Origin: Bacillus sp. J37
GTDB taxonomy: Bacteria > Bacillota > Bacilli > Bacillales > Bacillaceae
NCBI RefSeq assembly: GCF_000518865.1
Contig: NZ_JAEK01000017.1
Location: 27,221-91,114 of the forward strand
DNA: 63,894 bases
Direction: 5' to 3'
Every line of letters starts with the position of its first letter. The stretch's first letter is position 1. The translations under genes were made by a program, and so were the position numbers. The notes beneath the pieces were generated by a model, which ran no database searches, was not told the DNA's origin, and saw only the letters and a list, made by a program, of their open reading frames with translations. This document shows positions 1 through 63,894 of the stretch, one piece after another.

Positions 1-57
1 GCAAGCGTTAGCAATCAGTCTGAAAGGCTAGCAAATTTTACTTTGTCTACAAACTGA
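1..57 (+). CDS. 3' end of an unidentified upstream gene (partial)
   Basis: One frame is open from the window edge to a TGA at 55-57 and encodes 18 residues ending LANFTLSTN. The other two plus-strand frames close within the first 31 bases. A strong intrinsic terminator overlaps the stop codon, which is what the end of a real gene looks like. Too little protein is present to name a family. Confidence 0.45.
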   Translation, partial: ASVSNQSERLANFTLSTN

Positions 58-88
58 GTCAGAACACAGTTTCTGACTCTTTTTTTTA
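56..88 (+). terminator. Intrinsic terminator of the upstream gene
   Basis: Arms GAGTCAGAA (56-64) and TTCTGACTC (71-79) pair perfectly around a six-base loop and are followed by a run of nine T. Confidence 0.9.
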
Positions 89-290
89 TAGAAATTCAAA
101 GGATAATAGATTAAGAAGTGAGTGGGAAGCTGAAATAGAATGATTGTCTGTCTTTGTAAAATTTTGTATAGTAAAAAGGAAAGATCTGTATCATTTTACC
201 TGTTTTTATTAAATTTATTTATAAAAATGTAGTTTTATGTCTGATAATCTATTAAACTAAGCTTATGATGAGTAGGAGGTAATAGTAGAA

Positions 291-1355
291 ATGAAACAAA
301 AAATATTAGGATTGACAGCAACAGCGGTTGTTGGGTCATCATTATTTGCTTCAGTTGCTGCAGCAGATGAGAAAATTAAAGTAAAAAGTGGTGATACACT
401 TTGGGGTTTGTCAAGGCAGTATGACACAACAGTTAGCAGCCTTAAGCAATGGAACTCATTAAATAGTGACTTTCTACAGGTTGGACAAGTTCTCAACGTT
501 AAAACATCTACTTCTACAAGTAATCAATCAAGTAAAAGTACAACATCGAGTTCTTCTTCATCAACATCAGCTAAAAATGTAACATATACTGTAAAAAGCG
601 GAGATTCATTATGGGTGATTGCTAGAGCTCATAATACATCAGTTGCTGAACTAAAGAAACTAAACAATTTAACAAGTGATCTTATCCGTGTTGGTCAAAA
701 ATTATCGGTTAAAAAGCAAGCCGGTCAAACTACTCAGAAAAATGAAGAAACGGTTAGCAACAATAAACCTGAGCAAGGTTCATCAAACGTCGTTTCTACA
801 TACAAGGTTTTACCAGGTGATTCTTTATGGAAAATAGCCAATAAATTTGACTTAACGATTGCAGAAATAAAAGTAGCAAATAATCTTAAATCAGATGTTA
901 TTCGAGTTGGTCAGGTTTTAAAATTGAATGGTGACAAAACAATTAGTCAAGATACCAATAACACGGTTTCAAAACCTTCGCAATCACAAAATCAATCCTC
1001 AAAAATTGACACAATGATAAGTGAAGCGAAATCACTAATGGGAACTCCATACCGTTGGGCTGGAAATACACCAAGTGGTTTTGATTGCAGTGGATTTATT
1101 TATTATGTTCTAAATAAAGTTACATCTGTGTCTCGCTTAAGTACAGCGGGTTATTGGGATACGATGAAATCTGTAAACAATCCTGCAGTAGGAGATTTTG
1201 TCTTCTTTACTACATATAAGGCAGGTCCATCACATATGGGAATTTATTTAGGAAATAATGAATTTATTCATGCTAGCAGCTCAGGAGTTACGATAAGTAA
1301 ACTGGATAATTCATATTGGAAGCAGCGCTATCTTGGTGCTAAACGCTATTTATAG
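291..1355 (+). CDS. cwlS: LysM-NlpC/P60 D,L-endopeptidase (CwlS/LytE type)
   Basis: Secreted peptidoglycan hydrolase expected to cut the D-gamma-glutamyl-meso-diaminopimelate bond of wall peptides during cell separation or elongation. The 354-residue protein has a signal peptide ending near residue 25 (AAADE), then three LysM modules (about 28-70, 97-140 and 170-213) joined by Ser/Thr/Gln-rich linkers, then a C-terminal NlpC/P60 domain. The catalytic Cys266 (FDCSG), His315 (SHMG) and His327 (IHAS) are all present. The start has an AGGAGGT site ten bases upstream. Position next to yojN/yojO and odhAB matches B. subtilis cwlS. Three LysM modules is the LytE count, so the exact paralogue is less certain than the function. 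Confidence 0.88.
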
Positions 1356-1380
1356 AATCCTTTAGGATTCTATTTTTTTT
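1353..1380 (+). terminator. Terminator of cwlS
   Basis: TAGAATCC (1353-1360) pairs with GGATTCTA (1365-1372), followed by eight T. It begins at the cwlS stop codon. Confidence 0.88.
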
Positions 1381-1516
1381 GAGATAAAAAATAGGGTTTT
1401 ATTTAGTTATTAATTACCACCTAAAGTACTTTCGTAAACTTTGAATACTTACAATCTTTTTAGTATACTCATGTTTGGTATTAATGTTTGAAAAAGGTAT
1501 AAAAGGAAGGACAAAA

Positions 1517-2404
1517 ATGAAAAACATAGAAGCTTATCAATTACCAACTGACATTCAAAATTTAATAAAGGATAGATCATCAAGAGAAGTACATGAGGAT
1601 GATAAATTATTAATCGGTGAGAGCGGATATACTCCAACTGATGATTCTATTATTTATGATGCAATGATTGCATTAGCTCTAGGAAAGAATGTTTTATTAA
1701 AAGGTCCTACAGGATCTGGAAAAACAAAACTGGCTGAAACTCTATCAAATCTATTTCAGCAGCCGATGCATAGTATTAATTGTTCTGTTGATTTAGATGC
1801 AGAAGCGCTATTAGGCTTTAAAACAATTGAAAACAATCAAAGTGGAACTTCGATTGAATTTATTGCAGGACCTGTTGTGAAAGCGATGAAAAAAGGACAT
1901 CTCCTTTATATCGATGAAATTAATATGGCAAAACCGGAAACATTACCTATTTTAAATGGGGTACTGGATTATCGAAGAATGATCACAAATCCATTTACAG
2001 GTGAAGTTGTAAGATCTCATGTGCACTTTGGTGTTATTGCTGCAATAAATGAAGGATATGTTGGAACAGTCCCCTTAAATGAAGCATTAAAAAACCGTTT
2101 TGTTGTCATTGAAGTTCCATATATTCAAGACGATGAATTAAAATCAGTTCTTGAAAAACAATCCAAGCTTACAGATGCAACACTCATTAAAACATTTACA
2201 AAGTTGTCCGCTGATTTGTTAAGTCTTGTTCAAAATGGACAGGTATCAGAAGAAGCTGCATCAATTCGGGCACTAATTGATACATGTGATTTAGCTTGCT
2301 ATCTTCCTCCTAAACGTGCTGTTGAAAGAGGAATTGTTGAAAAGCTGGAGGATGAAAGAGAAAAAGCAGCCATTCGAAATGTGGCTGAAACTCTATTCGA
2401 GTGA
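1517..2404 (+). CDS. yojN: MoxR-family AAA+ ATPase (YojN)
   Basis: AAA+ ATPase of the MoxR/CbbQ type, which usually works with a VWA-domain partner to remodel or metallate a target protein. Of 295 residues, the Walker A is GPTGSGKT (63-70) and the Walker B is LLYIDEIN (Asp133), followed by the sensor region [13 protein letters not shown] 1517 is preferred because AAGGAAGG lies six bases before it; an in-frame start upstream has no such site. The next gene starts 11 bases after the stop and encodes the VWA partner, so the two form an operon like yojN-yojO in B. subtilis. The physiological target is not known. Confidence 0.88.
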
Positions 2405-2414
2405 GGTTTTGGTT

Positions 2415-4334
2415 TTGAGATTTATTAAGTTTAACGATCAACAAGTGGATTCATTTCTTTTTATGGAACTATCGGATCTTTCAAAAGGACTTACAAAGAA
2501 TCGTGATATGGAAGTGGATTATAGTGTCCAATCTTATTTAGATCCATTTGAAAAAAAGATATATGTTAGTCATTTCTGGGATCATCGTGAAAAATTCGAG
2601 ACAGAATTAGCATTAAAAAGTGATGTATATCTACGGAGTATTGGAAATTATTTTCATACAGATTTTCGCGAGCTTGGCTTATTTATACAAAAGGTAAGGC
2701 CTTTAAAGCTAAATAGCTTTGCCAAACAACTTTGTATGCTGCTGGAAGATCTACGAATAGAAGAGGTATGTATAAAAGAAAGACCAGGTACAAAACAGGC
2801 GTTTTACTTGAGAAAAAGGTTATACCGTAGACATTTTCAAAGCCAGCTTATTATTCATAAGGAACGTAGTATTTTAACAGACGCTCTATTTAACGCACTC
2901 TATCTAATCCTGACGGCTGAATCTACAATGGAACAAGTCCCACCACTGTCAGAAAATCTAGAGCGTACATTACCTTATATTCAAACTCAAATCTTTCAAG
3001 TTTTTGAAGCCTCTTCAACCTCACACATTATTAAGATTGTTTTAAATGTAATTGATATTTTAGAAGAGCTTATGGATCAAGACATGCTTAATACGTATTT
3101 TTATTTAGCTGATCTTCCGTATGAATCGATAAAAGCTTCAAGTCTTTTTGATGAGTTAAAGAGAAAATCAAAATTGAAAAATAAAGATAAAATCGAACAT
3201 GCTAAAAAAGGTGATGAAGATGTCCATAGTGACAAACTTCCAACCTGGCATAGTGAAACAAGTAAGCCAACCAAAAGTTTTTTACAATTTGATTTAGAAC
3301 AAGGAACAAACACAACGCTTAATGGTGATGGGACTGTTCGTGAAGGCGAAGACACAGATCAAGCTCTTGCAATGGTACAAGGGACATCCGGGAAAGCTAA
3401 AAAAAATGATTATTCAAAACTAGAAGCTATGGAGTCGCAAAAAGAGGAAAGATCTAGTGCGGGGGAGCATGTATATGGGAAGGAAAATAAATATGCTGTA
3501 CCAATATTTGTTCAATCAAAGCTTCCTTCGGCAGATGACATAAATAAATACAAACATGATCAAAATGATATTCTTCTATTTCAGAAAAAATTAAAATTAA
3601 TGATACAAAAAACCTTGGAACATAAAAGAACATTGCCAAGAACAGATCTTCATATAGGGAGGTTAAACAAAAAGCTTCTAAGATTATTGACAGAAGAAAA
3701 TCCTAAGCTGTTTTATAAAAAGCAGGAAAGGTCACCGGATATTGATGCTGTTTTTACTCTTTTGGTTGATTGTTCTGCCTCCATGTTTGATAAAATGGAC
3801 CAAACAAAGCTGGGAATTATACTCTTTCATGAAACATTAAAGTCTGTCAGAGTTCCGCATCAGATTGTAGGTTTTTGGGAAGATACAAATGAAGCTTCCA
3901 AATCCCGACAGCCGAACCATTTTCATACTGTTATTTCGTTTAGGGATTCATTGCAGAGTCAATCAGGACCAGAGATTATGCAACTATCTCCAGAAGAAGA
4001 TAATCGAGATGGGTATGCAATAAGACATATGACCGAACAATTAATGAAAAGAAATGAAAAGCAAAAATTTCTGCTCGTGTTTTCTGATGGTGAACCAGCC
4101 GCAACCGGTTATGAAAGAAATGGGATTATTGACACACATGAAGCCGTATTAGATGCCAGGAAGTTAGGGATAGAGGTAATGAATGTCTTTTTATCAACTA
4201 CTGAAGTGGATGAAGCGACCAAAAAAACCATTCAAAATATTTATGGAAGATACAGTGTTTTTGTTGAAAAAATTGAAGAGCTTCCAGAACAATTATACCC
4301 ATTACTAAAAAGATTGTTATTAAAAACAATTTAG
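2415..4334 (+). CDS. yojO: VWA-domain protein, partner of the MoxR ATPase (YojO)
   Basis: Cytoplasmic protein of about 639 residues with a basic N-terminal helical half and a low-complexity charged middle (about 260-370). The C-terminal von Willebrand A domain has a MIDAS motif DCSAS at residue 452 and the later VFSDGEPAATG strand-loop. I place the start at TTG 2415 (MRFIKFND), just after the yojN stop, because TGAGG lies eight bases upstream and the length then fits the family. The frame stays open further upstream inside yojN but that part would overlap. Together with YojN it forms a two-component chaperone module, an inference from MoxR-VWA pairs elsewhere. Confidence 0.85.
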   Translation: MRFIKFNDQQVDSFLFMELSDLSKGLTKNRDMEVDYSVQSYLDPFEKKIYVSHFWDHREKFETELALKSDVYLRSIGNYFHTDFRELGLFIQKVRPLKLNSFAKQLCMLLEDLRIEEVCIKERPGTKQAFYLRKRLYRRHFQSQLIIHKERSILTDALFNALYLILTAESTMEQVPPLSENLERTLPYIQTQIFQVFEASSTSHIIKIVLNVIDILEELMDQDMLNTYFYLADLPYESIKASSLFDELKRKSKLKNKDKIEHAKKGDEDVHSDKLPTWHSETSKPTKSFLQFDLEQGTNTTLNGDGTVREGEDTDQALAMVQGTSGKAKKNDYSKLEAMESQKEERSSAGEHVYGKENKYAVPIFVQSKLPSADDINKYKHDQNDILLFQKKLKLMIQKTLEHKRTLPRTDLHIGRLNKKLLRLLTEENPKLFYKKQERSPDIDAVFTLLVDCSASMFDKMDQTKLGIILFHETLKSVRVPHQIVGFWEDTNEASKSRQPNHFHTVISFRDSLQSQSGPEIMQLSPEEDNRDGYAIRHMTEQLMKRNEKQKFLLVFSDGEPAATGYERNGIIDTHEAVLDARKLGIEVMNVFLSTTEVDEATKKTIQNIYGRYSVFVEKIEELPEQLYPLLKRLLLKTI

Positions 4335-4370
4335 CTGTTCATATAGAAAAGTGATAATTATTTTATAGTA

Positions 4371-4402
4371 GGACAAAATCTTAAGTATGATTTTGTCCTT
4401 TA
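4371..4402 (+). terminator. Probable terminator of yojN-yojO
   Basis: GGACAAAATC (4371-4380) pairs with GATTTTGTCC (4389-4398). The tail is only TTTAATTT, so it is a weaker terminator than most in the window. Confidence 0.65.
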
Positions 4403-4681
4403 ATTTGAGATAGATACTACCTAAAATAATCTTAAAAATAGATCAATGATGATTCTATTTTTAAGTACACTTGGACATAGAAAAATTTATCATAATTTAC
4501 TCTAAAATAATAAAAATTGTACTTTTTTTCCAAGGATTTGTAGTATGATAGATGTAAGGAAGAGAAGGTACTATTTGATAATTCTAATTATTTAAATAAT
4601 TGAGAGCGCTAAGAAAAGATATTGAAAAAAGGACCAAATTTTTTAAAATATTTCAATCATCTATCTTGGAATGTGTAGACA

Positions 4682-4702
4682 CCAATGTTAAAATAACATT
4701 GG
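4682..4702. promoter_or_regulatory. Perfect 9-bp inverted repeat upstream of odhA
   Basis: CCAATGTTA (4682-4690), AAA, TAACATTGG (4694-4702) is a perfect dyad 124 bases before odhA, within the 491-base gap between yojO and odhA. It could be an operator or a leader hairpin. A loose catabolite-response-like match overlaps its right edge (4700-4713) with two mismatches, too weak to call. The rest of the gap is AT-rich without a further gene. Confidence 0.45.
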
Positions 4703-4825
4703 AAGCGTTTTAATATCATACTACTATACTCGTAAGAGTGGTTAATATCGTAGGATAATAATTTTTCCACCTGCGTATCAGAAGTATTTTTCTGATCACT
4801 TATGAATCTTTGGGGGTAATGTAAG

Positions 4826-7666
4826 ATGGCAGTAGGCACAAGTAAGAAAAATTTCCCTTGGGAAGACTTCCATGGTCCAAACCTCGGCTATATCATGGAA
4901 CAATATGATCAATATAAAATTGATCCAAATTCTATTGATATAGAATTAAAAGAAATATTTGATAACTGGGGTTCTCCTTCTATACAAATGAAATCTAATA
5001 ATCAACAAACATTAGCTGAAGGTGAAACAATTTCAGCTGATAAAATGAAAAAAGTAGCAGAAGCAGTAAAACTTGTAACTAATATCCGTAGATATGGTCA
5101 CTTATATGCTGCTGTGTATCCTTTTGGAGATACTGCTGAGAAAAATGAATTTTTGCAACTTGAAGAATATGATTTAACAGAAGAAGATTTAAAGTATATT
5201 CCTGCACACCTTCTATGTGAGGATGTTCCAGCACATGTTTCAAATGGACTAGAGGCATACCAGTACTTAAAAGAGGTATACAAAGGTTCTATTGCTTTCG
5301 AGTTCAGCCATGTACATAATTACGAGGAAAAGACGTGGCTTCTTAAAATGGTTGAGTCGGGTACAATCTTTAAAAATCTGTCCAAAGAAAAGCGGATTTC
5401 GATTTTAAAGAGATTAACAGAAGTAGAAGGATTTGAACAATTTCTGCATCGTACATTTGTAGGGCAGAAGCGTTTCTCCATTGAGGGATTAGATATGCTT
5501 GTTCCTGTTCTTGATGAATTGATTTCAAATGCTGTTGAAGCAGGTACGGATACAATTAACATTGGAATGGCACACCGTGGACGATTAAATGTTTTGGCCC
5601 ATGTGCTTGGAAAACCTTATGAAATTATCTTTTCAGAGTTTCAACATGCACCAAATAAGGAATTAGTACCTTCAGAAGGATCTATTGGCATTAACTATGG
5701 CTGGAGTGGGGATGTAAAGTATCATCTTGGAGCAAACAAGCAATTCATGGATAAGAGCACTGGTCGAGCTAAAGTAACATTGGCTAATAACCCAAGTCAT
5801 TTAGAATTCATCGATCCTATTGTTGAAGGATACACCCGTGCTGCACAAGAAGTTCGCACAGAGAAAGGTTATCCTAAACAAAGTGTTAATGATGCGATGG
5901 CTATCTTGATTCATGGAGATGCTGCTTTTCCAGGTGAAGGAATTGTTGCAGAAACTCTTAATTTAAATAAACTAACTGGCTATCAAACAGGTGGAACGAT
6001 CCATATTATCGCAAATAATATGATTGGGTTTACGACAGAAAGCCGTGATTCTCGCTCTACAAAATATGCAAGTGATTTAGCAAAAGGGTACGAAATTCCA
6101 ATTGTTCATGTAAATGCTGATGATCCTGAAGCATGTATTGCAGCTGTTTATATTGCAATGGAGTACCGTAAAAAATTCAAAAGTGACTTCTTAATTGATC
6201 TCATTGGTTATCGTCGATTCGGTCATAATGAAATGGACGAACCTTCAATGACACAGCCTCAGCTATATGAAAAAGTACGCAAACATCCTACGGTACGTAA
6301 ATTGTATGCGGAATCACTAGAAAATGAGAATGTGCTCGGGTCAGACGATATTCAAAAGATCAATGATGAAGTGCAGGGAACTCTTGAGAAAGCATATCAA
6401 AAGGTTCCAGATAAAAAAGCTGCTGAAACTCACGAAATTAAATTACCAAAGTTTGTTAACAGTGGACTTCCTGCGTTACAAACAGCTGTTAACAAAGACA
6501 AGTTACTAAAATTAAATGACGAGTTGGTAAAATGGCCGGAAAATTTCAATGTTTTTTCTAAACTGCAAAGAATATTAGAAAGAAGAGCAAACGGTCTTAA
6601 AGAAGAAGGTAAAGTAGAGTGGGCACTTGGTGAGGCGTTAGCATTTGCATCAATCCTTACTGATGGAACACCAATTCGTTTAACTGGACAAGATTCACAA
6701 CGCGGAACATTTGCTCAAAGACATATCGTTTTACACGATGTCAATACCGGGGAGTTTTACTCACCTTTACACAAACTGTCAGATGCTAAAGCATCATTTG
6801 CTATTCATAACAGTCCATTATCTGAAGGTTCGGTTATTGGCTTTGAATATGGCTACAATGTGTACGCTCCAGAGACATTGGTTTTATGGGAAGCCCAATA
6901 TGGAGACTTTGCGAATGCTGCTCAAGTATTTTTTGATCAGTTTATTGCAGCAGGTCGTGCAAAATGGGGACAAAAATCCGGACTCGTCATGCTATTACCT
7001 CACGGTTTTGAAGGGCAAGGGCCAGAGCATTCCAGTGGAAGACTTGAAAGGTTTTTACAGCTTGCTGCAGAAGATAGCTGGCAAGTAGCTAATTTAACAA
7101 GTGCTGCACAATATTTTCATATTTTACGCAGACAGGCTGATTTGCTAAAACGGGAAGAGGTCAGACCGCTAGTTATCATGACGCCGAAGAGCTTGTTAAG
7201 AAATCCACAAACGATTTCAGATTTAAATGAATTATGTGAAGGTGAATTCAAGCCTGTTATTGAACAACCGGGTCTTGGTCATTCTCCAGAAAAAGTGAAA
7301 AGACTTGTTCTATGTTCAGGAAAAATCGCTACTGATTTAACGGATAAATTAAATTCCTTAGATGGAAATCAAGACTGGGTGCATATGTTGAGAGTGGAAG
7401 AATTATATCCATTCCCTAAGAAAATAATCCTTTCAATATTAGAAAATTTATCTTCTCTTGAAGAAATCGTTTGGGTTCAGGAGGAGCCGCAAAATATGGG
7501 GGCATGGTCCTTCATCGATGCTAAGCTGAGAGAAATTGCACCGGAAGGTATTCCAGTGAAATATATTGGCAGAAGAAGAAGACAAAGTCCTGCAGAAGGT
7601 GATCCTAATATCCATAAGAAGGATCAAGAACGTATTGTAACAGAAGCTTTGACTTGGAATAAATAA
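4826..7666 (+). CDS. odhA: 2-oxoglutarate dehydrogenase E1 component
   Basis: Thiamine-diphosphate-dependent E1 of the 2-oxoglutarate dehydrogenase complex. It decarboxylates 2-oxoglutarate and passes the succinyl group to the lipoyl arm of OdhB in the citric acid cycle. The 946 residues match the usual Bacillus length. Visible landmarks are the substrate-binding region [15 protein letters not shown], the ThDP/Mg region [17 protein letters not shown], the pyrimidine-domain stretch [10 protein letters not shown] and the C-terminal [10 protein letters not shown]. The start ATG has GGGGG nine bases upstream. odhB follows after 131 bases. E3 (lipoamide dehydrogenase) is not in the window, as expected because it is shared with pyruvate dehydrogenase. 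Confidence 0.97.
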
Positions 7667-7797
7667 TATTGACCATTTATGAATTGACTAAATTGAAAAA
7701 TGCGGAACTTGCTAATGATCAATAAATCGCTTCTATTGTGTATAAACTGTATGAGCGAAACTCTTACAAAAGCAAGTGCTCAAGGGGGAACCGACAC

Positions 7798-9042
7798 ATG
7801 GCTGAAATTAAAGTACCAGAACTAGCAGAATCTATCACTGAAGGAACAATTGCACAATGGCTTAAACAACCCGGGGATGCTGTTGAGAAAGGCGAATATC
7901 TCCTAGAAGTTGAGACAGACAAGGTAAACGTTGAATTAACTGCTGAATTTTCTGGAGTTTTAAAAGAGCTGCACAAAGAATCAGGTGATACTGTTCAAGT
8001 TGGAGAGACAATCGGGGTGATTGATGAGAGTGGAGAAACTTCTAGCTCAAAACCGGAGGAAGTGAAGCATGAAGGGAAGGCATCAGAAGCTGTACAAGAA
8101 GCAGAAGGTAAAGATGAGAAAAAGCAAAGACCAATTGCTTCACCTTCAGCACGTAAACTTGCAAGAGAACGTGGAATTGACTTACAACAAGTGCAAACAA
8201 TTGATCCTCTTGGTCGAGTAAGAAAACAGGATGTTGAGTCCTTCTCAGGTAAAGATGTACCAAATCATCAACAACAGGATGCAACTCCGAAAACTGCTGC
8301 ACCAAAACCTGCTGTTTCTGCTCAGGAAGATGTACCTGGTAAACCGGTTGAGCGAATTAAGATGTCTAGAAGACGTCAAACAATTGCTAATCGTTTAGTG
8401 GAGGTACAACAAACTGCTGCAATGCTAACAACCTTTAATGAAGTTGATATGTCCGCTGTTATGGAGGTGCGTAAACGTAGAAAAGATAAATTCTATGAAC
8501 AGCATGATGTTCGTTTAGGATTTATGTCGTTCTTTACAAAGGCAGTAGTAGCGGCTTTAAAACAATTCCCATTATTAAATGCTGAAATTCAAGGGAACGA
8601 GATTTTAATGAAAAAGTTCTATGACATAGGTATTGCAGTATCAGCACCTGAAGGTTTGGTTGTACCTGTTGTTCGTGATGCAGATCGATTAAACTTTGCT
8701 GGGATTGAAGGGGAAATTCTAAACCTGGCAAAGAAAGCACGTGACAATAAACTAAGCTTAAGTGATCTTCAAGGTGGTACCTTTACAATTACGAATGGGG
8801 GAGTATTCGGATCACTATTATCTACCCCAATTTTAAATGGTCCACAAGTAGGTATTCTCGGTATGCATAAAATTCAATTGCGACCTGTTGCAATTGATGA
8901 AGAAAGAATGGAAAACCGTCCTATGATGTACATTGCACTTTCATATGATCATCGTATTGTTGATGGTAAAGAAGCAGTTAGCTTCCTAGCAACGGTTAAA
9001 GAATTGCTGGAAGATCCAGAATCATTATTACTAGAAGGCTAA
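7798..9042 (+). CDS. odhB: Dihydrolipoyllysine succinyltransferase, E2 of 2-oxoglutarate dehydrogenase
   Basis: Core acyltransferase of the complex, moving the succinyl group from lipoamide to CoA. The 414 residues hold a single N-terminal lipoyl domain with the lipoylated Lys42 in ETDKV, a hinge rich in Lys, Glu and Pro, a peripheral-subunit-binding domain ([15 protein letters not shown], about 115-150), a second hinge, and the catalytic domain ending in [10 protein letters not shown] with the HxxxDG catalytic motif. ATG 7798 follows an AGGGGGAA site; a longer in-frame extension has no site and is not family-like. A strong terminator closes the odhAB operon. Confidence 0.97.
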
Positions 9043-9055
9043 GCTATTATAATAG

Positions 9056-9096
9056 GAAGGTTGGCACTGATAGAAGGGGTGCCAACCTTCTTTTAT
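9056..9096 (+). terminator. Terminator of odhAB
   Basis: GAAGGTTGGCAC (9056-9067) pairs perfectly with GTGCCAACCTTC (9079-9090), followed by TTTT. Confidence 0.92.
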
Positions 9097-9341
9097 TGGA
9101 AAAATTTCAATATAATAGGTAGGACACATAGTGTTATTTTTCAATGCTTATATAACAGTATTATGTCAACTTCAAAACTGAAAGAATATTTTTAAAATAC
9201 AATTTAAATTATGCTAGTAAAATGTTAAAATGTAGACTTGTATAATGTTTGTGATGGATTGATACTAAAAGTCATTAAGAATTTTCCTTTTAATAAATAT
9301 ATTCATTCGTAACAAACAAAGTTTGCATTAGAGGTGATGAA

Positions 9342-10688
9342 GTGAGTAAATCAGTCGAACAATGGTCGTCAAAAATCACGTTTATACTTGCTGCAGCAGG
9401 TTCAGCAATTGGCCTTGGAGCAATATGGAAATTTCCATATGTTGCTGGAACCAGTGGTGGGGGTGTTTTTTTCCTAATTTTTATTTTATTTACCTTATTA
9501 GTCGGATTGCCGCTCTTACTTGGTGAATTTATTATTGGCAGGAGTACAAAAAGTGATGCGATATTAGCTTATAAACAAATTGCCCCAAATTCATCTTGGC
9601 ATCTAATTGGTAGATTGGGTGTCATCACATGCTTTATTTTGCTGTCTTTTTATAGTGTTGTCGGGGGATGGATCCTCATTTATTTGGTGAAAGCTCTAAC
9701 AGGTCAATTAAGCGGACTAACTGAGCAGGAGTATGGAGAATTATTTGGAGCAAGTATTTCAGATCCTATTATAACAGTAGTAGCTCAGTTGATTTTTCTG
9801 CTTATTACGAGCTATGTAGTGTCTAAAGGAGTTTCAAACGGAATTGAAAAAGCAAGTAAATTTATGATGCCTGCCCTTTTTATTTTATTTATTTTTATCA
9901 TTATTCGATCAGTTACACTAGATGGTGCTATGGAAGGGATTATCTTTTTCTTAAAGCCTGATTTTGCAAAGGTGACATCTGAAACAGTTTTATATGCAAT
10001 GGGACAATCCTTCTTTGCATTAAGTGTTGGTGTTTCGGTTATGGTCACATATAGTTCTTATTTATCTAAGAATGAAAACCTCCCCCAATCTGCAATATCA
10101 ATAGTAGGGCTTAACCTATTAGTCGCTTTACTTGCAGGGTTAGCAATTTTTCCTGCTGTATTTTCATTCGGATTAGCACCGGATGCTGGACCTGTTTTAT
10201 TATTTAACGTACTTCCAACCGTTTTTAATCAAATGCCATTTGGTACTATTTTTTTAGTTGCTTTTTTATTATTATTTTTATTTGCAACTTTAACTTCTGC
10301 TTTTTCAATGCTTGAAATTATTGTTGCACCTATATCAAAAGGGAATGAAAAGAAAAGAAAGTTATTTTCATGGGTTGTAGGCTTATGTATTTTTGCTGTA
10401 GGAATCCCCTCAGCATTATCGTATGGTGTGCTTTCAAATATAACGATATTTGGAAAGTCTATTTTTGATGCTGCTGATTTTTTGGTTAGTAATATGCTTA
10501 TGCCATTAGGTGCGTTATTAATTGCGGTATTTGTTCCATTGAAGATTACTAAAAAGGACCTGTTTGAAGAGCTTCAGAATGGTTCAACTATAAGTAAAAA
10601 AATATTTACTTGTTGGTATCTTCTTTTAAAATACGTTTCTCCTATTGTTATTATTGTTGTATTTTTAGATGTACTAGGGATCATTTGA
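9342..10688 (+). CDS. yocR: Neurotransmitter:sodium symporter family transporter (YocR-like)
   Basis: Integral membrane carrier of the NSS (SNF) family, expected to import an amino acid or related solute with sodium. The 448 residues hold about 11-12 membrane segments. TM1 carries the family signature in [17 protein letters not shown] (about 18-34), where the broken helix binds Na+ and substrate. GTG 9342 is the start, with GAGGTGATG just upstream. The 299-base gap before it holds only AT-rich sequence and the odhAB terminator. Neighbourhood (odhB upstream, sodF downstream and convergent) matches yocR of B. subtilis. The substrate cannot be read from the sequence. Confidence 0.88.
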
Positions 10689-10696
10689 TATACGAA

Positions 10697-10735
10697 AAGG
10701 GTAACTTTAAAAATGTTTTAAAGTTACCCTTATTT
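10697..10735. terminator. Bidirectional terminator between yocR and sodF
   Basis: A long near-perfect hairpin is made by GGGTAACTTTAAAA and TTTTAAAGTTACCC. It sits between two convergent genes and has A/T tracts on both sides, so it can serve both. Confidence 0.85.
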
Positions 10736-10756
10736 TCTATAATAAGTAATTGGTCA

Positions 10757-11659
10757 TTAATAGGGATTCCATTTTATTAGCTGTGCTTCATGAAAACGTC
10801 TTTCAACTTCCTTCCAATTGACAACATTCCACCAATTATCAACATATTTCTTTCGATCGTTTTTATATTGAAGATAATAAGCATGTTCCCATACGTCGAG
10901 CGTTAGAAGCGGGATAACATCCCATTGACTCAGGTTTTGGTGTTTTTCTGCTTGAAGAATTTCTAATCGTTGTGCTCGAGGTGACCAAACCAAGATAGCC
11001 CAGCCAACTGCTTCCACGTTTTTAGCTGCTTCAGAAAAATGCTGTTTGAATTGTTCAAAGCTTCCAAACGATAGGTTGATTTCCCTCATCAGCATTCCCG
11101 AAGGCTTTCCGCCGCCATTAGGTGTCATGATTGACCAGAATATAGTGTGTAGGTAATGTCCGGCTCCATGGAATGCTGCTTCACGCTCCCAATGTTTAAT
11201 TAATTCGAAATTTCCGGTTTTACGTGCCTTTTGCATTTCTTTTTCGGCTTTATTTAATCCATCGACATAGCTTTGATGGTGTTTATCGTGATGCAAGCGC
11301 ATAATTTCCTGCTGAATATATGGTTCCAATGCATCATAGGCGTATGGCAACGGAGGGAGTGTATGACCTCCTATAGGCACAGTTTTCTTCTGATTTTGTA
11401 TTCGCTCATTCTCCTGACGCTCTTCAGAATCAAAATATGTTTCAAATTTGGTAAATAATTCGTCTGCACGTTGATAAACATCATTAGGGTCCAGGTCTGA
11501 TGTTTCATTAAGTTCATATTGCAGGTGTAAAAGTTCATTTTTCCATGATTCTAAACTCGTTATATCATGTTTGCTTCTTAAATCCTGAATTGAATCATCG
11601 TAACTCTTTAAAATATCATCACACCATTTTTTCATTGATGTCATGTATTGCTCTGACAT
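10757..11659 (-). CDS. sodF: Iron/manganese superoxide dismutase with N-terminal extension (SodF)
   Basis: Superoxide dismutase of the Fe/Mn family, 300 residues, about 100 longer than the classic enzyme. Residues 1-95 form a charged helical extension. The dismutase core starts near LPPLPYAYDALEPYI and carries the metal and active-site residues in RLHHDKHHQSYV, the HYLHTIFW helix and DVWEHAYYLQY. ATG 11659 follows AGGAGG; an upstream in-frame start lacks a site. It lies 89 bases after sqhC on the same strand and is probably co-transcribed. The long N-terminal form is also what B. subtilis SodF looks like. Metal preference cannot be decided from the sequence. Confidence 0.9.
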   Translation of the reverse strand: MSEQYMTSMKKWCDDILKSYDDSIQDLRSKHDITSLESWKNELLHLQYELNETSDLDPNDVYQRADELFTKFETYFDSEERQENERIQNQKKTVPIGGHTLPPLPYAYDALEPYIQQEIMRLHHDKHHQSYVDGLNKAEKEMQKARKTGNFELIKHWEREAAFHGAGHYLHTIFWSIMTPNGGGKPSGMLMREINLSFGSFEQFKQHFSEAAKNVEAVGWAILVWSPRAQRLEILQAEKHQNLSQWDVIPLLTLDVWEHAYYLQYKNDRKKYVDNWWNVVNWKEVERRFHEAQLIKWNPY

Positions 11660-11748
11660 GTAAAATCGCCTCCTAGACAGCAGTCCTAGACAATATATGC
11701 AAAAAAAGTGAAAGGGTTGATTTTTTTTCTTTGACATTACCATAGTGG

Positions 11749-13641
11749 TTAGGAATTTACAGTAGAATGAGTCATTATTTTTTTTCGATAATGTGCCAAG
11801 GCTAATAGGGGAAATATATCATTATAGCTATGATAATGAATATAAAATTGCCCTGGTAGCCCTATACCGGTGGGATAAGATAGCGCAGTTTGTGGAAAGG
11901 AAGAACGATCGAGTAAATGAGCAATTCCTTTTTTTACAGATTCCTTTACATATGCATTACTTTGTATCAAAGCATCTAGAGCCCAAGCAGTTTGAGATGG
12001 TGTACTATAAAGAAGTGGTGTATATTCTTTCTTGATACTGCTTATACAGGATTCTCCCCAACCTCCAGTATCAAGCTGAACGGATTCCAACCATTGAATC
12101 GCCTTTTGTATAACAGGGGAATTAGCAGATACGCCGACAGCTATCATTCCAGTAACTGCAGCCCATGTACCGTATATATAACAAACACCCCATCTTCCAT
12201 ACCAGGAGCCATTTCTTTCTTGATTGTTTTCCAACCATTTAATCGCAGCTTTAATGCTTGGATGTTGTTTAGATAATCCTGCATAAGTACCTAAAAACTC
12301 AAGTGTTCTGCCGGTTAAGTCGGGTGTTGATGGATCGATAGCAGCGTCCTTTGCATTCTCTAGAGGGATAAAAGTAAGTAACTCCAGGTCTGTGTTTTTT
12401 TCAAAAGCTCCCCAACCTCCGTCTGCATTTTGCATAGAAAGAAGATAGGTTACACCTCTGTACCAAGCATTCCGTTCTCTATCGTTTAATATAGCTGTAC
12501 GGGTTATAGCACGCAAAACGGCAGATGTATCATCATTATCAGGGATCATCGTGTTATTATGAGAAAACCCCCAACCTCCTGGTGCAACATTGGGATTATG
12601 AATCTTCCAATCTCCTTTTTTTGTATGTTGTTTAGAAAGTAGAAAGGAATTTGCTTGTTGAATGATCTTTTCTTGATTAGAGACTTTTGCTTCCTGTAAT
12701 GCATAACTTAGTAAAGCGGTATCCCATACTGTGGATGTTGAGTTTTCTATATGAATTCCATTACATGAAGTAGAAACTAATTGTTTTAAACCGTTTATAG
12801 CATTGACGATCGTAGGGGAGTTTTTACTATACCCAAGTGAAAGAAGGGCAAAGATCATAAAAAAAGTTGCGCTGGCATAACTGTATAAAGTACCATCTTC
12901 CTCTATTCTTTTTAACATATATCTCTCAGCACGCTGGTAGCCTAGACGATGCAGATATTCTGGTAGTGATAATAGTTTTTTCATGTCATTCATAAATAGT
13001 GAGCGAGAGCGATATTGATTTAGTAGGTGCTGTGGAGATGGTTGTCTGTAAAGGTGGCTTAATACAGGAGTATAGGCAGATTTTAATGTGAACTTTTTGT
13101 TTGCTGCCACCATCATAGGGATAAAGTGAATTCTAGCATAAGCACTAAATTGGTAGAAGTTAAATGGAAACGATGCTGGAATAAGCAGAAATGTCATAGG
13201 TACATAGAAGAGTGTTGGCCATGGGTAAAGTCCGTTGACAGCGAGCATCCATTTGGTCATAAAATGCGCATTGTTTAAACCACCTTTTTCTTTTATAAAT
13301 TGTTCAGCCTTTTTTAAAGCAGGATGATCCTGAGATACAAAGCCGGAGAACAATAATGCACAATAAGCTTGTATCGTTGCAGATAAATTACCATCCTCTT
13401 CGTCAGGGTAAGCTTTCCAGGTACCTTCTTTGGATTGGGTTAAAAGTAATCGTTCTGACAAATTCTTTATTAAAGTTTCCTCATTTTTGCTGTCCAATGC
13501 TCTGAGTGTAATAATCATAAACGCATCAGTCATTAATCCACCTTCGAAACAATATTTCCAAGACCCGTCACTATTTTGTGTATTTTTTAACTTGTCTACA
13601 AAAGAATAAATGGATTGATTAAGTTTGTTGTTTGTAAGCAT
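11749..13641 (-). CDS. sqhC: Squalene-hopene/sporulene cyclase
   Basis: Class II terpene cyclase of 630 residues. In B. subtilis SqhC cyclises tetraprenyl-beta-curcumene to sporulenes, lipids of the spore. The acid motif DXDD is present as DNDD at about residues 367-370, and several QW repeats are visible (for example QNADGGWGAFE, QERNGSWYGRWG, QLDTGGWGES). Membrane association is expected through a hydrophobic channel region near residues 140-170. The start ATG has GAGGTGAAG upstream. The gene heads a two-gene minus-strand operon with sodF. Squalene as alternative substrate cannot be excluded. Confidence 0.93.
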   Translation of the reverse strand: MLTNNKLNQSIYSFVDKLKNTQNSDGSWKYCFEGGLMTDAFMIITLRALDSKNEETLIKNLSERLLLTQSKEGTWKAYPDEEDGNLSATIQAYCALLFSGFVSQDHPALKKAEQFIKEKGGLNNAHFMTKWMLAVNGLYPWPTLFYVPMTFLLIPASFPFNFYQFSAYARIHFIPMMVAANKKFTLKSAYTPVLSHLYRQPSPQHLLNQYRSRSLFMNDMKKLLSLPEYLHRLGYQRAERYMLKRIEEDGTLYSYASATFFMIFALLSLGYSKNSPTIVNAINGLKQLVSTSCNGIHIENSTSTVWDTALLSYALQEAKVSNQEKIIQQANSFLLSKQHTKKGDWKIHNPNVAPGGWGFSHNNTMIPDNDDTSAVLRAITRTAILNDRERNAWYRGVTYLLSMQNADGGWGAFEKNTDLELLTFIPLENAKDAAIDPSTPDLTGRTLEFLGTYAGLSKQHPSIKAAIKWLENNQERNGSWYGRWGVCYIYGTWAAVTGMIAVGVSANSPVIQKAIQWLESVQLDTGGWGESCISSIKKEYTPLLYSTPSQTAWALDALIQSNAYVKESVKKGIAHLLDRSSFPQTALSYPTGIGLPGQFYIHYHSYNDIFPLLALAHYRKKIMTHSTVNS

Positions 13642-13891
13642 ATTTATTCTTCACCTCACCATAGGCTATGCAGGGTGTTAGTTGTATATGTGTGATGAAA
13701 AGATGATATGTATCAATGTATTACTGAAGAGTAAAACCATTGCTATTATGTTTAACACATTCGAATTCTATGTTTAAATAATACGTTCTCTAGAAAAGAG
13801 CATACTTTAATAAATTAGTTTCTTGCATTGATTGGCATTTTAGAAAGAATCGGATAGAATATAACATATGAATGTGAAAGGTGGATTTGCT

Positions 13892-14095
13892 TTGATACAT
13901 AAAACATGGCAAGAATCTAAGGCGTTAAAAAAAGTAAAATGCGTTCATACAAACGCAGCAAAATACATGGTTGACCGTGCACTTACTGCGGGTAAAGAGT
14001 ATGATGTTCAAAATGAAACAGAAGAATTCTACTTTGTTATTGACAATACTGGCAAGGTTGGCGGCTACTATAAAGATTATTTTGAAAATGCTTAA
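13892..14095 (+). CDS. Small conserved protein (possibly DUF6501)
   Basis: A 67-residue basic protein with a compact beta-rich pattern (KKVKCVHTN, KEYDVQNETEEFYFVIDN, GGYYKDYFE). It resembles what I remember of the DUF6501 group in Bacillus, but I cannot verify that. TTG 13892 is chosen because AAAGGTGG lies seven to eight bases before it and the protein then begins MIHKTWQES; an ATG 24 bases earlier has no site. It has its own terminator and stands alone. No function can be given. Confidence 0.7.
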   Translation: MIHKTWQESKALKKVKCVHTNAAKYMVDRALTAGKEYDVQNETEEFYFVIDNTGKVGGYYKDYFENA

Positions 14096-14102
14096 CGTTG
14101 AG

Positions 14103-14136
14103 AAAGGAATGGGAAAAACAGTCCATTCCTTTTTAT
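14103..14136 (+). terminator. Terminator of the small conserved gene
   Basis: AAAGGAATGG (14103-14112) pairs with CCATTCCTTT (14123-14132), then T residues. Confidence 0.88.
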
Positions 14137-14152
14137 GTTTTCTCACATCAGT

Positions 14153-14193
14153 TTGACATCCCTCTCATTATTATTATAATTGATAATAATAAT
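14153..14193 (+). promoter_or_regulatory. Sigma-A promoter with a 27-bp palindrome over its -10
   Basis: TTGACA (14153-14158) and TATAAT (14175-14180) are both perfect and 16 bases apart. A perfect dyad, ATTATTATTAT (14167-14177) and ATAATAATAAT (14183-14193) around AATTG, covers the -10. It lies 23 bases before an HTH regulator gene, which makes an autoregulatory operator likely. The right part resembles a Fur-type box (TGATAATAATAATC) but only partly. Confidence 0.7.
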
Positions 14194-14216
14194 CGAAGTG
14201 GGGAGAGATTGTAGTA

Positions 14217-14747
14217 TTGAATTCAAAAGCAAAGCTAATTCTTCATCCAGTGCGAATGAAAATCGTACAAACATTAATCGGAAGAAAAGAGTTGAATGTC
14301 CAGCAAATCCAAGAAAGATTAACTGAAGTTCCTCAGGCCACTTTATATCGTCATCTAAATAAACTTTTAGAAGGAAATGTGATACGGGTTGTTAAGGAAA
14401 ATCAAATTCGAGGAACGGTTGAAAAATTTTACGCTTTAAATGAACAAGAACAATCAGCAGCAGGAGATATTAAAAAATTAAACCGTGACGAACATTTACA
14501 TTTATTTTTAACGTTTATGACACATGTATTAGGTCAATATGAAGCTTATTTACAACAAGACGAAATTGATTTAGTTAAAGATGGGGTTAGCTTTAGGCAA
14601 GCAATGATTTATTTATCAGATCAAGAATTTCAAGAATTTATCGCTGAATTGTCAGATGTCTTTTTAAGAGTCATAAATAATGAACCATCTAATGAAAGAA
14701 AGGCAAGGAATATTTCTACTATTTTCATCCCTGATGCAAAAAAATAG
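14217..14747 (+). CDS. Winged-helix transcriptional regulator (ArsR-like HTH)
   Basis: A 176-residue DNA-binding protein. The N-terminal winged helix (about 8-75) reads HPVRMKIVQTLIGRK, then IQERL, then a recognition helix VPQATLYRHLNKLLEGNVI, then a wing ending in EKFYAL. The C-terminal half is helical, with DEHLHLFLTFMTHVLGQYEAYL possibly forming a dimer or ligand-binding domain. Start TTG 14217 has GGGGAG about 11 bases upstream. A perfect sigma-A promoter overlapped by a palindrome precedes it, so it probably represses itself. There are no obvious metal-binding cysteines, so arsenic or metal sensing is not suggested. The effector is unknown. Confidence 0.8.
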   Translation: MNSKAKLILHPVRMKIVQTLIGRKELNVQQIQERLTEVPQATLYRHLNKLLEGNVIRVVKENQIRGTVEKFYALNEQEQSAAGDIKKLNRDEHLHLFLTFMTHVLGQYEAYLQQDEIDLVKDGVSFRQAMIYLSDQEFQEFIAELSDVFLRVINNEPSNERKARNISTIFIPDAKK

Positions 14748-14841
14748 TATGATCTTATAAAGATTTTAAATTATAATAAGATAATAAAATAGCTATCCAT
14801 GATGAACATTTGTAAGGCTACTTAGAAAGGGAAATGACAAA

Positions 14842-15351
14842 ATGTGTAATCAAACATATATAATCAGAGATGCAAACATTGGAGATCTTCCACGAATAGT
14901 TGAAATTTATAATACATCAATACCCGGTAAACTTGCAACAGCTGATCTGGAAGAGGTAACAGTTGAAAGCCGGTTAGCTTGGTTTCATGAACATAACCCA
15001 CACCAAAGACCTTTATGGGTAATAGAAGAAGATCAAGGTGTCGTTGGTTGGTTAAGTTTTCAATCCTTTTATGGTAGACCAGCTTATAATGCGACAGCAG
15101 AGGTTAGTATCTATTTAGATCCTGTCATACATGGTAAGGGCTATGCTCGTATTTTAATGAATAAAGCAATTTCAGAATGTCCTAATCTAGGGATAAAAAC
15201 ATTGTTAGCATTTGTATTTGGTCATAATGCACCAAGTATCAAGCTTTTTGAACATTATTCATTTGAGAGATGGGCACATCTTCCGAAAATCGCTAATATG
15301 GAAGGCGTGGAGAGAGATTTAGTTATTTTAGGAAAAAGAATTATTGAATAA
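14842..15351 (+). CDS. GNAT N-acetyltransferase (phosphinothricin/L-amino acid acetyltransferase-like)
   Basis: A 169-residue acetyltransferase of the GNAT fold using acetyl-CoA. It starts with the typical IRDANIGDLPRIVEIYN strand-helix. It has the acidic loop SVYLDP-type strand (AEVSIYLDP), the pyrophosphate-binding loop VIHGKGYARILM and the C-terminal GHNAPSIKLFEHYSFERWA. The length and these motifs fit the phosphinothricin or methionine-sulfoximine acetyltransferase group (YwnH/Pat/MnaT), whose natural role is acylation of amino-acid analogues. The start has GAAAGGGAAA upstream. The gene stands alone, 94 bases after the HTH regulator, so it could be that regulator's target, though nothing proves it. 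Confidence 0.82.
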   Translation: MCNQTYIIRDANIGDLPRIVEIYNTSIPGKLATADLEEVTVESRLAWFHEHNPHQRPLWVIEEDQGVVGWLSFQSFYGRPAYNATAEVSIYLDPVIHGKGYARILMNKAISECPNLGIKTLLAFVFGHNAPSIKLFEHYSFERWAHLPKIANMEGVERDLVILGKRIIE

Positions 15352-15377
15352 CATTAAAAATATAAAATTTCTCTGAG

Positions 15378-15409
15378 AGGATACAATTCTTTATTTTGTA
15401 TCCTTTTTG
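15378..15409 (+). terminator. Terminator of the GNAT gene
   Basis: AGGATACAA (15378-15386) pairs with TTGTATCCT (15396-15404), followed by TTTTT. Confidence 0.88.
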
Positions 15410-15523
15410 TACTTTAACAGTGGAAAACGTAAAAACAAGTGGATTTGTATTTGAATAGTTAAGCCGTTAAGACACATACTTCATATAGGAAAGAAAATGT
15501 CAAAGGATAGAGAAGGTGGACTC

Positions 15524-16735
15524 ATGCGATATATATTATTAACACATAATGATTTGGATGGTGTCAGTTGTGGGATTCTTGCAAAACTGGCTTTTGGTGA
15601 ATTTGTAGATGTCCATTACCATTCAGTAAATAGCCTTGATTATCATATAGAGCAATTAATGAAAGAACAAAGTGACAAAAATCATTCATGTACAATATAT
15701 ATAACTGATTTGTCCGTTAATAAGGACAACGAGATGAGATTAAAAAAATATGTTCAAAGAGGAGGACTTGTTCAATTAATAGATCATCATAAGACAGCCT
15801 TGCATTTTAACGAATATGAGTGGGGAGATGTCAGGATAGAGGAATCAAAGGGAAAGCTAGCATCTGCAACTTCATTATTTTATTCGCACCTTCAAAAACA
15901 GAATCTCCTTAAAGAACATTCTTCTCTCAGTGAATATGTTGAACTGGTCAGACAGTATGATACATGGGAATGGGAGAGAATGAAAAATATTCATGCAAAA
16001 CATTTGAATGACCTTTTATTTTTACAATCTATTGAAGAGTTTGAACAAAGTATGGTAGAGCGACTTTCTATACAAGAGTCTTTTTCTTTTAATGAGTTTG
16101 AAGAAAAATTGTTGAAAATTGAAGATAAGAAAACAGAGCGATACATAAAAAGAAAGAAAAGGGAATTGATACAAGCTTTTATTGGTGACAAATGTATTGG
16201 AGTCGTTCATGCAGAATCATACCACTCAGAATTAGGAAATGAGCTTGGAAAGGAGCATCCGCATCTTGATTGTATTGCCATTGTTAATATGGGGAATAAA
16301 AAGATGGGATTTCGAACAATTCATGATCATATTGACGTATCTGAAATAGCTGCACAATACGGTGGGGGAGGACATGCAAAAGCAGCAGGTTGTTCATTAA
16401 CACCAGAAGCATATCAAGAGTTTATTGACAAAACAATCTCTTTAAAGCCCTTAAGAATGGATCATTCTCATAATAAAATGAATTTGAAACAGCAATGTGC
16501 TCATTATGAAAATTATGAGAAGAAACATTTCTTGTTATATAAAAGTAAAGAAAATAAATGGCAGGTAGAAAAAGATCATCATTTACTACCAGATGACTTT
16601 TCAACTTTTGAAGAGGCTGAAAGATTTATAAAAAGAACATACTCTGCATATCTTTCAAAAGACGATATGCTGATTCATTATTTAATTGACTCCAGTGATT
16701 CAAAACAAAAAAAACAGACAAAAAGCAAAGCGTGA
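15524..16735 (+). CDS. nrnB: DHH-family nanoRNase / phosphoesterase (NrnB-like)
   Basis: Manganese-dependent 3'-5' phosphoesterase of the DHH-DHHA1 family, 403 residues, near the length of B. subtilis NrnB, which degrades short oligoribonucleotides. The DHH domain has HNDLDGVSCG, an ITDLSVN metal motif and the DHHKTA signature. The C-terminal DHHA1 domain has GGGGHAKAAG, which binds the substrate phosphates. About 85 extra C-terminal residues follow that motif. ATG 15524 is chosen because AAGGTGG is eight bases upstream; an earlier in-frame ATG lacks this. A terminator overlaps the stop. Confidence 0.85.
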   Translation: MRYILLTHNDLDGVSCGILAKLAFGEFVDVHYHSVNSLDYHIEQLMKEQSDKNHSCTIYITDLSVNKDNEMRLKKYVQRGGLVQLIDHHKTALHFNEYEWGDVRIEESKGKLASATSLFYSHLQKQNLLKEHSSLSEYVELVRQYDTWEWERMKNIHAKHLNDLLFLQSIEEFEQSMVERLSIQESFSFNEFEEKLLKIEDKKTERYIKRKKRELIQAFIGDKCIGVVHAESYHSELGNELGKEHPHLDCIAIVNMGNKKMGFRTIHDHIDVSEIAAQYGGGGHAKAAGCSLTPEAYQEFIDKTISLKPLRMDHSHNKMNLKQQCAHYENYEKKHFLLYKSKENKWQVEKDHHLLPDDFSTFEEAERFIKRTYSAYLSKDDMLIHYLIDSSDSKQKKQTKSKA

Positions 16736-16753
16736 TTTCACGCTTTGCTTTTA
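16721..16753 (+). terminator. Terminator overlapping the end of nrnB
   Basis: AAAAGCAAAGCGTGA (16721-16735) is perfectly complementary to TCACGCTTTGCTTTT (16738-16752), so the last codons of the gene form the left arm. Confidence 0.88.
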
Positions 16754-16846
16754 ACCTAAAAGAAATGATACGATATGAGTTACTTCCGAACAATAAACCA
16801 GGTACATATTTTATTTTTAATTTAAAAAATTGAATGTGCCTATTCA

Positions 16847-17296
16847 TTAATCAACGACAAGATAAGCAATCATTGGAGGAACTTCATTATGACCTTCATG
16901 TGTGTGTGTGTCACAAATTAGACGATAAGTGCCTTCTTTCGTAAAGTTAAGAGGAATTACTGTTTCTTCACCCTTTTTAACTGTGCCTTTTATATCTGTT
17001 CCTTCAATATAAAAAGGATGCTCTTCTCCATTTACACCAAATATCTTTAAGGTAACATCTTGATCTTTTGGAATCATGATGGTACCCGGATCCCAACGAT
17101 AAGCCTCCAGTTTTTTACCATCAGCAGTTGTTGTAGAAAATTCACCAGTGACCATATTAATTGTAATTTCTTCTTTAGATGCTTGGGTACTTTGGAACGT
17201 TGGGACTGTTTCGGTTGTTAAAAAATATAAGCTTCCCATTAAGATAGCGGCTACAACAAAAAAAATCCATTTCTTTCGTATAAACACAAACCTCAT
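16847..17296 (-). CDS. Membrane-anchored cupredoxin-like protein
   Basis: A 149-residue protein with one N-terminal membrane anchor (about 9-27, WIFFVVAAILMGSLYFL) and an extracytoplasmic cupredoxin-type domain. Possible copper ligands are His in EEHPFYIEG and the C-terminal cluster CDTHTHEGHNEVPPM, which has the Cys-His-Met order of blue copper centres and EfeO-like cupredoxins. An electron-transfer or copper-handling role outside the cell is likely. It has no partner genes nearby. It reads toward nrnB and is followed upstream by the yflT-like gene's terminator. Confidence 0.75.
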   Translation of the reverse strand: MRFVFIRKKWIFFVVAAILMGSLYFLTTETVPTFQSTQASKEEITINMVTGEFSTTTADGKKLEAYRWDPGTIMIPKDQDVTLKIFGVNGEEHPFYIEGTDIKGTVKKGEETVIPLNFTKEGTYRLICDTHTHEGHNEVPPMIAYLVVD

Positions 17297-17372
17297 ATTT
17301 ACCCTCCTAATAGCATGTCTACCTTATTTATATGAGAGGATAGGATGAAACTTGTCTAATTTTTTATAATTA

Positions 17373-17403
17373 AAAAAAGGATGTGCCATTTTTGGCCATC
17401 CTC
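17373..17403 (-). terminator. Terminator of the yflT-like gene
   Basis: Read on the minus strand, AGGATGGCCA pairs with TGGCACATCCT and is followed by a run of seven T. Confidence 0.85.
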
Positions 17404-17413
17404 TCCATTTATC

Positions 17414-17758
17414 TTATACAAGTTGGTATTGCTCAGGATTCTTTATAATTAAAAGAGCTTTCCCTTGATCAAGTTTTTCCTCATACATTTCGGCTTCAGC
17501 TGTTGAAAATCCTAATTCATGAAGTTTGTTCCGGATCTCATCACCTTTTTTAACGAATAGGTTTTCTAGTGTTTTTGTCAAGCCGGTTTCTTCTACACCA
17601 ATTAAATTCGTATCTGCTTTATCTGAGATTCTTTCAGTCCGGTCATCGTCATGTGTTAAAACATAGAGGTCAGTAGCTTGTACACCTTTACTTTTTAACA
17701 TATTAACAGCTTGCTCTAAATTTTCTTCATTTTGAAATTCTTCTATATAAGGTTTCAT
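17414..17758 (-). CDS. yflT: General stress protein of the YflT family
   Basis: A 114-residue acidic cytoplasmic protein, the usual length of YflT (heat-stress-induced, sigma-B regulon in B. subtilis). The start MKPYIEEFQNEENLEQAVNM and the segment YVLTHDDDRTERISD are typical. It ends in a helical hairpin (AEAEMYEEKLDQGKALLII). On the minus strand upstream, GTTTAA (17813-17818) matches the sigma-B -35. The element 13 bases further on (17794-17799, GTGTTA) matches the -10 only partly, so sigma-B control is possible rather than shown. The biochemical role of the family is unknown. AGGAGG lies before the start. Confidence 0.82.
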   Translation of the reverse strand: MKPYIEEFQNEENLEQAVNMLKSKGVQATDLYVLTHDDDRTERISDKADTNLIGVEETGLTKTLENLFVKKGDEIRNKLHELGFSTAEAEMYEEKLDQGKALLIIKNPEQYQLV

Positions 17759-17901
17759 AAGTTTACTTCCTCCTTAAATTTTATAGTATTCAATAACACA
17801 AATTTGGGTTCATTAAACACATATAATTTGAAATAGTCTTTTCCTCCTATTAAAAATTTTAAGGTTATTAGAAGATTTCTCTTTCTATTTATTTTAGTTT
17901 G

Positions 17902-18030
17902 TGGTATATTAATTGAGCGATGAGCTGAATTGTGTAAGTCGAATAACATGCCGGAAGGCTAAATGCACGATGTGGCGTGCAGTTTTTCGCCTCAATACGC
18001 AAGACGTCTATTTATAGACGTCTTTTTATT
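17902..18030 (+). ncRNA. Structured RNA or leader with terminator upstream of proG
   Basis: An extended -10 (TGGTATATT, 17902-17910) precedes a compact fold. An outer helix ATTGAG (17912-17917) pairs with CTCAAT (17991-17996). It encloses a GCC-GGAA-GGC hairpin (17950-17959) and a TGCACG/CGTGCA hairpin (17964-17981). An intrinsic terminator ends the unit. The proG start lies about 80 bases further on, so it can be either a riboswitch-like leader or an independent small RNA. It matches none of the riboswitch, T-box or small RNA consensus sequences I know. Confidence 0.5.
18001..18030 (+). terminator. Terminator of the structured RNA
   Basis: AAGACGTCTA (18001-18010) pairs perfectly with TAGACGTCTT (18015-18024), followed by a T-rich tract of about 20 bases. 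Confidence 0.92.
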
Positions 18031-18105
18031 TTTTTTATTTTTGGCAACTTGAACCTTTCAAATGTCGATCTAAGAAGTGATATGAAAAGAAAGTGAGGCG
18101 GTTTT

Positions 18106-18906
18106 TTGAAAAATTCTATTTTGTTTATTGGGGCAGGCAGAATGGCTGAAGCAATCATTTCGGGTTTAACGGCAAGCAGCCGAAAACAAATAAATTCAAT
18201 TTATGTTTCGAATCAGAAGAATGTTGAGAGGCTGAAAGAATTGGCAATGAAGTATCAAATCCAACCAATTGAGACATTTGATGACATCATTCATAAAGTG
18301 GATCTGATCGTTCTAGCGATTCCGCCTTCAGAACATGAAGCAGTTCTTAATAAATTAAGCCCTTACATTAATTCGCAATTTGTGGTAACGGTAGCAGCGG
18401 GAATAAGCCCCTCATTTATGGAGACATTTCTTCCGGAAAGAACAGCTGTTGGCTGGCTTATGCCGAATACTGCTGCAATGGTTGGACACTCTATTTCTTT
18501 ATATACATATGGAACATTTGCAAGTGAAAAGAATCATGTTCAAATGGAGTTATTGGCCAACTCAATTGGAACATCACACTATTGCTCAGAAGAAGAGATT
18601 CACAATTTAACAGCAATTACGGGTAGTGCACCAGCTTTTTTTTACCTATTTGTTGAAGCTTTAATTGAGCAAACAAAATGTTACAATGTTTCAAAGGATA
18701 CAGCGGAAAAATTGGTAAACGAAATGGTAAATGGCTCTGTACAGATGTTAAAAGGAGAATACTCTCCCAAGGAATTGAGAGAGCAGGTAACAACACCTGG
18801 TGGAGCAACAGCAGAAGGAATAAACATATTAAGAAACGGTAACTTTGTTGACTTACTACAACAAGCTGTTATTGCAACTAATAAAAAAGCAAAAGGTGGA
18901 AACTAA
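18106..18906 (+). CDS. proG: Pyrroline-5-carboxylate reductase (ProG/ProI type)
   Basis: NAD(P)H-dependent reductase making L-proline from 1-pyrroline-5-carboxylate. The 266 residues begin with a Rossmann motif FIGAGRMAEAIISGL. The C-terminal dimerisation domain carries the signature region (ITGSAPAFFYLFVEALIEQ, then REQVTTPGGATAEGI), which binds substrate and cofactor. TTG 18106 has GTGAGGCGG upstream. The gene is monocistronic and is preceded by a structured RNA with its own terminator, so expression may be attenuated. It is closer to the true reductases than to the divergent ComER. Which B. subtilis paralogue (proI, proG) is the orthologue is uncertain. Confidence 0.9.
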   Translation: MKNSILFIGAGRMAEAIISGLTASSRKQINSIYVSNQKNVERLKELAMKYQIQPIETFDDIIHKVDLIVLAIPPSEHEAVLNKLSPYINSQFVVTVAAGISPSFMETFLPERTAVGWLMPNTAAMVGHSISLYTYGTFASEKNHVQMELLANSIGTSHYCSEEEIHNLTAITGSAPAFFYLFVEALIEQTKCYNVSKDTAEKLVNEMVNGSVQMLKGEYSPKELREQVTTPGGATAEGINILRNGNFVDLLQQAVIATNKKAKGGN

Positions 18907-18908
18907 AA

Positions 18909-18936
18909 AGAAAAATCCCATGGAACATGGGATTTC
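18909..18936 (+). terminator. Terminator of proG
   Basis: AAATCCCATG and CATGGGATTT form a perfect ten-pair stem with a GAA loop just after the stop codon. Confidence 0.85.
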
Positions 18937-18963
18937 TGCTTTAAAATATTGTTGATAATGAAA

Positions 18964-19173
18964 TTATTCCTTTTTCTGGCTTACTGCTGAAAAGTTTTCC
19001 AATACAGGTAATGTACGCTCGTCTTCAACCATTGCGTGTCCACATAAAGGACAGTCCGGATTTTCGTTCGATTTAAAATTATCACGCATCCACCCGTTAC
19101 AATCATCTGAACCACAAGTCCATATTTTTAAGTTAACCTCTGGTGGCTTTTCGACTTGTTGTTGAAATCTCAT
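18964..19173 (-). CDS. ydjO: Cold-inducible YdjO-family zinc-ribbon-like protein
   Basis: A 69-residue protein beginning MRFQQQVEKPPEVNLKIW, with two CxxC-like pairs (IWTCGSDDCNGWMR and NPDCPLCGHAM) that suggest a small zinc-binding fold. The length and sequence match the YdjO family, annotated as cold-inducible in Bacillus. The start at 19173 is preferred over an in-frame ATG 63 bases upstream because AAGGATG precedes it and the family begins at this residue. Its biochemical function is unknown. Confidence 0.85.
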   Translation of the reverse strand: MRFQQQVEKPPEVNLKIWTCGSDDCNGWMRDNFKSNENPDCPLCGHAMVEDERTLPVLENFSAVSQKKE

Positions 19174-19282
19174 ATCAACACATCCTTCAGTAAGGAGATT
19201 TAGTACTACATACATTATACACATTTTCTCTAACAATATGTATAACTGTTAACTAATTCCTTATATTTCGTTGGTGAATTAT

Positions 19283-19333
19283 AAAAAAGGCTATGTCTGA
19301 CGAGCTTTACAAAAAATGATAAAGAAGTCAGAC
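19283..19333 (-). terminator. Terminator of sspH
   Basis: On the minus strand GTCTGAC pairs with GTCAGAC (19327-19333 and 19295-19301) with an inner CTTTA/TAAAG helix, and a T run follows. Confidence 0.75.
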
Positions 19334-19343
19334 CGATAAGGCA

Positions 19344-19526
19344 TTAATCCATTTCTTTAAGTTCTGCAACACTTACTTGAGTTCTTTCTTCAAGTGGTCC
19401 TCTAAGATGACAAGTTACCATCTCCTGATCTTCATGCAATTCGTCAATCCAGACAGAAGTTCCGTTATACATGACTTTTATATCTGCAGAAGATGATAAA
19501 ATCTGCTTAACACGATTAATATCCAA
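19344..19526 (-). CDS. sspH: Small acid-soluble spore protein, H type
   Basis: A 60-residue protein starting MDINRVKQILSSSADIKVMY and continuing with the conserved YNGTSVWIDEL strand and HLRGPLEERTQVSVAELKE end. This is the SspH family of minor spore proteins made in the forespore. The start has a good AGGAGG site. It is monocistronic. The presence of this gene is one of the firm signs of an endospore former. Confidence 0.9.
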   Translation of the reverse strand: MDINRVKQILSSSADIKVMYNGTSVWIDELHEDQEMVTCHLRGPLEERTQVSVAELKEMD

Positions 19527-19627
19527 TTCAATTACCTCCTAAAAATAATCATTTTATTTTTAACTGCAGGATTCATTTTTATACACATAGAGGTAAATAT
19601 AAACAATCTCAGCATAATTTGGTGTAT

Positions 19628-20776
19628 TTACTTTTCAGTATTTTTTATAAAAGGGCTAACCTTTTTTATTGAAAGGGATCGCCATATCCATTCGACCGGA
19701 CCTTGGTGAAAATAAGATAACCAATATTTACAAATAATGAGTTGAATAAGAAAAAAAAGGATAGTTATTATAAACCCTTCACTCAAATTTATCTTGTTAT
19801 AAAGATCAAAAATACGAAAGAAGCTGATTAGAAATACAGATTGGAAAAGGTAGTTAGATAACGACATCCTACCAACATAACGGAGAGGATATAGAACTTT
19901 CTTTACAAATCTGTGATTAAAAAAGATATAAATACTCGTTATATACAGTATAGTCAAACCTATTCCACTTAAACTTGACAACAAATATAAAGTGCCAGGC
20001 AAAAAAATATGTGCCAATAAACTCAAGATAAGAAAAACAGGGGCAACAATTAAACTGATTTTCCACCATAATTTAACCTTAATTAAATTTGATGGGGTTC
20101 TTTTGTATATGCCTTCTTTCCCTATGTATAACCCTAATAAAAACCATGCAAGCACCGGAACAAAAATGAATGGAAATTGTAACAAAACAGGTATGACTTC
20201 AATATTTATCCTATACAAAACCCATTCGAAATAAGAACTTTGCTTATAAATTGAAAGATAGGTTGAAAGCATGTTAGAATAATCACTTTTTTCAATTAAT
20301 GTAAAGGTTGGTAAAAAGGAATTACAGCTAATATATACATGATAAACCGCTAATAATGCAAATCCCCAATATAAAATCGTTTTACTGGAAACTTGATAAA
20401 ATAACAGTAACAAGATGCTGGTTAAAGCATAAACGTGAAGAATGTCTCCATACCAAACAAAAATAAGGTGTATCAATCCAATGAAAAATAGGATCATCAT
20501 TCTTCTAGTATATAAAATTACATGAAATCCATTCCGTAAAAAAAGGTAAAAGCTTAAACCAAATAACAATGAAAAAATAGGATAAAACTTCATTTCGATA
20601 AATGTTTGATAAAAAATATGAAGGATTTTATCAAACCCTTTTACATTTGGGTTGATCTTGTATAATGATTGAATAAATTCTGGAGAATAATAGCTTTTCA
20701 TATTTATAAAAAGAATGCCCAAAAGAGCAAATCCCCGGATCACATCAATCAACACGATTCGATCTTGTGCTTTCAT
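19628..20776 (-). CDS. DUF418-family multi-pass membrane protein (YeiB/YxaH-like)
   Basis: A 382-residue integral membrane protein with about 9-10 hydrophobic segments. It begins MKAQDRIVLIDVIRGFALLG, where the (I)DxxRGFALLGI motif is the hallmark of the family, and ends with the DUF418 domain (YVGRMSLSNYLFQSVF, then GPVEWIWRSL). Members resemble acyltransferase-3 proteins and may transfer acyl groups to envelope molecules, but no activity is established. Start 20776 is preferred over a 29-residue extension that lacks a site. It is divergent from the DUF421 gene, with about 90 bases between starts. Confidence 0.82.
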   Translation of the reverse strand: MKAQDRIVLIDVIRGFALLGILFINMKSYYSPEFIQSLYKINPNVKGFDKILHIFYQTFIEMKFYPIFSLLFGLSFYLFLRNGFHVILYTRRMMILFFIGLIHLIFVWYGDILHVYALTSILLLLFYQVSSKTILYWGFALLAVYHVYISCNSFLPTFTLIEKSDYSNMLSTYLSIYKQSSYFEWVLYRINIEVIPVLLQFPFIFVPVLAWFLLGLYIGKEGIYKRTPSNLIKVKLWWKISLIVAPVFLILSLLAHIFLPGTLYLLSSLSGIGLTILYITSIYIFFNHRFVKKVLYPLRYVGRMSLSNYLFQSVFLISFFRIFDLYNKINLSEGFIITILFFLIQLIICKYWLSYFHQGPVEWIWRSLSIKKVSPFIKNTEK

Positions 20777-20868
20777 ATTTTTCCCTTTCTTTCCTATTCT
20801 GGCATAAAAAATTAACTTACACAGATGATAATAATAATTACCTTTGTATAGGGAGGCCTCCAAAATAT

Positions 20869-21504
20869 ATGGATTTGAACTTGATATGGAAAAGTGTTGT
20901 GATTGTCATAGGTGGTACGGTCCTGTTAAGGGTTGCAGGTCGAAAGTCCATTTCTCAGATGACTCTTTCACAAGTTGTCATTATGATAGGAATTGGATCT
21001 CTGCTTGTGCAGCCTTTAGTCGGAAAAAATGTATGGTCTACATTAATTGTAGGATTTACTTTGGTTGTTACATTAGTTATTGGTGAATATAGTCAGATAA
21101 AATCTGATAAGCTTGAAAAATTTATATCGGGAAAATCAAAAGTATTAATAGATAATGGGAAATTGCAAACTGATCAATTAAAAAAGTTGCGTTTATCTAT
21201 TGATTTGTTAGAAATGAAATTAAGGCAATCAAATGTTACTAATATGAATGATGTAAAATATGCAACCTTGGAACCAAATGGTCAAGTTGGATTTGAATTA
21301 AAGGAACAAAAAAAACCTGCAACAAAAGAAGACATCACCTTCATCTTAGAAGAAATCCAACAACTAAAACAAATGATGGGCATCCACCCAATTAGAACAA
21401 CTACAAATACACAACAAGAACTTCCATCTTCATCGGCAACGACATTATTTACTGAGGTTGTGAAAAATAAAAATAATCCTCAACCACCCCGAGAATTACA
21501 GTAA
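20869..21504 (+). CDS. DUF421-family membrane protein (YetF/YrbG type)
   Basis: A 211-residue protein with three N-terminal membrane segments (LIWKSVVIVIGGTVLLRVAG, ISQMTLSQVVIMIGIGSLLV, VWSTLIVGFTLVVTLVIG) and a cytoplasmic domain containing FISGKSKVLIDNGKL and LRLSIDLLEMKLRQSN, typical of DUF421 proteins. The region after about residue 150 is charged and low in complexity. ATG 20869 follows GGGAGG. Several Bacillus members are linked to spore germination or membrane homeostasis, but the function is not defined. Confidence 0.85.
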   Translation: MDLNLIWKSVVIVIGGTVLLRVAGRKSISQMTLSQVVIMIGIGSLLVQPLVGKNVWSTLIVGFTLVVTLVIGEYSQIKSDKLEKFISGKSKVLIDNGKLQTDQLKKLRLSIDLLEMKLRQSNVTNMNDVKYATLEPNGQVGFELKEQKKPATKEDITFILEEIQQLKQMMGIHPIRTTTNTQQELPSSSATTLFTEVVKNKNNPQPPRELQ

Positions 21505-21541
21505 TATCACAAAGTACTGGCTATATTTTAACACGAAAAAT

Positions 21542-21571
21542 CTACCAATCAGAAAAGTTGGTAGGTTTTTT
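21542..21571 (+). terminator. Terminator of the DUF421 gene
   Basis: CTACCAA (21542-21548) pairs with TTGGTAG (21558-21564), followed by seven T. Confidence 0.88.
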
Positions 21572-21817
21572 GGTTTAATCTCCAAATAATGTAATATCTG
21601 CAAAAGTTCAAATGACCAAAAATAAGCACGATTAGACTACTTACTTAATAAAATCAAAAAACACAATTTGTATACGCTTCCATTTTGGTCGCTATCATCA
21701 AATATCTTCATTTCCATTTTCGTCTATCACTTTACGATGACCGCCACATAAGTTGTATATGTACTCAGAAAAGAGTCAACTAGCAAATAGTATACGAACC
21801 AAAGGAGGTGGTAGGTT
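21572..21817 (+). promoter_or_regulatory. Upstream region of the GriH/GriI-type operon
   Basis: About 246 non-coding bases lie before the operon. The only structure I see is a separated dyad, GACCAAAA (21614-21621) and TTTTGGTC (21683-21690). No clear sigma-A promoter stands out. GGAGGTGG at 21802-21809 is the ribosome binding site of the first gene. Confidence 0.4.
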
Positions 21818-22384
21818 TTGGCGTATAGTAAAGGAGATTGGAAAAAAGATTTTCAAGAAGCAATCCAACTTCATCAACAAGCCATAGATGGTGATAAGCA
21901 AGCAGCGAAGAAAGCCTATGAAATACTAAAAAAAGTGAAATTAAAAACTGTTAATCATGCACTTATTGATGCCTATTTTGGTAGTTCTTCCGCTCTAATT
22001 GCAAGAGACCATCCAGATTTAATAGAAAAAATGAATCTTGCAAAGAGAGGATTAAAAGTTCTTGATCAAGCTGTCAAAGCAGAACCTAATAATAGTGAAA
22101 TTAGAGTGTTAAGAGGTAATGTGGCATTTCGCCTTCCGGAAACGTATTTTAAAAGAACGAAAACAGCAATTGAGGATTTTCATTTCCTAATTAAGGAATA
22201 TGAAAATAATAGGAACAACATTTCAAAGGAGCAATACAGTGAGTTTCTATTAAATTTAGGTAGTGCCTATAAAAACTTAGGGGACAATCAAAATGCTGAA
22301 AATATATGGGGGAAACTCCTTAAGATGAACAATAGTAAATATAAAAAATTAATTGAAAAAGCAAGGAAGAACGGAGGTGAATAG
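21818..22384 (+). CDS. Single-domain TPR-like protein, first gene of the operon
   Basis: A 188-residue soluble helical protein that I do not recognise as a named family. It is one copy of a domain of about 160 residues that recurs three times in the next gene. The domain opens with a helix (FQEAIQLHQQAIDGDKQAAK), continues with YFGSSSALIARDHPDLIEKM, then the strongest motif LRGNVAFRLPETYFKR with AIEDF, and ends with a TPR-like pair (LNLGSAYKNLGDNQNAENIW). TTG 21818 has GGAGGTGG eight bases upstream. The next gene starts two bases after the stop. A scaffold or interaction role is suggested by the TPR character. No catalytic motif is visible. Confidence 0.75.
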   Translation: MAYSKGDWKKDFQEAIQLHQQAIDGDKQAAKKAYEILKKVKLKTVNHALIDAYFGSSSALIARDHPDLIEKMNLAKRGLKVLDQAVKAEPNNSEIRVLRGNVAFRLPETYFKRTKTAIEDFHFLIKEYENNRNNISKEQYSEFLLNLGSAYKNLGDNQNAENIWGKLLKMNNSKYKKLIEKARKNGGE

Positions 22385-22386
22385 GA

Positions 22387-24486
22387 TTGCTTTATAATAA
22401 AAAAAATGCAGAACTATTAAGAAAACTAGCAAGAGGAAACGGTTTTTTGCCAAATTCTAATAAACAGTTTTTGAACAATTTACCTATCCCAAATAGTATT
22501 TTGGAAATGTCTAATAAAACAACAGAAAGTATAATTAATCACTTGTTGGAAGCTAGAAAAACAGAAAAAAATCTTTCCTCTAAACAAAGCAAAGAGAAAA
22601 AAAATAAAGTTGAACAAAAACAAAAATTAAAAAACACATATGATGACAGGGATAAACAGTCAACATATGTACCGAATCTTCCTAAAATTAGGAATGTAAA
22701 AGGAAAAACAACCCCTAAAAACGATAATGAATCTTCAAAGAGAATAAAAGAACCTGTAATAAAAAAAGCTGAGACCATCAAAAACATTGCAGAATCAGAA
22801 GCAAATCTATCACCATTAGAAGAAGCAATAAGCAACCATGATGATGGAATAAAAGGGAATAAGCTTTCTGTAAAAAAGGCATATACCGCCTTAAAAGACT
22901 TACACGAGAAACACCCAAACGACCTTAAAATTAAATCCTACTTCGGAAGTGCAACAACGCTACTAGCAAGAGATGCAAGCAGTGTTACGGATAAAATGAA
23001 ATATGCATTAGAGGGTTTAAAGCAATTAGATCAAGTAGTGGAAAAGAATCCGGACTTTATTACTGCAAGAATTTTAAGAGGAAACGTATCCTATCGGTTA
23101 CCGGAATTATATTTTCAACGTACAGCGACAGCAATCGAGGATTTTAGGTATTTAATAGAAGTTTTTGAATCTAACAACTCAATTTTATCAGAGAGAGAGT
23201 ACGTTGAGATTTTGAAAAATTTAGTTGGGGCTTTTAAACGTCTTAATCAACATGAAAATGCGCAAAACTATCAAGAAAAATTAAAAGCATTCAAACAAAC
23301 TGATATCACTAAAACCAATACCGAAACTCAAACTCAAATGATGAGTAGTGTAAATGAGACAACTGGAGAAGGATTAACAGAGGAAGCAAAAAACATTTAT
23401 TTAAATGCTCTTAATGGTGGGCAAAAAGAAGTGAAAGAGGCACTATCATTTTTTGAAGTATTTGTGTTAACGAATACCGATCCAGAAGTAGAAATGACCT
23501 ATATTGATCTTCAATCAATGATAGGAAGGGATTCTATTAACACCTATGAAATGTTTGGCTCTGCTATAAAGTCTATGAAAGCTATGGATACTCTCGTAAA
23601 TGAACACCCGACTTTAAGTGAACTTCGATTAATTCGAGCAAGACATAGTTTACGTTTACCGGAGATGTTTTTTAGAAGAGCTGCTATTGCAGTTAGCGAT
23701 ATAGAAATGCTATTAAAAGATACAACCTTTATTGATGGAGCCGAGCTGGCAGTTCACCACCAGTTGTTATTTGATTTAGGATACGCTTATGAAAAGCTGG
23801 AGATGCTGGAAAATGCTCAGGAAATCTGGAATAAATTATTGAAAATGCAACCAAGTGAGGAACTGAAAAATAGAATACAAGAAAAAATAGATGTTCATTC
23901 ATATAAAGAAATTGACATCCGTATCTTCTCGGTTTATTCCCAAGAGAAAATGTACGGCAAAGCAAAAGAAATTCATTTAATGGGAGCGAAAGGGAGTCGA
24001 ATAGCTGCAAAGCAAAGTTTGGAAGTGTGGGAACTAGCGAGAAAGAGATTTCCAAATTGTGATATTGCGAACACCTATTATGCTGCCTCTGTAGCTTTAA
24101 TGGGTAAATATGCTAGTGATCCCCAGGAAATGTTTGGAGAAACGATAAAGGCATTAAAGATGTTAAAAACATCTATTAAATCCAATAATCCTGAATTGAA
24201 GTATTTGCGTGGATGCATCTATAACAATTTACCTGAAGGTTTCTTCCATTCAAGTGACAAAGCAGTAAGGGACTTTAAAGCTGTTAAATTAGCATATGAA
24301 CAAAACAGTGAGAACCCCCCGATCACACAAGAACAATATGTAAAACTGCTTTATGATTTAGGTCATCTCTACAAAAAAACTAGTTTTGTAGATAAAGCGT
24401 TGAAAACATGGAAAACTCTTATAAATGAAGCACCACAATCACATTATGCTCAGCAAGTAGCAAGCCAGGTAGGTGAAGAAATATGA
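22387..24486 (+). CDS. Three-domain TPR-like repeat protein
   Basis: A 699-residue soluble protein. Residues 1-140 form a Lys/Asn-rich, probably disordered N-terminus. Three copies of the domain seen in the preceding gene follow, at about 141-305, 330-500 and 515-690. The core motif degrades from copy to copy: LRGNVSYRLPELYFQR, IRARHSLRLPEMFFRR, LRGCIYNNLPEGFFHS. Each copy ends in a TPR-like helix pair (LGYAYEKLEMLENAQEIW in copy 2). It begins at TTG 22387 after a GAGGTGAA site and overlaps the ligase gene by ATGA. The paired repeat proteins are the least explained part of the operon; a scaffold for the biosynthetic enzymes is a reasonable guess only. Confidence 0.75.
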   Translation: MLYNKKNAELLRKLARGNGFLPNSNKQFLNNLPIPNSILEMSNKTTESIINHLLEARKTEKNLSSKQSKEKKNKVEQKQKLKNTYDDRDKQSTYVPNLPKIRNVKGKTTPKNDNESSKRIKEPVIKKAETIKNIAESEANLSPLEEAISNHDDGIKGNKLSVKKAYTALKDLHEKHPNDLKIKSYFGSATTLLARDASSVTDKMKYALEGLKQLDQVVEKNPDFITARILRGNVSYRLPELYFQRTATAIEDFRYLIEVFESNNSILSEREYVEILKNLVGAFKRLNQHENAQNYQEKLKAFKQTDITKTNTETQTQMMSSVNETTGEGLTEEAKNIYLNALNGGQKEVKEALSFFEVFVLTNTDPEVEMTYIDLQSMIGRDSINTYEMFGSAIKSMKAMDTLVNEHPTLSELRLIRARHSLRLPEMFFRRAAIAVSDIEMLLKDTTFIDGAELAVHHQLLFDLGYAYEKLEMLENAQEIWNKLLKMQPSEELKNRIQEKIDVHSYKEIDIRIFSVYSQEKMYGKAKEIHLMGAKGSRIAAKQSLEVWELARKRFPNCDIANTYYAASVALMGKYASDPQEMFGETIKALKMLKTSIKSNNPELKYLRGCIYNNLPEGFFHSSDKAVRDFKAVKLAYEQNSENPPITQEQYVKLLYDLGHLYKKTSFVDKALKTWKTLINEAPQSHYAQQVASQVGEEI

Positions 24487-25817
24487 GTTCTTTATTTGAA
24501 AAAAAGTTAAAGAAGATACGAATGCCTTTAACGATCAAACGCTTCTTTAATGGATCGGTTCATCCAGATAAGATGTCTCAACAGCAGATTGAGACCTATC
24601 ATGTTGAATCATTAAAACAAATTGTCAAAAAAGCATATGAAAAAAATGAGTTTTACCGTCAGAAATTAGATGAAGCAAACGTGAAACCAGGTAATATAAA
24701 AAAACTAAGTGATTTAAGTAAGCTACCATTTTTAACAAAAGATGAATTAAGAGGAAAACCTTATATTTTATTAACTTGTGATAAAAAAGATATCGCTCTT
24801 GTGCAAGTTTCAACAGGCACAACAGGTGGAGAAGAAATCTATATGATGTACACCTGGAATGATTACTATTTACACGATCTTGCTCCCAGATATCCGGAAT
24901 TATTTGAGGTCAACCCTGGAGATGTTTGTTTAAATGCACTGCCATATGAAATGAGTGCAGCAGGTTTAGCTTTTCATAAAACGTTCATGGAAGGCTGTGA
25001 AGCAACGGTTATCCCTGCTGGTAAAGGTGGAGCGTATTCAACACCGAAGAAGACGCTAAAAATGATAAAAGATCTAAAGCCAAATGTCGTTATAACAACT
25101 CCATCGTGGGCTATGTTACTTGCTGAAGAAGCAGCTGAGCAGGACTTTGATTTGCAAAGTTTGCAATTAAAAAAACTTTGGATTACGGGTGAAGGATGTT
25201 CTCCTGCATTTCGTCAAAGGTTAGAAAATCTTTGGGGAGTTACCGCTAACTTCTTTTATGGAAGTCTAGAATGCGGAGTTCTTGGGATTGAATGTGATCA
25301 CCATGATGGCTACCACCTTGCCCAAGCACATGCAATTGTCGAGATTGTTGATCCAAAAACAGGTGAACCACTCGATGAAGGAGAAATTGGCGAGATTGTT
25401 GTAACTAGTGCTCTTCGTTATGATACGCCAATTCTTCGTTTCCGTACTGGCGATCTTGGCTATATTGAGTCGGAAAGCTGTCCGTGTGGAGTTACAATGC
25501 CAAAGTTCTATCTTCGCGGAAGGGTAGTAGATCAAATTAAGTACAACGGAACATCTCTTTCCCCATTTTATCTTGAGGAGTTTTTAATGCGCGAGCCTGA
25601 AATAGGAAATTGGTTTGAATTTGTATTAACTCGTGATGGTGATAATGAGACCATTCATGTGCGCTGTGAACTCGCTGATGGAGTTGAACCATCAGAACAT
25701 TTAGCTGATTCTTTAGCTAGTAAACTTGAATTTGCTTCAGGCATTCCATTTCAATTGGAATTTGTTAATAAGCTTCCACGGCCACAAGGAAAAACAGTTC
25801 GTGTTGTTTATGAATAG
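24483..25817 (+). CDS. Phenylacetate-CoA ligase-like adenylate-forming enzyme (ligase 1)
   Basis: ANL-superfamily enzyme of 444 residues, in the PaaK-like branch that activates aromatic acids with ATP. The P-loop is STGTTGG (from residue 110), the A5-type motif is FFYGSLECGVLG and the A7-type motif is RFRTGDLG. CDHHDGYH together with CPCG could bind a structural zinc, as in several PaaK-like proteins. The C-terminal small domain carries the LRGRVVDQIKYNG hinge. The start overlaps the stop of the repeat-protein gene (ATGA), so translation is coupled. With the downstream GriH/GriI pair the likely substrate is an aminohydroxybenzoate, which is inference. Confidence 0.85.
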   Translation: MSSLFEKKLKKIRMPLTIKRFFNGSVHPDKMSQQQIETYHVESLKQIVKKAYEKNEFYRQKLDEANVKPGNIKKLSDLSKLPFLTKDELRGKPYILLTCDKKDIALVQVSTGTTGGEEIYMMYTWNDYYLHDLAPRYPELFEVNPGDVCLNALPYEMSAAGLAFHKTFMEGCEATVIPAGKGGAYSTPKKTLKMIKDLKPNVVITTPSWAMLLAEEAAEQDFDLQSLQLKKLWITGEGCSPAFRQRLENLWGVTANFFYGSLECGVLGIECDHHDGYHLAQAHAIVEIVDPKTGEPLDEGEIGEIVVTSALRYDTPILRFRTGDLGYIESESCPCGVTMPKFYLRGRVVDQIKYNGTSLSPFYLEEFLMREPEIGNWFEFVLTRDGDNETIHVRCELADGVEPSEHLADSLASKLEFASGIPFQLEFVNKLPRPQGKTVRVVYE

Positions 25818-25828
25818 GGGGTGAAAAG

Positions 25829-26584
25829 ATGATTATTGATGCCCATACACATCTTTCAAATACCGAATACGGAAACACGGAAACGTATTTGAAATTGATG
25901 AAAGAGGCAGGGATAGATGAGGCAGTAGCTGTACCAGGTGCAATGCTGGATGTCCGAAAAATGACAGAATATATTACAGGACGTTCAAAACCGGATAATC
26001 CGGTTCCCGACAACCTATATGTTGAAAAAGCATCCAAAGCAAATCAACAAATTCATGGATTTATTTGTCTTAACCCGCATGATAAAGATGTTCTTTCTCA
26101 ATTGGAAAGAGGAAAAAAACAAGGGTTTAAAGGCTTAAAGTTATCACCGTTATCACATCAATTTTCCTTTGCATCTAAGGGAGTAACAGGTTTAGCTGAA
26201 TTATGTGGAAATTATGGGTTTCCAGTTTATTCTCACGTCGTTTACAGTCCTGGAGCTTCGACAGCAAAATTTGTTCAATTAGCAAAACAATTTCCAAAAA
26301 CCAATTTTATTATCGGACATATGGGATTTGGTCCTGCTGATCAAGAAGCACTTGAAGCTGCAGCAGTTATGCAGAACTTTTATTTAGAAACGTCAACAGG
26401 AAACTATCTTCACATTCAAGAATCAGTAAAAAAAGTCGGCTCATCAAAGGTGATTTTTGGATCAGAATACCCGCTGTCACACCCTGGAATTGAACTCGAG
26501 AAAGTTTTAAAGCTCAATATCAGTGACCGGGAGCGGGAAGAAATTTTAAGCCAAAATATAAAACATTTATTACAAATGAAATAG
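25829..26584 (+). CDS. Amidohydrolase-superfamily enzyme (amidohydrolase 2 type)
   Basis: Metal-dependent TIM-barrel protein of 251 residues. The first strand gives the HxH motif (IDAHTHLS). Later strand ends provide KGLKLSPL, YSHVV, IIGHMG, and FGSEYP, where many relatives have Asp instead of Glu. Amidohydrolase-2 members hydrolyse or decarboxylate aromatic and ring substrates. In the nataxazole and closoxazole pathways a member of this superfamily closes the benzoxazole ring. Lying between two ligases in an operon with aromatic precursor genes, a cyclase or hydrolase role on the ligase product is plausible. GGGGGTG precedes the start. Confidence 0.85.
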   Translation: MIIDAHTHLSNTEYGNTETYLKLMKEAGIDEAVAVPGAMLDVRKMTEYITGRSKPDNPVPDNLYVEKASKANQQIHGFICLNPHDKDVLSQLERGKKQGFKGLKLSPLSHQFSFASKGVTGLAELCGNYGFPVYSHVVYSPGASTAKFVQLAKQFPKTNFIIGHMGFGPADQEALEAAAVMQNFYLETSTGNYLHIQESVKKVGSSKVIFGSEYPLSHPGIELEKVLKLNISDREREEILSQNIKHLLQMK

Positions 26585-26598
26585 AGGTGTGTTTGTAG

Positions 26599-27852
26599 AT
26601 GAACACACAGAAGAAAATCAATGCTATAAATGAAATCCTAACTTATGCCAAAACATCTCCATATTACTCTAAACGCATTCAAATCCCACTACTGCATTCC
26701 CTTAATGACCTAAAAACAATCCCGTTAACGACTAAAGCTGATCTTAGAGAACAATCACCTTTTGGTTTACTGCCTGATTCTATTATGTCGTTATCTCAAT
26801 ACCATGAATCATCCGGAACAACAGGAACACCTGTTTCGGTATGGTATTCAGAGACTGATCTTGACGAAATAACTAGAGGTATTGCAAGGTGTGGAGTCAA
26901 TTTTAACCGCCATGACCGAGTTCTCATCCGCTTTCCATATGCACTATCAACAATATCTCATTTTATGCATCGGTCTGTTCAAATGCAGAGTGGATGTGTG
27001 ATTCCAGCAGATAGTCGTACAACTGTTACACCTATGCCAAAAGTGATTGATCTAATGAAAAGATTAAATATAACAGTCCTTGCGTGTATTTCATTACAAG
27101 CTATTATGCTTGCGGAAATGGCAGAAATGCAAGGTCTTGAACCTAAAAAAGATTTTCCTTTTTTAAGAGCAATATGTACAGCAGGTGAACCGTTAACACC
27201 TTATCGCAGGAAGTTAATTGAAGATATCTGGGGAGTGCCAGTGTTTGATAACTATGGTATGACAGAGGTCGGCACAGCAATGGTTGATTGTACTCAACAG
27301 CAATTGCACATGTTTGAAGATTATTTTCATGTTGAGATTTTAAAAGATGATTTTGAAACTGTTGTAAACCCTGGTGAATGTGGAAATCTTGTCATTACAA
27401 CTCTCCGTAAAAGAGCTACACCAATGATTCGGTATGCAACAGGAGATATTGTTCAGGAGATAAACAACTCTTGTTCATGTGGTAATGGTCGTTCATTTGT
27501 CATTAGAGGCAGAAAAGAAAATCTGATAACGATTGAGTCAGTTTCATTTGACCTGTACGAATTAGAGAAGATAATTGCTCCATTACCTGCTAGACGATTT
27601 TGGTCTGCGGGAAAAATTACCAATACACTCTATCTATTTATTGAAAAGGAATCTAGTACTGATACGATTCATGTGAATGATATTGAAAAGTTGAAGAAAA
27701 TGTACGGGGTTAACATTTCTATTATTCTTTTAGATAAAGGAACCTTGTACGACAGAACAGATGAAGTTTCCTTCGGGATGAAAGGGAAGCCCCGTTACTT
27801 TTTAACTGACCAAGAAACGGCAAATTTATTAAACAAAATTAAAACTAAGTAG
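26599..27852 (+). CDS. Phenylacetate-CoA ligase-like adenylate-forming enzyme (ligase 2)
   Basis: Second PaaK-like ANL enzyme, 417 residues and clearly diverged from ligase 1. The P-loop is SSGTTGTP (about residue 71), followed by DNYGMTEVGTA and MIRYATGDI. CSCGNG lies in the same place as the CPCG of ligase 1. The small domain starts at IRGRKENLI. Two different ligases suggest two acids, or one acid activated for two fates. It starts 14 bases after the amidohydrolase with AGAGGTG upstream. Confidence 0.85.
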   Translation: MNTQKKINAINEILTYAKTSPYYSKRIQIPLLHSLNDLKTIPLTTKADLREQSPFGLLPDSIMSLSQYHESSGTTGTPVSVWYSETDLDEITRGIARCGVNFNRHDRVLIRFPYALSTISHFMHRSVQMQSGCVIPADSRTTVTPMPKVIDLMKRLNITVLACISLQAIMLAEMAEMQGLEPKKDFPFLRAICTAGEPLTPYRRKLIEDIWGVPVFDNYGMTEVGTAMVDCTQQQLHMFEDYFHVEILKDDFETVVNPGECGNLVITTLRKRATPMIRYATGDIVQEINNSCSCGNGRSFVIRGRKENLITIESVSFDLYELEKIIAPLPARRFWSAGKITNTLYLFIEKESSTDTIHVNDIEKLKKMYGVNISIILLDKGTLYDRTDEVSFGMKGKPRYFLTDQETANLLNKIKTK

Positions 27853-27872
27853 TTTGGAAGGAGTAAGGATAG

Positions 27873-28979
27873 ATGCAACAAAAAGCTAGGCAAGTGTGGT
27901 ATGACGGAAGAGGAGTATCAGTAGAAAATATGGATGTGTGGGAATTAATCAACCATTCACCAATTGATAAAGTGTTGGTATCTCTACAACAACGTCAAGA
28001 AGGTTATTTTCCTCAAAAAATGACGTTTATGACTGAAGTCGAAAACAGTGAACAATTAGAGGAAGTCCCTGCTGGAGATGTCATTTTTTCTAATAGGGAA
28101 GAGGTGTTAACAGAAGCGAAAAAACAAGGGTTTCAAACATGTATCTTTTATTCTGTTGATAATAGAGAAATGTTAGAACGTTGCTCAAGAGAAGCAAGTG
28201 AGTATGATTTTGCGGCTGTTGACTTTGATTTACCGACAAATATTCCACTAGAGTTAATTATTGCCCGTTTAGAGGAAAGCAATACTGTCCTTTTAAGAGC
28301 AGTAAATACAGCAATCGATACAGAGATCGCTTATGGAACACTTGAAAAAGGTAGTGATGGCGTATTATTTGCTACATCAAATGTTAGTGAAGTGAAAAGA
28401 TTAACTGAATTTATGTCAAGACAAAGTTTACCAAACCTTGAATTGCACCCAATGCTCGTAACCGAGGTGATGCATGCAGGGATGGGTGTCCGTGCTTGTA
28501 TTGATACCACTGGTATTATGACCCAGGATGAAGGGATGATCATTGGATCAACTTCTGGTGGTGGAGTATTCGTTTGTTCGGAAACTCACTACCTTCCTTA
28601 TATGAATTTAAGACCATTTCGTGTCAACGCTGGTGCTGTTCACTCATATGTATGGCAGCCTGAGGATGCAGCTGAATATTTAAGTGATTTAAAAGCTGGA
28701 GATAAGGTGTTGTGTGTGAATACAAAAGGTGAAACTCGTGTGTTAACAGTTGGGCGTATAAAAACAGAGGTTCGTCCAATGTTGCTCATCAAAGGTAAAG
28801 TAGGAGAGCGTGAATTAAACGTAATCGTACAAGACGACTGGCACATTCGTATTATGAGTGCAGACGGTAAACCGCGTAATGCTTCTACGATACAACCGGG
28901 TGATGAATTATTATCATATATTTGTGAACCAGGCAGACACGTTGGTGTAAAAGTAAGTGAAACAATTATCGAAAGATAG
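27873..28979 (+). CDS. DHQ synthase II-family enzyme (GriH-like 3-amino-4-hydroxybenzoate synthase)
   Basis: A 368-residue member of the family shared by archaeal 3-dehydroquinate synthase II and GriH, which makes 3-amino-4-hydroxybenzoate from the aldolase product. Recognisable stretches are the N-terminal VWYDGRGVSVENMDVWE, the glycine-rich MIIGSTSGGGVFVCSETHY and FRVNAGAVHSYVW, and the C-terminal beta domain (VRPMLLIKG, ending EPGRHVGVKV). The enzyme's two family roles, archaeal shikimate pathway and secondary metabolism, cannot be separated by motif. Operon partners and a bacterial host favour the second. GGAAGGAG precedes the start and the aldolase follows after 18 bases. Confidence 0.85.
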   Translation: MQQKARQVWYDGRGVSVENMDVWELINHSPIDKVLVSLQQRQEGYFPQKMTFMTEVENSEQLEEVPAGDVIFSNREEVLTEAKKQGFQTCIFYSVDNREMLERCSREASEYDFAAVDFDLPTNIPLELIIARLEESNTVLLRAVNTAIDTEIAYGTLEKGSDGVLFATSNVSEVKRLTEFMSRQSLPNLELHPMLVTEVMHAGMGVRACIDTTGIMTQDEGMIIGSTSGGGVFVCSETHYLPYMNLRPFRVNAGAVHSYVWQPEDAAEYLSDLKAGDKVLCVNTKGETRVLTVGRIKTEVRPMLLIKGKVGERELNVIVQDDWHIRIMSADGKPRNASTIQPGDELLSYICEPGRHVGVKVSETIIER

Positions 28980-28997
28980 AACATTGGAGGAATTAGA

Positions 28998-29761
28998 ATG
29001 TCCGGAAAAGAAATACGTCTAAAGAAGCTTTACCATCATTCCGACAAACTACTCATTGTCCCGATGGACCATGGAATTACAATTGGTCCTGTTACAGGGT
29101 TAACGGATATTAACAAAACAGTTGAAGCTGTATTCGATGGTGGTGCAGATGCTGTTGTCGTTCATAAAGGGCTTGTTCGCTATTTAACAGATGCAATAGG
29201 TTCAAACAAAGGTGAACTTATCATTCATTTATCAGCATCAACAGCTTTAGCTCCAGAATCTCAATCCATGCGAAAAGAACTGGTTTCTTCAGTAGAGCAT
29301 TCGATTCGATTGGGTGCAACTGCTATTTCTACACATGTAAACCTCGGATCACCTTTTGAAGCCGAACAAATAAAGGATGTTGGTTTAATTGCTGAAGAAT
29401 GTGATAAGTGGGGCTTGCCATTATTAGCTATGATGTATGTTCGTGACGGTTCCAGAGTGCATGAATTTGACCCGGACCGTATCCGACATGCTGCACGTGT
29501 AGCCGAGGAGCTTGGAGCAGATGTTGTGAAAGTCAATTATAGTGGTTCACCTGAGACATTCAAACAAGTCGTTTCCGGTGTGAAATCCCTGTGTTAATCG
29601 CTGGTGGAGAAAGACTATCATCAAACGATGATTTAATCACGATGATTGACGATGCGATAAATGCTGGTGCAAATGGAATCTCAATAGGTCGAAACATTTT
29701 CCAAGATGATGATCCAAAGAAATTATGTAAAAATATCCGATCTATTTTAAATCAATCATGA
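28998..29761 (+). pseudogene. GriI-like aldolase (ADTH/3-amino-4-hydroxybenzoate precursor synthase), frameshifted
   Basis: Class I Schiff-base aldolase of the DeoC/FbaB (DhnA) group. GriI joins aspartate semialdehyde to a C3 unit (DHAP) and archaeal homologues make the ADTH precursor. The first frame (28998-29597, 199 residues) has VPMDHGIT and the catalytic lysine K178 in ADVVKVNYSG, then stops. Reading shifts by -1 at 29583-29586 into 58 more residues (IPVLIAGGERLSSN and GISIGRNIFQ, the phosphate-binding end) stopping at 29761. One A restored after GTGAAA gives an intact protein of about 254 residues. This is either a recent mutation or a sequence error. The AAATCC context is not a typical slippery site. 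Confidence 0.88.
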
Positions 29762-29769
29762 GGTGAAAT

Positions 29770-29961
29770 ATGGAGAAACAACAATTCACAAATGAAGCAA
29801 TTGGTAACTTATCGAAGAAAATCGCAGAGTTAAAGAAACAAGGAGCATCCGGTGACCAAATTCAAGGTGCTGTGTTTGAAATGCTACGTGAACTTGGAAT
29901 TAATATCCCTTTAGATAAACTGCCGGAGAACTTTAGAGCAGTTAAAGATGAAAATGAATAG
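29770..29961 (+). CDS. Small unknown protein closing the operon
   Basis: A 63-residue protein starting MEKQQFTNEAIGNLSKKIAE, mostly amphipathic helix with two Gln/Lys-rich stretches. It has no DSL motif of a carrier protein and no membrane segment. ATG 29770 is nine bases after the aldolase stop, with GAGGTGAA in front. The operon terminator follows. It could be a regulator or partner of the pathway enzymes; nothing more can be said. Confidence 0.65.
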   Translation: MEKQQFTNEAIGNLSKKIAELKKQGASGDQIQGAVFEMLRELGINIPLDKLPENFRAVKDENE

Positions 29962-29991
29962 CAAAGAATAGCTAAAAAATGATTAAGTAGG

Positions 29992-30022
29992 AGAGATTGG
30001 ACCATAGTCTGATCTCTTTTTT
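29992..30022 (+). terminator. Terminator of the GriH/GriI-type operon
   Basis: AGAGAT (29992-29997) pairs with ATCTCT (30012-30017) across a 14-base loop, followed by six T. Confidence 0.72.
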
Positions 30023-30086
30023 GTATGGTTTCAAGAAAAACAGCCAAACTAACATGGGAAAAAACTAAAAATTGGAGGAAAACTTC

Positions 30087-30710
30087 ATGTTAAAAAAGCT
30101 TTTTTTAGCAACATTTGTCTTTTTTATGGTGATGCCTTCAGTATCACATGGGCAAATTAAAACCTTTAAAGAACCGCCATTTGAGTTTTACAAAGTATCA
30201 AAAGGAGATACTTTCTGGTACATAGCCCAACGATATGGGTTAGATTATCGAAAATTAATGGAATTAAACCCTAACGTTGAACCAAGAAATATGCATGTAG
30301 GAGAGGTTATCCGTCTTAAACCTTCAGCTAAAAGTGTTAGTAGCTTCCAAGAGCAAGTTGTTCAATTAGTAAATCAAGAGCGTGCAAAAGCCGGATTAAG
30401 ACCTTTAACACATCGCGCGGATGTAAAAAATGTAGCTCAGAAAAAAGCAGAGGACATGATTAATTCAAATTACTTTTCACACACAAGTCCAAATTACGGA
30501 TCACCTTTTAATATGCTAAAAACATTTGGAATTAGCTACTCGTATGCAGGAGAAAATATTGCAAAAGGGCAAAAAACTCCACAAGAAGTGATGAATGCAT
30601 GGATGAATTCATCAGGTCATCGAGCAAACATCTTAAAACCTGAATTCGATGCAATCGGAGTAGGGTTCTATCATGGGGCATGGGTGCAAATGTTTATTAA
30701 GGGTAGATAA
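30087..30710 (+). CDS. LysM plus CAP/SCP-domain extracytoplasmic protein (YkwD-like)
   Basis: A 207-residue exported protein with a signal peptide (LFLATFVFFMVMPSVSHG, cleaved near residue 24) and one LysM module (about 34-77, YKVSKGDTFWYIAQRYG). A C-terminal CAP/SCP domain holds VVQLVNQERAKAGLRPL, the HTSPN loop and NSSGHRANILKPEFDAIGVG. The domain pair fits the YkwD/spore-associated group of CAP proteins. ATG 30087 follows TTGGAGGAAAA. It lies 125 bases after the operon terminator region and has its own terminator, so it is not part of the GriH/GriI operon. Confidence 0.82.
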   Translation: MLKKLFLATFVFFMVMPSVSHGQIKTFKEPPFEFYKVSKGDTFWYIAQRYGLDYRKLMELNPNVEPRNMHVGEVIRLKPSAKSVSSFQEQVVQLVNQERAKAGLRPLTHRADVKNVAQKKAEDMINSNYFSHTSPNYGSPFNMLKTFGISYSYAGENIAKGQKTPQEVMNAWMNSSGHRANILKPEFDAIGVGFYHGAWVQMFIKGR

Positions 30711-30721
30711 GTATAAGTAAG

Positions 30722-30761
30722 AGCAAAATCCTCTTCTATTATAAGAAAAGAGGATTTTGTC
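30722..30761 (+). terminator. Terminator of the CAP-domain gene
   Basis: AAAATCCTCTT (30725-30735) pairs with AAGAGGATTTT (30748-30758) around a short AT-rich loop. Confidence 0.85.
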
Positions 30762-30782
30762 ATTTTGTGAGGGTTTGTGTCT

Positions 30783-30877
30783 AATCGAAAATAAAATAAC
30801 AGAATCGAAGATAAAAACTTTAAAATCGTTGATAAAAATTCAGAATCGAAGATAAATGTCAAAAATCGAAGATAAAA
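30783..30877. repeat. Five imperfect repeats at about 20-bp period
   Basis: Five copies of the motif (A)AATCGAAGATAAA lie with their ATCG cores at 30784, 30804, 30825, 30845 and 30865, so the spacing is 20, 21, 20 and 20 bases. Copies 2, 4 and 5 share AATCGAAGATAAA; copies 1 and 3 vary by one or two bases. The array is intergenic, between the CAP-domain gene terminator and a convergent small gene. Confidence 0.85.
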
Positions 30878-30938
30878 TACCCAAGTTAAATAAGGCAGCC
30901 ACTTTCTTCATTGCTGACTGCCTAAAAAGTAAGTTATT

Positions 30939-31109
30939 TTACTTAAAAATATCTCGACCATCGGCTCCTACTGAGTCATCTGTATTTGTTCGGGAATTAA
31001 ACTCTTCATCATTTTTATAATTTCCATGTGAGGGCTGTTTAGAGCCGAGATATTGCGATTTATGTTTTGCTTCTGACTTTATGAATTCATCAAAGCTTTC
31101 GTTAACCAT
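30939..31109 (-). CDS. Small hydrophilic protein of unknown function
   Basis: A 56-residue protein beginning MVNESFDEFIKSEAKHKSQY, rich in Asn, Asp, Ser and Lys and ending SVGADGRDIFK. It is probably largely disordered. The start at 31109 has AGGAG about eight bases upstream, while a 28-residue extension has none. It lies next to an alpha/beta SASP gene on the same strand, about 120 bases downstream of it. A spore-related role is possible from that neighbour alone. Confidence 0.55.
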   Translation of the reverse strand: MVNESFDEFIKSEAKHKSQYLGSKQPSHGNYKNDEEFNSRTNTDDSVGADGRDIFK

Positions 31110-31181
31110 TAAATTCACTCCTTTTTTATTAATAGAGACATTATTAGGTTGTCCAATCAGAATGTTTTCATGACAAAGCAA

Positions 31182-31212
31182 TAAAAAGAGCACCGCTACA
31201 TGCGATGCTCTT
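31182..31212 (-). terminator. Terminator of the alpha/beta SASP gene
   Basis: On the minus strand AAGAGCATCGC pairs with GCGGTGCTCTT and is followed by TTTTAT. Confidence 0.88.
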
Positions 31213-31228
31213 AGCCAATTATATTTAA

Positions 31229-31444
31229 TTAAAATCTACCAGTTCCGCCGCTCATTTGTTGCTGAGCCATAGATACTAAGCGTTTTGTAATTTCGCCACC
31301 AACAGAACCATTTGCACGAGATGTTGTTTCTCCACCAAGATTTACACCGAACTCACTTGCGATTTCGTATTTCATTTGGTCGATCGCTTGAGAAGCACCA
31401 GGTACTACTAATTGATTAGAATTGTTGTTACTGTTGCTTGCCAT
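31229..31444 (-). CDS. Alpha/beta-type small acid-soluble spore protein
   Basis: A 71-residue DNA-binding spore protein. The family signature [19 protein letters not shown] and [12 protein letters not shown] is complete, including the GPR protease cleavage region EIASEFG. These proteins saturate forespore DNA and protect it from damage, and are degraded at germination. Start 31444 ([12 protein letters not shown]) has an AAGGAGATGG site upstream. Which ssp paralogue it is cannot be decided. Confidence 0.95.
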
Positions 31445-31680
31445 AATAAATCCATCTCCTTTTAAAAATGTATTGTGTGGTGGGTTAGGGTGGATTTGCA
31501 CCATCCATTAACCATCTAGGTTAACCCTTAAAAAAGTTATTTGCTTTTGTTGATATTTAATATAACTCGGTTACAAATTATTTATGCAGTGTTTATTTAT
31601 GAAAGTTTTTCCATTAAAAACGGGTAATCCGTTGTTGTTGTAGGAACACTACAAGTAAAAATATTTAGGAGGAAAAGTTC

Positions 31681-32472
31681 ATGCCTACCGTAGAATTAGA
31701 GAACGGACAAAGCATAGCCTATGATGAAATTGGAGAGGGAGTGCCGGTTGTTTTTATTCACCCACCAGGTATGGGTAGACATGTTTTTTATTTTCAAAAA
31801 AATCTAAGTCAAAGTATGAGATTGATCATACCTGATTTATCAGGACATGGTGATAGTTCACGTATTGAACCAGTTGATAATTTAGTGAAGTACTATGCAG
31901 AAGAAATGATCTTACTCTTAGATAGATTAGAAATTGATTGTGCTATTGTTTGTGGATATTCTGCAGGAGGGATGATTGCACAGTATATGAGTGTTCATTA
32001 CAAGGAACGATTGAAAGGGCTAATTTTATTTGGAGGATACCCAGCTGTAGTAAATCCGCTATTTCAATTAGAGCATAAAACGGGAATGTTTCTAGTTAGA
32101 CATCATCGTGATTTTCTTTGTAATTTGTTAGCAATAAGTCATACAAGAAATAAGTATGTAAGAAATTTGCTTGTAGAGCATATGCGGAAAGCTCAGAAGA
32201 AAGCATGGTATAACTATTATTTCGATGTCTTAAATTGTAATCTTATGAAAGAACTTAAAAAAATCTCTGTCCCGGTTTTAATCATTGATGGATCAAAATC
32301 AGAATTAACGAATACCTACCATACTTATTATAAAAAAAGGATAAAACACCTCCGTGTTGTAATCATTAACAAAACAAATCATCAAGTCCCAACAAAAAGA
32401 TGGAAGATAGCAAACAAAGAGATCGAATTATTTTGTGGGAATATAACAAATAAGGCAGGAAAAGCAGAATAA
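31681..32472 (+). CDS. Alpha/beta-hydrolase
   Basis: A 263-residue alpha/beta-hydrolase without signal peptide. The oxyanion region is FIHPPGMGRH, the nucleophile elbow GYSAGG carries Ser94, the acid is probably in the VLIIDGSKSE strand end and the histidine is in NKTNHQVP. The substrate is unknown. It starts at ATG with GGAGGAAAA upstream and is followed by aldose epimerase about 130 bases on, with separate leader sequence. Confidence 0.8.
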   Translation: MPTVELENGQSIAYDEIGEGVPVVFIHPPGMGRHVFYFQKNLSQSMRLIIPDLSGHGDSSRIEPVDNLVKYYAEEMILLLDRLEIDCAIVCGYSAGGMIAQYMSVHYKERLKGLILFGGYPAVVNPLFQLEHKTGMFLVRHHRDFLCNLLAISHTRNKYVRNLLVEHMRKAQKKAWYNYYFDVLNCNLMKELKKISVPVLIIDGSKSELTNTYHTYYKKRIKHLRVVIINKTNHQVPTKRWKIANKEIELFCGNITNKAGKAE

Positions 32473-32599
32473 ATGCTTAATTATATAGGTTAGTACATCT
32501 TTGAATCCATTGGAGGAAAACGCTGTCAAATAATGTGATATAATGGTTTAGATATCTTCTGATATAAAGATAAGATTGATAAGAAAGAGGAGAGATATT

Positions 32600-33649
32600 G
32601 TGAAGGTTTTAAAAGATGTTTTTGGAGAGTTAAAAGGGGAAAAAGTCTACTCTTTTACGTTAGAAAATCGTAACGGAATGAAAGTATCATGTATCACGCT
32701 CGGATGTATTATCACAGACATTGTCGTACCAGATAAGAATGGTAAATTGGAGAATGTAGTACTTGGTTTTGACAATGTTGAAAGTTACATAAAAGATTCT
32801 CCTTATTTCGGAGCGGTTTGTGGACGTGTAGCAGGGAGAATAAGTAACGGACATTTTGAACTAGATGGTCAACTATATGAATTGCCAAAAAATGATGCTA
32901 ATAATCATTTACATGGCGGACCAGAAGCCTTTGATAAAAAGCTTTGGGATGCTCACGAAATAAATGAGATTGACGCAGTAGGAGTGGAGTTCTCTTATGT
33001 TAGCAAAGATGGAGAGAACGGGTATCCTGGAAACCTCTCTGTTAGAATTACATACATTTTAAATGAGCAAAATGAGCTTTCTATTACATATCATGCAACA
33101 ACTGATAAGAAGACAATAGTTAATTTAACAAATCATAGTTATTTTAACTTAAGTGGAGATCTAAAAGATGATATTCTATCACATAAATTACAAGTAAAGA
33201 GTAATGAAATCCTTGAGTTAAATGCCAATGTAGTACCAACTGGAAAGTTTATAAATGTTAAAAATACACCTTTTGACTTCAATACTGGGAAGAAGATTGA
33301 GGAAGCAATATCTTCAACTCATGAGCAAATTCAACTCGTGGGTCAAGGTGTGGACCATCCATTTCTTTTAGATAACCATCAAAATGAAGAAATTGTGTTA
33401 ATCGACGAAAAGAGTGGAAGAAAGCTTACTGTGGAAACAGATCAACAAAGTGTTGTCATCTACACGAGTAATATGCTTGAGGAACCATTTGACATTAGAG
33501 GAACAAAAGCTAGAAGGTACATGGGTGTTTGTTTGGAAACTCAAGGTCTTCCAGATTCAATAAATCATCCACAATTTTCACCATGTATCTTAGATACTGG
33601 GGAAGAGTACAAAACATCCACAACTTATAAATTTACTGTTTTAAAATAA
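32600..33649 (+). CDS. galM: Aldose 1-epimerase (galactose mutarotase)
   Basis: Interconverts alpha and beta anomers of aldoses. The 349-residue protein shows RVAGRISNGHFELDGQ, the NNHLHGGP loop, the catalytic His in NLTNHSYFNL and the catalytic Glu in CLETQGLPDS. GTG 32600 is preferred because AGAGGAGAG lies eight bases before it; an in-frame ATG 24 bases earlier lies on the wrong side of that site. No galactose genes lie nearby, which is usual for this gene in Bacillus. Confidence 0.9.
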   Translation: MKVLKDVFGELKGEKVYSFTLENRNGMKVSCITLGCIITDIVVPDKNGKLENVVLGFDNVESYIKDSPYFGAVCGRVAGRISNGHFELDGQLYELPKNDANNHLHGGPEAFDKKLWDAHEINEIDAVGVEFSYVSKDGENGYPGNLSVRITYILNEQNELSITYHATTDKKTIVNLTNHSYFNLSGDLKDDILSHKLQVKSNEILELNANVVPTGKFINVKNTPFDFNTGKKIEEAISSTHEQIQLVGQGVDHPFLLDNHQNEEIVLIDEKSGRKLTVETDQQSVVIYTSNMLEEPFDIRGTKARRYMGVCLETQGLPDSINHPQFSPCILDTGEEYKTSTTYKFTVLK

Positions 33650-33657
33650 AAATTCAA

Positions 33658-33684
33658 GCCCCTCAAAAAAATGAGGGGTCTTTT
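33658..33684. terminator. Terminator of galM
   Basis: CCCCTCA (33659-33665) pairs with TGAGGGG (33672-33678), followed by TTTT. Confidence 0.85.
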
Positions 33685-33686
33685 AG

Positions 33687-33902
33687 TTACTCCCCATACG
33701 GATATGAAACACGAATACTGTTAATTGTACCAGGCTCATCCTGCACCGTGTTTAATGACTCCATGTATTCCTCAAACTCTTTTTGTACATCTGCCGGGGC
33801 TCCTTTTTTTAAATGCCAATTTCCAGGCTCATCAACGAAAAAATTACTATACATAAAATCTGGTTTTTTAATAGTTATGAGAATCCCTCCATTTATCTTC
33901 AT
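33687..33902 (-). CDS. Small unknown protein
   Basis: Up to 71 residues with a conserved-looking core (YSNFFVDEPGNWHLKKGAP, then VQKEFEEYMESLN). The start is uncertain. ATG 33902 has no clear site, and ATG 33854 (MYSNFFVDE) has GGAGGG about 30 bases upstream, too far for normal spacing. The codon pattern and the terminator facing galM support a real gene. The family was not recognised. Confidence 0.5.
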   Translation of the reverse strand: MKINGGILITIKKPDFMYSNFFVDEPGNWHLKKGAPADVQKEFEEYMESLNTVQDEPGTINSIRVSYPYGE

Positions 33903-34007
33903 TATGTTTAGCTTTTACTTAATTGGAGGGATAAACTCAACTTTTTACGTTGTAAAATTTTGAAGGGAGATGAATGATTTCATAACCTGAACGTCATAAA
34001 AGGTTAT

Positions 34008-34790
34008 TTACCTGCTAATTGTTGTTTCTTTTTCTTTTTTATCTGATGATTGGTTGTCATTGTTTCTTGTTGAAGCAGATCTATTAAAGAATTGGGCAAA
34101 ATAACCTGTAATTTGCCGGTAGTTTTCTTCTATCTTTTCAACAACAAAACTAATCCTTTCGAAAATTGTAGTTCTTAAGCTATCCAGTTCACGAGATGTT
34201 TTTAAATTTATGGCTTCCTGCTGATCAATGCGATCTAATATTGTTTTATGAAACGTTTCTTGAATTTCGATTGTCTTTAAAATTTGGTCATTAATTTCTT
34301 TTTGACTAACTAATTGTTCATTTACATTAGAATGTTGTTCTTTGAATTGGTCAATTTTGTTTGCGAGCTGATGCATAGCAGTATCCTGAAGTGTAAGTTG
34401 ATCAATTATTGCTTGATTTATTAATCCTTCTTCTTCATATTTTTTTAGTATATCTTTGTTAAATGAGTCGATAGCCGTAAATTTTTGAAAGAACAATTCG
34501 TTAGCTTCTTCTTGCTTATTTATGTTTTCAAGCAATGGTATTGTTCGATTTTCCTGATCAACCAGTTGTTTTGTTAATTTGTGAAAATGCTTTTGTTGTT
34601 CATGTTTTGTTTGATAAAGTAAAGAATTTAATGAATTAGAAGCATTTTTTAGTTCTCCGTTCATTGTTTGTTGATTTTTAATAAATTCTTGTAAATAATT
34701 TTTCCTAAAGGTCGGTTGGTTGGATGTTGCTTCAACCTTTGTTGGTTGTTTATATAGAAGTGGATTTTGTTGATTTTTTATATAGACCAA
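34008..34790 (-). CDS. Coiled-coil protein of unknown function
   Basis: A 260-residue hydrophilic protein without signal peptide or membrane segment. From about residue 30 to 235 it is almost continuous helix with heptad-like spacing and several Gln/Asn/Lys-rich segments (LVDQENRTIPLLENINKQ, LVSQKEINDQILKTIE). The C-terminus is low-complexity. TTG 34790 is the start, with AAAGGAGTGAG eight bases upstream. It stands alone. A structural or tethering role is the only hint. Confidence 0.7.
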   Translation of the reverse strand: MVYIKNQQNPLLYKQPTKVEATSNQPTFRKNYLQEFIKNQQTMNGELKNASNSLNSLLYQTKHEQQKHFHKLTKQLVDQENRTIPLLENINKQEEANELFFQKFTAIDSFNKDILKKYEEEGLINQAIIDQLTLQDTAMHQLANKIDQFKEQHSNVNEQLVSQKEINDQILKTIEIQETFHKTILDRIDQQEAINLKTSRELDSLRTTIFERISFVVEKIEENYRQITGYFAQFFNRSASTRNNDNQSSDKKEKETTISR

Positions 34791-34947
34791 TGAAACTCAC
34801 TCCTTTCATAGTTCTTTTAAAATGATGTTAATATCATATGTTTGAGCAGGGCTGTTTGATAAGTTTTTTTAAAACAAAAAAATTGTGAAGAGATTGCAGA
34901 AAGAAGGACATACTACAAATGAAATTAAGTAGAAGGTGGTATGGAGA

Positions 34948-35571
34948 ATGAGCATGGAGTGGTTCGATCGTGTTAGTAGTGAACTTCAAGATCATTTAGA
35001 ATCGATATGTGATAAGTACGATCAAGAAGGAAATATGTCGATAGATCGTGGTGCAAAGCACCCTCGGATTGAATTTTTTATTGAAACAGAGGATGATGAT
35101 CGAGAATATTTTTGCACTTTGTTTTTCGACCCATATAATGAGGAATTCTATTTTGAAACATTTGATTTTGAGTATGAGCAAACGACAAGGACAATTTTAG
35201 CTGATATTGAAGAAATTATTGAAGCAGTCCATGAAAGCTTTCATGTGTACATAAATGATGAGCTAGATGAAGAATTTGCTGATGATGTTATAGATGAGGA
35301 AGAAACAGATATTTTTGAAGAAATTGATGTGGAGTGGGAAACTCCTGAAGTGACAGCATTTATTTATGAAGATGAGGTAGAAGTCACGTATCAGTTTGGC
35401 ATTGTTCAAGAAACAGGTGATGGGGTACTACGACGAGTAAACCGCATCAAAACAGAAGATGATGATCTTATCAAAGATGAAACAAATTTTATTTTCAGTA
35501 AAGAAGAGGCAAGCACAATTATAGCTATGATTGCGAGTCATATGGATTCTTTGTCTGAATTTGAGCTGTAA
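34948..35571 (+). CDS. Acidic hypothetical protein
   Basis: A 207-residue very acidic cytoplasmic protein (MSMEWFDRVSSELQDHLES, then long Asp/Glu runs in ELDEEFADDVIDEEE). The N-terminal part has a beta pattern with aromatic residues (EYFCTLFFDPYNEEFYFETF). ATG 34948 has AAGGTGG eight bases upstream, a better choice than the GTG 12 bases earlier. A terminator follows. No family recognised. Confidence 0.7.
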   Translation: MSMEWFDRVSSELQDHLESICDKYDQEGNMSIDRGAKHPRIEFFIETEDDDREYFCTLFFDPYNEEFYFETFDFEYEQTTRTILADIEEIIEAVHESFHVYINDELDEEFADDVIDEEETDIFEEIDVEWETPEVTAFIYEDEVEVTYQFGIVQETGDGVLRRVNRIKTEDDDLIKDETNFIFSKEEASTIIAMIASHMDSLSEFEL

Positions 35572-35589
35572 TGAATATGCTGAACAATA

Positions 35590-35631
35590 TAAGATGTTTT
35601 AAATGAATGTATTCATTTTTAGCATCTTTTT
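35590..35631 (+). terminator. Terminator of the acidic protein gene
   Basis: AAGATG and CATCTT flank an inner AAATGAATG/CATT helix, followed by six T. Confidence 0.75.
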
Positions 35632-35765
35632 TCGTTTTATTTGGTCTTATAGTGGATATTGTTGGGTTTCAATAAGAAAATGTTAATAGAAACATTAGAG
35701 AATGTAGGAGTTTTTAAAGGATATATCGAACTATTTAATAGGTATGTTATGAAGGGCGGGGTTAT

Positions 35766-38111
35766 ATGAATTCTTTTGAAGAAACTAAAAAATTCGAACA
35801 AGAAAGAATTGATTTTATATTACATAAGATAAAAGCTGATTTAATCGCTTTAACAGAAAAAACGTCTACTGTTAAAACAGATATAGTGTCAATGCGCAAA
35901 AACTTTTGGGAAGATGTTACGGTAAATCTTGATGATGCAGTCGAAGCAAGCGAAACAGCAGCAAGCATCAAACAGCAAGCGGAATTTTTATCTGAACGGG
36001 AACACCGTCATAAACATCTTCACCGAGATTTAAAAAACTTGCAGAGATTAATGGACACCCCTTATTTTGCAAGAATTGATTTTCTTGAAAAAGGTGAGCA
36101 AGTGATTGAGAGCATTTATCTTGGAATTGCCTCTTATATAGATCGAAAAACCGATGAATTCCTGATCTATGATTGGCGAGCTCCGATTTCCAGCCTATAT
36201 TATGACTATTCTCTTGGTCAAGCAGAATTTAAAGCACCAGGTGGCACCGTTAAAGGTGAGCTTACTTTGAAAAGGCAATTTATCATAAAAAACGCTGTTA
36301 TTGAAGGGATGTTTGATACAGGTATAACGATAGGGGATGAGTTGCTGCAGGAGGTATTAGGGAATCAATCAAATACACAAATGAAAAGTATTGTAGCAAC
36401 AATTCAACAGGAGCAAAATCAAGTGATTCGTAATGAAAAGGGTAAGTTACTTATTGTTCAAGGTGCTGCGGGGAGCGGAAAAACATCTGCAGCTCTTCAA
36501 CGAGTAGCATATTTATTGTATAAATATCGTGAAACCCTAGAGGCGGAAGAAATTCTATTATTTTCTCCAAACCTTATGTTTAATAGTTATATTCGAAATG
36601 TGTTACCTGAACTTGGTGAAGAAAATATGCAACAAACAACATTTCAACAATATCTTGAGCATTTTTTGGCAAAGGACTTTGAGGTAGAAGATCCGTTTAC
36701 ACAAATGGAATACATGCTTACAGCAACTAGTGATGATAATTATGATATAAGACGGCACTCAGCAAAGTTTAAATCATCCTTTCAATATATGACATTAATT
36801 AATCACTACCTTGAGCATTTAAGTAAAGAGGGGCTCGTTTTTCATGACATTATTTTTAGAGAAGAACTGGTAATATCCTCAGAGCAAATCAAATCACATT
36901 TTTATTCAATAAGTAAGACAATTTCTACCCCAAATCGCATAAAGCTTGTGACAGATTGGCTTCTAGGTGAATTAAAAGCGATTGAAAAAAGAGAAAAGAA
37001 AAAGGCTTGGGTAGACGAAGAAATACAGTACTTAAGTAAAGAAGAATATCAATTTTATTATGAAAAGTTAAGTAAACAAAAGCGTTTTACACAAGACACC
37101 TTTGATGATTATGACAGGGAACAAGATATGCTTCGAAAATATGTTGTCAAACGTCATTTAAGTCCTGTTAGAAAACAAATCAAGACTCAAGCGTTTTTAA
37201 ATATGAAAAAAATGTATGAGCAGATTTTCGAACTTGATCCGAAGACTTTACTTGGAGAAGAAACCTTAAATCTTTCAATGGAAACATGGGAGGGAGTAAG
37301 TTCGTTTACTTTAAAAGAGTTAAAACGTGATAGACTGCTTTATGAAGATGCAACACCTTTTTTATATTTAAAGGAGAAGATCATTGGATTTCAAGTGAAT
37401 ACGAGTGTGAAATACGTGTTTATTGACGAGGCACAAGTCTATTCCGCTTTTCAATATGCTTTTATTAATCACTTATTCCCAAACGCACGACTAACTATTT
37501 TAGGGGATATGAATCAGGCAATTTATGCTCATAACTCTCAATCTGGTATAGATGCATTAAAAGAACTTTTTCCAGATGTGAGGGGTGAAACCATTATCCT
37601 AACAAAAAGCTATCGCTCAACAAAACCAATTATTGAATTTACTCGTGAGCTTTTAGAAAGTGCAAAATCCATCATTCCCTTTAACCGCAATGGAAAAAAG
37701 CCAATTGTGATCGAAAAAGATAATCAGGAAGATTTGCTCAGAGGAATCATTAAAAAAGTGAAATCTTTTCAACAATACAAGACGGTTGCGATCATATGCC
37801 AATCCGCTCAGGAAGCAGAAGTTGTTCATAATAAATTACAATCAGAGCTAGAGGTACAATTAATAGATAAACGCAGTAATGAATATAATGAAGGTAATGT
37901 AATCATTCCTGCTTATTTGGCAAAAGGTATCGAGTTTGATGTAGTCATAATTTATGATGGTTCAAATGTGGTTTACGGGAGTGAACAAGTGAAAAACCTT
38001 TTTTATACTGCTTGTACAAGAGCTATGCATGAACTGGTTATATTCTCAAAGGGCAACCTTTCTACATTAGTTGAAAATGTTCCAAATCATCTGTACACAA
38101 AGGAGTCGTAG
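35766..38111 (+). CDS. helD: RNA polymerase-associated UvrD-like ATPase HelD
   Basis: Superfamily 1 motor of 781 residues. HelD binds stalled RNA polymerase through its N-terminal coiled arm and C-terminal tip and releases it from DNA using ATP. The N-terminal coiled coil (about 1-105) is followed by YIDRKTDEFLIYDWRAPISS, Walker A GAAGSGKT from residue 233, VFIDEAQVYSAFQ (Walker B), GDMNQAIY, SYRSTKPI and AKGIEFDVVIIYD. Its length matches B. subtilis HelD. GGGCGGGG precedes the ATG. The next gene begins three bases after the stop. Confidence 0.92.
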   Translation: MNSFEETKKFEQERIDFILHKIKADLIALTEKTSTVKTDIVSMRKNFWEDVTVNLDDAVEASETAASIKQQAEFLSEREHRHKHLHRDLKNLQRLMDTPYFARIDFLEKGEQVIESIYLGIASYIDRKTDEFLIYDWRAPISSLYYDYSLGQAEFKAPGGTVKGELTLKRQFIIKNAVIEGMFDTGITIGDELLQEVLGNQSNTQMKSIVATIQQEQNQVIRNEKGKLLIVQGAAGSGKTSAALQRVAYLLYKYRETLEAEEILLFSPNLMFNSYIRNVLPELGEENMQQTTFQQYLEHFLAKDFEVEDPFTQMEYMLTATSDDNYDIRRHSAKFKSSFQYMTLINHYLEHLSKEGLVFHDIIFREELVISSEQIKSHFYSISKTISTPNRIKLVTDWLLGELKAIEKREKKKAWVDEEIQYLSKEEYQFYYEKLSKQKRFTQDTFDDYDREQDMLRKYVVKRHLSPVRKQIKTQAFLNMKKMYEQIFELDPKTLLGEETLNLSMETWEGVSSFTLKELKRDRLLYEDATPFLYLKEKIIGFQVNTSVKYVFIDEAQVYSAFQYAFINHLFPNARLTILGDMNQAIYAHNSQSGIDALKELFPDVRGETIILTKSYRSTKPIIEFTRELLESAKSIIPFNRNGKKPIVIEKDNQEDLLRGIIKKVKSFQQYKTVAIICQSAQEAEVVHNKLQSELEVQLIDKRSNEYNEGNVIIPAYLAKGIEFDVVIIYDGSNVVYGSEQVKNLFYTACTRAMHELVIFSKGNLSTLVENVPNHLYTKES

Positions 38112-38113
38112 TA

Positions 38114-38437
38114 TTGAATAAAGAGGATATAGAAGTTCTTGCAAATATCCGATATATGAAGGTAACAAGGGTTATTGAAAAAAACGTTCAAAACCATAGG
38201 GAAGAGGAACATGTTATCACGTTAACAACAAAGGGAATTGAAACCTCATGTGATACTTTTTCCCTTGCGGAAGTATTAGATATTTCATTCCGTGATTTTT
38301 CACAGCAACTTGGTCTTTTATATCTTCATACAACAAAGGGTATGTATTCCTACACTGTAAGAATAAATCCACAAATTTTTATAAAAAAATTTAAAGAAGT
38401 AAAGAAACGGAAAAAAAACGGGACAAATTCATTATGA
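38114..38437 (+). CDS. Small unknown protein downstream of helD
   Basis: A 107-residue basic protein with alternating beta strands (HVITLTTKGIETSCDTFSL, then LGLLYLHTTKGMYSYTV), resembling a PH-like or barrel fold, and a Lys-rich C-terminal tail. TTG 38114 follows helD by two bases, with AAGGAG in the end of helD, so the pair is probably co-transcribed. The family was not recognised. Confidence 0.65.
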   Translation: MNKEDIEVLANIRYMKVTRVIEKNVQNHREEEHVITLTTKGIETSCDTFSLAEVLDISFRDFSQQLGLLYLHTTKGMYSYTVRINPQIFIKKFKEVKKRKKNGTNSL

Positions 38438-38455
38438 AATTGTCCCGTTTATGTT
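38413..38455 (+). terminator. Terminator of helD operon
   Basis: AACGGGACAA pairs with TTGTCCCGTT around ATTCATTATGAAA; the stop codon lies inside the loop. Confidence 0.85.
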
Positions 38456-38461
38456 AGGGTC

Positions 38462-38596
38462 TTAGTTATTCATTTTCTCCAATGCTTTTCTCTTAATAAA
38501 AAGTGAGAACTCTTCTTTACTAACACCGGATTTCATCGCTTCGTTAATAAGAAGAATTAATTTTTTATCGATATTCGTTTTTTTCTGATCTGGCAA
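38462..38596 (-). CDS. SinI-like anti-repressor peptide
   Basis: A 44-residue peptide read on the minus strand from a TTG start at 38596, with GGAGGTGG seven bases upstream. It contains INEAMKSGVSKEEFSLFI, which matches the SinI dimerisation helix pattern (Glu-Ala-x3-Gly-x-Ser-x-Glu-Glu-x3-(F/L)(I/L)). SinI family peptides bind SinR-type repressors through this helix pair. No SinR-like gene is in the window. Too short for a standard gene caller to find reliably. Confidence 0.68.
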   Translation of the reverse strand: MPDQKKTNIDKKLILLINEAMKSGVSKEEFSLFIKRKALEKMNN

Positions 38597-38712
38597 GTGA
38601 CCCCACCTCCGTTAATATGTAAAGAAAGTAATCTTAATACTTTACCCACAAGTATAAAAGGTGAAACATACATTTATATTTTTTTAAAATTACGATTAAG
38701 GCCTTTACAAAA

Positions 38713-38735
38713 AAACTGCCCGCTTTTCGGCAGTC
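38713..38735 (-). terminator. Terminator of the nitroreductase gene
   Basis: On the minus strand ACTGCC and GGGCAGT form the stem around GAAAAGC, followed by seven T. Confidence 0.8.
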
Positions 38736-38741
38736 TGTAAC

Positions 38742-39500
38742 TTATTTTATATCCTTACAAGTAAAACCTTGTTGATGCAGCATTTTGGGAACGTCTGGAT
38801 ATTGGTTATTATAATGCTTTTCTTGATAAAATTTAGATATTCTATATGACCAATTATTTTCGTGGTTTCCATTTGTTCTTTTTAGTTGATGTTGTTTGAA
38901 TATCTCATTATATGATTTAATATATTGAGTCTGATTAGAATTGTACCTTTCGTCATGTCGAAATGCTTCTTTTGGAAGTCGGGGGTTAAGTCCAGGGTCT
39001 TCTGATGGATAACCCACACATAAACCTGCAATTGGAATAACATATTTAGGGATTTCTAACAGCTCAATGACATCTAATGGATTTCTTCGTATGCCACCAA
39101 TTGGAACTGTACCCAACCCAATTGATTCTGCAGCAGCTATAGCATTGCCTATGGAAATCCCAACATCAGTTGCACCAACAAGTAATGCATCAGTATCGTT
39201 TACGACTTCGAATGACATACATTCCAGCTCACTTGCCAGTTTTGCACGATAAAAGTCAGCACAAAATACTAAAAAAACAGGTGCCTGTCTAATATGCTCC
39301 TGATTTCCACAATAAGAAGCTAATTGTCTTTTCTTATCTTGATTTTTGATCACAATAACAGATACTTGCTGTCCATGGATCCAAGTAGGAGCAGCCTGTG
39401 CTGCTTGGAGAATGTCTTCTAAATGTCCTTCTTCCACAGCTTTATCCTGGTATTGACGAAAAGATCGATGACTTGTTAAAGTATTTAGTACTTCGTTCAC
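38742..39500 (-). CDS. NAD(P)H-dependent FMN nitroreductase (NfrA family)
   Basis: Flavin oxidoreductase of the nitroreductase fold, 252 residues, the length of NfrA and YcnD. Typical stretches are SHRSFRQYQDKAV (FMN phosphate binding), AAPTWIHGQQVSVIVI, GTVPIGGIRRNP and PIAGLCVGYPSEDPGLNPRLP. The enzyme reduces nitro compounds, flavins or quinones. Which paralogue is unclear. AGGAGG lies upstream of ATG 39500. Confidence 0.88.
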   Translation of the reverse strand: MNEVLNTLTSHRSFRQYQDKAVEEGHLEDILQAAQAAPTWIHGQQVSVIVIKNQDKKRQLASYCGNQEHIRQAPVFLVFCADFYRAKLASELECMSFEVVNDTDALLVGATDVGISIGNAIAAAESIGLGTVPIGGIRRNPLDVIELLEIPKYVIPIAGLCVGYPSEDPGLNPRLPKEAFRHDERYNSNQTQYIKSYNEIFKQHQLKRTNGNHENNWSYRISKFYQEKHYNNQYPDVPKMLHQQGFTCKDIK

Positions 39501-39609
39501 TAAAGATACCTCCTAGATAATGATCTTACTATTAACTTTACTTGAAATATAAGTGAGTTTCAAAGATTTAAGTTAATATAAATTATAATCCTTTAAAGGT
39601 GTGAAAAGT

Positions 39610-40410
39610 ATGAGTAAAAAAATCTTTATTCTGAATCATTTCAGTAAAATGAAAACTTTTCCATTAGGTGAAAAAAAGGGGAATAGAAACAAGCTGGTTG
39701 TAGCACATCGAGGAGCTTCAGGCTATGCACCAGAGAACACGATGGCTGCTTTTGAAAAAGCATTACAAATGAAATCCGATTATCTCGAAATAGATATACA
39801 AATGACCAAAGATGAAAAATTGGTTGTTATTCATGATCCAACTGTAGATCGAACAACGAATGGAACAGGTGAGGTACATCAATATACATATGAAGAGCTC
39901 CGTAACTTAGATGCAGGGGGTTGGTTTCATAAAAGATTTACCGGTCAATACATTCCAACCCTTGAGGAAGTAATAGAAACATATAAAAATAAAATGGGTT
40001 TACTGGTCGAAATTAAGAATCCGGTCATGTATCCGAAATTAATCTTAAGGTTGAAAGAAGTAATGAAAAAGTGTAATGTAGACCGTCCAATAAACAATGA
40101 AATAATCATACAGTCATTTGACTTTGAATGGTTGGAGACATTTCATAAATCCTTGCCAAATATACCGCTTGGGCTATTAGTGAAATATAGAGTTCATGGA
40201 ATATCAAAGGTTCAATTAAGAGATTGGTCTTCTTTGGTACAATACATTAATCCAAATAAAGCATTAATTACTAAGAATTTGGTTAGACGAATTCATTCAT
40301 ACGATATGAAAGTTATGCCATATACAGTGAGAGATAAAAAGTCAATGAAAAACCTATTAGATGCAAATGTGGATGGAATCATTACTGATTTCCCGGATTA
40401 TTTTAATTAG
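39610..40410 (+). CDS. Glycerophosphodiester phosphodiesterase
   Basis: TIM-barrel phosphodiesterase that splits glycerophosphodiesters into sn-glycerol-3-phosphate and an alcohol. The 266 residues hold HRGASGYAPENTM, the metal motif YLEIDIQMTKD, HDPTVDRTTNGTG and the end motif DGIITDFPDYF. There is no signal peptide, so it acts in the cytoplasm. ATG 39610 has AGGTG nine bases upstream; the GTG at 39601 lies on that site. It resembles YhdW/YqiK rather than secreted GlpQ. Confidence 0.9.
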   Translation: MSKKIFILNHFSKMKTFPLGEKKGNRNKLVVAHRGASGYAPENTMAAFEKALQMKSDYLEIDIQMTKDEKLVVIHDPTVDRTTNGTGEVHQYTYEELRNLDAGGWFHKRFTGQYIPTLEEVIETYKNKMGLLVEIKNPVMYPKLILRLKEVMKKCNVDRPINNEIIIQSFDFEWLETFHKSLPNIPLGLLVKYRVHGISKVQLRDWSSLVQYINPNKALITKNLVRRIHSYDMKVMPYTVRDKKSMKNLLDANVDGIITDFPDYFN

Positions 40411-40420
40411 ATAAAGTTGG

Positions 40421-40441
40421 CATTCAGGGAACCCCTGAATG
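40421..40441. terminator. Shared hairpin between convergent genes
   Basis: CATTCAGG (40421-40428) pairs with CCTGAATG (40434-40441). It lies between the convergent GDPD gene and the small gene on the minus strand. Confidence 0.7.
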
Positions 40442-40627
40442 TCAAAGATTTTCTTGTTGTTGGCCAATTTCTTTCTCTGCAATGATCGAATTTGCTACTT
40501 CTTGCTGTTTATGTTTGTTCACAGAATCTCCATTACTATTTTTAAAATTTGGAAATGTGCTGTCTGTTTGAATTGTGATGCTTTCATCTTTTGGAGCGTT
40601 CGTTATGTACTTTTCTTTGTTTTCCAT
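40442..40627 (-). CDS. Small hydrophilic protein of unknown function
   Basis: A 61-residue protein (MENKEKYITNAPKDESITIQ, ending EVANSIIAEKEIGQQQENL), rich in Asn, Gln, Lys and Glu and likely disordered. GGAGGA stands about eight bases before the ATG at 40627, and codon use looks genuine. A small spore or stress peptide is possible, but I do not recognise the family. It ends against a shared hairpin with the GDPD gene. Confidence 0.6.
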   Translation of the reverse strand: MENKEKYITNAPKDESITIQTDSTFPNFKNSNGDSVNKHKQQEVANSIIAEKEIGQQQENL

Positions 40628-40813
40628 AAAAAAAATCCTCCTTCTTATAAGAGACAGATTTAGTTTTTCTTCTCATACATATCCTTTTCCAAAGAATGAT
40701 TTCTCATACAATAAAGAGGTTGAAATGGAAGCGCTATAAAACTCTATATAATAGTAGAAACCCGTCTGAAAATTACATCTCCATAATTTACAAAATATCA
40801 GTATATTGATAAT

Positions 40814-40866
40814 TGATATAATACAAGAGGACTGACAAATGAAACAACTTGTCAGCCTTTTGTTTT
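40814..40866 (+). other. Plus-strand promoter and terminator pair inside a minus-strand gap
   Basis: TGATATAAT (40814-40822) is a perfect extended -10. A plus-oriented hairpin CTGACAA/TTGTCAG (40832-40838, 40849-40855) with a T-rich end follows within 40 bases. Between them GAGG and ATG 40839 would open a 25-codon frame running into the gltC 3' end. A short terminated transcript or a tiny peptide is possible. gltC itself shows no better terminator on its own strand. Confidence 0.3.
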
Positions 40867-40867
40867 T

Positions 40868-41770
40868 TTATTTATATTGTTCAAGCATCGAGAAGAAGTC
40901 TTTTACAAAATTATAGAAGACCTTCTCTGACGGAGCTAGATCTCTTTTTTTCGAAACAATAATACCAACTGATCTTCTGACTAATGGAAGTTCTATCGGA
41001 ACTTTTATCGTAAAGCGAGGAATGCTTTCGTGAAAAGTACTTTCAGGTAAAAGTGTAACACCCATCCCGGCAGATACTAACCCCTTTATAGCATCTAAAT
41101 CCTCACCAACTGAGGAGATGTTCGGAACAAAACCAGCTTGCTTGCAAGCATCCACAACAATATGTTGCAAGATATAACCTTTTGGAAATAAAACGAATGA
41201 ATCGTTTCTCAGTTCGTTCAATAGAATACTTCTCTTAGAAGCGAGATGATGTGATGATGGCAATAAAGCTAAAATACTTTCTGTAAATAAAATAGTTCCT
41301 TCAATATCAGGGATATTCTGTGGTACAGGACCTAAAAAAGCTAAATCTATTTCACGATTTATTACTGAATCAATTAAAAACTTATACGAACCCTGACGCA
41401 AATGAAAGGCAACATTTGGGTATTTTTCCTTAAAGGCCGAAATCACAGTTGGCAGCAAGTGACTTGCAAGACTTGTAGGAAACCCGATTTTGATCGTTCC
41501 TCTTTCAGGATCTAAATACTCATCGATTTGTTTTTTTGCATAATCAATTGCCTTCATGGCTGTTTTGGTATGTGTAAGAAATACCTTTCCAATTGGTGTA
41601 AGTTTAACGTTTCGCCCTTCTCTTTCAAATAATGTAACACCTAATTCTGCTTCAAGGTTCGCGATTTGTCTGCTTATTGCAGACTGAGCAACATGTAAAT
41701 ATTGAGCAGCTTCTGAAACATGTTCACGCTCTGCTACCTCCATAAAATATCGTAATTGTCGTAATTCCAT
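40868..41770 (-). CDS. gltC: LysR-type regulator of glutamate synthase
   Basis: A 300-residue LysR-family activator. In B. subtilis GltC activates gltAB when 2-oxoglutarate is plentiful and is silenced by glutamate. The winged-helix N-terminus is MELRQLRYFMEVAEREHVSE with the recognition helix AQSAISRQIANLEAELG. The rest is the two-lobe effector domain (IKIGFPTSLASHLLP, then SVGEDLDAIKGLVSAGMG). It is divergent from gltA with 137 bases between, the usual arrangement for self-regulation and activation from one site. Confidence 0.95.
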   Translation of the reverse strand: MELRQLRYFMEVAEREHVSEAAQYLHVAQSAISRQIANLEAELGVTLFEREGRNVKLTPIGKVFLTHTKTAMKAIDYAKKQIDEYLDPERGTIKIGFPTSLASHLLPTVISAFKEKYPNVAFHLRQGSYKFLIDSVINREIDLAFLGPVPQNIPDIEGTILFTESILALLPSSHHLASKRSILLNELRNDSFVLFPKGYILQHIVVDACKQAGFVPNISSVGEDLDAIKGLVSAGMGVTLLPESTFHESIPRFTIKVPIELPLVRRSVGIIVSKKRDLAPSEKVFYNFVKDFFSMLEQYK

Positions 41771-41798
41771 CTTAGGCCTCCGTTCATATATATCAATA

Positions 41799-41817
41799 TT
41801 AGATCGATTCCATCTAA
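41799..41817. promoter_or_regulatory. Candidate GltC operator dyad
   Basis: TTAGAT (41799-41804), a seven-base spacer, then ATCTAA (41812-41817) forms a perfect dyad between the divergent gltC and gltA starts, upstream of the gltA -35. The size and place fit a LysR-type site. A partial copy (AGATTATCT, 41882-41890) lies near the gltA start. Confidence 0.55.
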
Positions 41818-41825
41818 ATTATATA

Positions 41826-41871
41826 TTGTTAACATCAATTATGGAAGATATAATGTAATTATCTGAAAATT
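41826..41871 (+). promoter_or_regulatory. gltA promoter with CodY-like box over +1
   Basis: TTGTTA (41826-41831) and TATAAT (41849-41854) are 17 bases apart, a good sigma-A promoter. AATTATCTGAAAATT (41857-41871) matches the CodY consensus AATTTTCWGAAAATT at 14 of 15 positions and covers the expected start point, so CodY could block transcription. Confidence 0.68.
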
Positions 41872-41907
41872 ATCGAGTGTAAGATTATCTAACGGGGGGA
41901 GATATAC

Positions 41908-44900
41908 ATGACTTACAATCAAATACCTAAAGCACAAGGTCTCTACCGTCCTGAATTTGAACATGATGCATGCGGTATCGGTTTATATGCTCATATTAAA
42001 GGCCATGCTACACATGATATTGTAAAAAAAGGACTAAATATGCTTTGTCAACTAGATCACAGGGGTGGACAAGGCAGTGACCCATTAACAGGAGATGGCG
42101 CTGGTTTAATGGTGCAAATTCCTGATACGTTCTTCAAAAAGGCTTGCAAGGAAATGACTCTTCCTGAAAAGGGCCGCTATGGTGTAGGAATGATGTTTTT
42201 CTCAAATGACGATTCTGAACGACATCAAATTGAAGAACAATTAAACAAATTTATTGAAGCTGAAGGTCAGACACTTTTAGGCTGGAGAGATGTACCGGTT
42301 AATGCAGAGGACATTGGACCAGTTGCAAAAATGAGTTGTCCGGTTGTTCGCCAAGTATTCATTGGAGCAAATGAATCAATCCAAGACAATCTTACGTTTG
42401 AACGTAAATTGTATGTTATTCGTAAACAAGCAGAAAATTGGGCAAGAGAGCGTGAGTTGCGTTTCTACTTTACTAGTCTTTCAAGTAGCACAATTGTATA
42501 TAAAGGACTTTTAACACCTGAACAAGTTGATGCGTTCTACCTGGATTTACAGGATGAAGATTTTGTTTCTGCATTTTCACTAGTACATTCACGTTTTAGT
42601 ACTAATACATTCCCAAGCTGGGAAAGAGCACATCCAAACCGCTATTTGATTCATAACGGTGAAATAAACACTCTCCGTGGAAATATGAATTGGATGAAAG
42701 CAAGAGAGCAACAGTTTGTATCAGAAGCATTCGGTGAGGATCTTGAAAAGGTACTCCCAATTCTAGATGCAGATGGTAGTGATTCATCTATTTTAGATAA
42801 CGCGTTTGAGTTTTTTGTCTTGGCAGGTCGAAAGCCGGCACATGCTGCGATGATGATGATTCCTGAGCCATGGACTGAGAATCCACATATGAGCCCTGAA
42901 AAAAGAGCTTTCTATGAATATCATAGCTGCTTAATGGAGCCATGGGATGGACCAACCGCAATTTCATTTACGAACGGAAAGCAAATTGGTGCTATTCTTG
43001 ATCGTAACGGACTTCGCCCGGCGCGCTATTATGTAACAAAAGACGATTACATCATTTTCTCTTCTGAAGTCGGCGTAATAGAAGTAGATGAAAAAGATGT
43101 ATTATACAAAGATCGCTTAAGCCCAGGTAAAATGCTTCTAATCGATTTAGAAGAAGGACGTATTATTTCTGATGATGAAATTAAAGAAGAAATGGCAAAA
43201 GAAGAGCCATATCAAGAATGGTTAAACGAGCAACTCATTAAGCTTGATGACCAATCTAACGTAGTAGAAGAAGAAGTTGTAACAGATATTGCAGTGCGTC
43301 ATCGTGCTTTTGGATATACGTATGAAGATATTCAAAAATATTTACTTCCTATAATTACGGAAGGAAAAGATCCATTAGGATCAATGGGGAATGATACACC
43401 ACTCGCAGTATTATCAGATCGCCCTCAATCATTATTTAATTATTTTAAGCAATTATTTGCACAAGTTACAAACCCGCCAATTGATGCAATTCGCGAGCAA
43501 ATTGTAACATCTACAATGACGCTGCTAGGTACTGAAGGAAATATCCTGCATCCTACTAAAGAAAATGCATGTAGAATCCAGTTAGATTCGCCTGTACTTT
43601 CTAATGTCCAATTAGCACAATTACGCTTAAATTTAAATCCTGAATTTAAGTGCAAAACAATTCAGTCTTTGTTTACTGAAAATTTAGACGAATCAATCCG
43701 GAAATTATGTGCTGAGGCAGATGAAGCAATCGACAACGGAATGAACATCCTGATTATTTCCGATCGTGGAATGAATTCAGAGAATATTGCAATCCCTGCA
43801 TTATTAGCTGTGGGTGCACTTCATCAACACTTAATTCGTCAAGGTACACGCACTAAAGCAAGCCTTGTTATTGAATCAGGTGAAGTAAGAGAAGTACATC
43901 ACTTTGCAGCTTTAATTGGATATGGAGTAGATGCTATTAACCCTTACCTTGCATTTGCCACTTACAAAGAGGCAGTTTTAGATGGCAGCTTACCTTATAG
44001 CTATGAAGAGGTTGTTGCGAAGTATATCAAAGGTGTTACTGAAGGTGTCGTGAAAGTAATGTCTAAAATGGGGATCTCAACTGTTCAAAGTTATCGAGGA
44101 GCACAAATTTTTGAGGCTGTTGGTATTGGTCAAGATGTGGTTGACCGTTTCTTTACTGGAACAGCATCACAACTTGGCGGTATTAATCTTGAAACAATTG
44201 CAAAAGAAGCAGTATTACGTCATCAAGATGCTTATTCTGAGAAAGTTGACAAGGTTCTGGATTCAGGAAGTGACTTCCAATGGAGAAAAAATGGAGAGCA
44301 CCATGCATTCAATCCTTCAACAATTCACACATTACAATGGGCTTGTCGTAAAAATGATTATAGTCTATTTAAAAAATATTCAGATGCTGCGAATGAAGAA
44401 AGAATTGGATTCTTACGTAATCTATTCTCATTCAATGGCAACAGATCATCAATTTCAATTGATGAAGTTGAATCAGTTGATTCGATCGTAAAACGTTTTA
44501 AAACTGGTGCAATGTCATTTGGTTCATTAAGTAAGGAAGCACATGAGACATTAGCAATTGCGATGAATCGTCTTGGCGGTAAAAGCAACAGTGGTGAAGG
44601 TGGAGAAGATTCAAACAGATTCATTGCTGATGAAAATGGCGATTTACGTCGTAGTGCAGTAAAACAAATCGCATCTGGTCGTTTCGGTGTAAAAAGTCAC
44701 TATCTAGTAAATGCAGATGAGCTTCAAATAAAAATGGCACAAGGTGCTAAGCCTGGTGAAGGTGGTCAGTTACCTGGAAATAAAGTCTACCCATGGGTTG
44801 CAGATGTTCGTGGTTCAACACCTGGTGTAGGATTAATTTCACCACCTCCTCATCATGATATTTATTCTATTGAAGATTTAGCACAACTTATCCACGATTT

Positions 44901-46476
44901 GAAAAACTCTAACCGTGATGCGCGTATTAGTGTTAAGCTAGTTGCCAAAGCTGGAGTTGGGACAATTGCTGCAGGTGTTGCAAAAGGGGCAGCGGATGTA
45001 ATTGTTATTAGCGGTTATGATGGCGGTACAGGTGCTTCTCCGAAAACGAGTATTAAGCACACAGGGTTACCTTGGGAGCTTGGCTTGGCAGAAGCACACC
45101 AAACCTTGATGCTAAACGGTCTTCGTGATCGTGTTGTATTAGAAACTGACGGTAAATTAATGACAGGTCGTGATGTAGCATTAGCTGCTATCCTTGGGGC
45201 TGAAGAATATGGCTTTGCAACAGCTCCGCTAGTTGTAATGGGTTGTATTATGATGCGTGTTTGTCATCTGGATACTTGTCCTGTTGGTGTAGCAACACAA
45301 AATCCAGAGCTTCGTGATAAATTTACTGGAGATCCGGATCATATTGTTAACTACATGCGTTTTGTTGCTCAAGAGGTTCGCGAAATCATGGCAGAACTTG
45401 GCTTCAGAACGATGGAAGAAATGGTTGGCAGCACAGATGTACTTGAAGTTAGCGAACGTGCAAAAGCTCACTGGAAAGCTAAAGATTTGGATTTATCTAC
45501 ACTTCTATACCAACCGGAAGGTGCACGTACAGCTAGAATTAAACAAAACCATAAAATTGATCAGTCTTTAGATATGGTTGAAATCCTACCAAAAGTTGAA
45601 AAAGCAATTGAAGCAGGTACACCTATTGATGCTTCATTTAACATTAAGAACATCAACCGTGTTGCTGGAACAATTGTAGGTAGTGAAATTTCTAAACGAT
45701 ATGGAGAAGAAGGATTACCGGAAGATACAATCACATTACGCTTTACAGGATCGGCAGGTCAAAGTTTTGGAGCATTCGTTCCAAAAGGTGTCACTATGCA
45801 CTTAACTGGTGATGCGAATGACTACATCGGTAAAGGACTTTCAGGCGGTAAAATTATCGTTAAACCTTCAGTTGATTCAAGTATTGTAGCTTCTGACAAT
45901 GTAATTATCGGAAATGTTCCATTCTATGGTGCGACAAGTGGTGAAGCATATATCAATGGTCGTGCGGGAGAACGTTTCGGTGTTAGAAACAGTGGAGTTA
46001 ATGTAGTCGTTGAAGGTGTAGGAGATCACGGTTGTGAGTACATGACAGGTGGCCGTGTAGTTATCCTCGGTGAAGTCGGCAAAAATTTTGGTGCAGGTAT
46101 GTCAGGCGGTATTGCTTACGTACTTGCTGATAATAAAGAAGAATTTAAAGCGATTAGTAATGGTGAAATGATTGAGTTTGAAAGTTTAGTAGATGAAAAA
46201 GAAATTGAATTCCTAAACGAAATGGTTCAAAATCATTTCCATTATACAAACAGTCCAAAAGCTAGATTTGTATTAGACAACTGGAACGAAATACTTCCGA
46301 AGTTTGTTAAAGTCATCCCAAAAGACTACAAGCGTATGATGAATCGTATTGCTGAGCAAATGGAAGCTGGTTTAACGAATGAAGAGGCGATCATGAGTGC
46401 GTTCGAAGCAAATGCAAAATCTGAAAAAAAAGGTTCAGTGACAAAGCCGTCACGTTCCAAAGCAGTAGTACAGTAG
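41908..46476 (+). CDS. gltA: Glutamate synthase large subunit
   Basis: NADPH-dependent glutamate synthase alpha subunit, 1522 residues as in B. subtilis. It makes two glutamates from glutamine and 2-oxoglutarate. After a short propeptide the mature N-terminal nucleophile is Cys22 (FEHDACGIG) of the class II amidotransferase domain. The central and FMN domains follow ([32 protein letters not shown]) with the 3Fe-4S cysteines in [15 protein letters not shown]. The C-terminal beta-helix domain has repeated Gly motifs ([10 protein letters not shown]). GGGGGGAG precedes the ATG. gltB follows 15 bases later. Confidence 0.98.
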
Positions 46477-46491
46477 AAAGGGGAGAGGAAG

Positions 46492-47976
46492 ATGGGGAAA
46501 GCAACAGGATTTTTGGAGTTTAAACGTGAAGAGGCAGCAGAACGTGATCCTCTCAAGCGTTTAGATGACTGGAAAGAGTATTCAGCTCCTTTCTCTGAGG
46601 AAAAGTTAAGCAGACAAGGAGCGCGCTGCATGGATTGCGCTACTCCTTTCTGTCATATTGGAACTGAGATTAATGGTTTCACGTCAGGATGTCCAATTCA
46701 TAACTTGATTCCTGAGTGGAATGACTTAGTCTATCGAGGTAGATGGAAGGAAGCACTTGAACGGTTACTAAAAACGAATAACTTTCCGGAATTCACTGGA
46801 AGGGTTTGCCCGGCACCGTGCGAGGGGTCTTGTAATGTAGCCATTTCTGACCCGGCTGTTACAATTAAAAACATTGAAAAAGCCATTATTGACAAAGGCT
46901 TTGAAAATGGTTGGATTACACCGCGCATTCCTGAGAAACGCACGGGTAAAAAGGTTGCAATTGTTGGCTCTGGTCCTGCTGGATTAGCTGCAGCAGATCA
47001 ACTTAACCAAGCAGGTCATACAGTTACTGTTTATGAACGTGCAGACCGTGCAGGCGGATTATTAACATATGGTATTCCTAATATGAAGCTTGATAAAGGT
47101 ATTGTAGAACGTCGAGTAAACCTGCTGACTCAAGAAGGTATTACATTTATTACAAATACAGAAGTTGGAAAAGACATTACGGCAGATGAATTGCGTGCTA
47201 AACACGATGCTGTGATTCTATGTGTAGGTGCTCAGAAGCAACGTGATTTACGTATAGAAGGACGCGAAGCAAACGGAGTTCACTTTGCAATGGATTATCT
47301 AACAGATGTAACAAAAAGCTATCTAAACACAAATTTTAAAGATAATCAATTTATCAATGCAGAAGGCAAAGATGTGATTGTTATCGGTGGTGGAGATACA
47401 GGTGCTGACTGTGTAGCAACCGCACTTCGCCAAAATTGTAATAGTGTTGTTCAATTTGGTAAACACCCTAAATTGCCGATGTCCCGAACAGTTGAAAATA
47501 TGTGGCCGGAGGCTCCGCATGTATTTACGATGGAATACGCGTATGAGGAAGCAGAAGCTAAGTTCGGTGAGGATCCGCGTCAATACTGTATCCAAACAAC
47601 TAAGCTCATTTCGGATGAAAAAGGAAATCTAAAAGAACTTCACACAATTCAAATGGAAAAACTAAAAGATGAACAAGGCTTATATTACTTCAAAGAAGTC
47701 CCGGGTTCTGAAAAAGTATGGCCTGCTCAACTAGTATTTATAGCGATTGGATTTGAAGGTTCAGAACAACCAGTATTAAAGCAGTTTAATGTTGAACAAA
47801 CTGCACGCAATGTTGTAGCTGCTAAATATGGAGATTTCCGTACAAACATTGATGGTGTTTTCGCAGCAGGCGATGCTCGTCGTGGTCAAAGTTTGATTGT
47901 ATGGGCAATCAATGAAGGTAGAGAAGCTGCACGTGAAGTAGATTGTTATTTAATGGGAAGCACTGTATTAGCATAA
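46492..47976 (+). CDS. gltB: Glutamate synthase small subunit
   Basis: NADPH-oxidising beta subunit, 494 residues. It passes electrons from NADPH through FAD and iron-sulfur clusters to the large subunit. N-terminal cysteines CMDCATPFCHIG, GCPIHN and VCPAPCEGSC bind two 4Fe-4S clusters. The FAD motif is VAIVGSGPAGLAAADQL and the NADPH motif is VIVIGGGDTGADCVA. The C-terminal GVFAAGDARRGQSLIVWAI is typical. A terminator closes the gltAB operon. Confidence 0.98.
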   Translation: MGKATGFLEFKREEAAERDPLKRLDDWKEYSAPFSEEKLSRQGARCMDCATPFCHIGTEINGFTSGCPIHNLIPEWNDLVYRGRWKEALERLLKTNNFPEFTGRVCPAPCEGSCNVAISDPAVTIKNIEKAIIDKGFENGWITPRIPEKRTGKKVAIVGSGPAGLAAADQLNQAGHTVTVYERADRAGGLLTYGIPNMKLDKGIVERRVNLLTQEGITFITNTEVGKDITADELRAKHDAVILCVGAQKQRDLRIEGREANGVHFAMDYLTDVTKSYLNTNFKDNQFINAEGKDVIVIGGGDTGADCVATALRQNCNSVVQFGKHPKLPMSRTVENMWPEAPHVFTMEYAYEEAEAKFGEDPRQYCIQTTKLISDEKGNLKELHTIQMEKLKDEQGLYYFKEVPGSEKVWPAQLVFIAIGFEGSEQPVLKQFNVEQTARNVVAAKYGDFRTNIDGVFAAGDARRGQSLIVWAINEGREAAREVDCYLMGSTVLA

Positions 47977-47986
47977 TATTTTTCCG

Positions 47987-48020
47987 AGGATCAAGGCATT
48001 TAGTTGCTTTGATCCTTTTT
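47987..48020 (+). terminator. Terminator of gltAB
   Basis: AGGATCAA (47987-47994) pairs with TTGATCCT (48009-48016), followed by TTTT. Confidence 0.88.
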
Positions 48021-48170
48021 CTTTCGTTTCAATAAACGTCTATGTTTTAGTAATAATTCCTATTGGACGACATCGTGCATTTTTAGTAGAATTAATTTTT
48101 GAAATAAAATAACGATGAAATAATCGTACAGGTGACGTAAGTTTAACCAATCACTAAGGAGAAATTTAAG

Positions 48171-49811
48171 GTGAATAAATATAAAATTCTAATATATTAT
48201 GTGCTTTTCAGTTCGGTATGGATACTTGCTACAGACAATCTTCTGGTTCTATTAAATATCCCCAAAGGGGCCTTACTATTATTTCATAATATAAAAGGTT
48301 TCTTGTTTGTCCTTTTAACCAGCATCTTTATTTTTTATTTAGTCTTAAAAAGAGAAGCATATAAAAATGAGAAGCGAGAAAAAGATAAACTAAGCATTTT
48401 AATTAACTCAATGGTTGATTTTGTTAATTTTAAGGATGGAGAAGGACGCTGGACAAAAGCGAATGATTTTGTACTGGAATTATTTCAATTAAGAAATATG
48501 GATTATGTTGGAAAAAAGGACTCGGAACTAGCTGAATATACTGAGTTTTATGCTGGAGCATTAAGGTATTGTGAAACATCTGATGAGCAGGCATGGTTAA
48601 TTGGAACAAAAAGCAGATGTATTGAAGAAATACCTATGCCAGATGGTAGTGTAAAAACATTTGATACCATTAAAATTCCACTTTTTCATGAAGATGGATC
48701 ACGTAAGGAATTAGTTGTGATGGGAAGAGATGTATCAGAAAAAGTTTTAGCTGAGAAAAAATTAGCAGCAAGTGAACAAAGGTATAAATCTCTATTTGAT
48801 TTTAACCCTGAGTTAGTGTATATGATTGATTTAGAAGGAAGGCTCACAGATGTAAATGAACATTTTTACCGCATTACAGGATTTACAAAAGAAGAAATTT
48901 TGAATAAAACGGTTTTACCAATTATATCAAAAAGAGACCGTTGGAAGATTTATAAGTCATACAAGCAAATTATCCACCATAATCAATCGTTTACAAACGA
49001 AGAGATTGAAATTGTAATGAAAGATCATACAATAAAAATATTGAGATGCACATCAGTGCCAATGATTATAAACGAAAAGACAGTCGGGATCATTGGATAT
49101 GCAGTAGACATTTCAAAAGAAAAAGAAACAGAAAGGCTGCTTCGAAAAACAGAAAAATTATCAGTTGTAGGTGAGCTTGCAGCTAGCGTAGCTCATGAAA
49201 TTCGAAATCCGTTAACATCATTAAGAGGTTTTGTACAAATGCTTCAGAGCAGCAATAAAGAGAATGATTTCTACTACCGTATTATGCTAGATGAACTTGA
49301 AAGAATGAATATTATTGCAAGTGAATTGTTAGTACTTGCAAAACCTCAAAAAATTCAATTTCAAAAAAAGGATATTAATGATCTGTTAAAGGATGTAAAG
49401 TCCTTACTTGAATCAGAAGCAAATCTTTATGGAGTGACATTAGATATTCAAGCAAATGAGAATCTACCTATTATTGATTGTGAACCAAATCAATTAAAAC
49501 AACTTTTTATTAACATTCTGAAAAACTCTATTGAAGCTTCATCAAAAAATGTATATGTTTCTCTTGAAATGGTGGATGTAAAAACTGTAAAGGTTATGTT
49601 TAAAGATGACGGATGTGGAATTGATGAGGACCGTTTAAAACATTTAGGTGAGCCATTTTATTCAATGAAGGAAAAAGGAACAGGACTTGGTTTAACTGTA
49701 AGTTATCGTATTGTTGAATTCCATAAAGGAAAAATATCTTTTATTAGTTCTAAAAATAAAGGGACCGAAGTTGAACTTCTTTTACCTATTCATAAAAGTA
49801 CAATGCCCTAA
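48171..49811 (+). CDS. PAS-domain membrane histidine kinase (sporulation-kinase type)
   Basis: A 546-residue sensor kinase. Two membrane segments (about 5-27 and 39-60) have almost no loop between them, so the signal is probably sensed in or near the membrane or cytoplasm. Two PAS domains follow (about 75-180 and 200-310), then HisKA with the phosphorylated His342 (AHEIRNPLTSLRG) and an ATP-binding HATPase (NSIEAS, DDGCGID, KGTGLGL). The layout and the HEIRNPLT box fit the KinA/KinE phosphorelay kinases. There is no cognate response regulator next to it, consistent with feeding a phosphorelay. GTG 48171 follows AAGGAG. Confidence 0.85.
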   Translation: MNKYKILIYYVLFSSVWILATDNLLVLLNIPKGALLLFHNIKGFLFVLLTSIFIFYLVLKREAYKNEKREKDKLSILINSMVDFVNFKDGEGRWTKANDFVLELFQLRNMDYVGKKDSELAEYTEFYAGALRYCETSDEQAWLIGTKSRCIEEIPMPDGSVKTFDTIKIPLFHEDGSRKELVVMGRDVSEKVLAEKKLAASEQRYKSLFDFNPELVYMIDLEGRLTDVNEHFYRITGFTKEEILNKTVLPIISKRDRWKIYKSYKQIIHHNQSFTNEEIEIVMKDHTIKILRCTSVPMIINEKTVGIIGYAVDISKEKETERLLRKTEKLSVVGELAASVAHEIRNPLTSLRGFVQMLQSSNKENDFYYRIMLDELERMNIIASELLVLAKPQKIQFQKKDINDLLKDVKSLLESEANLYGVTLDIQANENLPIIDCEPNQLKQLFINILKNSIEASSKNVYVSLEMVDVKTVKVMFKDDGCGIDEDRLKHLGEPFYSMKEKGTGLGLTVSYRIVEFHKGKISFISSKNKGTEVELLLPIHKSTMP

Positions 49812-49832
49812 GACTTCTTCTTAGGGTTTTTA
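49805..49832 (+). terminator. Terminator of the kinase gene
   Basis: CCCTAAGA (49806-49813) pairs with TCTTAGGG (49819-49826), followed by five T. Confidence 0.88.
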
Positions 49833-49999
49833 TTTAGAAAAAAGGTATTAAAAAAATAGTAATGTTGTTTTACTTTCTCCATTTCTTTTCCCTGCCTTTT
49901 AGTTAGTTGTTTATTATTCACTGCTTAGTTTAGATATGTCATCACATCTTTTTCTGATTTCCGTATATTGGAAGGAGAACCTGAAAAGGAGCTGTTACT

Positions 50000-50404
50000 A
50001 TGCTGCCAATATACTATTGTCCAATATGTTTTCGTATACTTCATTATAATGGTTCAAGAATAGTCGGTACTGTACAAGACTATAGCATGTCATACCCTTC
50101 TAACAGACAATTTCCTGAAGTAGATCCGACACTTTTTGAGCAATCAGCTAAATCTATGCAAGTTTTAATGAAAGAGGCAAGTTTAGTGTTAAACAAACTT
50201 GCTCAATCAAAAGATTTTGCTACTAAGGTGATGTATGCGGCACAACAATCAAATATGAACGAAGTTAATAAACTAATAAAGTCAACTGGAATTAAATCGA
50301 AAGTTAAAACCTCCTTTAATCCAGATGGAATACATTTGAATCTTTCGTCTTCAATTGGAGGAGCGGAATGCTGTCAATTGACAGTCTCTTTGCGGTGGCT
50401 TTAG
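50000..50404 (+). CDS. Unknown protein with N-terminal CxxC
   Basis: A 134-residue protein. The N-terminus carries CPIC in MLPIYYCPICFRILHYNG, and the C-terminal part ends GGAECCQLTVSLRWL. The middle is helical (DPTLFEQSAKSMQVLMKEA, NKLAQSKDFATKVMYAAQQ). It is soluble by composition. ATG 50000 has AAAGGAG eight bases upstream. It might be a spore-layer or redox protein. No family recognised. Confidence 0.6.
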   Translation: MLPIYYCPICFRILHYNGSRIVGTVQDYSMSYPSNRQFPEVDPTLFEQSAKSMQVLMKEASLVLNKLAQSKDFATKVMYAAQQSNMNEVNKLIKSTGIKSKVKTSFNPDGIHLNLSSSIGGAECCQLTVSLRWL

Positions 50405-50492
50405 GTATTTTGGTGTAAAAATAAACAAAATAAGCATAACGTGAATGGATGGTTAAATAATAACTATCATCAAGTCTAAAGGAGAAATAAAA

Positions 50493-52391
50493 TTGAGAAA
50501 ACGATCCATCATACTATCCATTCTTTTTGTGTGCTTGATTGTCCCAATTGCTTATTTTACAGTGGTAGGAATTGAATATGCATATGTACCTCCAGACTCA
50601 AATGAAGTTACTAAAGAGACCAATTCATTTAAAGGATTTCGCCAGATGTCAAGTAATGTACAGGAAGAACCTGATCATGAATTCATTCAAACAGGCAGAA
50701 AGCTTTTTTATGACGAAACATTCGGAAATGAAGTGTTTTTTACAGATGTTATGGGCATGTTTGACGGTGCATTGACACTTCCTAATGTAGCGGCGGCAAT
50801 AATTAAATTAAACGGACAAGGTACAGATAATCTTCAAGTACAAGCTGCTAAATCGGTAATGGTCGGTGATTTAAAAGTAAATAAAGGTGATTTAATTGAC
50901 ACAGGTCTTGATGTACCTAAGGGTGCATTAATCCCTCTTGGAGTGAAGGTTAGGTATGAAGATGGAAAGGTAAGAGCTGGTATTAGTTGTGCGGTTTGTC
51001 ACTCTTCATTAGATGATCAGAAAGAGGTAATTCATGGAATACCGAATACAGATTTAAATATTGGATTACTTGTGGCATTAGCTACAAATTCTGCTTCATA
51101 TTTTACACATACTGAAATGAAAAATATACAAGACTTTATAACCTCAACAGATCGTACTGTTAAAAGTACAGAAGGGGATGAACTAGCTTTACCAGACATT
51201 CAATTACTTGAGAAATATGTTGATCAAGAAGTAATGAAATGGCCCCGAGGTGGAAATGACACAACAATTGATCTTATAAATAATCCGGTACAAACACCTG
51301 ACGTCTTTACATTAGGTGACCATCCGTATGGATGGAGTGGACAAGGACAATTAGGACCCTTTAAGGGACTAAGCGCAATTATTAATAACGCACATGCTCA
51401 AAATATGGACGCTGTTTCCCAAATGACGATTAGTAAAGAAGTATTAGGGATTGATAAAGAATTATATGTGGCAATATTACTGCAAAATGCTGCAGATAAA
51501 AGGTATAGATATGATCCTGAAGGCGGAGAAAGTCCGACGGATTTTTTAGCAAAAGCAGATCCAACCCCGAATGCAGATGGAGTATTAGAGTTAATTAAGT
51601 CTCCCTCTTATCCTAAAGTATCATTTTTATCAAGTGTAGGTTTATTTGCAAGTTCTGATGGATATCGGGCATGGGAGCAATTAAATTCGATGTCCGCCTT
51701 TATGAATTCTTTAAAACCGCCGAAAACAGCAATAAATACTGATGAAAAAACACTACTTGACGGGAAATCAGTTTTTAACCGTGCCGGTTGCATCAAATGT
51801 CATGCAGGCCAGTATTTAACAAATAATCAATTAATGTCTCCCAAAGAGATTGGTACAGAAAGTTCAAGAGCTAGAGCGTTTAACAACACTGAAAAATTTT
51901 TCTCTAACCCAGGTGGTCTATATGACCCTGAAACACCTGTTCCTCTACCGGAAAAACCAATTATCAAAGAACTAACTGTAACCGTTGAACAAGAAAAACA
52001 ATTAAAAAGAAGTTGGGGGCATAATGGTTCAGATGGAGCATACAAAGTTCCAAGTCTAGTTGGACTATACTGGAGTGCACCATATTTACATGACGGGGGT
52101 GTTGCAGTTGGTCAAAATCTAAATGAAGAAATAGGAGTAAGTGAAACTTTATATAAAGGAAAGAAAGCAGATCCAATAAACAGTCTATTAGCGTTAATTG
52201 ATTCCGAATTGAGGCATAAAGTAGTCAAAGAAAATGCGGAAAACCAAAAATTAAATACAGCACATATAAGTGGAGCAGGTCATGAATTTTGGGTGGATCA
52301 TACTACTGGTTTTACAAAAGAAGAACAGCAGGCACTCATTATGTATCTATTAACAGTGACTGATCAAAACGATGGGAGCAAGAGTAAATGA
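50493..52391 (+). CDS. Membrane-anchored diheme c-type cytochrome
   Basis: A 632-residue protein with an N-terminal hydrophobic segment (IILSILFVCLIVPIAYF, about 5-22) that is probably a signal anchor, and two heme-c motifs, CAVCH at 166-170 and CIKCH at 433-437, placing it on the outside of the membrane. The second half contains YLHDGGVAV, a stretch typical of diheme peroxidase/MauG-like proteins. Overall it looks like a cytochrome c oxidoreductase of that group, but longer. TTG 50493 follows AAAGGAG. The stop overlaps the next gene by ATGA, so the two are coupled. Its redox partners are not clear. Confidence 0.8.
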   Translation: MRKRSIILSILFVCLIVPIAYFTVVGIEYAYVPPDSNEVTKETNSFKGFRQMSSNVQEEPDHEFIQTGRKLFYDETFGNEVFFTDVMGMFDGALTLPNVAAAIIKLNGQGTDNLQVQAAKSVMVGDLKVNKGDLIDTGLDVPKGALIPLGVKVRYEDGKVRAGISCAVCHSSLDDQKEVIHGIPNTDLNIGLLVALATNSASYFTHTEMKNIQDFITSTDRTVKSTEGDELALPDIQLLEKYVDQEVMKWPRGGNDTTIDLINNPVQTPDVFTLGDHPYGWSGQGQLGPFKGLSAIINNAHAQNMDAVSQMTISKEVLGIDKELYVAILLQNAADKRYRYDPEGGESPTDFLAKADPTPNADGVLELIKSPSYPKVSFLSSVGLFASSDGYRAWEQLNSMSAFMNSLKPPKTAINTDEKTLLDGKSVFNRAGCIKCHAGQYLTNNQLMSPKEIGTESSRARAFNNTEKFFSNPGGLYDPETPVPLPEKPIIKELTVTVEQEKQLKRSWGHNGSDGAYKVPSLVGLYWSAPYLHDGGVAVGQNLNEEIGVSETLYKGKKADPINSLLALIDSELRHKVVKENAENQKLNTAHISGAGHEFWVDHTTGFTKEEQQALIMYLLTVTDQNDGSKSK

Positions 52392-53524
52392 GGGCTGTCA
52401 CCTATCAAGGGTTTATGGATGTAAAAGTTAAAGACATGCCTGATCCACAAATTAAAAATAAGGATGATATCATCGTAAAAGTAACTCATACATCAATTTG
52501 TGGTTCAGACCGACATTTTTATCATGGTATGATACCAAGTATGAAAAAGGATTATATTATCGGACATGAAGCAATAGGGATCGTCTATGAAATTGGCTCG
52601 GAAGTACATCATGTTAAAAAGGGAGACAAAGTTGTATTACCATATAATATAGCATGTGGTGAATGTGTAAACTGCAAAAGAAAACTTGAAAGTCAATGTT
52701 TAAGATCAAATCTCGATGGTGAGATTGGCAGTTGTTATGGCTGTTCCAGATTGTTTGGAGATTATAGTGGTACTCAAGCAGAATATGTTCGTGTTCCATA
52801 TGCTAATTTTGGGACCTTTAAAGTACCGGAATACAATGAAGTCGCAGATGAAGAGTTATTATTATTAACTGATGCCTATTCAACAGCCTATTGGGGAGTA
52901 CAGCAAGCTAAGGTAAAGAGTGGTGACACTGTGATTGTTTTGGGTTGTGGTCCTATCGGTTTGATCACACAGAAACTTGCGTGGTTAAAAGGCGCAAAAA
53001 GAGTGATAGCCGTTGATCACGTACCTTATCGACTTGAACATGCAGAAAAATGGAATCATGTAGAAGTTTTTAATTTCCAAGAAGATAAAGAATTAGAGCA
53101 ACATCTTAAAGAAATAACAAAAGGTGGGGCTGATGTAGTAATTGACTGTGTCGGAATGAGCGGGAAAATGAGACCGACCGAAATAATGGAAACAGCTCTT
53201 AGGCTACAGGGTGGGGCTTTAGGTGCCATTGAATTTGCTAGTCAGGTGGTACGCTCGGGTGGAATAATACAATTGGTAGGAATATATGGAACTAGATATA
53301 ATCAGTTTCCATTAGGTGATTTATTTGCGAGAAACATTACATTAAAAATGGGACTTGCTTCTGTTATCCATCTAATTCCTTTATTATACGATCTCCTCAA
53401 AACGAAACAAGTAAATTTGTTGGATGTGATCACCCACCACCTTTCTTTAGAAGAAGCAGAGCATGCTTATAAAATATTTAATTCACATAAGGATAATTGT
53501 TTGAAGATTATTTTAAAACCCTGA
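52388..53524 (+). CDS. Zinc-dependent medium-chain alcohol dehydrogenase (AdhB/FDH-like)
   Basis: A 378-residue MDR dehydrogenase. The catalytic zinc site is set by Cys38 (ICGSDRH) and the GHEAIG motif, and the structural zinc by CGECVNCKRKLESQC. The NAD fold has VLGCGPIGL. The insertion pattern resembles glutathione-independent formaldehyde dehydrogenase and B. subtilis AdhB. It is translationally coupled to the diheme cytochrome (shared ATGA). This pairing suggests oxidation of an alcohol or aldehyde linked to an envelope cytochrome, which is inferred. Confidence 0.85.
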   Translation: MRAVTYQGFMDVKVKDMPDPQIKNKDDIIVKVTHTSICGSDRHFYHGMIPSMKKDYIIGHEAIGIVYEIGSEVHHVKKGDKVVLPYNIACGECVNCKRKLESQCLRSNLDGEIGSCYGCSRLFGDYSGTQAEYVRVPYANFGTFKVPEYNEVADEELLLLTDAYSTAYWGVQQAKVKSGDTVIVLGCGPIGLITQKLAWLKGAKRVIAVDHVPYRLEHAEKWNHVEVFNFQEDKELEQHLKEITKGGADVVIDCVGMSGKMRPTEIMETALRLQGGALGAIEFASQVVRSGGIIQLVGIYGTRYNQFPLGDLFARNITLKMGLASVIHLIPLLYDLLKTKQVNLLDVITHHLSLEEAEHAYKIFNSHKDNCLKIILKP

Positions 53525-53659
53525 GAAAACGAAATTCGTAACGGGAGTTAGTGTTTTTTAAATATTTAAACACATATTGGACAATGAAAAAGAATAAGTA
53601 CTGTATAAATGGTTTTTCATCTATGAATCATTAATCGAACAAGAAGGTAGGTTTGATAA

Positions 53660-54118
53660 ATGGCCAATCATTTATACAAAGTAGAAGTTGATCATCCTAT
53701 ACATGCTATATGGAGCTTTGTAAGTGTAATGGATCATTGGGCACCACTTGTACCTGGGTATATAGATCATGAAATAATTAGTGAAAAAGAATCAACATGG
53801 AAATTCAAAACAGATTTAGGTGTTATAAAAAGAAAAATACATCTAAAAGTAGATATTTTGACATGGTTAGAACCATCAAAAGTGGAGTTTAACCTAACCG
53901 GAATCAATGAGAAGATTAGTGGAAAGGGATATTTTGAAGCAAAGCCTCTAGAATCAAATAAAACGTTAATGTCAGGTTTTCTTGATATTACTCCTGAAGG
54001 TGCTTTAGCAAAAATGATAAGCGCCAAATTAGAAAAAAATTTAGTGGAAATAACAGAAGAGCTAACGGAAGCAATCGTATCTAAAATTGATGAAAGAGAG
54101 AATGTCTCGATAAAATAA
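53660..54118 (+). CDS. SRPBCC/CoxG-family protein
   Basis: A 152-residue protein of the START-like SRPBCC fold. HPIHAIWSFVSVMDHWAPLVPGY is the typical first helix and W-P-G-Y loop of CoxG-like proteins, and KGYFEAKPLESNKTLMSGFLDI continues the sheet. It starts with AAGGTAGG upstream, 135 bases after the dehydrogenase. CoxG relatives bind hydrophobic ligands such as quinones, or anchor dehydrogenases to the membrane. Its place after the cytochrome and dehydrogenase is suggestive of a quinone or partner role, but there is no hydrogenase or CO dehydrogenase here. Confidence 0.8.
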   Translation: MANHLYKVEVDHPIHAIWSFVSVMDHWAPLVPGYIDHEIISEKESTWKFKTDLGVIKRKIHLKVDILTWLEPSKVEFNLTGINEKISGKGYFEAKPLESNKTLMSGFLDITPEGALAKMISAKLEKNLVEITEELTEAIVSKIDERENVSIK

Positions 54119-54152
54119 TTAAAAGCAAAAATAATATTTAATAAGAATTAGT

Positions 54153-54191
54153 GCCGAATGGAGAATTTCGTGATTAGATTCTGCATTCGGC
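54153..54191. terminator. Hairpin between convergent genes
   Basis: GCCGAATG and CATTCGGC pair, extended by AGAAT/ATTCT with one mismatch. It lies between the CoxG-like gene and yyaC. T tracts are short on both sides, so termination strength is uncertain. Confidence 0.6.
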
Positions 54192-54203
54192 TGCTGCTAT
54201 TTC

Positions 54204-54797
54204 CTAAAGAAATATCGGATAATTAGGAGGGTATTGAAAAAATTGACGAACTGCAAGAGAAATTCCTTTGGCAATATTTGTTGTCATTGTGTAGATAAGA
54301 TGTAAATTTGTATGAAATAGTGTTGACTGATCCTGAACATCCTTCTCAAGGACAACTCCCATAATACTACAATCACCAATTGCCGGAAGCTGTTTTCCTA
54401 AACCCTCACCAGGTAGAATAGGTCCATCTTTAATGACAATGGACTGAACTATGTTTTTAGATCCTAAAACACTATCAACAGCTATGACAAAACTATTTTG
54501 TGGTAAGCAGATCTTGGTAACTTCACTCACTAAGTTTGAGGAATCTAATGGGGACTGAAGATTTCCTAACACAGTTAAATGACTTGGGAATTTATGTTGC
54601 AGGAGAGTACCAACAAAAGGACCGAGACTGTCACCGTTTATTTGATTCGACCCAATTCCCACAACATAAATATGTTGTGTTGCTTTCGGGATATGTTGAA
54701 ATAAAACATTTCGAATCAAATATGGAGCAATTTTGTGATCATATGGAATAATACTTTGAGGTATGACATTGCTGTTTATATGTTTTTGAGCTAACAT
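54204..54797 (-). CDS. yyaC: Spore protease-like sporulation protein YyaC
   Basis: A 197-residue protein of the DUF1256/YyaC family, related in fold to germination protease. The signature VVGIGSNQINGDSLGPFVG, with GDSLGP, and IAVDSVLGSKN are present. YyaC is made during sporulation in B. subtilis. The start has TGGAGGGG upstream. It is divergent from the phosphoesterase gene. Exact role unknown. Confidence 0.9.
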   Translation of the reverse strand: MLAQKHINSNVIPQSIIPYDHKIAPYLIRNVLFQHIPKATQHIYVVGIGSNQINGDSLGPFVGTLLQHKFPSHLTVLGNLQSPLDSSNLVSEVTKICLPQNSFVIAVDSVLGSKNIVQSIVIKDGPILPGEGLGKQLPAIGDCSIMGVVLEKDVQDQSTLFHTNLHLIYTMTTNIAKGISLAVRQFFQYPPNYPIFL

Positions 54798-54987
54798 TGG
54801 TTCCCCTCCAGTAAAAGCACATCTTCTCTATAATCTTATTGTTTAATTATTCTTTTTCTTTGTTTAACTATCCTTCAAAAAGTAAAAGAAACTTTAATAA
54901 TTAAACTAACAATTTTTTACAAATGGCTACCAAACCACTGGATTGGTATACTAGAGAAAGATTCGGTTAATTTGGAGGGATATGATC

Positions 54988-55707
54988 GTGAAAATTGCAT
55001 TTATTTCAGATATACATGGTAATGCTGTTGCACTTGAAGCAGTCTTAAAAGATCTAAAAAAGAAAAATATTGAAAAAATTTGTGTTCTTGGTGACATATG
55101 CTATAGAGGACCTGAACCAAAAAGATCGTTAGAACTTATTCAATCCTTACAAGCTGATGTGATAAAAGGAAATGCTGATGAATGGATTGTGAGAGGGGTT
55201 CGGCAAGGAGAAGTTCCTGATGGAGCTCTTGTAATGATGAACAAGGAACGTGAATGGATATGTTCTAACCTTGAATCAACAGATATCGACTATTTATCTC
55301 AGCTACCTACAGAGTTATGCCTAAATGAACATGGTATTGAAATCTTTGCTTTTCATGCAACACCTAACAGTTTATTTGAAGTGATACCCCAAAACGTAGA
55401 AGACAGTCTGTTACATGAAAAGGTGTTATCGAAAAAGGATGCAACTATTTATCTTTATGCTCATATTCATAAGCCTTATATTCGGTACATTAATGGTAGA
55501 GTGATCATGAATATTGGGAGTGTAGGACTACCCTTTGATGGTGTAACCAAAGCATCTTACGGTGTTATCACAATTAATGAGAATGAATTTAGTACATCTA
55601 TTGAAAGAGTTGGCTATGATATTGAAAAGGTTTTGAAACAGTATAGAGAAGTCGGTTATCCAAATGCTGATATGATGATACAGGTTCTTAAAAATGGTAG
55701 GATATAA
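54988..55707 (+). CDS. Metallophosphoesterase family protein
   Basis: A 239-residue calcineurin-like phosphoesterase with the metal motifs FISDIHGN, VLGDICYRGP, GNADEW, FHATPNS and YAHIHKP. GTG 54988 (MKIAFISDIHGN) is preferred because GGAGGG then lies eight bases upstream; the ATG six bases earlier is too close to that site. It resembles the YfcE/PphA-type phosphodiesterases. Substrate unknown. About 180 bases separate the divergent yyaC start. Confidence 0.88.
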   Translation: MKIAFISDIHGNAVALEAVLKDLKKKNIEKICVLGDICYRGPEPKRSLELIQSLQADVIKGNADEWIVRGVRQGEVPDGALVMMNKEREWICSNLESTDIDYLSQLPTELCLNEHGIEIFAFHATPNSLFEVIPQNVEDSLLHEKVLSKKDATIYLYAHIHKPYIRYINGRVIMNIGSVGLPFDGVTKASYGVITINENEFSTSIERVGYDIEKVLKQYREVGYPNADMMIQVLKNGRI

Positions 55708-55833
55708 AATAAATTTATTTCTCGGGAAAGCGCAAAACATTACAAAAACGTAGTTCTTGGTCGTAACATGCTGGTTATGGGATGTAGAGATTTCTCGGAT
55801 GAATTTTTTGTGGAATCAGATAAGGGTGCGGCT

Positions 55834-56676
55834 CTACCGGTTATTCTCAACAAATTGGTAGAGCTGGTTTATTTCTTCCATGTGTGAAACACCTTCATTT
55901 GATGGTGTTTCAAGAACAAAAGGAATTTCTGATAATAGATCTAACTGAAAGAATTTTATAAATTCATCACTTTCTATGAATCCATTACCAAAAATATTCG
56001 CATGTCTATCTTTACGTGATCCAAGCGGGTATTTAGAATTATTTAAGTGTATAGCTTCCAGATATTCAAGGTAACCTAGTTCAATTGCTTTTTGCCAAAA
56101 TTCCTCATTTTGTTGCCCGCTCCATAGACCACTTGCAAAAGCATGACAAGTATCGAGACAAAATCCGACTTTTTCGGGGTTATCTATTAGGCTCCTAATT
56201 TGAACAAGCTCTTCCAATGTTGTCCCCAGTGCTCCTGATGTACCGGCATTATTTTCAATTAACAACTTGCATTTTCCATTCCATTGCGATAAAACAAGAT
56301 TTAACATCTCAATCATTACCTGATAGCTTGTCAGTGGATGATCTGCATCGAGAAGATGCCCGAAATGAACAACTACTCCGATAGATCCACAACTTTCAGC
56401 AATCTCTAAATCATTTAACAATGATGCAATCGTTAGTTCCCTTTTCTCTAATGATGGAGTAAGAGAAGTAGGGTAAGGTGTATGTGCTATGGATACAAGA
56501 TCATGTTCATGACAAAATCCGGAGCATTGATGTGCATCTTCTAAATTAAACACTTTCACTGACAAGCTCCTTGGATTTTTCGGAAAGTACTGAAATGCTT
56601 TAGCACCTATGGTATATGCATGTTTAGCAGCGGCAAAATATCCATTTTTAATACTCACATGACAACCAAATTTCAT
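55834..56676 (-). CDS. Endonuclease IV-family AP endonuclease homologue
   Basis: A 280-residue TIM-barrel enzyme of the Nfo family, which cuts at abasic sites in DNA. Metal ligands are seen in FGCHVSIKNG, HFGH, LIENNAG, GFCLDTCHAFASG, HLNNSK and DRHANIFGNGFI. It is slightly shorter than the usual enzyme and somewhat diverged (for example the start MKFGCHVSIKNGYFAA), so it may be a paralogue of the main nfo. It is convergent with the phosphoesterase gene. Confidence 0.85.
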   Translation of the reverse strand: MKFGCHVSIKNGYFAAAKHAYTIGAKAFQYFPKNPRSLSVKVFNLEDAHQCSGFCHEHDLVSIAHTPYPTSLTPSLEKRELTIASLLNDLEIAESCGSIGVVVHFGHLLDADHPLTSYQVMIEMLNLVLSQWNGKCKLLIENNAGTSGALGTTLEELVQIRSLIDNPEKVGFCLDTCHAFASGLWSGQQNEEFWQKAIELGYLEYLEAIHLNNSKYPLGSRKDRHANIFGNGFIESDEFIKFFQLDLLSEIPFVLETPSNEGVSHMEEINQLYQFVENNR

Positions 56677-56848
56677 TTATCTCACCCTAACCGTCACTTA
56701 AGTTGTTTTCATCTTCTTATTATTTATAAAATAAAACACTTTATTCTTTAGTTGATTATATATTGTAAAACATATCATTTGTTATTTAGTCTCATAAATA
56801 TTAACCTTATTAAATAATAGCTTATTACATTGAAAGAGGAGGGCTTTT

Positions 56849-58030
56849 TTGGATTCTCAGCAATTAAATGCATTACATAAAGAAAAGATTTGGACACGTG
56901 ACTTTATATTAATTTGTATATCAAACTTTTTTATTTTCCTTGGGTTTCAAATGACCTTGCCAACGATTCCACTTTATGTAGAAGAGTTAGGGGGAAATGA
57001 CCAGCTAATTGGACTTGTTGTTAGTATTTTCACCTTTTCAGCATTATTAGTAAGATCCTATGCAGGGCATGCACTTGAAACAAGAGGCAGGAAATTTGTG
57101 TATTTAACTGGTATTTTGATTTTTATTGTTTCCGTTGGATCCTTTGGCTTTCTTCCGGCGATAGGATTTTTATTTTTTATGAGATTTATTCAAGGTATTG
57201 GTTGGGGGTTTTCTACAACAGCATCTGGAACAATTGCGAGTGATATCATCCCCTCAAAGAGACGTGGAGAAGGAATGGGATACTATGGCTTATCAGGAAA
57301 CATCGCATTAGCCTTTGGGCCATCATTGGGACTTTCCTTAGCTGGGGTTTTATCATATACACAATTATTTATGATTTGTGCAATCCTAGGGTTAATAGCG
57401 TTTCTCCTTTCGTCAAGAATACGCTATAAAACCATCGAAAAAACACAACAAGTAGGTAAAAAAGAAAAATGGGATATTTATGAAAAAACTGCACTCAAAC
57501 CGTCCCTGTTGCTTTTTTTCATTACAGTAACCTTTGGGGGAATTGCGTCTTTCCTGCCATTATATACTGCTCAAAAAGGAATTTCAGGTATCCAATGGTA
57601 TTTCCTTGTTTTTGCTTTGGCTTTGATGGCATCCAGAACGTTTGCTGGAAAAATATATGATGTAAAAGGACATCGTGCAATTTTTATACCTGGAACTATT
57701 CTCATTGTAGCTGCCATGATTTTATTAGCATGGTTATTAAATACAACCGTTCTGTTAATTGCTGCTGTATTATATGGAATAGGCTTTGGATCCGTACAGC
57801 CAGCTCTACAGGCATGGTCAATAGAGAATGCGCCGAAACATAGAAGAGGTATGGCAAATGCAACCTTCTTTTCTTCCTTTGATCTAGGTGTTGGAATGGG
57901 TGCTTTATTGTTTGGACAGATAGGTCATTTATTCGGATATCATACAATTTATTTGGTTTCAGCTTTTTCTGTTTTCATGTCGATCATATTATATATAGTT
58001 CTTATCAACAACGATAAAAAAGAGTTGTAA
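56849..58030 (+). CDS. MFS transporter
   Basis: A 393-residue carrier with 12 membrane segments. Loop 2-3 contains the major facilitator motif as YAGHALETRGRKFVYLTG. The segment FIQGIGWGFSTTASGTIASD (TM4-5) resembles the drug-efflux group. A central charged loop divides the two halves. TTG 56849 has AGAGGAGGG upstream. An exporter of drugs or metabolites is likely; the substrate is unknown. Confidence 0.88.
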   Translation: MDSQQLNALHKEKIWTRDFILICISNFFIFLGFQMTLPTIPLYVEELGGNDQLIGLVVSIFTFSALLVRSYAGHALETRGRKFVYLTGILIFIVSVGSFGFLPAIGFLFFMRFIQGIGWGFSTTASGTIASDIIPSKRRGEGMGYYGLSGNIALAFGPSLGLSLAGVLSYTQLFMICAILGLIAFLLSSRIRYKTIEKTQQVGKKEKWDIYEKTALKPSLLLFFITVTFGGIASFLPLYTAQKGISGIQWYFLVFALALMASRTFAGKIYDVKGHRAIFIPGTILIVAAMILLAWLLNTTVLLIAAVLYGIGFGSVQPALQAWSIENAPKHRRGMANATFFSSFDLGVGMGALLFGQIGHLFGYHTIYLVSAFSVFMSIILYIVLINNDKKEL

Positions 58031-58147
58031 TATATTCTGTCATACTACTAGAAAAACCATGTCAGATAATCTTACAAATGCCTTTTGATATATGAATTTT
58101 CTGATAATATGATAGTAACAGATCAAAGAGAAAGGGTTGTGTTCTTA

Positions 58148-58267
58148 ATGACAATTAGAGAGATAAGAGAAAATATGATTAAAAAAGTAGCGGATGAGTT
58201 TAAAATTACTCCTGAACAAGCAATAGAACTTATTAATAGCAGTTTCGAGATAGGGGAACCAGAGTGA
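58148..58267 (+). CDS. Very small helical protein
   Basis: A 39-residue peptide (MTIREIRENMIKKVADEFKI, then TPEQAIELINSSFE) with a helix-turn-helix-like pattern. ATG 58148 has AAAGGG about 11 bases upstream. The sequence looks designed rather than random, and a terminator follows. A role is not known. Confidence 0.5.
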   Translation: MTIREIRENMIKKVADEFKITPEQAIELINSSFEIGEPE

Positions 58268-58305
58268 GTAGATAGTTTTCTGGTGGCCTTATGATAAATA
58301 AGAAA

Positions 58306-58334
58306 AAGAGGCATCTAAAAAGGATGTCTCTTCA
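58306..58334 (+). terminator. Terminator-like hairpin
   Basis: AAGAGGCATC and GGATGTCTCTT pair with one mismatch. The T tail is poor. Confidence 0.6.
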
Positions 58335-58461
58335 TTATTATGGGCATTTTTGTGTGTGAACTTTCCTTACGTAGAAATTTAGGGGTAAAACATTCCTTAG
58401 GAAAAAACATGAGTAAGAGACGGAATATTATAAATAAAGCGAAAATTTAATAAATAATTCT

Positions 58462-58480
58462 TGTTAGAAAACGGTTACTG
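58462..58480 (+). promoter_or_regulatory. Candidate TnrA/GlnR box upstream of tnrA
   Basis: TGTTAGAAAACGGTTACTG resembles the TnrA/GlnR consensus TGTNAN7TNACA. The left half is perfect, the right half is one base too far away and has one mismatch. It sits about 60-80 bases upstream of tnrA, where self-activation is known in B. subtilis. Confidence 0.35.
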
Positions 58481-58540
58481 TTGCTAAAGTAAAAAAGAGA
58501 TTAACTGAACGAAATTTATCATTTATAAGAGGGGATTCAT

Positions 58541-58861
58541 ATGGAGAAAAGTATGTCATACCGTGATAAAAAAGTAATGTCAATGGGAACAGTATGTGAA
58601 ATGACAGGATTATCGGAGAGAAGAATCCGCTACTATGAAGAAAGAAAACTAATTTTTCCTGAGCGTACTTCAACTGGTTTCCGTAAATATTCCTTTTCAG
58701 ATATTGAAAAACTAATGGACATTGCAGAAAAAGTAGAAGAAGGTGTTCAAACAGATGAAATACGGAGAGATTATAGAAAAAAGGAAACAGATGCTGAATT
58801 AAAGAAAAAAATGATTAGAGGACAATTAAACTCACACTTTCAGAGAAGCGGATTTAAGTAA
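58541..58861 (+). CDS. tnrA: MerR-family nitrogen regulator TnrA
   Basis: A 106-residue MerR-type regulator. [20 protein letters not shown], then [19 protein letters not shown] and [17 protein letters not shown] are the TnrA/GlnR winged helix. The C-terminus [17 protein letters not shown] is the short tail by which TnrA binds feedback-inhibited glutamine synthetase, shorter than the GlnR tail. There is no glnA next to it, as expected for tnrA rather than glnR. TnrA turns nitrogen-limitation genes on and represses gltAB in B. subtilis. The start has AGAGGGG upstream. Confidence 0.93.
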
Positions 58862-58880
58862 ATGATAACGAAAATAGAAG

Positions 58881-58911
58881 AGAATGCGAAAACATTGCAT
58901 TCTTTTTTTTT
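58881..58911 (+). terminator. Terminator of tnrA
   Basis: AGAATGC (58881-58887) pairs with GCATTCT (58897-58903), followed by a run of T. Confidence 0.92.
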
Positions 58912-58992
58912 ATGTAGAAATGTATATAAATAGTCATGTGCCTAGCTTTCTATAAAATATGATAAAAAGAGGATTGAAATGGAGGTGAATGC

Positions 58993-59421
58993 ATGGCCGT
59001 TGTAAAAGCGACTGAAACAGATATTGCCTTATTAGCTAGGCTGCTTCGTGCAGAAGCCGAAGGAGAAGGGATTCAAGGTATGCTTTTAGTCGGAAATGTA
59101 GGAATAAATCGGATTCGTTCCAACTGTTCGGATTTTAAGGGATTACGAACAATTCCGAATATGATTTTTCAACCACATGCTTTTGAAGCCACAACCAAAG
59201 GTTATTTTTTTCAAAGGGCCAGGGAAAGTGAAAAAAGACTTGCTCGTAGAGTCGTAAACGGTGATAGGTTTTGGCCGGCGAAATTTAGCCTATGGTATTT
59301 TCGTCCTCAGGGTGATTGTCCTCCACAATGGTACAATCAGCCGCTTGTGGGGAGATTCAAACTTCATTGTTTTTATGAGCCTACTGCAGAAGAATGTGAA
59401 AATATCTATAATACATTTTGA
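58993..59421 (+). CDS. cwlJ: Spore cortex-lytic enzyme CwlJ
   Basis: A 142-residue cell wall hydrolase of the SleB/CwlJ catalytic domain, the same length as B. subtilis CwlJ. It acts in the spore coat on the cortex during germination, needing GerQ and responding to calcium dipicolinate. The conserved LARLLRAEAEGEGIQGMLLVG-type first helix, VGINRI, FQPHAFEA and the C-terminal WPAKFSLWYF are present. The catalytic Glu is in the AEAEGE segment. No signal peptide is seen, as is normal for CwlJ. GGAGGTG precedes the ATG. No gerQ gene lies near it in this window. Confidence 0.93.
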   Translation: MAVVKATETDIALLARLLRAEAEGEGIQGMLLVGNVGINRIRSNCSDFKGLRTIPNMIFQPHAFEATTKGYFFQRARESEKRLARRVVNGDRFWPAKFSLWYFRPQGDCPPQWYNQPLVGRFKLHCFYEPTAEECENIYNTF

Positions 59422-59431
59422 TGGCGTTAAA

Positions 59432-59474
59432 AAGGAAAACGACATTCCTAATCCTCCTGTTCGTTTTCCTTCTT
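59432..59474 (+). terminator. Terminator of cwlJ
   Basis: AAGGAAAACGA (59432-59442) pairs perfectly with TCGTTTTCCTT (59461-59471). Confidence 0.85.
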
Positions 59475-60112
59475 AAGTGTGTCCATTCTTCATTTCTTTA
59501 TAATGCGCGCACCAAACTGTTTGCTCTATTGTCATATGTATATGCACCTTAACATTTGTTCTTGCATGCTTTCACATTATTTCAAGGTTGACGAGCTTTA
59601 TTTCGACAAAACTAGATGTATCTGAATGAAAATATAGAATAAATGTATATAATTCCTTAACAGCGTCCAAAAAAGGTGGAAAAATGTAAATTTTTTTCAG
59701 TCTATCTGATTTCAAAACAAAAAGAGACAAAATATTCACTTTCATTTTCAAAACATATATTAACGGCTTTACATTTGTTCATTGAGTGTCCATTACAGGA
59801 AGACAACTTAAAATGCTTGATGATCATATAAAGTAACACTAATTATTTTTGTATAATATACAATTATAATAAACATAAAGGCAGAAGAAGAGGGAAAATC
59901 AATAATTGGGTTTAAGTTTAAACAAATTTTATATAAAGTAATGCTTTTTGAAAAGGCTCAATACAGATTTTTATCGACATAATATACATTTAATTTAACA
60001 TTTACCGACGAATTTATATAAAATTAACAAAAATATTACAAAACTCTTGATCAATCTTTACCAAAACCTAGTAAGCTTTTCATATTAAAATAAAATTTGG
60101 GAGGTTGCTAGG
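59475..60112. other. Long AT-rich intergenic region
   Basis: About 640 bases without a gene that I can support. It is AT-rich. The last 100 bases hold several TTAACA-like and TTTACC-like hexamers, but their spacing is irregular. GGGAGG before 60113 is the ribosome binding site of the next gene. Confidence 0.5.
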
Positions 60113-62167
60113 TTGAAATTTCAGCATATTATGAGCAAAACCATTTTTGCTGCTGCTTCATGTGTACTGCTTCTTTCTCCTGTTCAAACATCGGCTGCTA
60201 ATCATGTAATGAAATATGATGGAGAACATGGACAAGGTGTCCATGTTCAATTACTTGGGAGATACTCCAGTGGAGCTGGAATTGGTGAGGGAGGAACAGA
60301 GATTGTTGCGTATGATTCAATCTCCAAACATGCTTTTTCAGTAAATGGTTCAGCAAAGGCAGTAGATATTATTGATTTAAATGTTCTTAATGATTCTCAA
60401 GTGATCCCTCGTCTAAAACAGATCAATTTAAAAGATTTAGGTGTAGCTGCTTCTGATGTTACAAGTGTAGCGATTCATCCAAAAGGCGGGTATATTGCTG
60501 TTTCGGCACCAGCTGCAAATAAAGTTGATCCCGGATATGTTGTATTTATGTCAACAGAAGGTGTTTATCTATCACATGTAAAAGTTGGAGCCTTACCGGA
60601 TATGCTGACATTTACTCCGGATGGTTACTATGTGCTTGTTGCCAATGAAGGGGAGCCAAGTGATGATTACCAAACCAATCCAGAGGGTTCTGTTAGTATG
60701 ATTGATGTCTCAAATGGTGTGGAAGGAATAACAAATGATAGTGTCACACCTATTGAATTTGAAGAGGATATAATCGAAGAAGGAGTAAGAAAGGTTTCAG
60801 AAACTTCTACATTTGCCCAAGATCTTGAACCGGAATACATTGTTGTGGATGAAGAGAGTAAATATGCTTTTGTTGCACTTCAGGAAAATAATGCGATAGC
60901 AAAACTGGATCTTCATGCAAAAAGATTTGTCCAAGTAAAAAGTCTCGGATATAAGGATTTTTCTTTAGGGAAAAATAAGGTAGATGCTTCAAATGAGGAT
61001 AATGAGATCAACATCACTAACTGGCCTGTTTTATCAATGTACCAACCTGATGGAATGGCATCATACAAAGTGGATGGACAAACATACATATTATCGGCTA
61101 ATGAAGGTGATGCACAGGATTATGATGGCTTTTCAGAGGAAGAAAGAGTAGCAGATCTGAAAGAATCCTATGAATTAAATGCTGATTTATATGAGGGATA
61201 TACTCAAGAACAATTGAATCAGCTTATTGAAAATGGACTTTTTAATGAAGAACAAGTAGGAAGGCTGAATACAACAATATCAGCACCAAAGAATGATAAT
61301 GGTAAATATGAGGCGATTTATGGGTATGGAGCCAGGTCGTTTTCTATATGGAATGCTAAATCATTAGATTTAACATATGATAGTGGTTCTGATTTTGAGG
61401 AAATCACAAAGCAGGTATATGGGAAAGATAACTTTAATTCTAATAATGATGAAAATAATTTTGACTCCCGCAGTGATGATAAAGGGCCGGAGCCGGAGAC
61501 AGTAACAATTGGTCATGTTCAAGGTCAGAATTATGCTTTCATTGGCTTAGAGCGTGTTGGTGGAATCATGGTTTACGATATAGACAACCCTGAAAAACCG
61601 GTATTTAATAGATATTTCTCATCACGGATCTTTAATGGCGAGGAAAAGGTAACACTTGGTAATGGTGATACAGCTCCGGAAGGTTTAACTTTTATTCCGG
61701 CAGATGAAAGTCCAACTGGTCAAAATATTCTTTTAGCAGCACATGAAGTTTCCGGAACAATTGCTGCTTATCAAATTGGGATTGAAGTTGAAGAAGGGGA
61801 AAGTGAGCATCCGAATGAACCGGTTGATGAAGAGCAACCTGATACAGAAGTTCCCGATGAAAACCAACAACCAACAATTGACGAGGACCCTAAAGAGCCT
61901 AGTGATGATGAAACAATTGACAACAATGGTCATCAGGAACTTGTAGTAACAGAGGATAAAGAAGAAGTTAGACAAAATGATCAGATATTATCAGAACAAC
62001 AAAAAGTCACAGCTGCATTAGATGAAGCAGAAAAATCAGAAAGTGAAAACGGTTATCTCTTACCAAATACAGCTACGAATAACTTTACTATTCTTTTACT
62101 GGGAATGGTAAGTGTCATTATTGGTATAGGGCTGGTAGTAAAGAAAAGATTTATGGTAAAAGAATAG
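60113..62167 (+). CDS. Sortase-anchored choice-of-anchor I protein
   Basis: A 684-residue cell-surface protein with a signal peptide (IFAAASCVLLLSPVQTSA, cleaved near residue 29). The body carries beta-propeller-like repeats typical of the choice-of-anchor I family (GEGGTEIVAYDSISKHAFSVNG, LPDMLTFTPDGYYVLVANEG, NEGEPSDDY). A long acidic Pro/Glu spacer (about 560-640) leads to LPNTA at 650-654, followed by a membrane span and a KKRF charged tail, a sortase signal. LPNTA resembles LPDTA/S, the class D sortase signal used by Bacillus YhcR. Enzymatic activity is unknown. TTG 60113 follows GGGAGG. Confidence 0.88.
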   Translation: MKFQHIMSKTIFAAASCVLLLSPVQTSAANHVMKYDGEHGQGVHVQLLGRYSSGAGIGEGGTEIVAYDSISKHAFSVNGSAKAVDIIDLNVLNDSQVIPRLKQINLKDLGVAASDVTSVAIHPKGGYIAVSAPAANKVDPGYVVFMSTEGVYLSHVKVGALPDMLTFTPDGYYVLVANEGEPSDDYQTNPEGSVSMIDVSNGVEGITNDSVTPIEFEEDIIEEGVRKVSETSTFAQDLEPEYIVVDEESKYAFVALQENNAIAKLDLHAKRFVQVKSLGYKDFSLGKNKVDASNEDNEINITNWPVLSMYQPDGMASYKVDGQTYILSANEGDAQDYDGFSEEERVADLKESYELNADLYEGYTQEQLNQLIENGLFNEEQVGRLNTTISAPKNDNGKYEAIYGYGARSFSIWNAKSLDLTYDSGSDFEEITKQVYGKDNFNSNNDENNFDSRSDDKGPEPETVTIGHVQGQNYAFIGLERVGGIMVYDIDNPEKPVFNRYFSSRIFNGEEKVTLGNGDTAPEGLTFIPADESPTGQNILLAAHEVSGTIAAYQIGIEVEEGESEHPNEPVDEEQPDTEVPDENQQPTIDEDPKEPSDDETIDNNGHQELVVTEDKEEVRQNDQILSEQQKVTAALDEAEKSESENGYLLPNTATNNFTILLLGMVSVIIGIGLVVKKRFMVKE

Positions 62168-62181
62168 AAAGTTATAATGTG

Positions 62182-62211
62182 AGAGCGGGATAAATTCCTG
62201 CTCTTTTTTTA
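62182..62211 (+). terminator. Terminator of the anchored protein gene
   Basis: AGAGCGGGA (62182-62190) pairs with TCCTGCTCT (62196-62204) with one G-U pair, followed by seven T. The next 260 bases before the aminotransferase gene hold no gene that I can support. Confidence 0.88.
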
Positions 62212-62470
62212 TAATGGGTGGAGAGATATTTGGTCTAGGTTAAGTTTAATGGGATAATTGGTATGTTTAGGTTTTTTGATATTTAAAAATAATGTTGAAA
62301 TTGGTCTAATATAATATTTTTATTGATTATTTTGAATCTTTTGTCGAAAAAGAGTTGTTAATTACCTTATGAAAGATATAAAATAGAGAAATATAGAAAC
62401 TTGAATGAACATAACTTAATATGCTCAGAAGTGTGATGAAGATAAATTATTTGAGTGGGAGAGTTAAGAC

Positions 62471-63547
62471 ATGATGACAAAAACTAAGATCGATGTAACA
62501 TTAAGCAAAACAAAGAAGGAAAAACCACAATCAGATCAATTAGAATTTGGACGTGTATTTACAGATCATATGTTTGTAATGGATTATAGCCCAACGAAAG
62601 GATGGCATGATGCGAGAATCGTTCCATATGAACCTATTTCGTTAAGTCCGGCCTCAATGGTTTTTCATTATGGTCAAACTGTTTTTGAAGGATTAAAGGC
62701 ATACCGTACACAAGATGATAAAGTATTGCTATTTAGACCGGAAAAAAATATGCACAGACTGAATTTATCGAACGAACGCCTGTGTATTCCACAAATTGAT
62801 GGTGAATTTGTCATTGAAGCTTTAAAACAATTGGTTTCAATTGAAAAAGAATGGATCCCTACAGCGGAAGGAACTTCATTATATATTCGTCCATTTATTA
62901 TTCCGACAGAATATTTTTTAGGTGTTGCACCTTCTAATTTTTATCGTTTTATGATCATTCTTTCTCCAGTAGGCTCATATTATAAGGAAGGAATACATCC
63001 TGTAAAAATCTTTGTTGAAAATCATTATGTTCGTGCAGTTGATGGCGGTACAGGCAAGGCGAAAACCGGTGCAAACTACGCTGCGAGCTTAAAGGCTCAG
63101 GAAGAAGCAGCGAAAAAAGGTTACTCACAGGTATTATGGTTGGATGGAGTGGAGAAGAAATATATCGAAGAAGTAGGAAGTATGAATATTTTCTTCAAAA
63201 TTAATGGTGAGGTTGTTACACCTGAGTTAAATGGTAGTATTTTAGAAGGTGTAACAAGAAATTCAATTATTGAATTATTAAAATCTTGGAATATCCCCGT
63301 GTCAGAACGAAAAATATCTATGGAAGAAATTTATGACACCTATAAAAAAGGCCAACTTGAGGAAGTGTTCGGTACTGGAACAGCAGCAGTTATCTCTCCA
63401 GTTGGTGAGTTCCTATATAATGAACAAAAAATGGTGATTAACGATGGTTTAACCGGCGAACTATCTAAAAAACTATATGATACATTATCAGGTATTCAAA
63501 GAGGCACAATGCAGGATCCATTTAATTGGGTCATAGAAGTAAACTGA
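62471..63547 (+). CDS. ilvE: Branched-chain amino acid aminotransferase
   Basis: PLP-dependent fold-type IV transaminase, 358 residues, moving the amino group between glutamate and the 2-oxo acids of Leu, Ile and Val. SLSPASMVFHYGQTVFEGLK opens the core, RPFIIP and GKAKTGANYAAS follow with the PLP lysine at about K198, and EVFGTGTAAVISPVG binds the cofactor phosphate. Length and motifs fit YbgE/YwaA (IlvE/IlvK). ATG 62471 or the ATG just after it may be used; GGGAGAG precedes both. A perfect terminator follows, and a group II intron begins a few bases after it. Confidence 0.93.
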   Translation: MMTKTKIDVTLSKTKKEKPQSDQLEFGRVFTDHMFVMDYSPTKGWHDARIVPYEPISLSPASMVFHYGQTVFEGLKAYRTQDDKVLLFRPEKNMHRLNLSNERLCIPQIDGEFVIEALKQLVSIEKEWIPTAEGTSLYIRPFIIPTEYFLGVAPSNFYRFMIILSPVGSYYKEGIHPVKIFVENHYVRAVDGGTGKAKTGANYAASLKAQEEAAKKGYSQVLWLDGVEKKYIEEVGSMNIFFKINGEVVTPELNGSILEGVTRNSIIELLKSWNIPVSERKISMEEIYDTYKKGQLEEVFGTGTAAVISPVGEFLYNEQKMVINDGLTGELSKKLYDTLSGIQRGTMQDPFNWVIEVN

Positions 63548-63556
63548 TTTTGAAAA

Positions 63557-63585
63557 GACCGCCACTTTTTAGGCGGTCTTTTTAT
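63557..63585 (+). terminator. Terminator of ilvE, site of intron insertion
   Basis: GACCGCC (63557-63563) pairs with GGCGGTC (63572-63578), followed by TTTTTATT. A group II intron starts two bases after this tract. Confidence 0.92.
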
Positions 63586-63587
63586 TG

Positions 63588-63894
63588 GTGTGCCAGGCAT
63601 GGCAACTATCTAGGTGGTGAAAGTCCACTGTGGGGGTACACATCGACCAACCACTAAGGAAGCGCAAGGTACTTATCGTGAGATAAGGGCTGGAGGAAGC
63701 GTGGAATAAAATCTTGGCTCGACGAACAGAAATCTGATACTAAGGCTTTACAAAGGGATAAGACTCCCAAACAAGTTAAAGTCCAAAAGATGTGCGTAAC
63801 TTTGTAAAGTAGATCAGGCGAGTAAAAGAGGAAAGATGGTTGTCTTACCCTGGGAGATCTTGCGGATGTACAAAGGGTACAGTCGAAAAAGGTT
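63588..63894 (+). mobile_element. Group II intron 5' RNA domain, runs off the window
   Basis: From 63588 the sequence begins GTGTGCC, matching the GUGYG 5' splice consensus. It continues with the highly structured domain I pattern of group II introns (GGTGGTGAAAGTCCACT at 63613-63629, GGAAGCGCAAGG near 63658). No reverse transcriptase frame is yet visible, as it usually comes after about 500-600 bases of intron RNA. The 3' end is outside the window, so the intron may be intact or truncated. The subclass is not determined. Confidence 0.85.

Follow-up and report, generated by a model that had tools for sequence, protein, structure and literature searches.

A putative closoxazole-type operon with candidate TPR helper genes in Metabacillus sp. 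J37

Introduction

Which compound might be made by an operon of strain J37 in which genes for an aromatic precursor stand with genes for two ligases, an amidohydrolase and repeat proteins? We addressed this question in a window of 63,894 nucleotides (the whole stretch of DNA analysed; contig NZ_JAEK01000017.1 of assembly GCF_000518865.1) on the basis of gene content, gene order, conserved residues and co-occurrence. The operon probably encodes a closoxazole-type pathway with TPR helpers, its product possibly being made by the sporulating mother cell. A first-pass annotation, which placed the strain in Bacillus rather than Metabacillus, had proposed a compound derived from 3-amino-4-hydroxybenzoate (3,4-AHBA), of a kind its author did not know to be described from Bacillus; the precursor stands, but the match to the pfx cluster means that the downstream chemistry is largely known.

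Results

ORF calls in this Metabacillus genome give eight closely spaced plus-strand genes (21818-29961), separated by gaps of 2-20 bases or overlapping by 4 bases and followed by a strong hairpin terminator (Table 1), in agreement with the operon first annotated here. The terminator is absent from the output of a simple scan, and has a predicted energy of -15.6 kcal/mol (z -4.45) that none of 200 shuffles equals. Pfam searches return AMP-binding twice, as expected for two PaaK-like ligases, together with Amidohydro_2, DHQS and DeoC, while TPR matches are mostly under the cut-off; the domain search reveals no exporter among the eight genes, as had been noted before. Pfam and NCBIfam searches with the 63-residue protein give no match, and relatives of it among the mapped loci are confined to those of Metabacillus type and of Bacillus suaedae. 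No RNA family is matched in 20800-30800.

Table 1. Features of the J37 operon, in window coordinates
Feature	Position	Strand	Description
Sigma-K-like promoter block	21722..21755	+	GTCTATCAC-N16-CATANNNTG; conserved, upstream of tprA
tprA	21818..22384	+	188-aa TPR protein, one repeat block of ~190 aa
tprB	22387..24486	+	699 aa, tprA-type block three times (144-299, 332-491, 514-679), by tprA-tprB comparison
L1	24483..25817	+	PaaK-like AMP ligase at the PfxA position (putatively ClxC-like)
AH	25829..26584	+	Amidohydro_2 protein at the PfxB position (putative ClxD-like condensing amidohydrolase)
L2	26599..27852	+	PaaK-like AMP ligase at the PfxC position; nearest solved relative ClxA (9s3l)
griH	27873..28979	+	griH-type 3,4-AHBA synthase, DHQ synthase II family
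griI, first piece	28998..29597	+	griI-type aldolase, 199 aa, carries invariant K178
griI, second piece	29594..29761	+	griI-type aldolase remainder, other reading frame
Small protein gene	29770..29961	+	63 aa
Intrinsic terminator	29989..30020	+	14-bp hairpin with T run

Supply of 3,4-AHBA by a GriI/GriH-type pair, as first proposed, is supported by family matches: GriH scores 334.5 bits against PF01959 (DHQS; cut-off 22.2), a family-level match, and GriI scores 142 bits against DeoC. At the finer level, L2, GriH and GriI all fall under the NCBIfam equivalog or exception cut-offs of every model matched. K178 of GriI is conserved in all 36 proteins, and the gene is whole in each of the 35 other loci examined; the two-frame interruption in J37, which the first annotator's word "repaired" implies had been noticed, is confirmed as two pieces. 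This break may leave J37 unable to make its own precursor, or it may be a sequencing error.

Scores of GriH against DHQ synthase II models might be taken to mean that GriH and GriI provide an alternative shikimate entry, the other operon genes being unrelated. We give this reading very little credence. Replacement of a missing aroB by the pair had been named as an outcome that would refute the first proposal; an aroB homologue (an ORF of 379 residues) is present in the J37 genome, so GriH and GriI need not replace it; in addition, every DHQ synthase II model cut-off is missed, and in most mapped loci griH and griI accompany ligases, AH or TPR genes. The same supply genes are common to grixazone and to bagremycin/ferroverdin (GriH-GriI and BagC-BagB types), and in the grixazone pathway a tyrosinase-like oxidase acts together with GriH/GriI. 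A grixazone-like pigment or iron-binding pathway, in which activated 3,4-AHBA is oxidised to, for example, a phenoxazinone, would account for the pair and for the appearance of BagC_FevH and BagB_FevI among the related NCBIfam models. The J37 proteins score under those cut-offs, however, no tyrosinase or phenol oxidase is found among the eight genes, and the gene order fits pfx instead, making such a pathway improbable.

The enzyme genes share types and order with pfxABCDE of Pyxidicoccus fallax (ligase, amidohydrolase, ligase, GriH-type, GriI-type), which makes closoxazoles, benzoxazoles derived from 3-amino-4-hydroxybenzoate (PMC12118335). In vitro, PfxA, PfxB and PfxC together convert 3,4-AHBA to closoxazole A, and PfxB and ClxD are cyclising amidohydrolases (PMC12118335). 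Because the J37 order matches a cluster in which two ligases and an amidohydrolase lead to a benzoxazole, the class of compound should be predictable. The likeness is one of gene type and order; J37 differs in that its enzyme genes are preceded by two TPR genes and followed by one for a small protein, that GriI is interrupted and that the host belongs to the Bacillota. A closoxazole cluster, clxA-E, was reportedly described from Clostridium cavendishii by Horch et al. in 2022. On the partial account available of clxA-E, its five enzyme types are common with J37, L2 being nearest the ClxA structure; the clx arrangement differs from that of pfx (PMC12118335).

The best solved match of L2 is 9s3l (214.5 bits, E 2e-62), closely followed by AjiA1 (205 bits) and NatL2 (198 bits). 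We identified 9s3l as ClxA from its residue numbering, because Y218, Y219, T222 and N226 of PMC12519233 match that chain. The structural zinc ligands of NatL2, like the C-terminal lysine, are invariant in 28 of 28 L2-type rows. Residue N226 of ClxA touches the para-hydroxyl (PMC12519233); the corresponding residue of L2 is a threonine, as in the acid pocket of NatL2, which, in the excerpts of PMC7204872, uses a different acid from ClxA. L1 is PaaK-like with a C-terminal domain, and its best solved matches are ordinary PaaK enzymes; its position in the operon points to a PfxA/ClxC counterpart.

AH (251 residues) scores 97 bits against Amidohydro_2, and H6, H8, H136, H164 and E213 are its likely metal ligands, unchanged in all 18 aligned rows (36 AH proteins were found). 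The nataxazole system, as excerpted from PMC7204872, resembles J37 in combining a PaaK-like ligase carrying structural zinc with ring closure by an amidohydrolase. In those same excerpts the precursor is 3-hydroxyanthranilate, as opposed to the 3,4-AHBA proposed for J37, and NatAM has about 494 traced residues with an extra beta-roll domain and has Asp345 where AH, by alignment, has Glu213.

As had been suggested as a check, we asked whether the gene order is conserved in relatives. Beyond J37, 20 distinct loci show the order TPR-L1-AH-L2-griH-griI (60 were mapped, some of them duplicates); they range from Metabacillus to Peptococcaceae, so the order is not due to chance. Within Metabacillus, 15 of 21 genomes have a GriH-type gene. 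The L1-L2 pair has moved next to coat-protein-like genes in four Metabacillus species, and in all four genomes where it is absent from the operon (G002, G006, G008 and G020) it is retained as a pair elsewhere, so that loss of the pathway from these ligase-less loci was rejected. AH adjoins griH in most mapped TPR-type clusters, including the four with both ligases relocated. One genome (G172) carries full-length griI-griH without any other operon part within 20 kb.

TprA and TprB belong to one TPR family. The AlphaFold2 model of TprA (pLDDT 92) is helical throughout, and its top Foldseek match is the magnetosome TPR protein MamA (E 1.0e-3, TM 0.58); at 16% identity, and with a weak MamA profile match (19.8 bits against a cut-off of 200), the general TPR fold alone is common to the two. 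Among the sampled Bacillota genomes, 18 of the 19 that encode DHQS also have the family, compared with 14 of the 379 that lack DHQS (Fisher p 1.3e-21, uncorrected for kinship). The search profile was built from 15 TPR proteins picked near griH, its rows coming from 6 of the 18 positive phylum genomes and all 4 positive order genomes; with the six seeding genomes removed, 12 of 13 DHQS genomes are positive (p 5e-15, likewise uncorrected for kinship).

The family also adjoins PaaK-like ligases in clusters that hold a DAHP synthase gene together with a gene weakly resembling chorismate lyase, and in which griH, griI and AH are absent within the 18-19 kb fetched; in one such DAHP-type cluster another ligase, the third, has TPR repeats fused to it. 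The 198-residue product of the chorismate-lyase-like gene may be a chorismate lyase, the match being weak (PF01947 19.7 bits, under the cut-off of 22; PDB 2nwi, E 0.003); NCBIfam gives no match to it, nor does Pfam to its relatives in three loci (L158, L198 and L138). The gene was not found in the J37 genome and is present in 8 of 21 genus genomes. To our knowledge, no product is known from any TPR-type cluster. Plain hydroxybenzoate has no amine for benzoxazole closure, and these clusters count towards a different 3,4-AHBA oligomer in J37, such as a linear amide or ester chain built on the TPR proteins, with AH trimming or rearranging it and no benzoxazole formed. Moreover, linear dimers and trimers are formed both by ClxA and by PfxC, and longer oligomers by an altered ClxA (PMC12118335, PMC12519233). 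We nevertheless regard such an oligomer as unlikely, given that AH stays by griH in most TPR-type clusters, even where the ligases have gone, and that its putative counterparts PfxB and ClxD cyclise.

In a 10-sequence alignment of the region upstream of tprA, for which no pattern was used, GTCTATCAC and CATAA do not vary, both boxes being fixed. All 15 upstream regions examined from Metabacillus/B. suaedae carry a sigma-K-like pattern; compared with the sigma-K consensus (KCACM - spacer - GCATANNNTA), each has TCAC and CATANNNT, with G instead of A as last base. The 12-point sigma-K score of 9-10 is not significant by itself (at least 10 in 6% of shuffles, at least 9 in 44%), and the top-scoring site in J37 and at locus L018 lies elsewhere, at -53. 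Block percentages were anchored on AC and CATANNNT[AG], and so are 100% at those letters by construction; at unanchored positions they are 100% for the seven bases before AC, 100% for the final G and 63% for the spacer. These values refer to 13 blocks, L146 being omitted (block too short) and J37 and L019 being identical.

The strict pattern AC-N15..17-CATANNNTA also precedes L1 in 4 of 4 split genomes, tprA in Brevibacillus, and DUF4915-TPR genes in 3 of 3 loci scanned (L169, L171, L197), against a background in upstream regions of fetched loci, tested loci included, of 23/283 (strict) and 37/283 (relaxed, T[AG]). Only relaxed matches are seen at L027 and L028. Neither the 200 bases upstream of tprA in three genera (Rossellomorea, Aquisalibacillus, Filobacillus) nor the sequences ahead of L1 in five DAHP-type loci and of the TPR gene at L170 contain a match; L032, L130, L132, L122 (at both starts), L123, L128 and 62 bases of L037 have none either. 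The scanned regions contain no sigma-E pattern, and a sigma-A scan of 21400-30200 gives 23 sites against 28.8 expected from shuffles, hence no excess. These data are suggestive of tprA and the relocated ligases lying under a conserved sigma-K-like promoter block; the block and the coat-gene neighbourhood of those ligases suggest expression late in sporulation, in the mother cell.

Discussion

We infer every chemical step in J37, together with the scaffold role and the sporulation timing. Starting from aspartate semialdehyde and a C3 phosphate, GriI and GriH would form 3,4-AHBA, after which L2 would adenylate one 3,4-AHBA and couple a second to give an unstable ester (or amide). AH, as a zinc amidohydrolase, would close this dimer to a benzoxazole, and L1 would extend the carboxylate with one more 3,4-AHBA unit or a different aryl acid; the product would be closoxazole A or a closely related compound. 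As helpers of the PaaK-like ligases, TprA and TprB would most likely serve as a scaffold. The text of PMC12118335 contains neither "TPR" nor "tetratricopeptide", so the known closoxazole pathway runs in vitro without TPR proteins. Further observations count against our reading: the threonine of L2 in place of N226, Glu213 of AH at the position of NatAM Asp345, the broken griI, the ordinary PaaK enzymes nearest to L1, the missed NCBIfam cut-offs, and griI-griH standing on their own in G172. The operon, which has no exporter, may be expressed late in sporulation in the mother cell.

Rather more doubtfully, Bacillota might in general have TPR-PaaK modules that link aromatic acids in the mother cell at a late stage, with TPR proteins as the scaffold. 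GriI/GriH would supply 3,4-AHBA as the acid; in other modules DAHP synthase and the chorismate-lyase-like enzyme would probably supply 4-hydroxybenzoate. The resulting benzoxazole or aryl ester would belong to the spore, for example as a pigment of the coat or a screen against UV, and no exporter would be needed because the mother cell lyses.

The conservation of the repeat-protein genes, the split operon versions and the spore-linked hints go beyond what the first-pass annotation saw; new here are the tie of the TPR family to GriH genomes and PaaK clusters, the relocated ligases and the promoter block. What was loosely an "aromatic operon" can thereby be tied to a specific chemistry that is open to test, with masses already recorded for its products (in PMC12118335, m/z 289.08 for the dimer, 271.07 for the benzoxazole and 406.10 for closoxazole A); closoxazole-type clusters would be common in one spore-forming genus. 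The TPR partners, unmentioned in PMC12118335, may reveal how PaaK-like ligases are organised, and the sporulation link, if true, would give a natural product a role in the spore.

Organization and conservation of the operon

The ORFs bear out the eight-gene operon proposed in the first-pass annotation, with spacings of 2-20 bases or short overlaps, and the terminator placed behind it is a 14-bp hairpin with a T run (-15.6 kcal/mol) that none of 200 shuffles equalled in stability. The window (63.9 kb) lies on contig C6 of a 5.3 Mb genome assembled in 96 contigs, and its GriH shares 98% identity with the GriH proteins of Metabacillus halosaccharovorans and M. niabensis, so that the label "Bacillus" should be read as Metabacillus. 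In the window griI falls into two pieces in different reading frames, whereas the GriI ORF (250-296 aa) is unbroken in 35 of the 35 other loci examined; for locus L028 and Filobacillus only a lesser hit is listed, and separate mapping puts both halves in one frame. Because the genome is a draft, a sequencing error and a real mutation are indistinguishable as the origin of this break. Elsewhere in the window, the adjacent squalene-hopene cyclase and superoxide dismutase genes resemble the surroundings of the sporulenol synthase gene in B. subtilis.

Features of the window and of one compared locus
Feature	Sequence	Position	Strand	Detail
Operon	window	21818-29961	+	tprA, tprB (TPR proteins), L1 (PaaK-like), AH (amidohydrolase), L2 (PaaK-like), griH, griI, small
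YkwD family gene	window	30072		adjoins operon
SASP gene	window	31232-31444	-	alpha/beta-type, 81.8 bits, near operon
Fe/Mn superoxide dismutase gene	window	10760-11743	-	adjoins cyclase gene
Squalene-hopene cyclase family gene	window	11752-13641	-
Cell wall hydrolase gene	window	58993-59418	+	related to spore cortex-lytic enzyme; further from operon
Amidase gene	L027	6277-7677		Peptococcaceae BICA1-7, between L1 and AH

The operon is real and conserved. Our map of 60 loci includes some duplicates of one place and some ligase-only or short-DHQS loci (DHQS being the DHQ synthase II family, PF01959, of GriH), and the search for the same gene set in other genomes found TPR-L1-AH-L2-griH-griI retained in 20 distinct loci besides the window, from Metabacillus, Bacillus suaedae, Rossellomorea, Brevibacillus, Aquisalibacillus, Filobacillus, Peptococcaceae and MAGs. 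An additional stretch separates L1 and AH in L027 and, as a similar gap, in L037, and L2 of L136 consists of two overlapping pieces. Other loci hold rearranged blocks, such as griH-griI-TPR-L1-AH-L2 in Heliophilum (L032), or end with the contig just before or within griH (L033, L035, L126, L129, L131). L031 is without AH and has its TPR gene about 8 kb away, L036 has TPR, griH and griI alone before the contig end, and L148 (genome G172) has griI-griH alone.

DHQS occurs in 15 of 21 genus genomes (the window's own and 20 others). It matches in 38/397 order genomes, full-length in 6; in the other 32 the family is represented by a shorter ORF (about 180-263 aa) that covers its C-terminal half only. 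At phylum level it exceeds the cut-off in 19/398 genomes, with one further, weaker match, and among 14 control genomes PF01959 matches three archaea only. The other operon genes are absent from the nine stretches fetched around short DHQS ORFs (L067-L090), and that of L149 adjoins an apparent trp operon. A shikimate-pathway role, in which GriH and GriI would replace a missing aroB-type step, is not supported, since the genome carries an aroB homologue.

Relation to closoxazole clusters

According to PMC12118335, closoxazole clusters comprise two AMP ligases, a condensing amidohydrolase, and GriH-type and GriI-type enzymes, and in Pyxidicoccus fallax the genes run pfxA (ClxC-like ligase), pfxB (amidohydrolase), pfxC (ClxA-like ligase), pfxD (ClxB-like) and pfxE (ClxE-like). 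The window operon (L1-AH-L2-griH-griI) has an identical order. The same paper states that ClxD homologues occur in Bacillota, and the presence of the enzyme family there was therefore already known. The operon is a predicted closoxazole-type system, in a variant with a TPR partner.

The closest solved relative of L2 is 9s3l, with AjiA1 and NatL2 scoring only slightly below; we identify 9s3l as ClxA because Y218, Y219, T222 and N226, as numbered for ClxA in PMC12519233, sit at those numbers in it. Threonine takes the place of N226 in L2, as it does in NatL2, and asparagine that of Y218, so the pockets of L2 and ClxA are not identical. L2 C231, H237, C292 and C294, invariant in 28 of 28 aligned rows, match the NatL2 zinc ligands Cys248, His254, Cys308 and Cys310 given in PMC7204872. 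K397, also invariant in the L2-type alignment, probably corresponds to ClxA K393. In AH, H6, H8, H136, H164 and Glu213 are kept in all 18 aligned rows (from 36 AH proteins found) and by motif order would correspond to NatAM His75, His77, His253, His290 and Asp345. The solved relative 3cjp has Asp at the place of Glu213, which is possibly a hallmark of this AH subfamily.

The TPR partner

TprB is the TprA block repeated three times. TprA is predicted to be all-helical (pLDDT 92), and its top fold match is MamA (E 1.0e-3, TM 0.58, 16% identity), values that establish the TPR class alone. Profile A1 derives from TPR proteins encoded close to griH. At E <= 1e-15 it detects the family in 32/398 phylum genomes, namely in 18 of the 19 whose DHQS match exceeds the cut-off and in 14 of the 379 others (Fisher p 1.3e-21, uncorrected for kinship). 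Six counted genomes gave rows to A1, and without them the figures are 12/13 versus 14/379 (p 5e-15, likewise uncorrected). All 14 TPR-positive genomes lacking DHQS above cut-off were inspected: two (G498, G842) have TPR-L1-AH-L2 with no DHQS found in their genomes, in one (G652) the locus stops at a contig edge, and in 11 the weaker matches (E 1e-21 to 1e-44) fall on other TPR proteins whose neighbourhoods are unrelated. Among order genomes the family occurs in 6/397, namely 4 of 6 with full-length DHQS versus 2 of 391 others (p 2e-7; all four seeded A1).

Loci L121, L138, L139 and L140 are of another cluster type, in which this TPR family was not found. ABC-transporter-like ATPase and permease genes, read from N-termini with no profile, adjoin L121, L138 and L140. 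The larger cluster of L121 and L140 holds three PaaK-like ligases, AH, GriH, GriI and a different, 173-aa TPR protein, with FabD/FabG/thioesterase-like genes, read in the same way, in addition to the transporter-like ones. In genome G003 (L144) tprB lies in two ORFs of 365 and 169 aa. Seven genus genomes have a second locus (L161-L167), a same-family TPR gene pair without ligases or the other operon enzymes; an Orn/Lys/Arg decarboxylase gene, tested against Pfam in L161, lies close by.

In five genomes (G014, G065, G068, G079, G137) the TPR family adjoins an L1-L2-like pair, a DAHP synthase (in L169, PF00793 289 bits, NCBIfam 464 bits) and a 198-aa gene with weak likeness to chorismate pyruvate-lyase; griH, griI and AH were not found in the 18-19 kb fetched around it. 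The ligase pair is 35-40% identical to L1/L2, the second ligase of L197 being nearest to a fused ligase. This further PaaK-like ligase ends in TPR repeats in L169, and its counterparts in L168 and L171 are equally long. L197 has a separate TPR piece that matches the end of the fused protein, and in the stretch of L170 the ligase was not seen. ClxA and PfxC join 4-hydroxybenzoate as esters, according to PMC12519233 and PMC12118335, and we infer that this sister module runs the same kind of ligase chemistry on 4-hydroxybenzoate.

Promoter block and a possible link to sporulation

Upstream of tprA, GTCTATCAC-N16-CATANNNTG is present in all 15 regions compared from Metabacillus and B. suaedae, and a pattern-free alignment of 10 such regions leaves GTCTATCAC and CATAA invariant. 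The 15-region comparison was anchored on AC and CATANNNT[AG], letters thus fixed by construction; across 13 anchored blocks, conservation is 100% for the 7 bases that precede AC and for the final G, and 63% for the spacer. Against the B. subtilis sigma-K consensus (KCACM and GCATANNNTA, from PMC3416734), the -35 core agrees, and the -10 departs only at its last base and the preceding G. The block is not significant by sigma-K consensus score alone, and no such site was found upstream of several clusters outside Metabacillus.

In four genomes (G002, G006, G008, G020) L1 and L2 lie together outside the operon, about 125-145 kb away. They follow a chorismate-lyase-like gene and two small genes, of which one belongs to Coat_F (in G002 and G020, with 60 and 58 bits against a cut-off of 25.7; the G006 and G008 proteins are alike by eye). 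A strict AC-N15..17-CATANNNTA precedes the moved L1 in all four, starting 65-104 bases upstream of the ORF. The promoter block, Coat_F, the absence of an exporter from the operon, as first annotated, and the spore-family neighbours (YkwD family and SASP) together make expression in the late mother cell plausible, with chances that we put at about even.

Among the titles and abstract openings listed in literature searches, none reported this operon, a benzoxazole from Metabacillus or partners of the TPR type, and the TPR partner goes unmentioned in the portions of the closoxazole literature examined. The link of the operon to sporulation is offered as a testable hypothesis.
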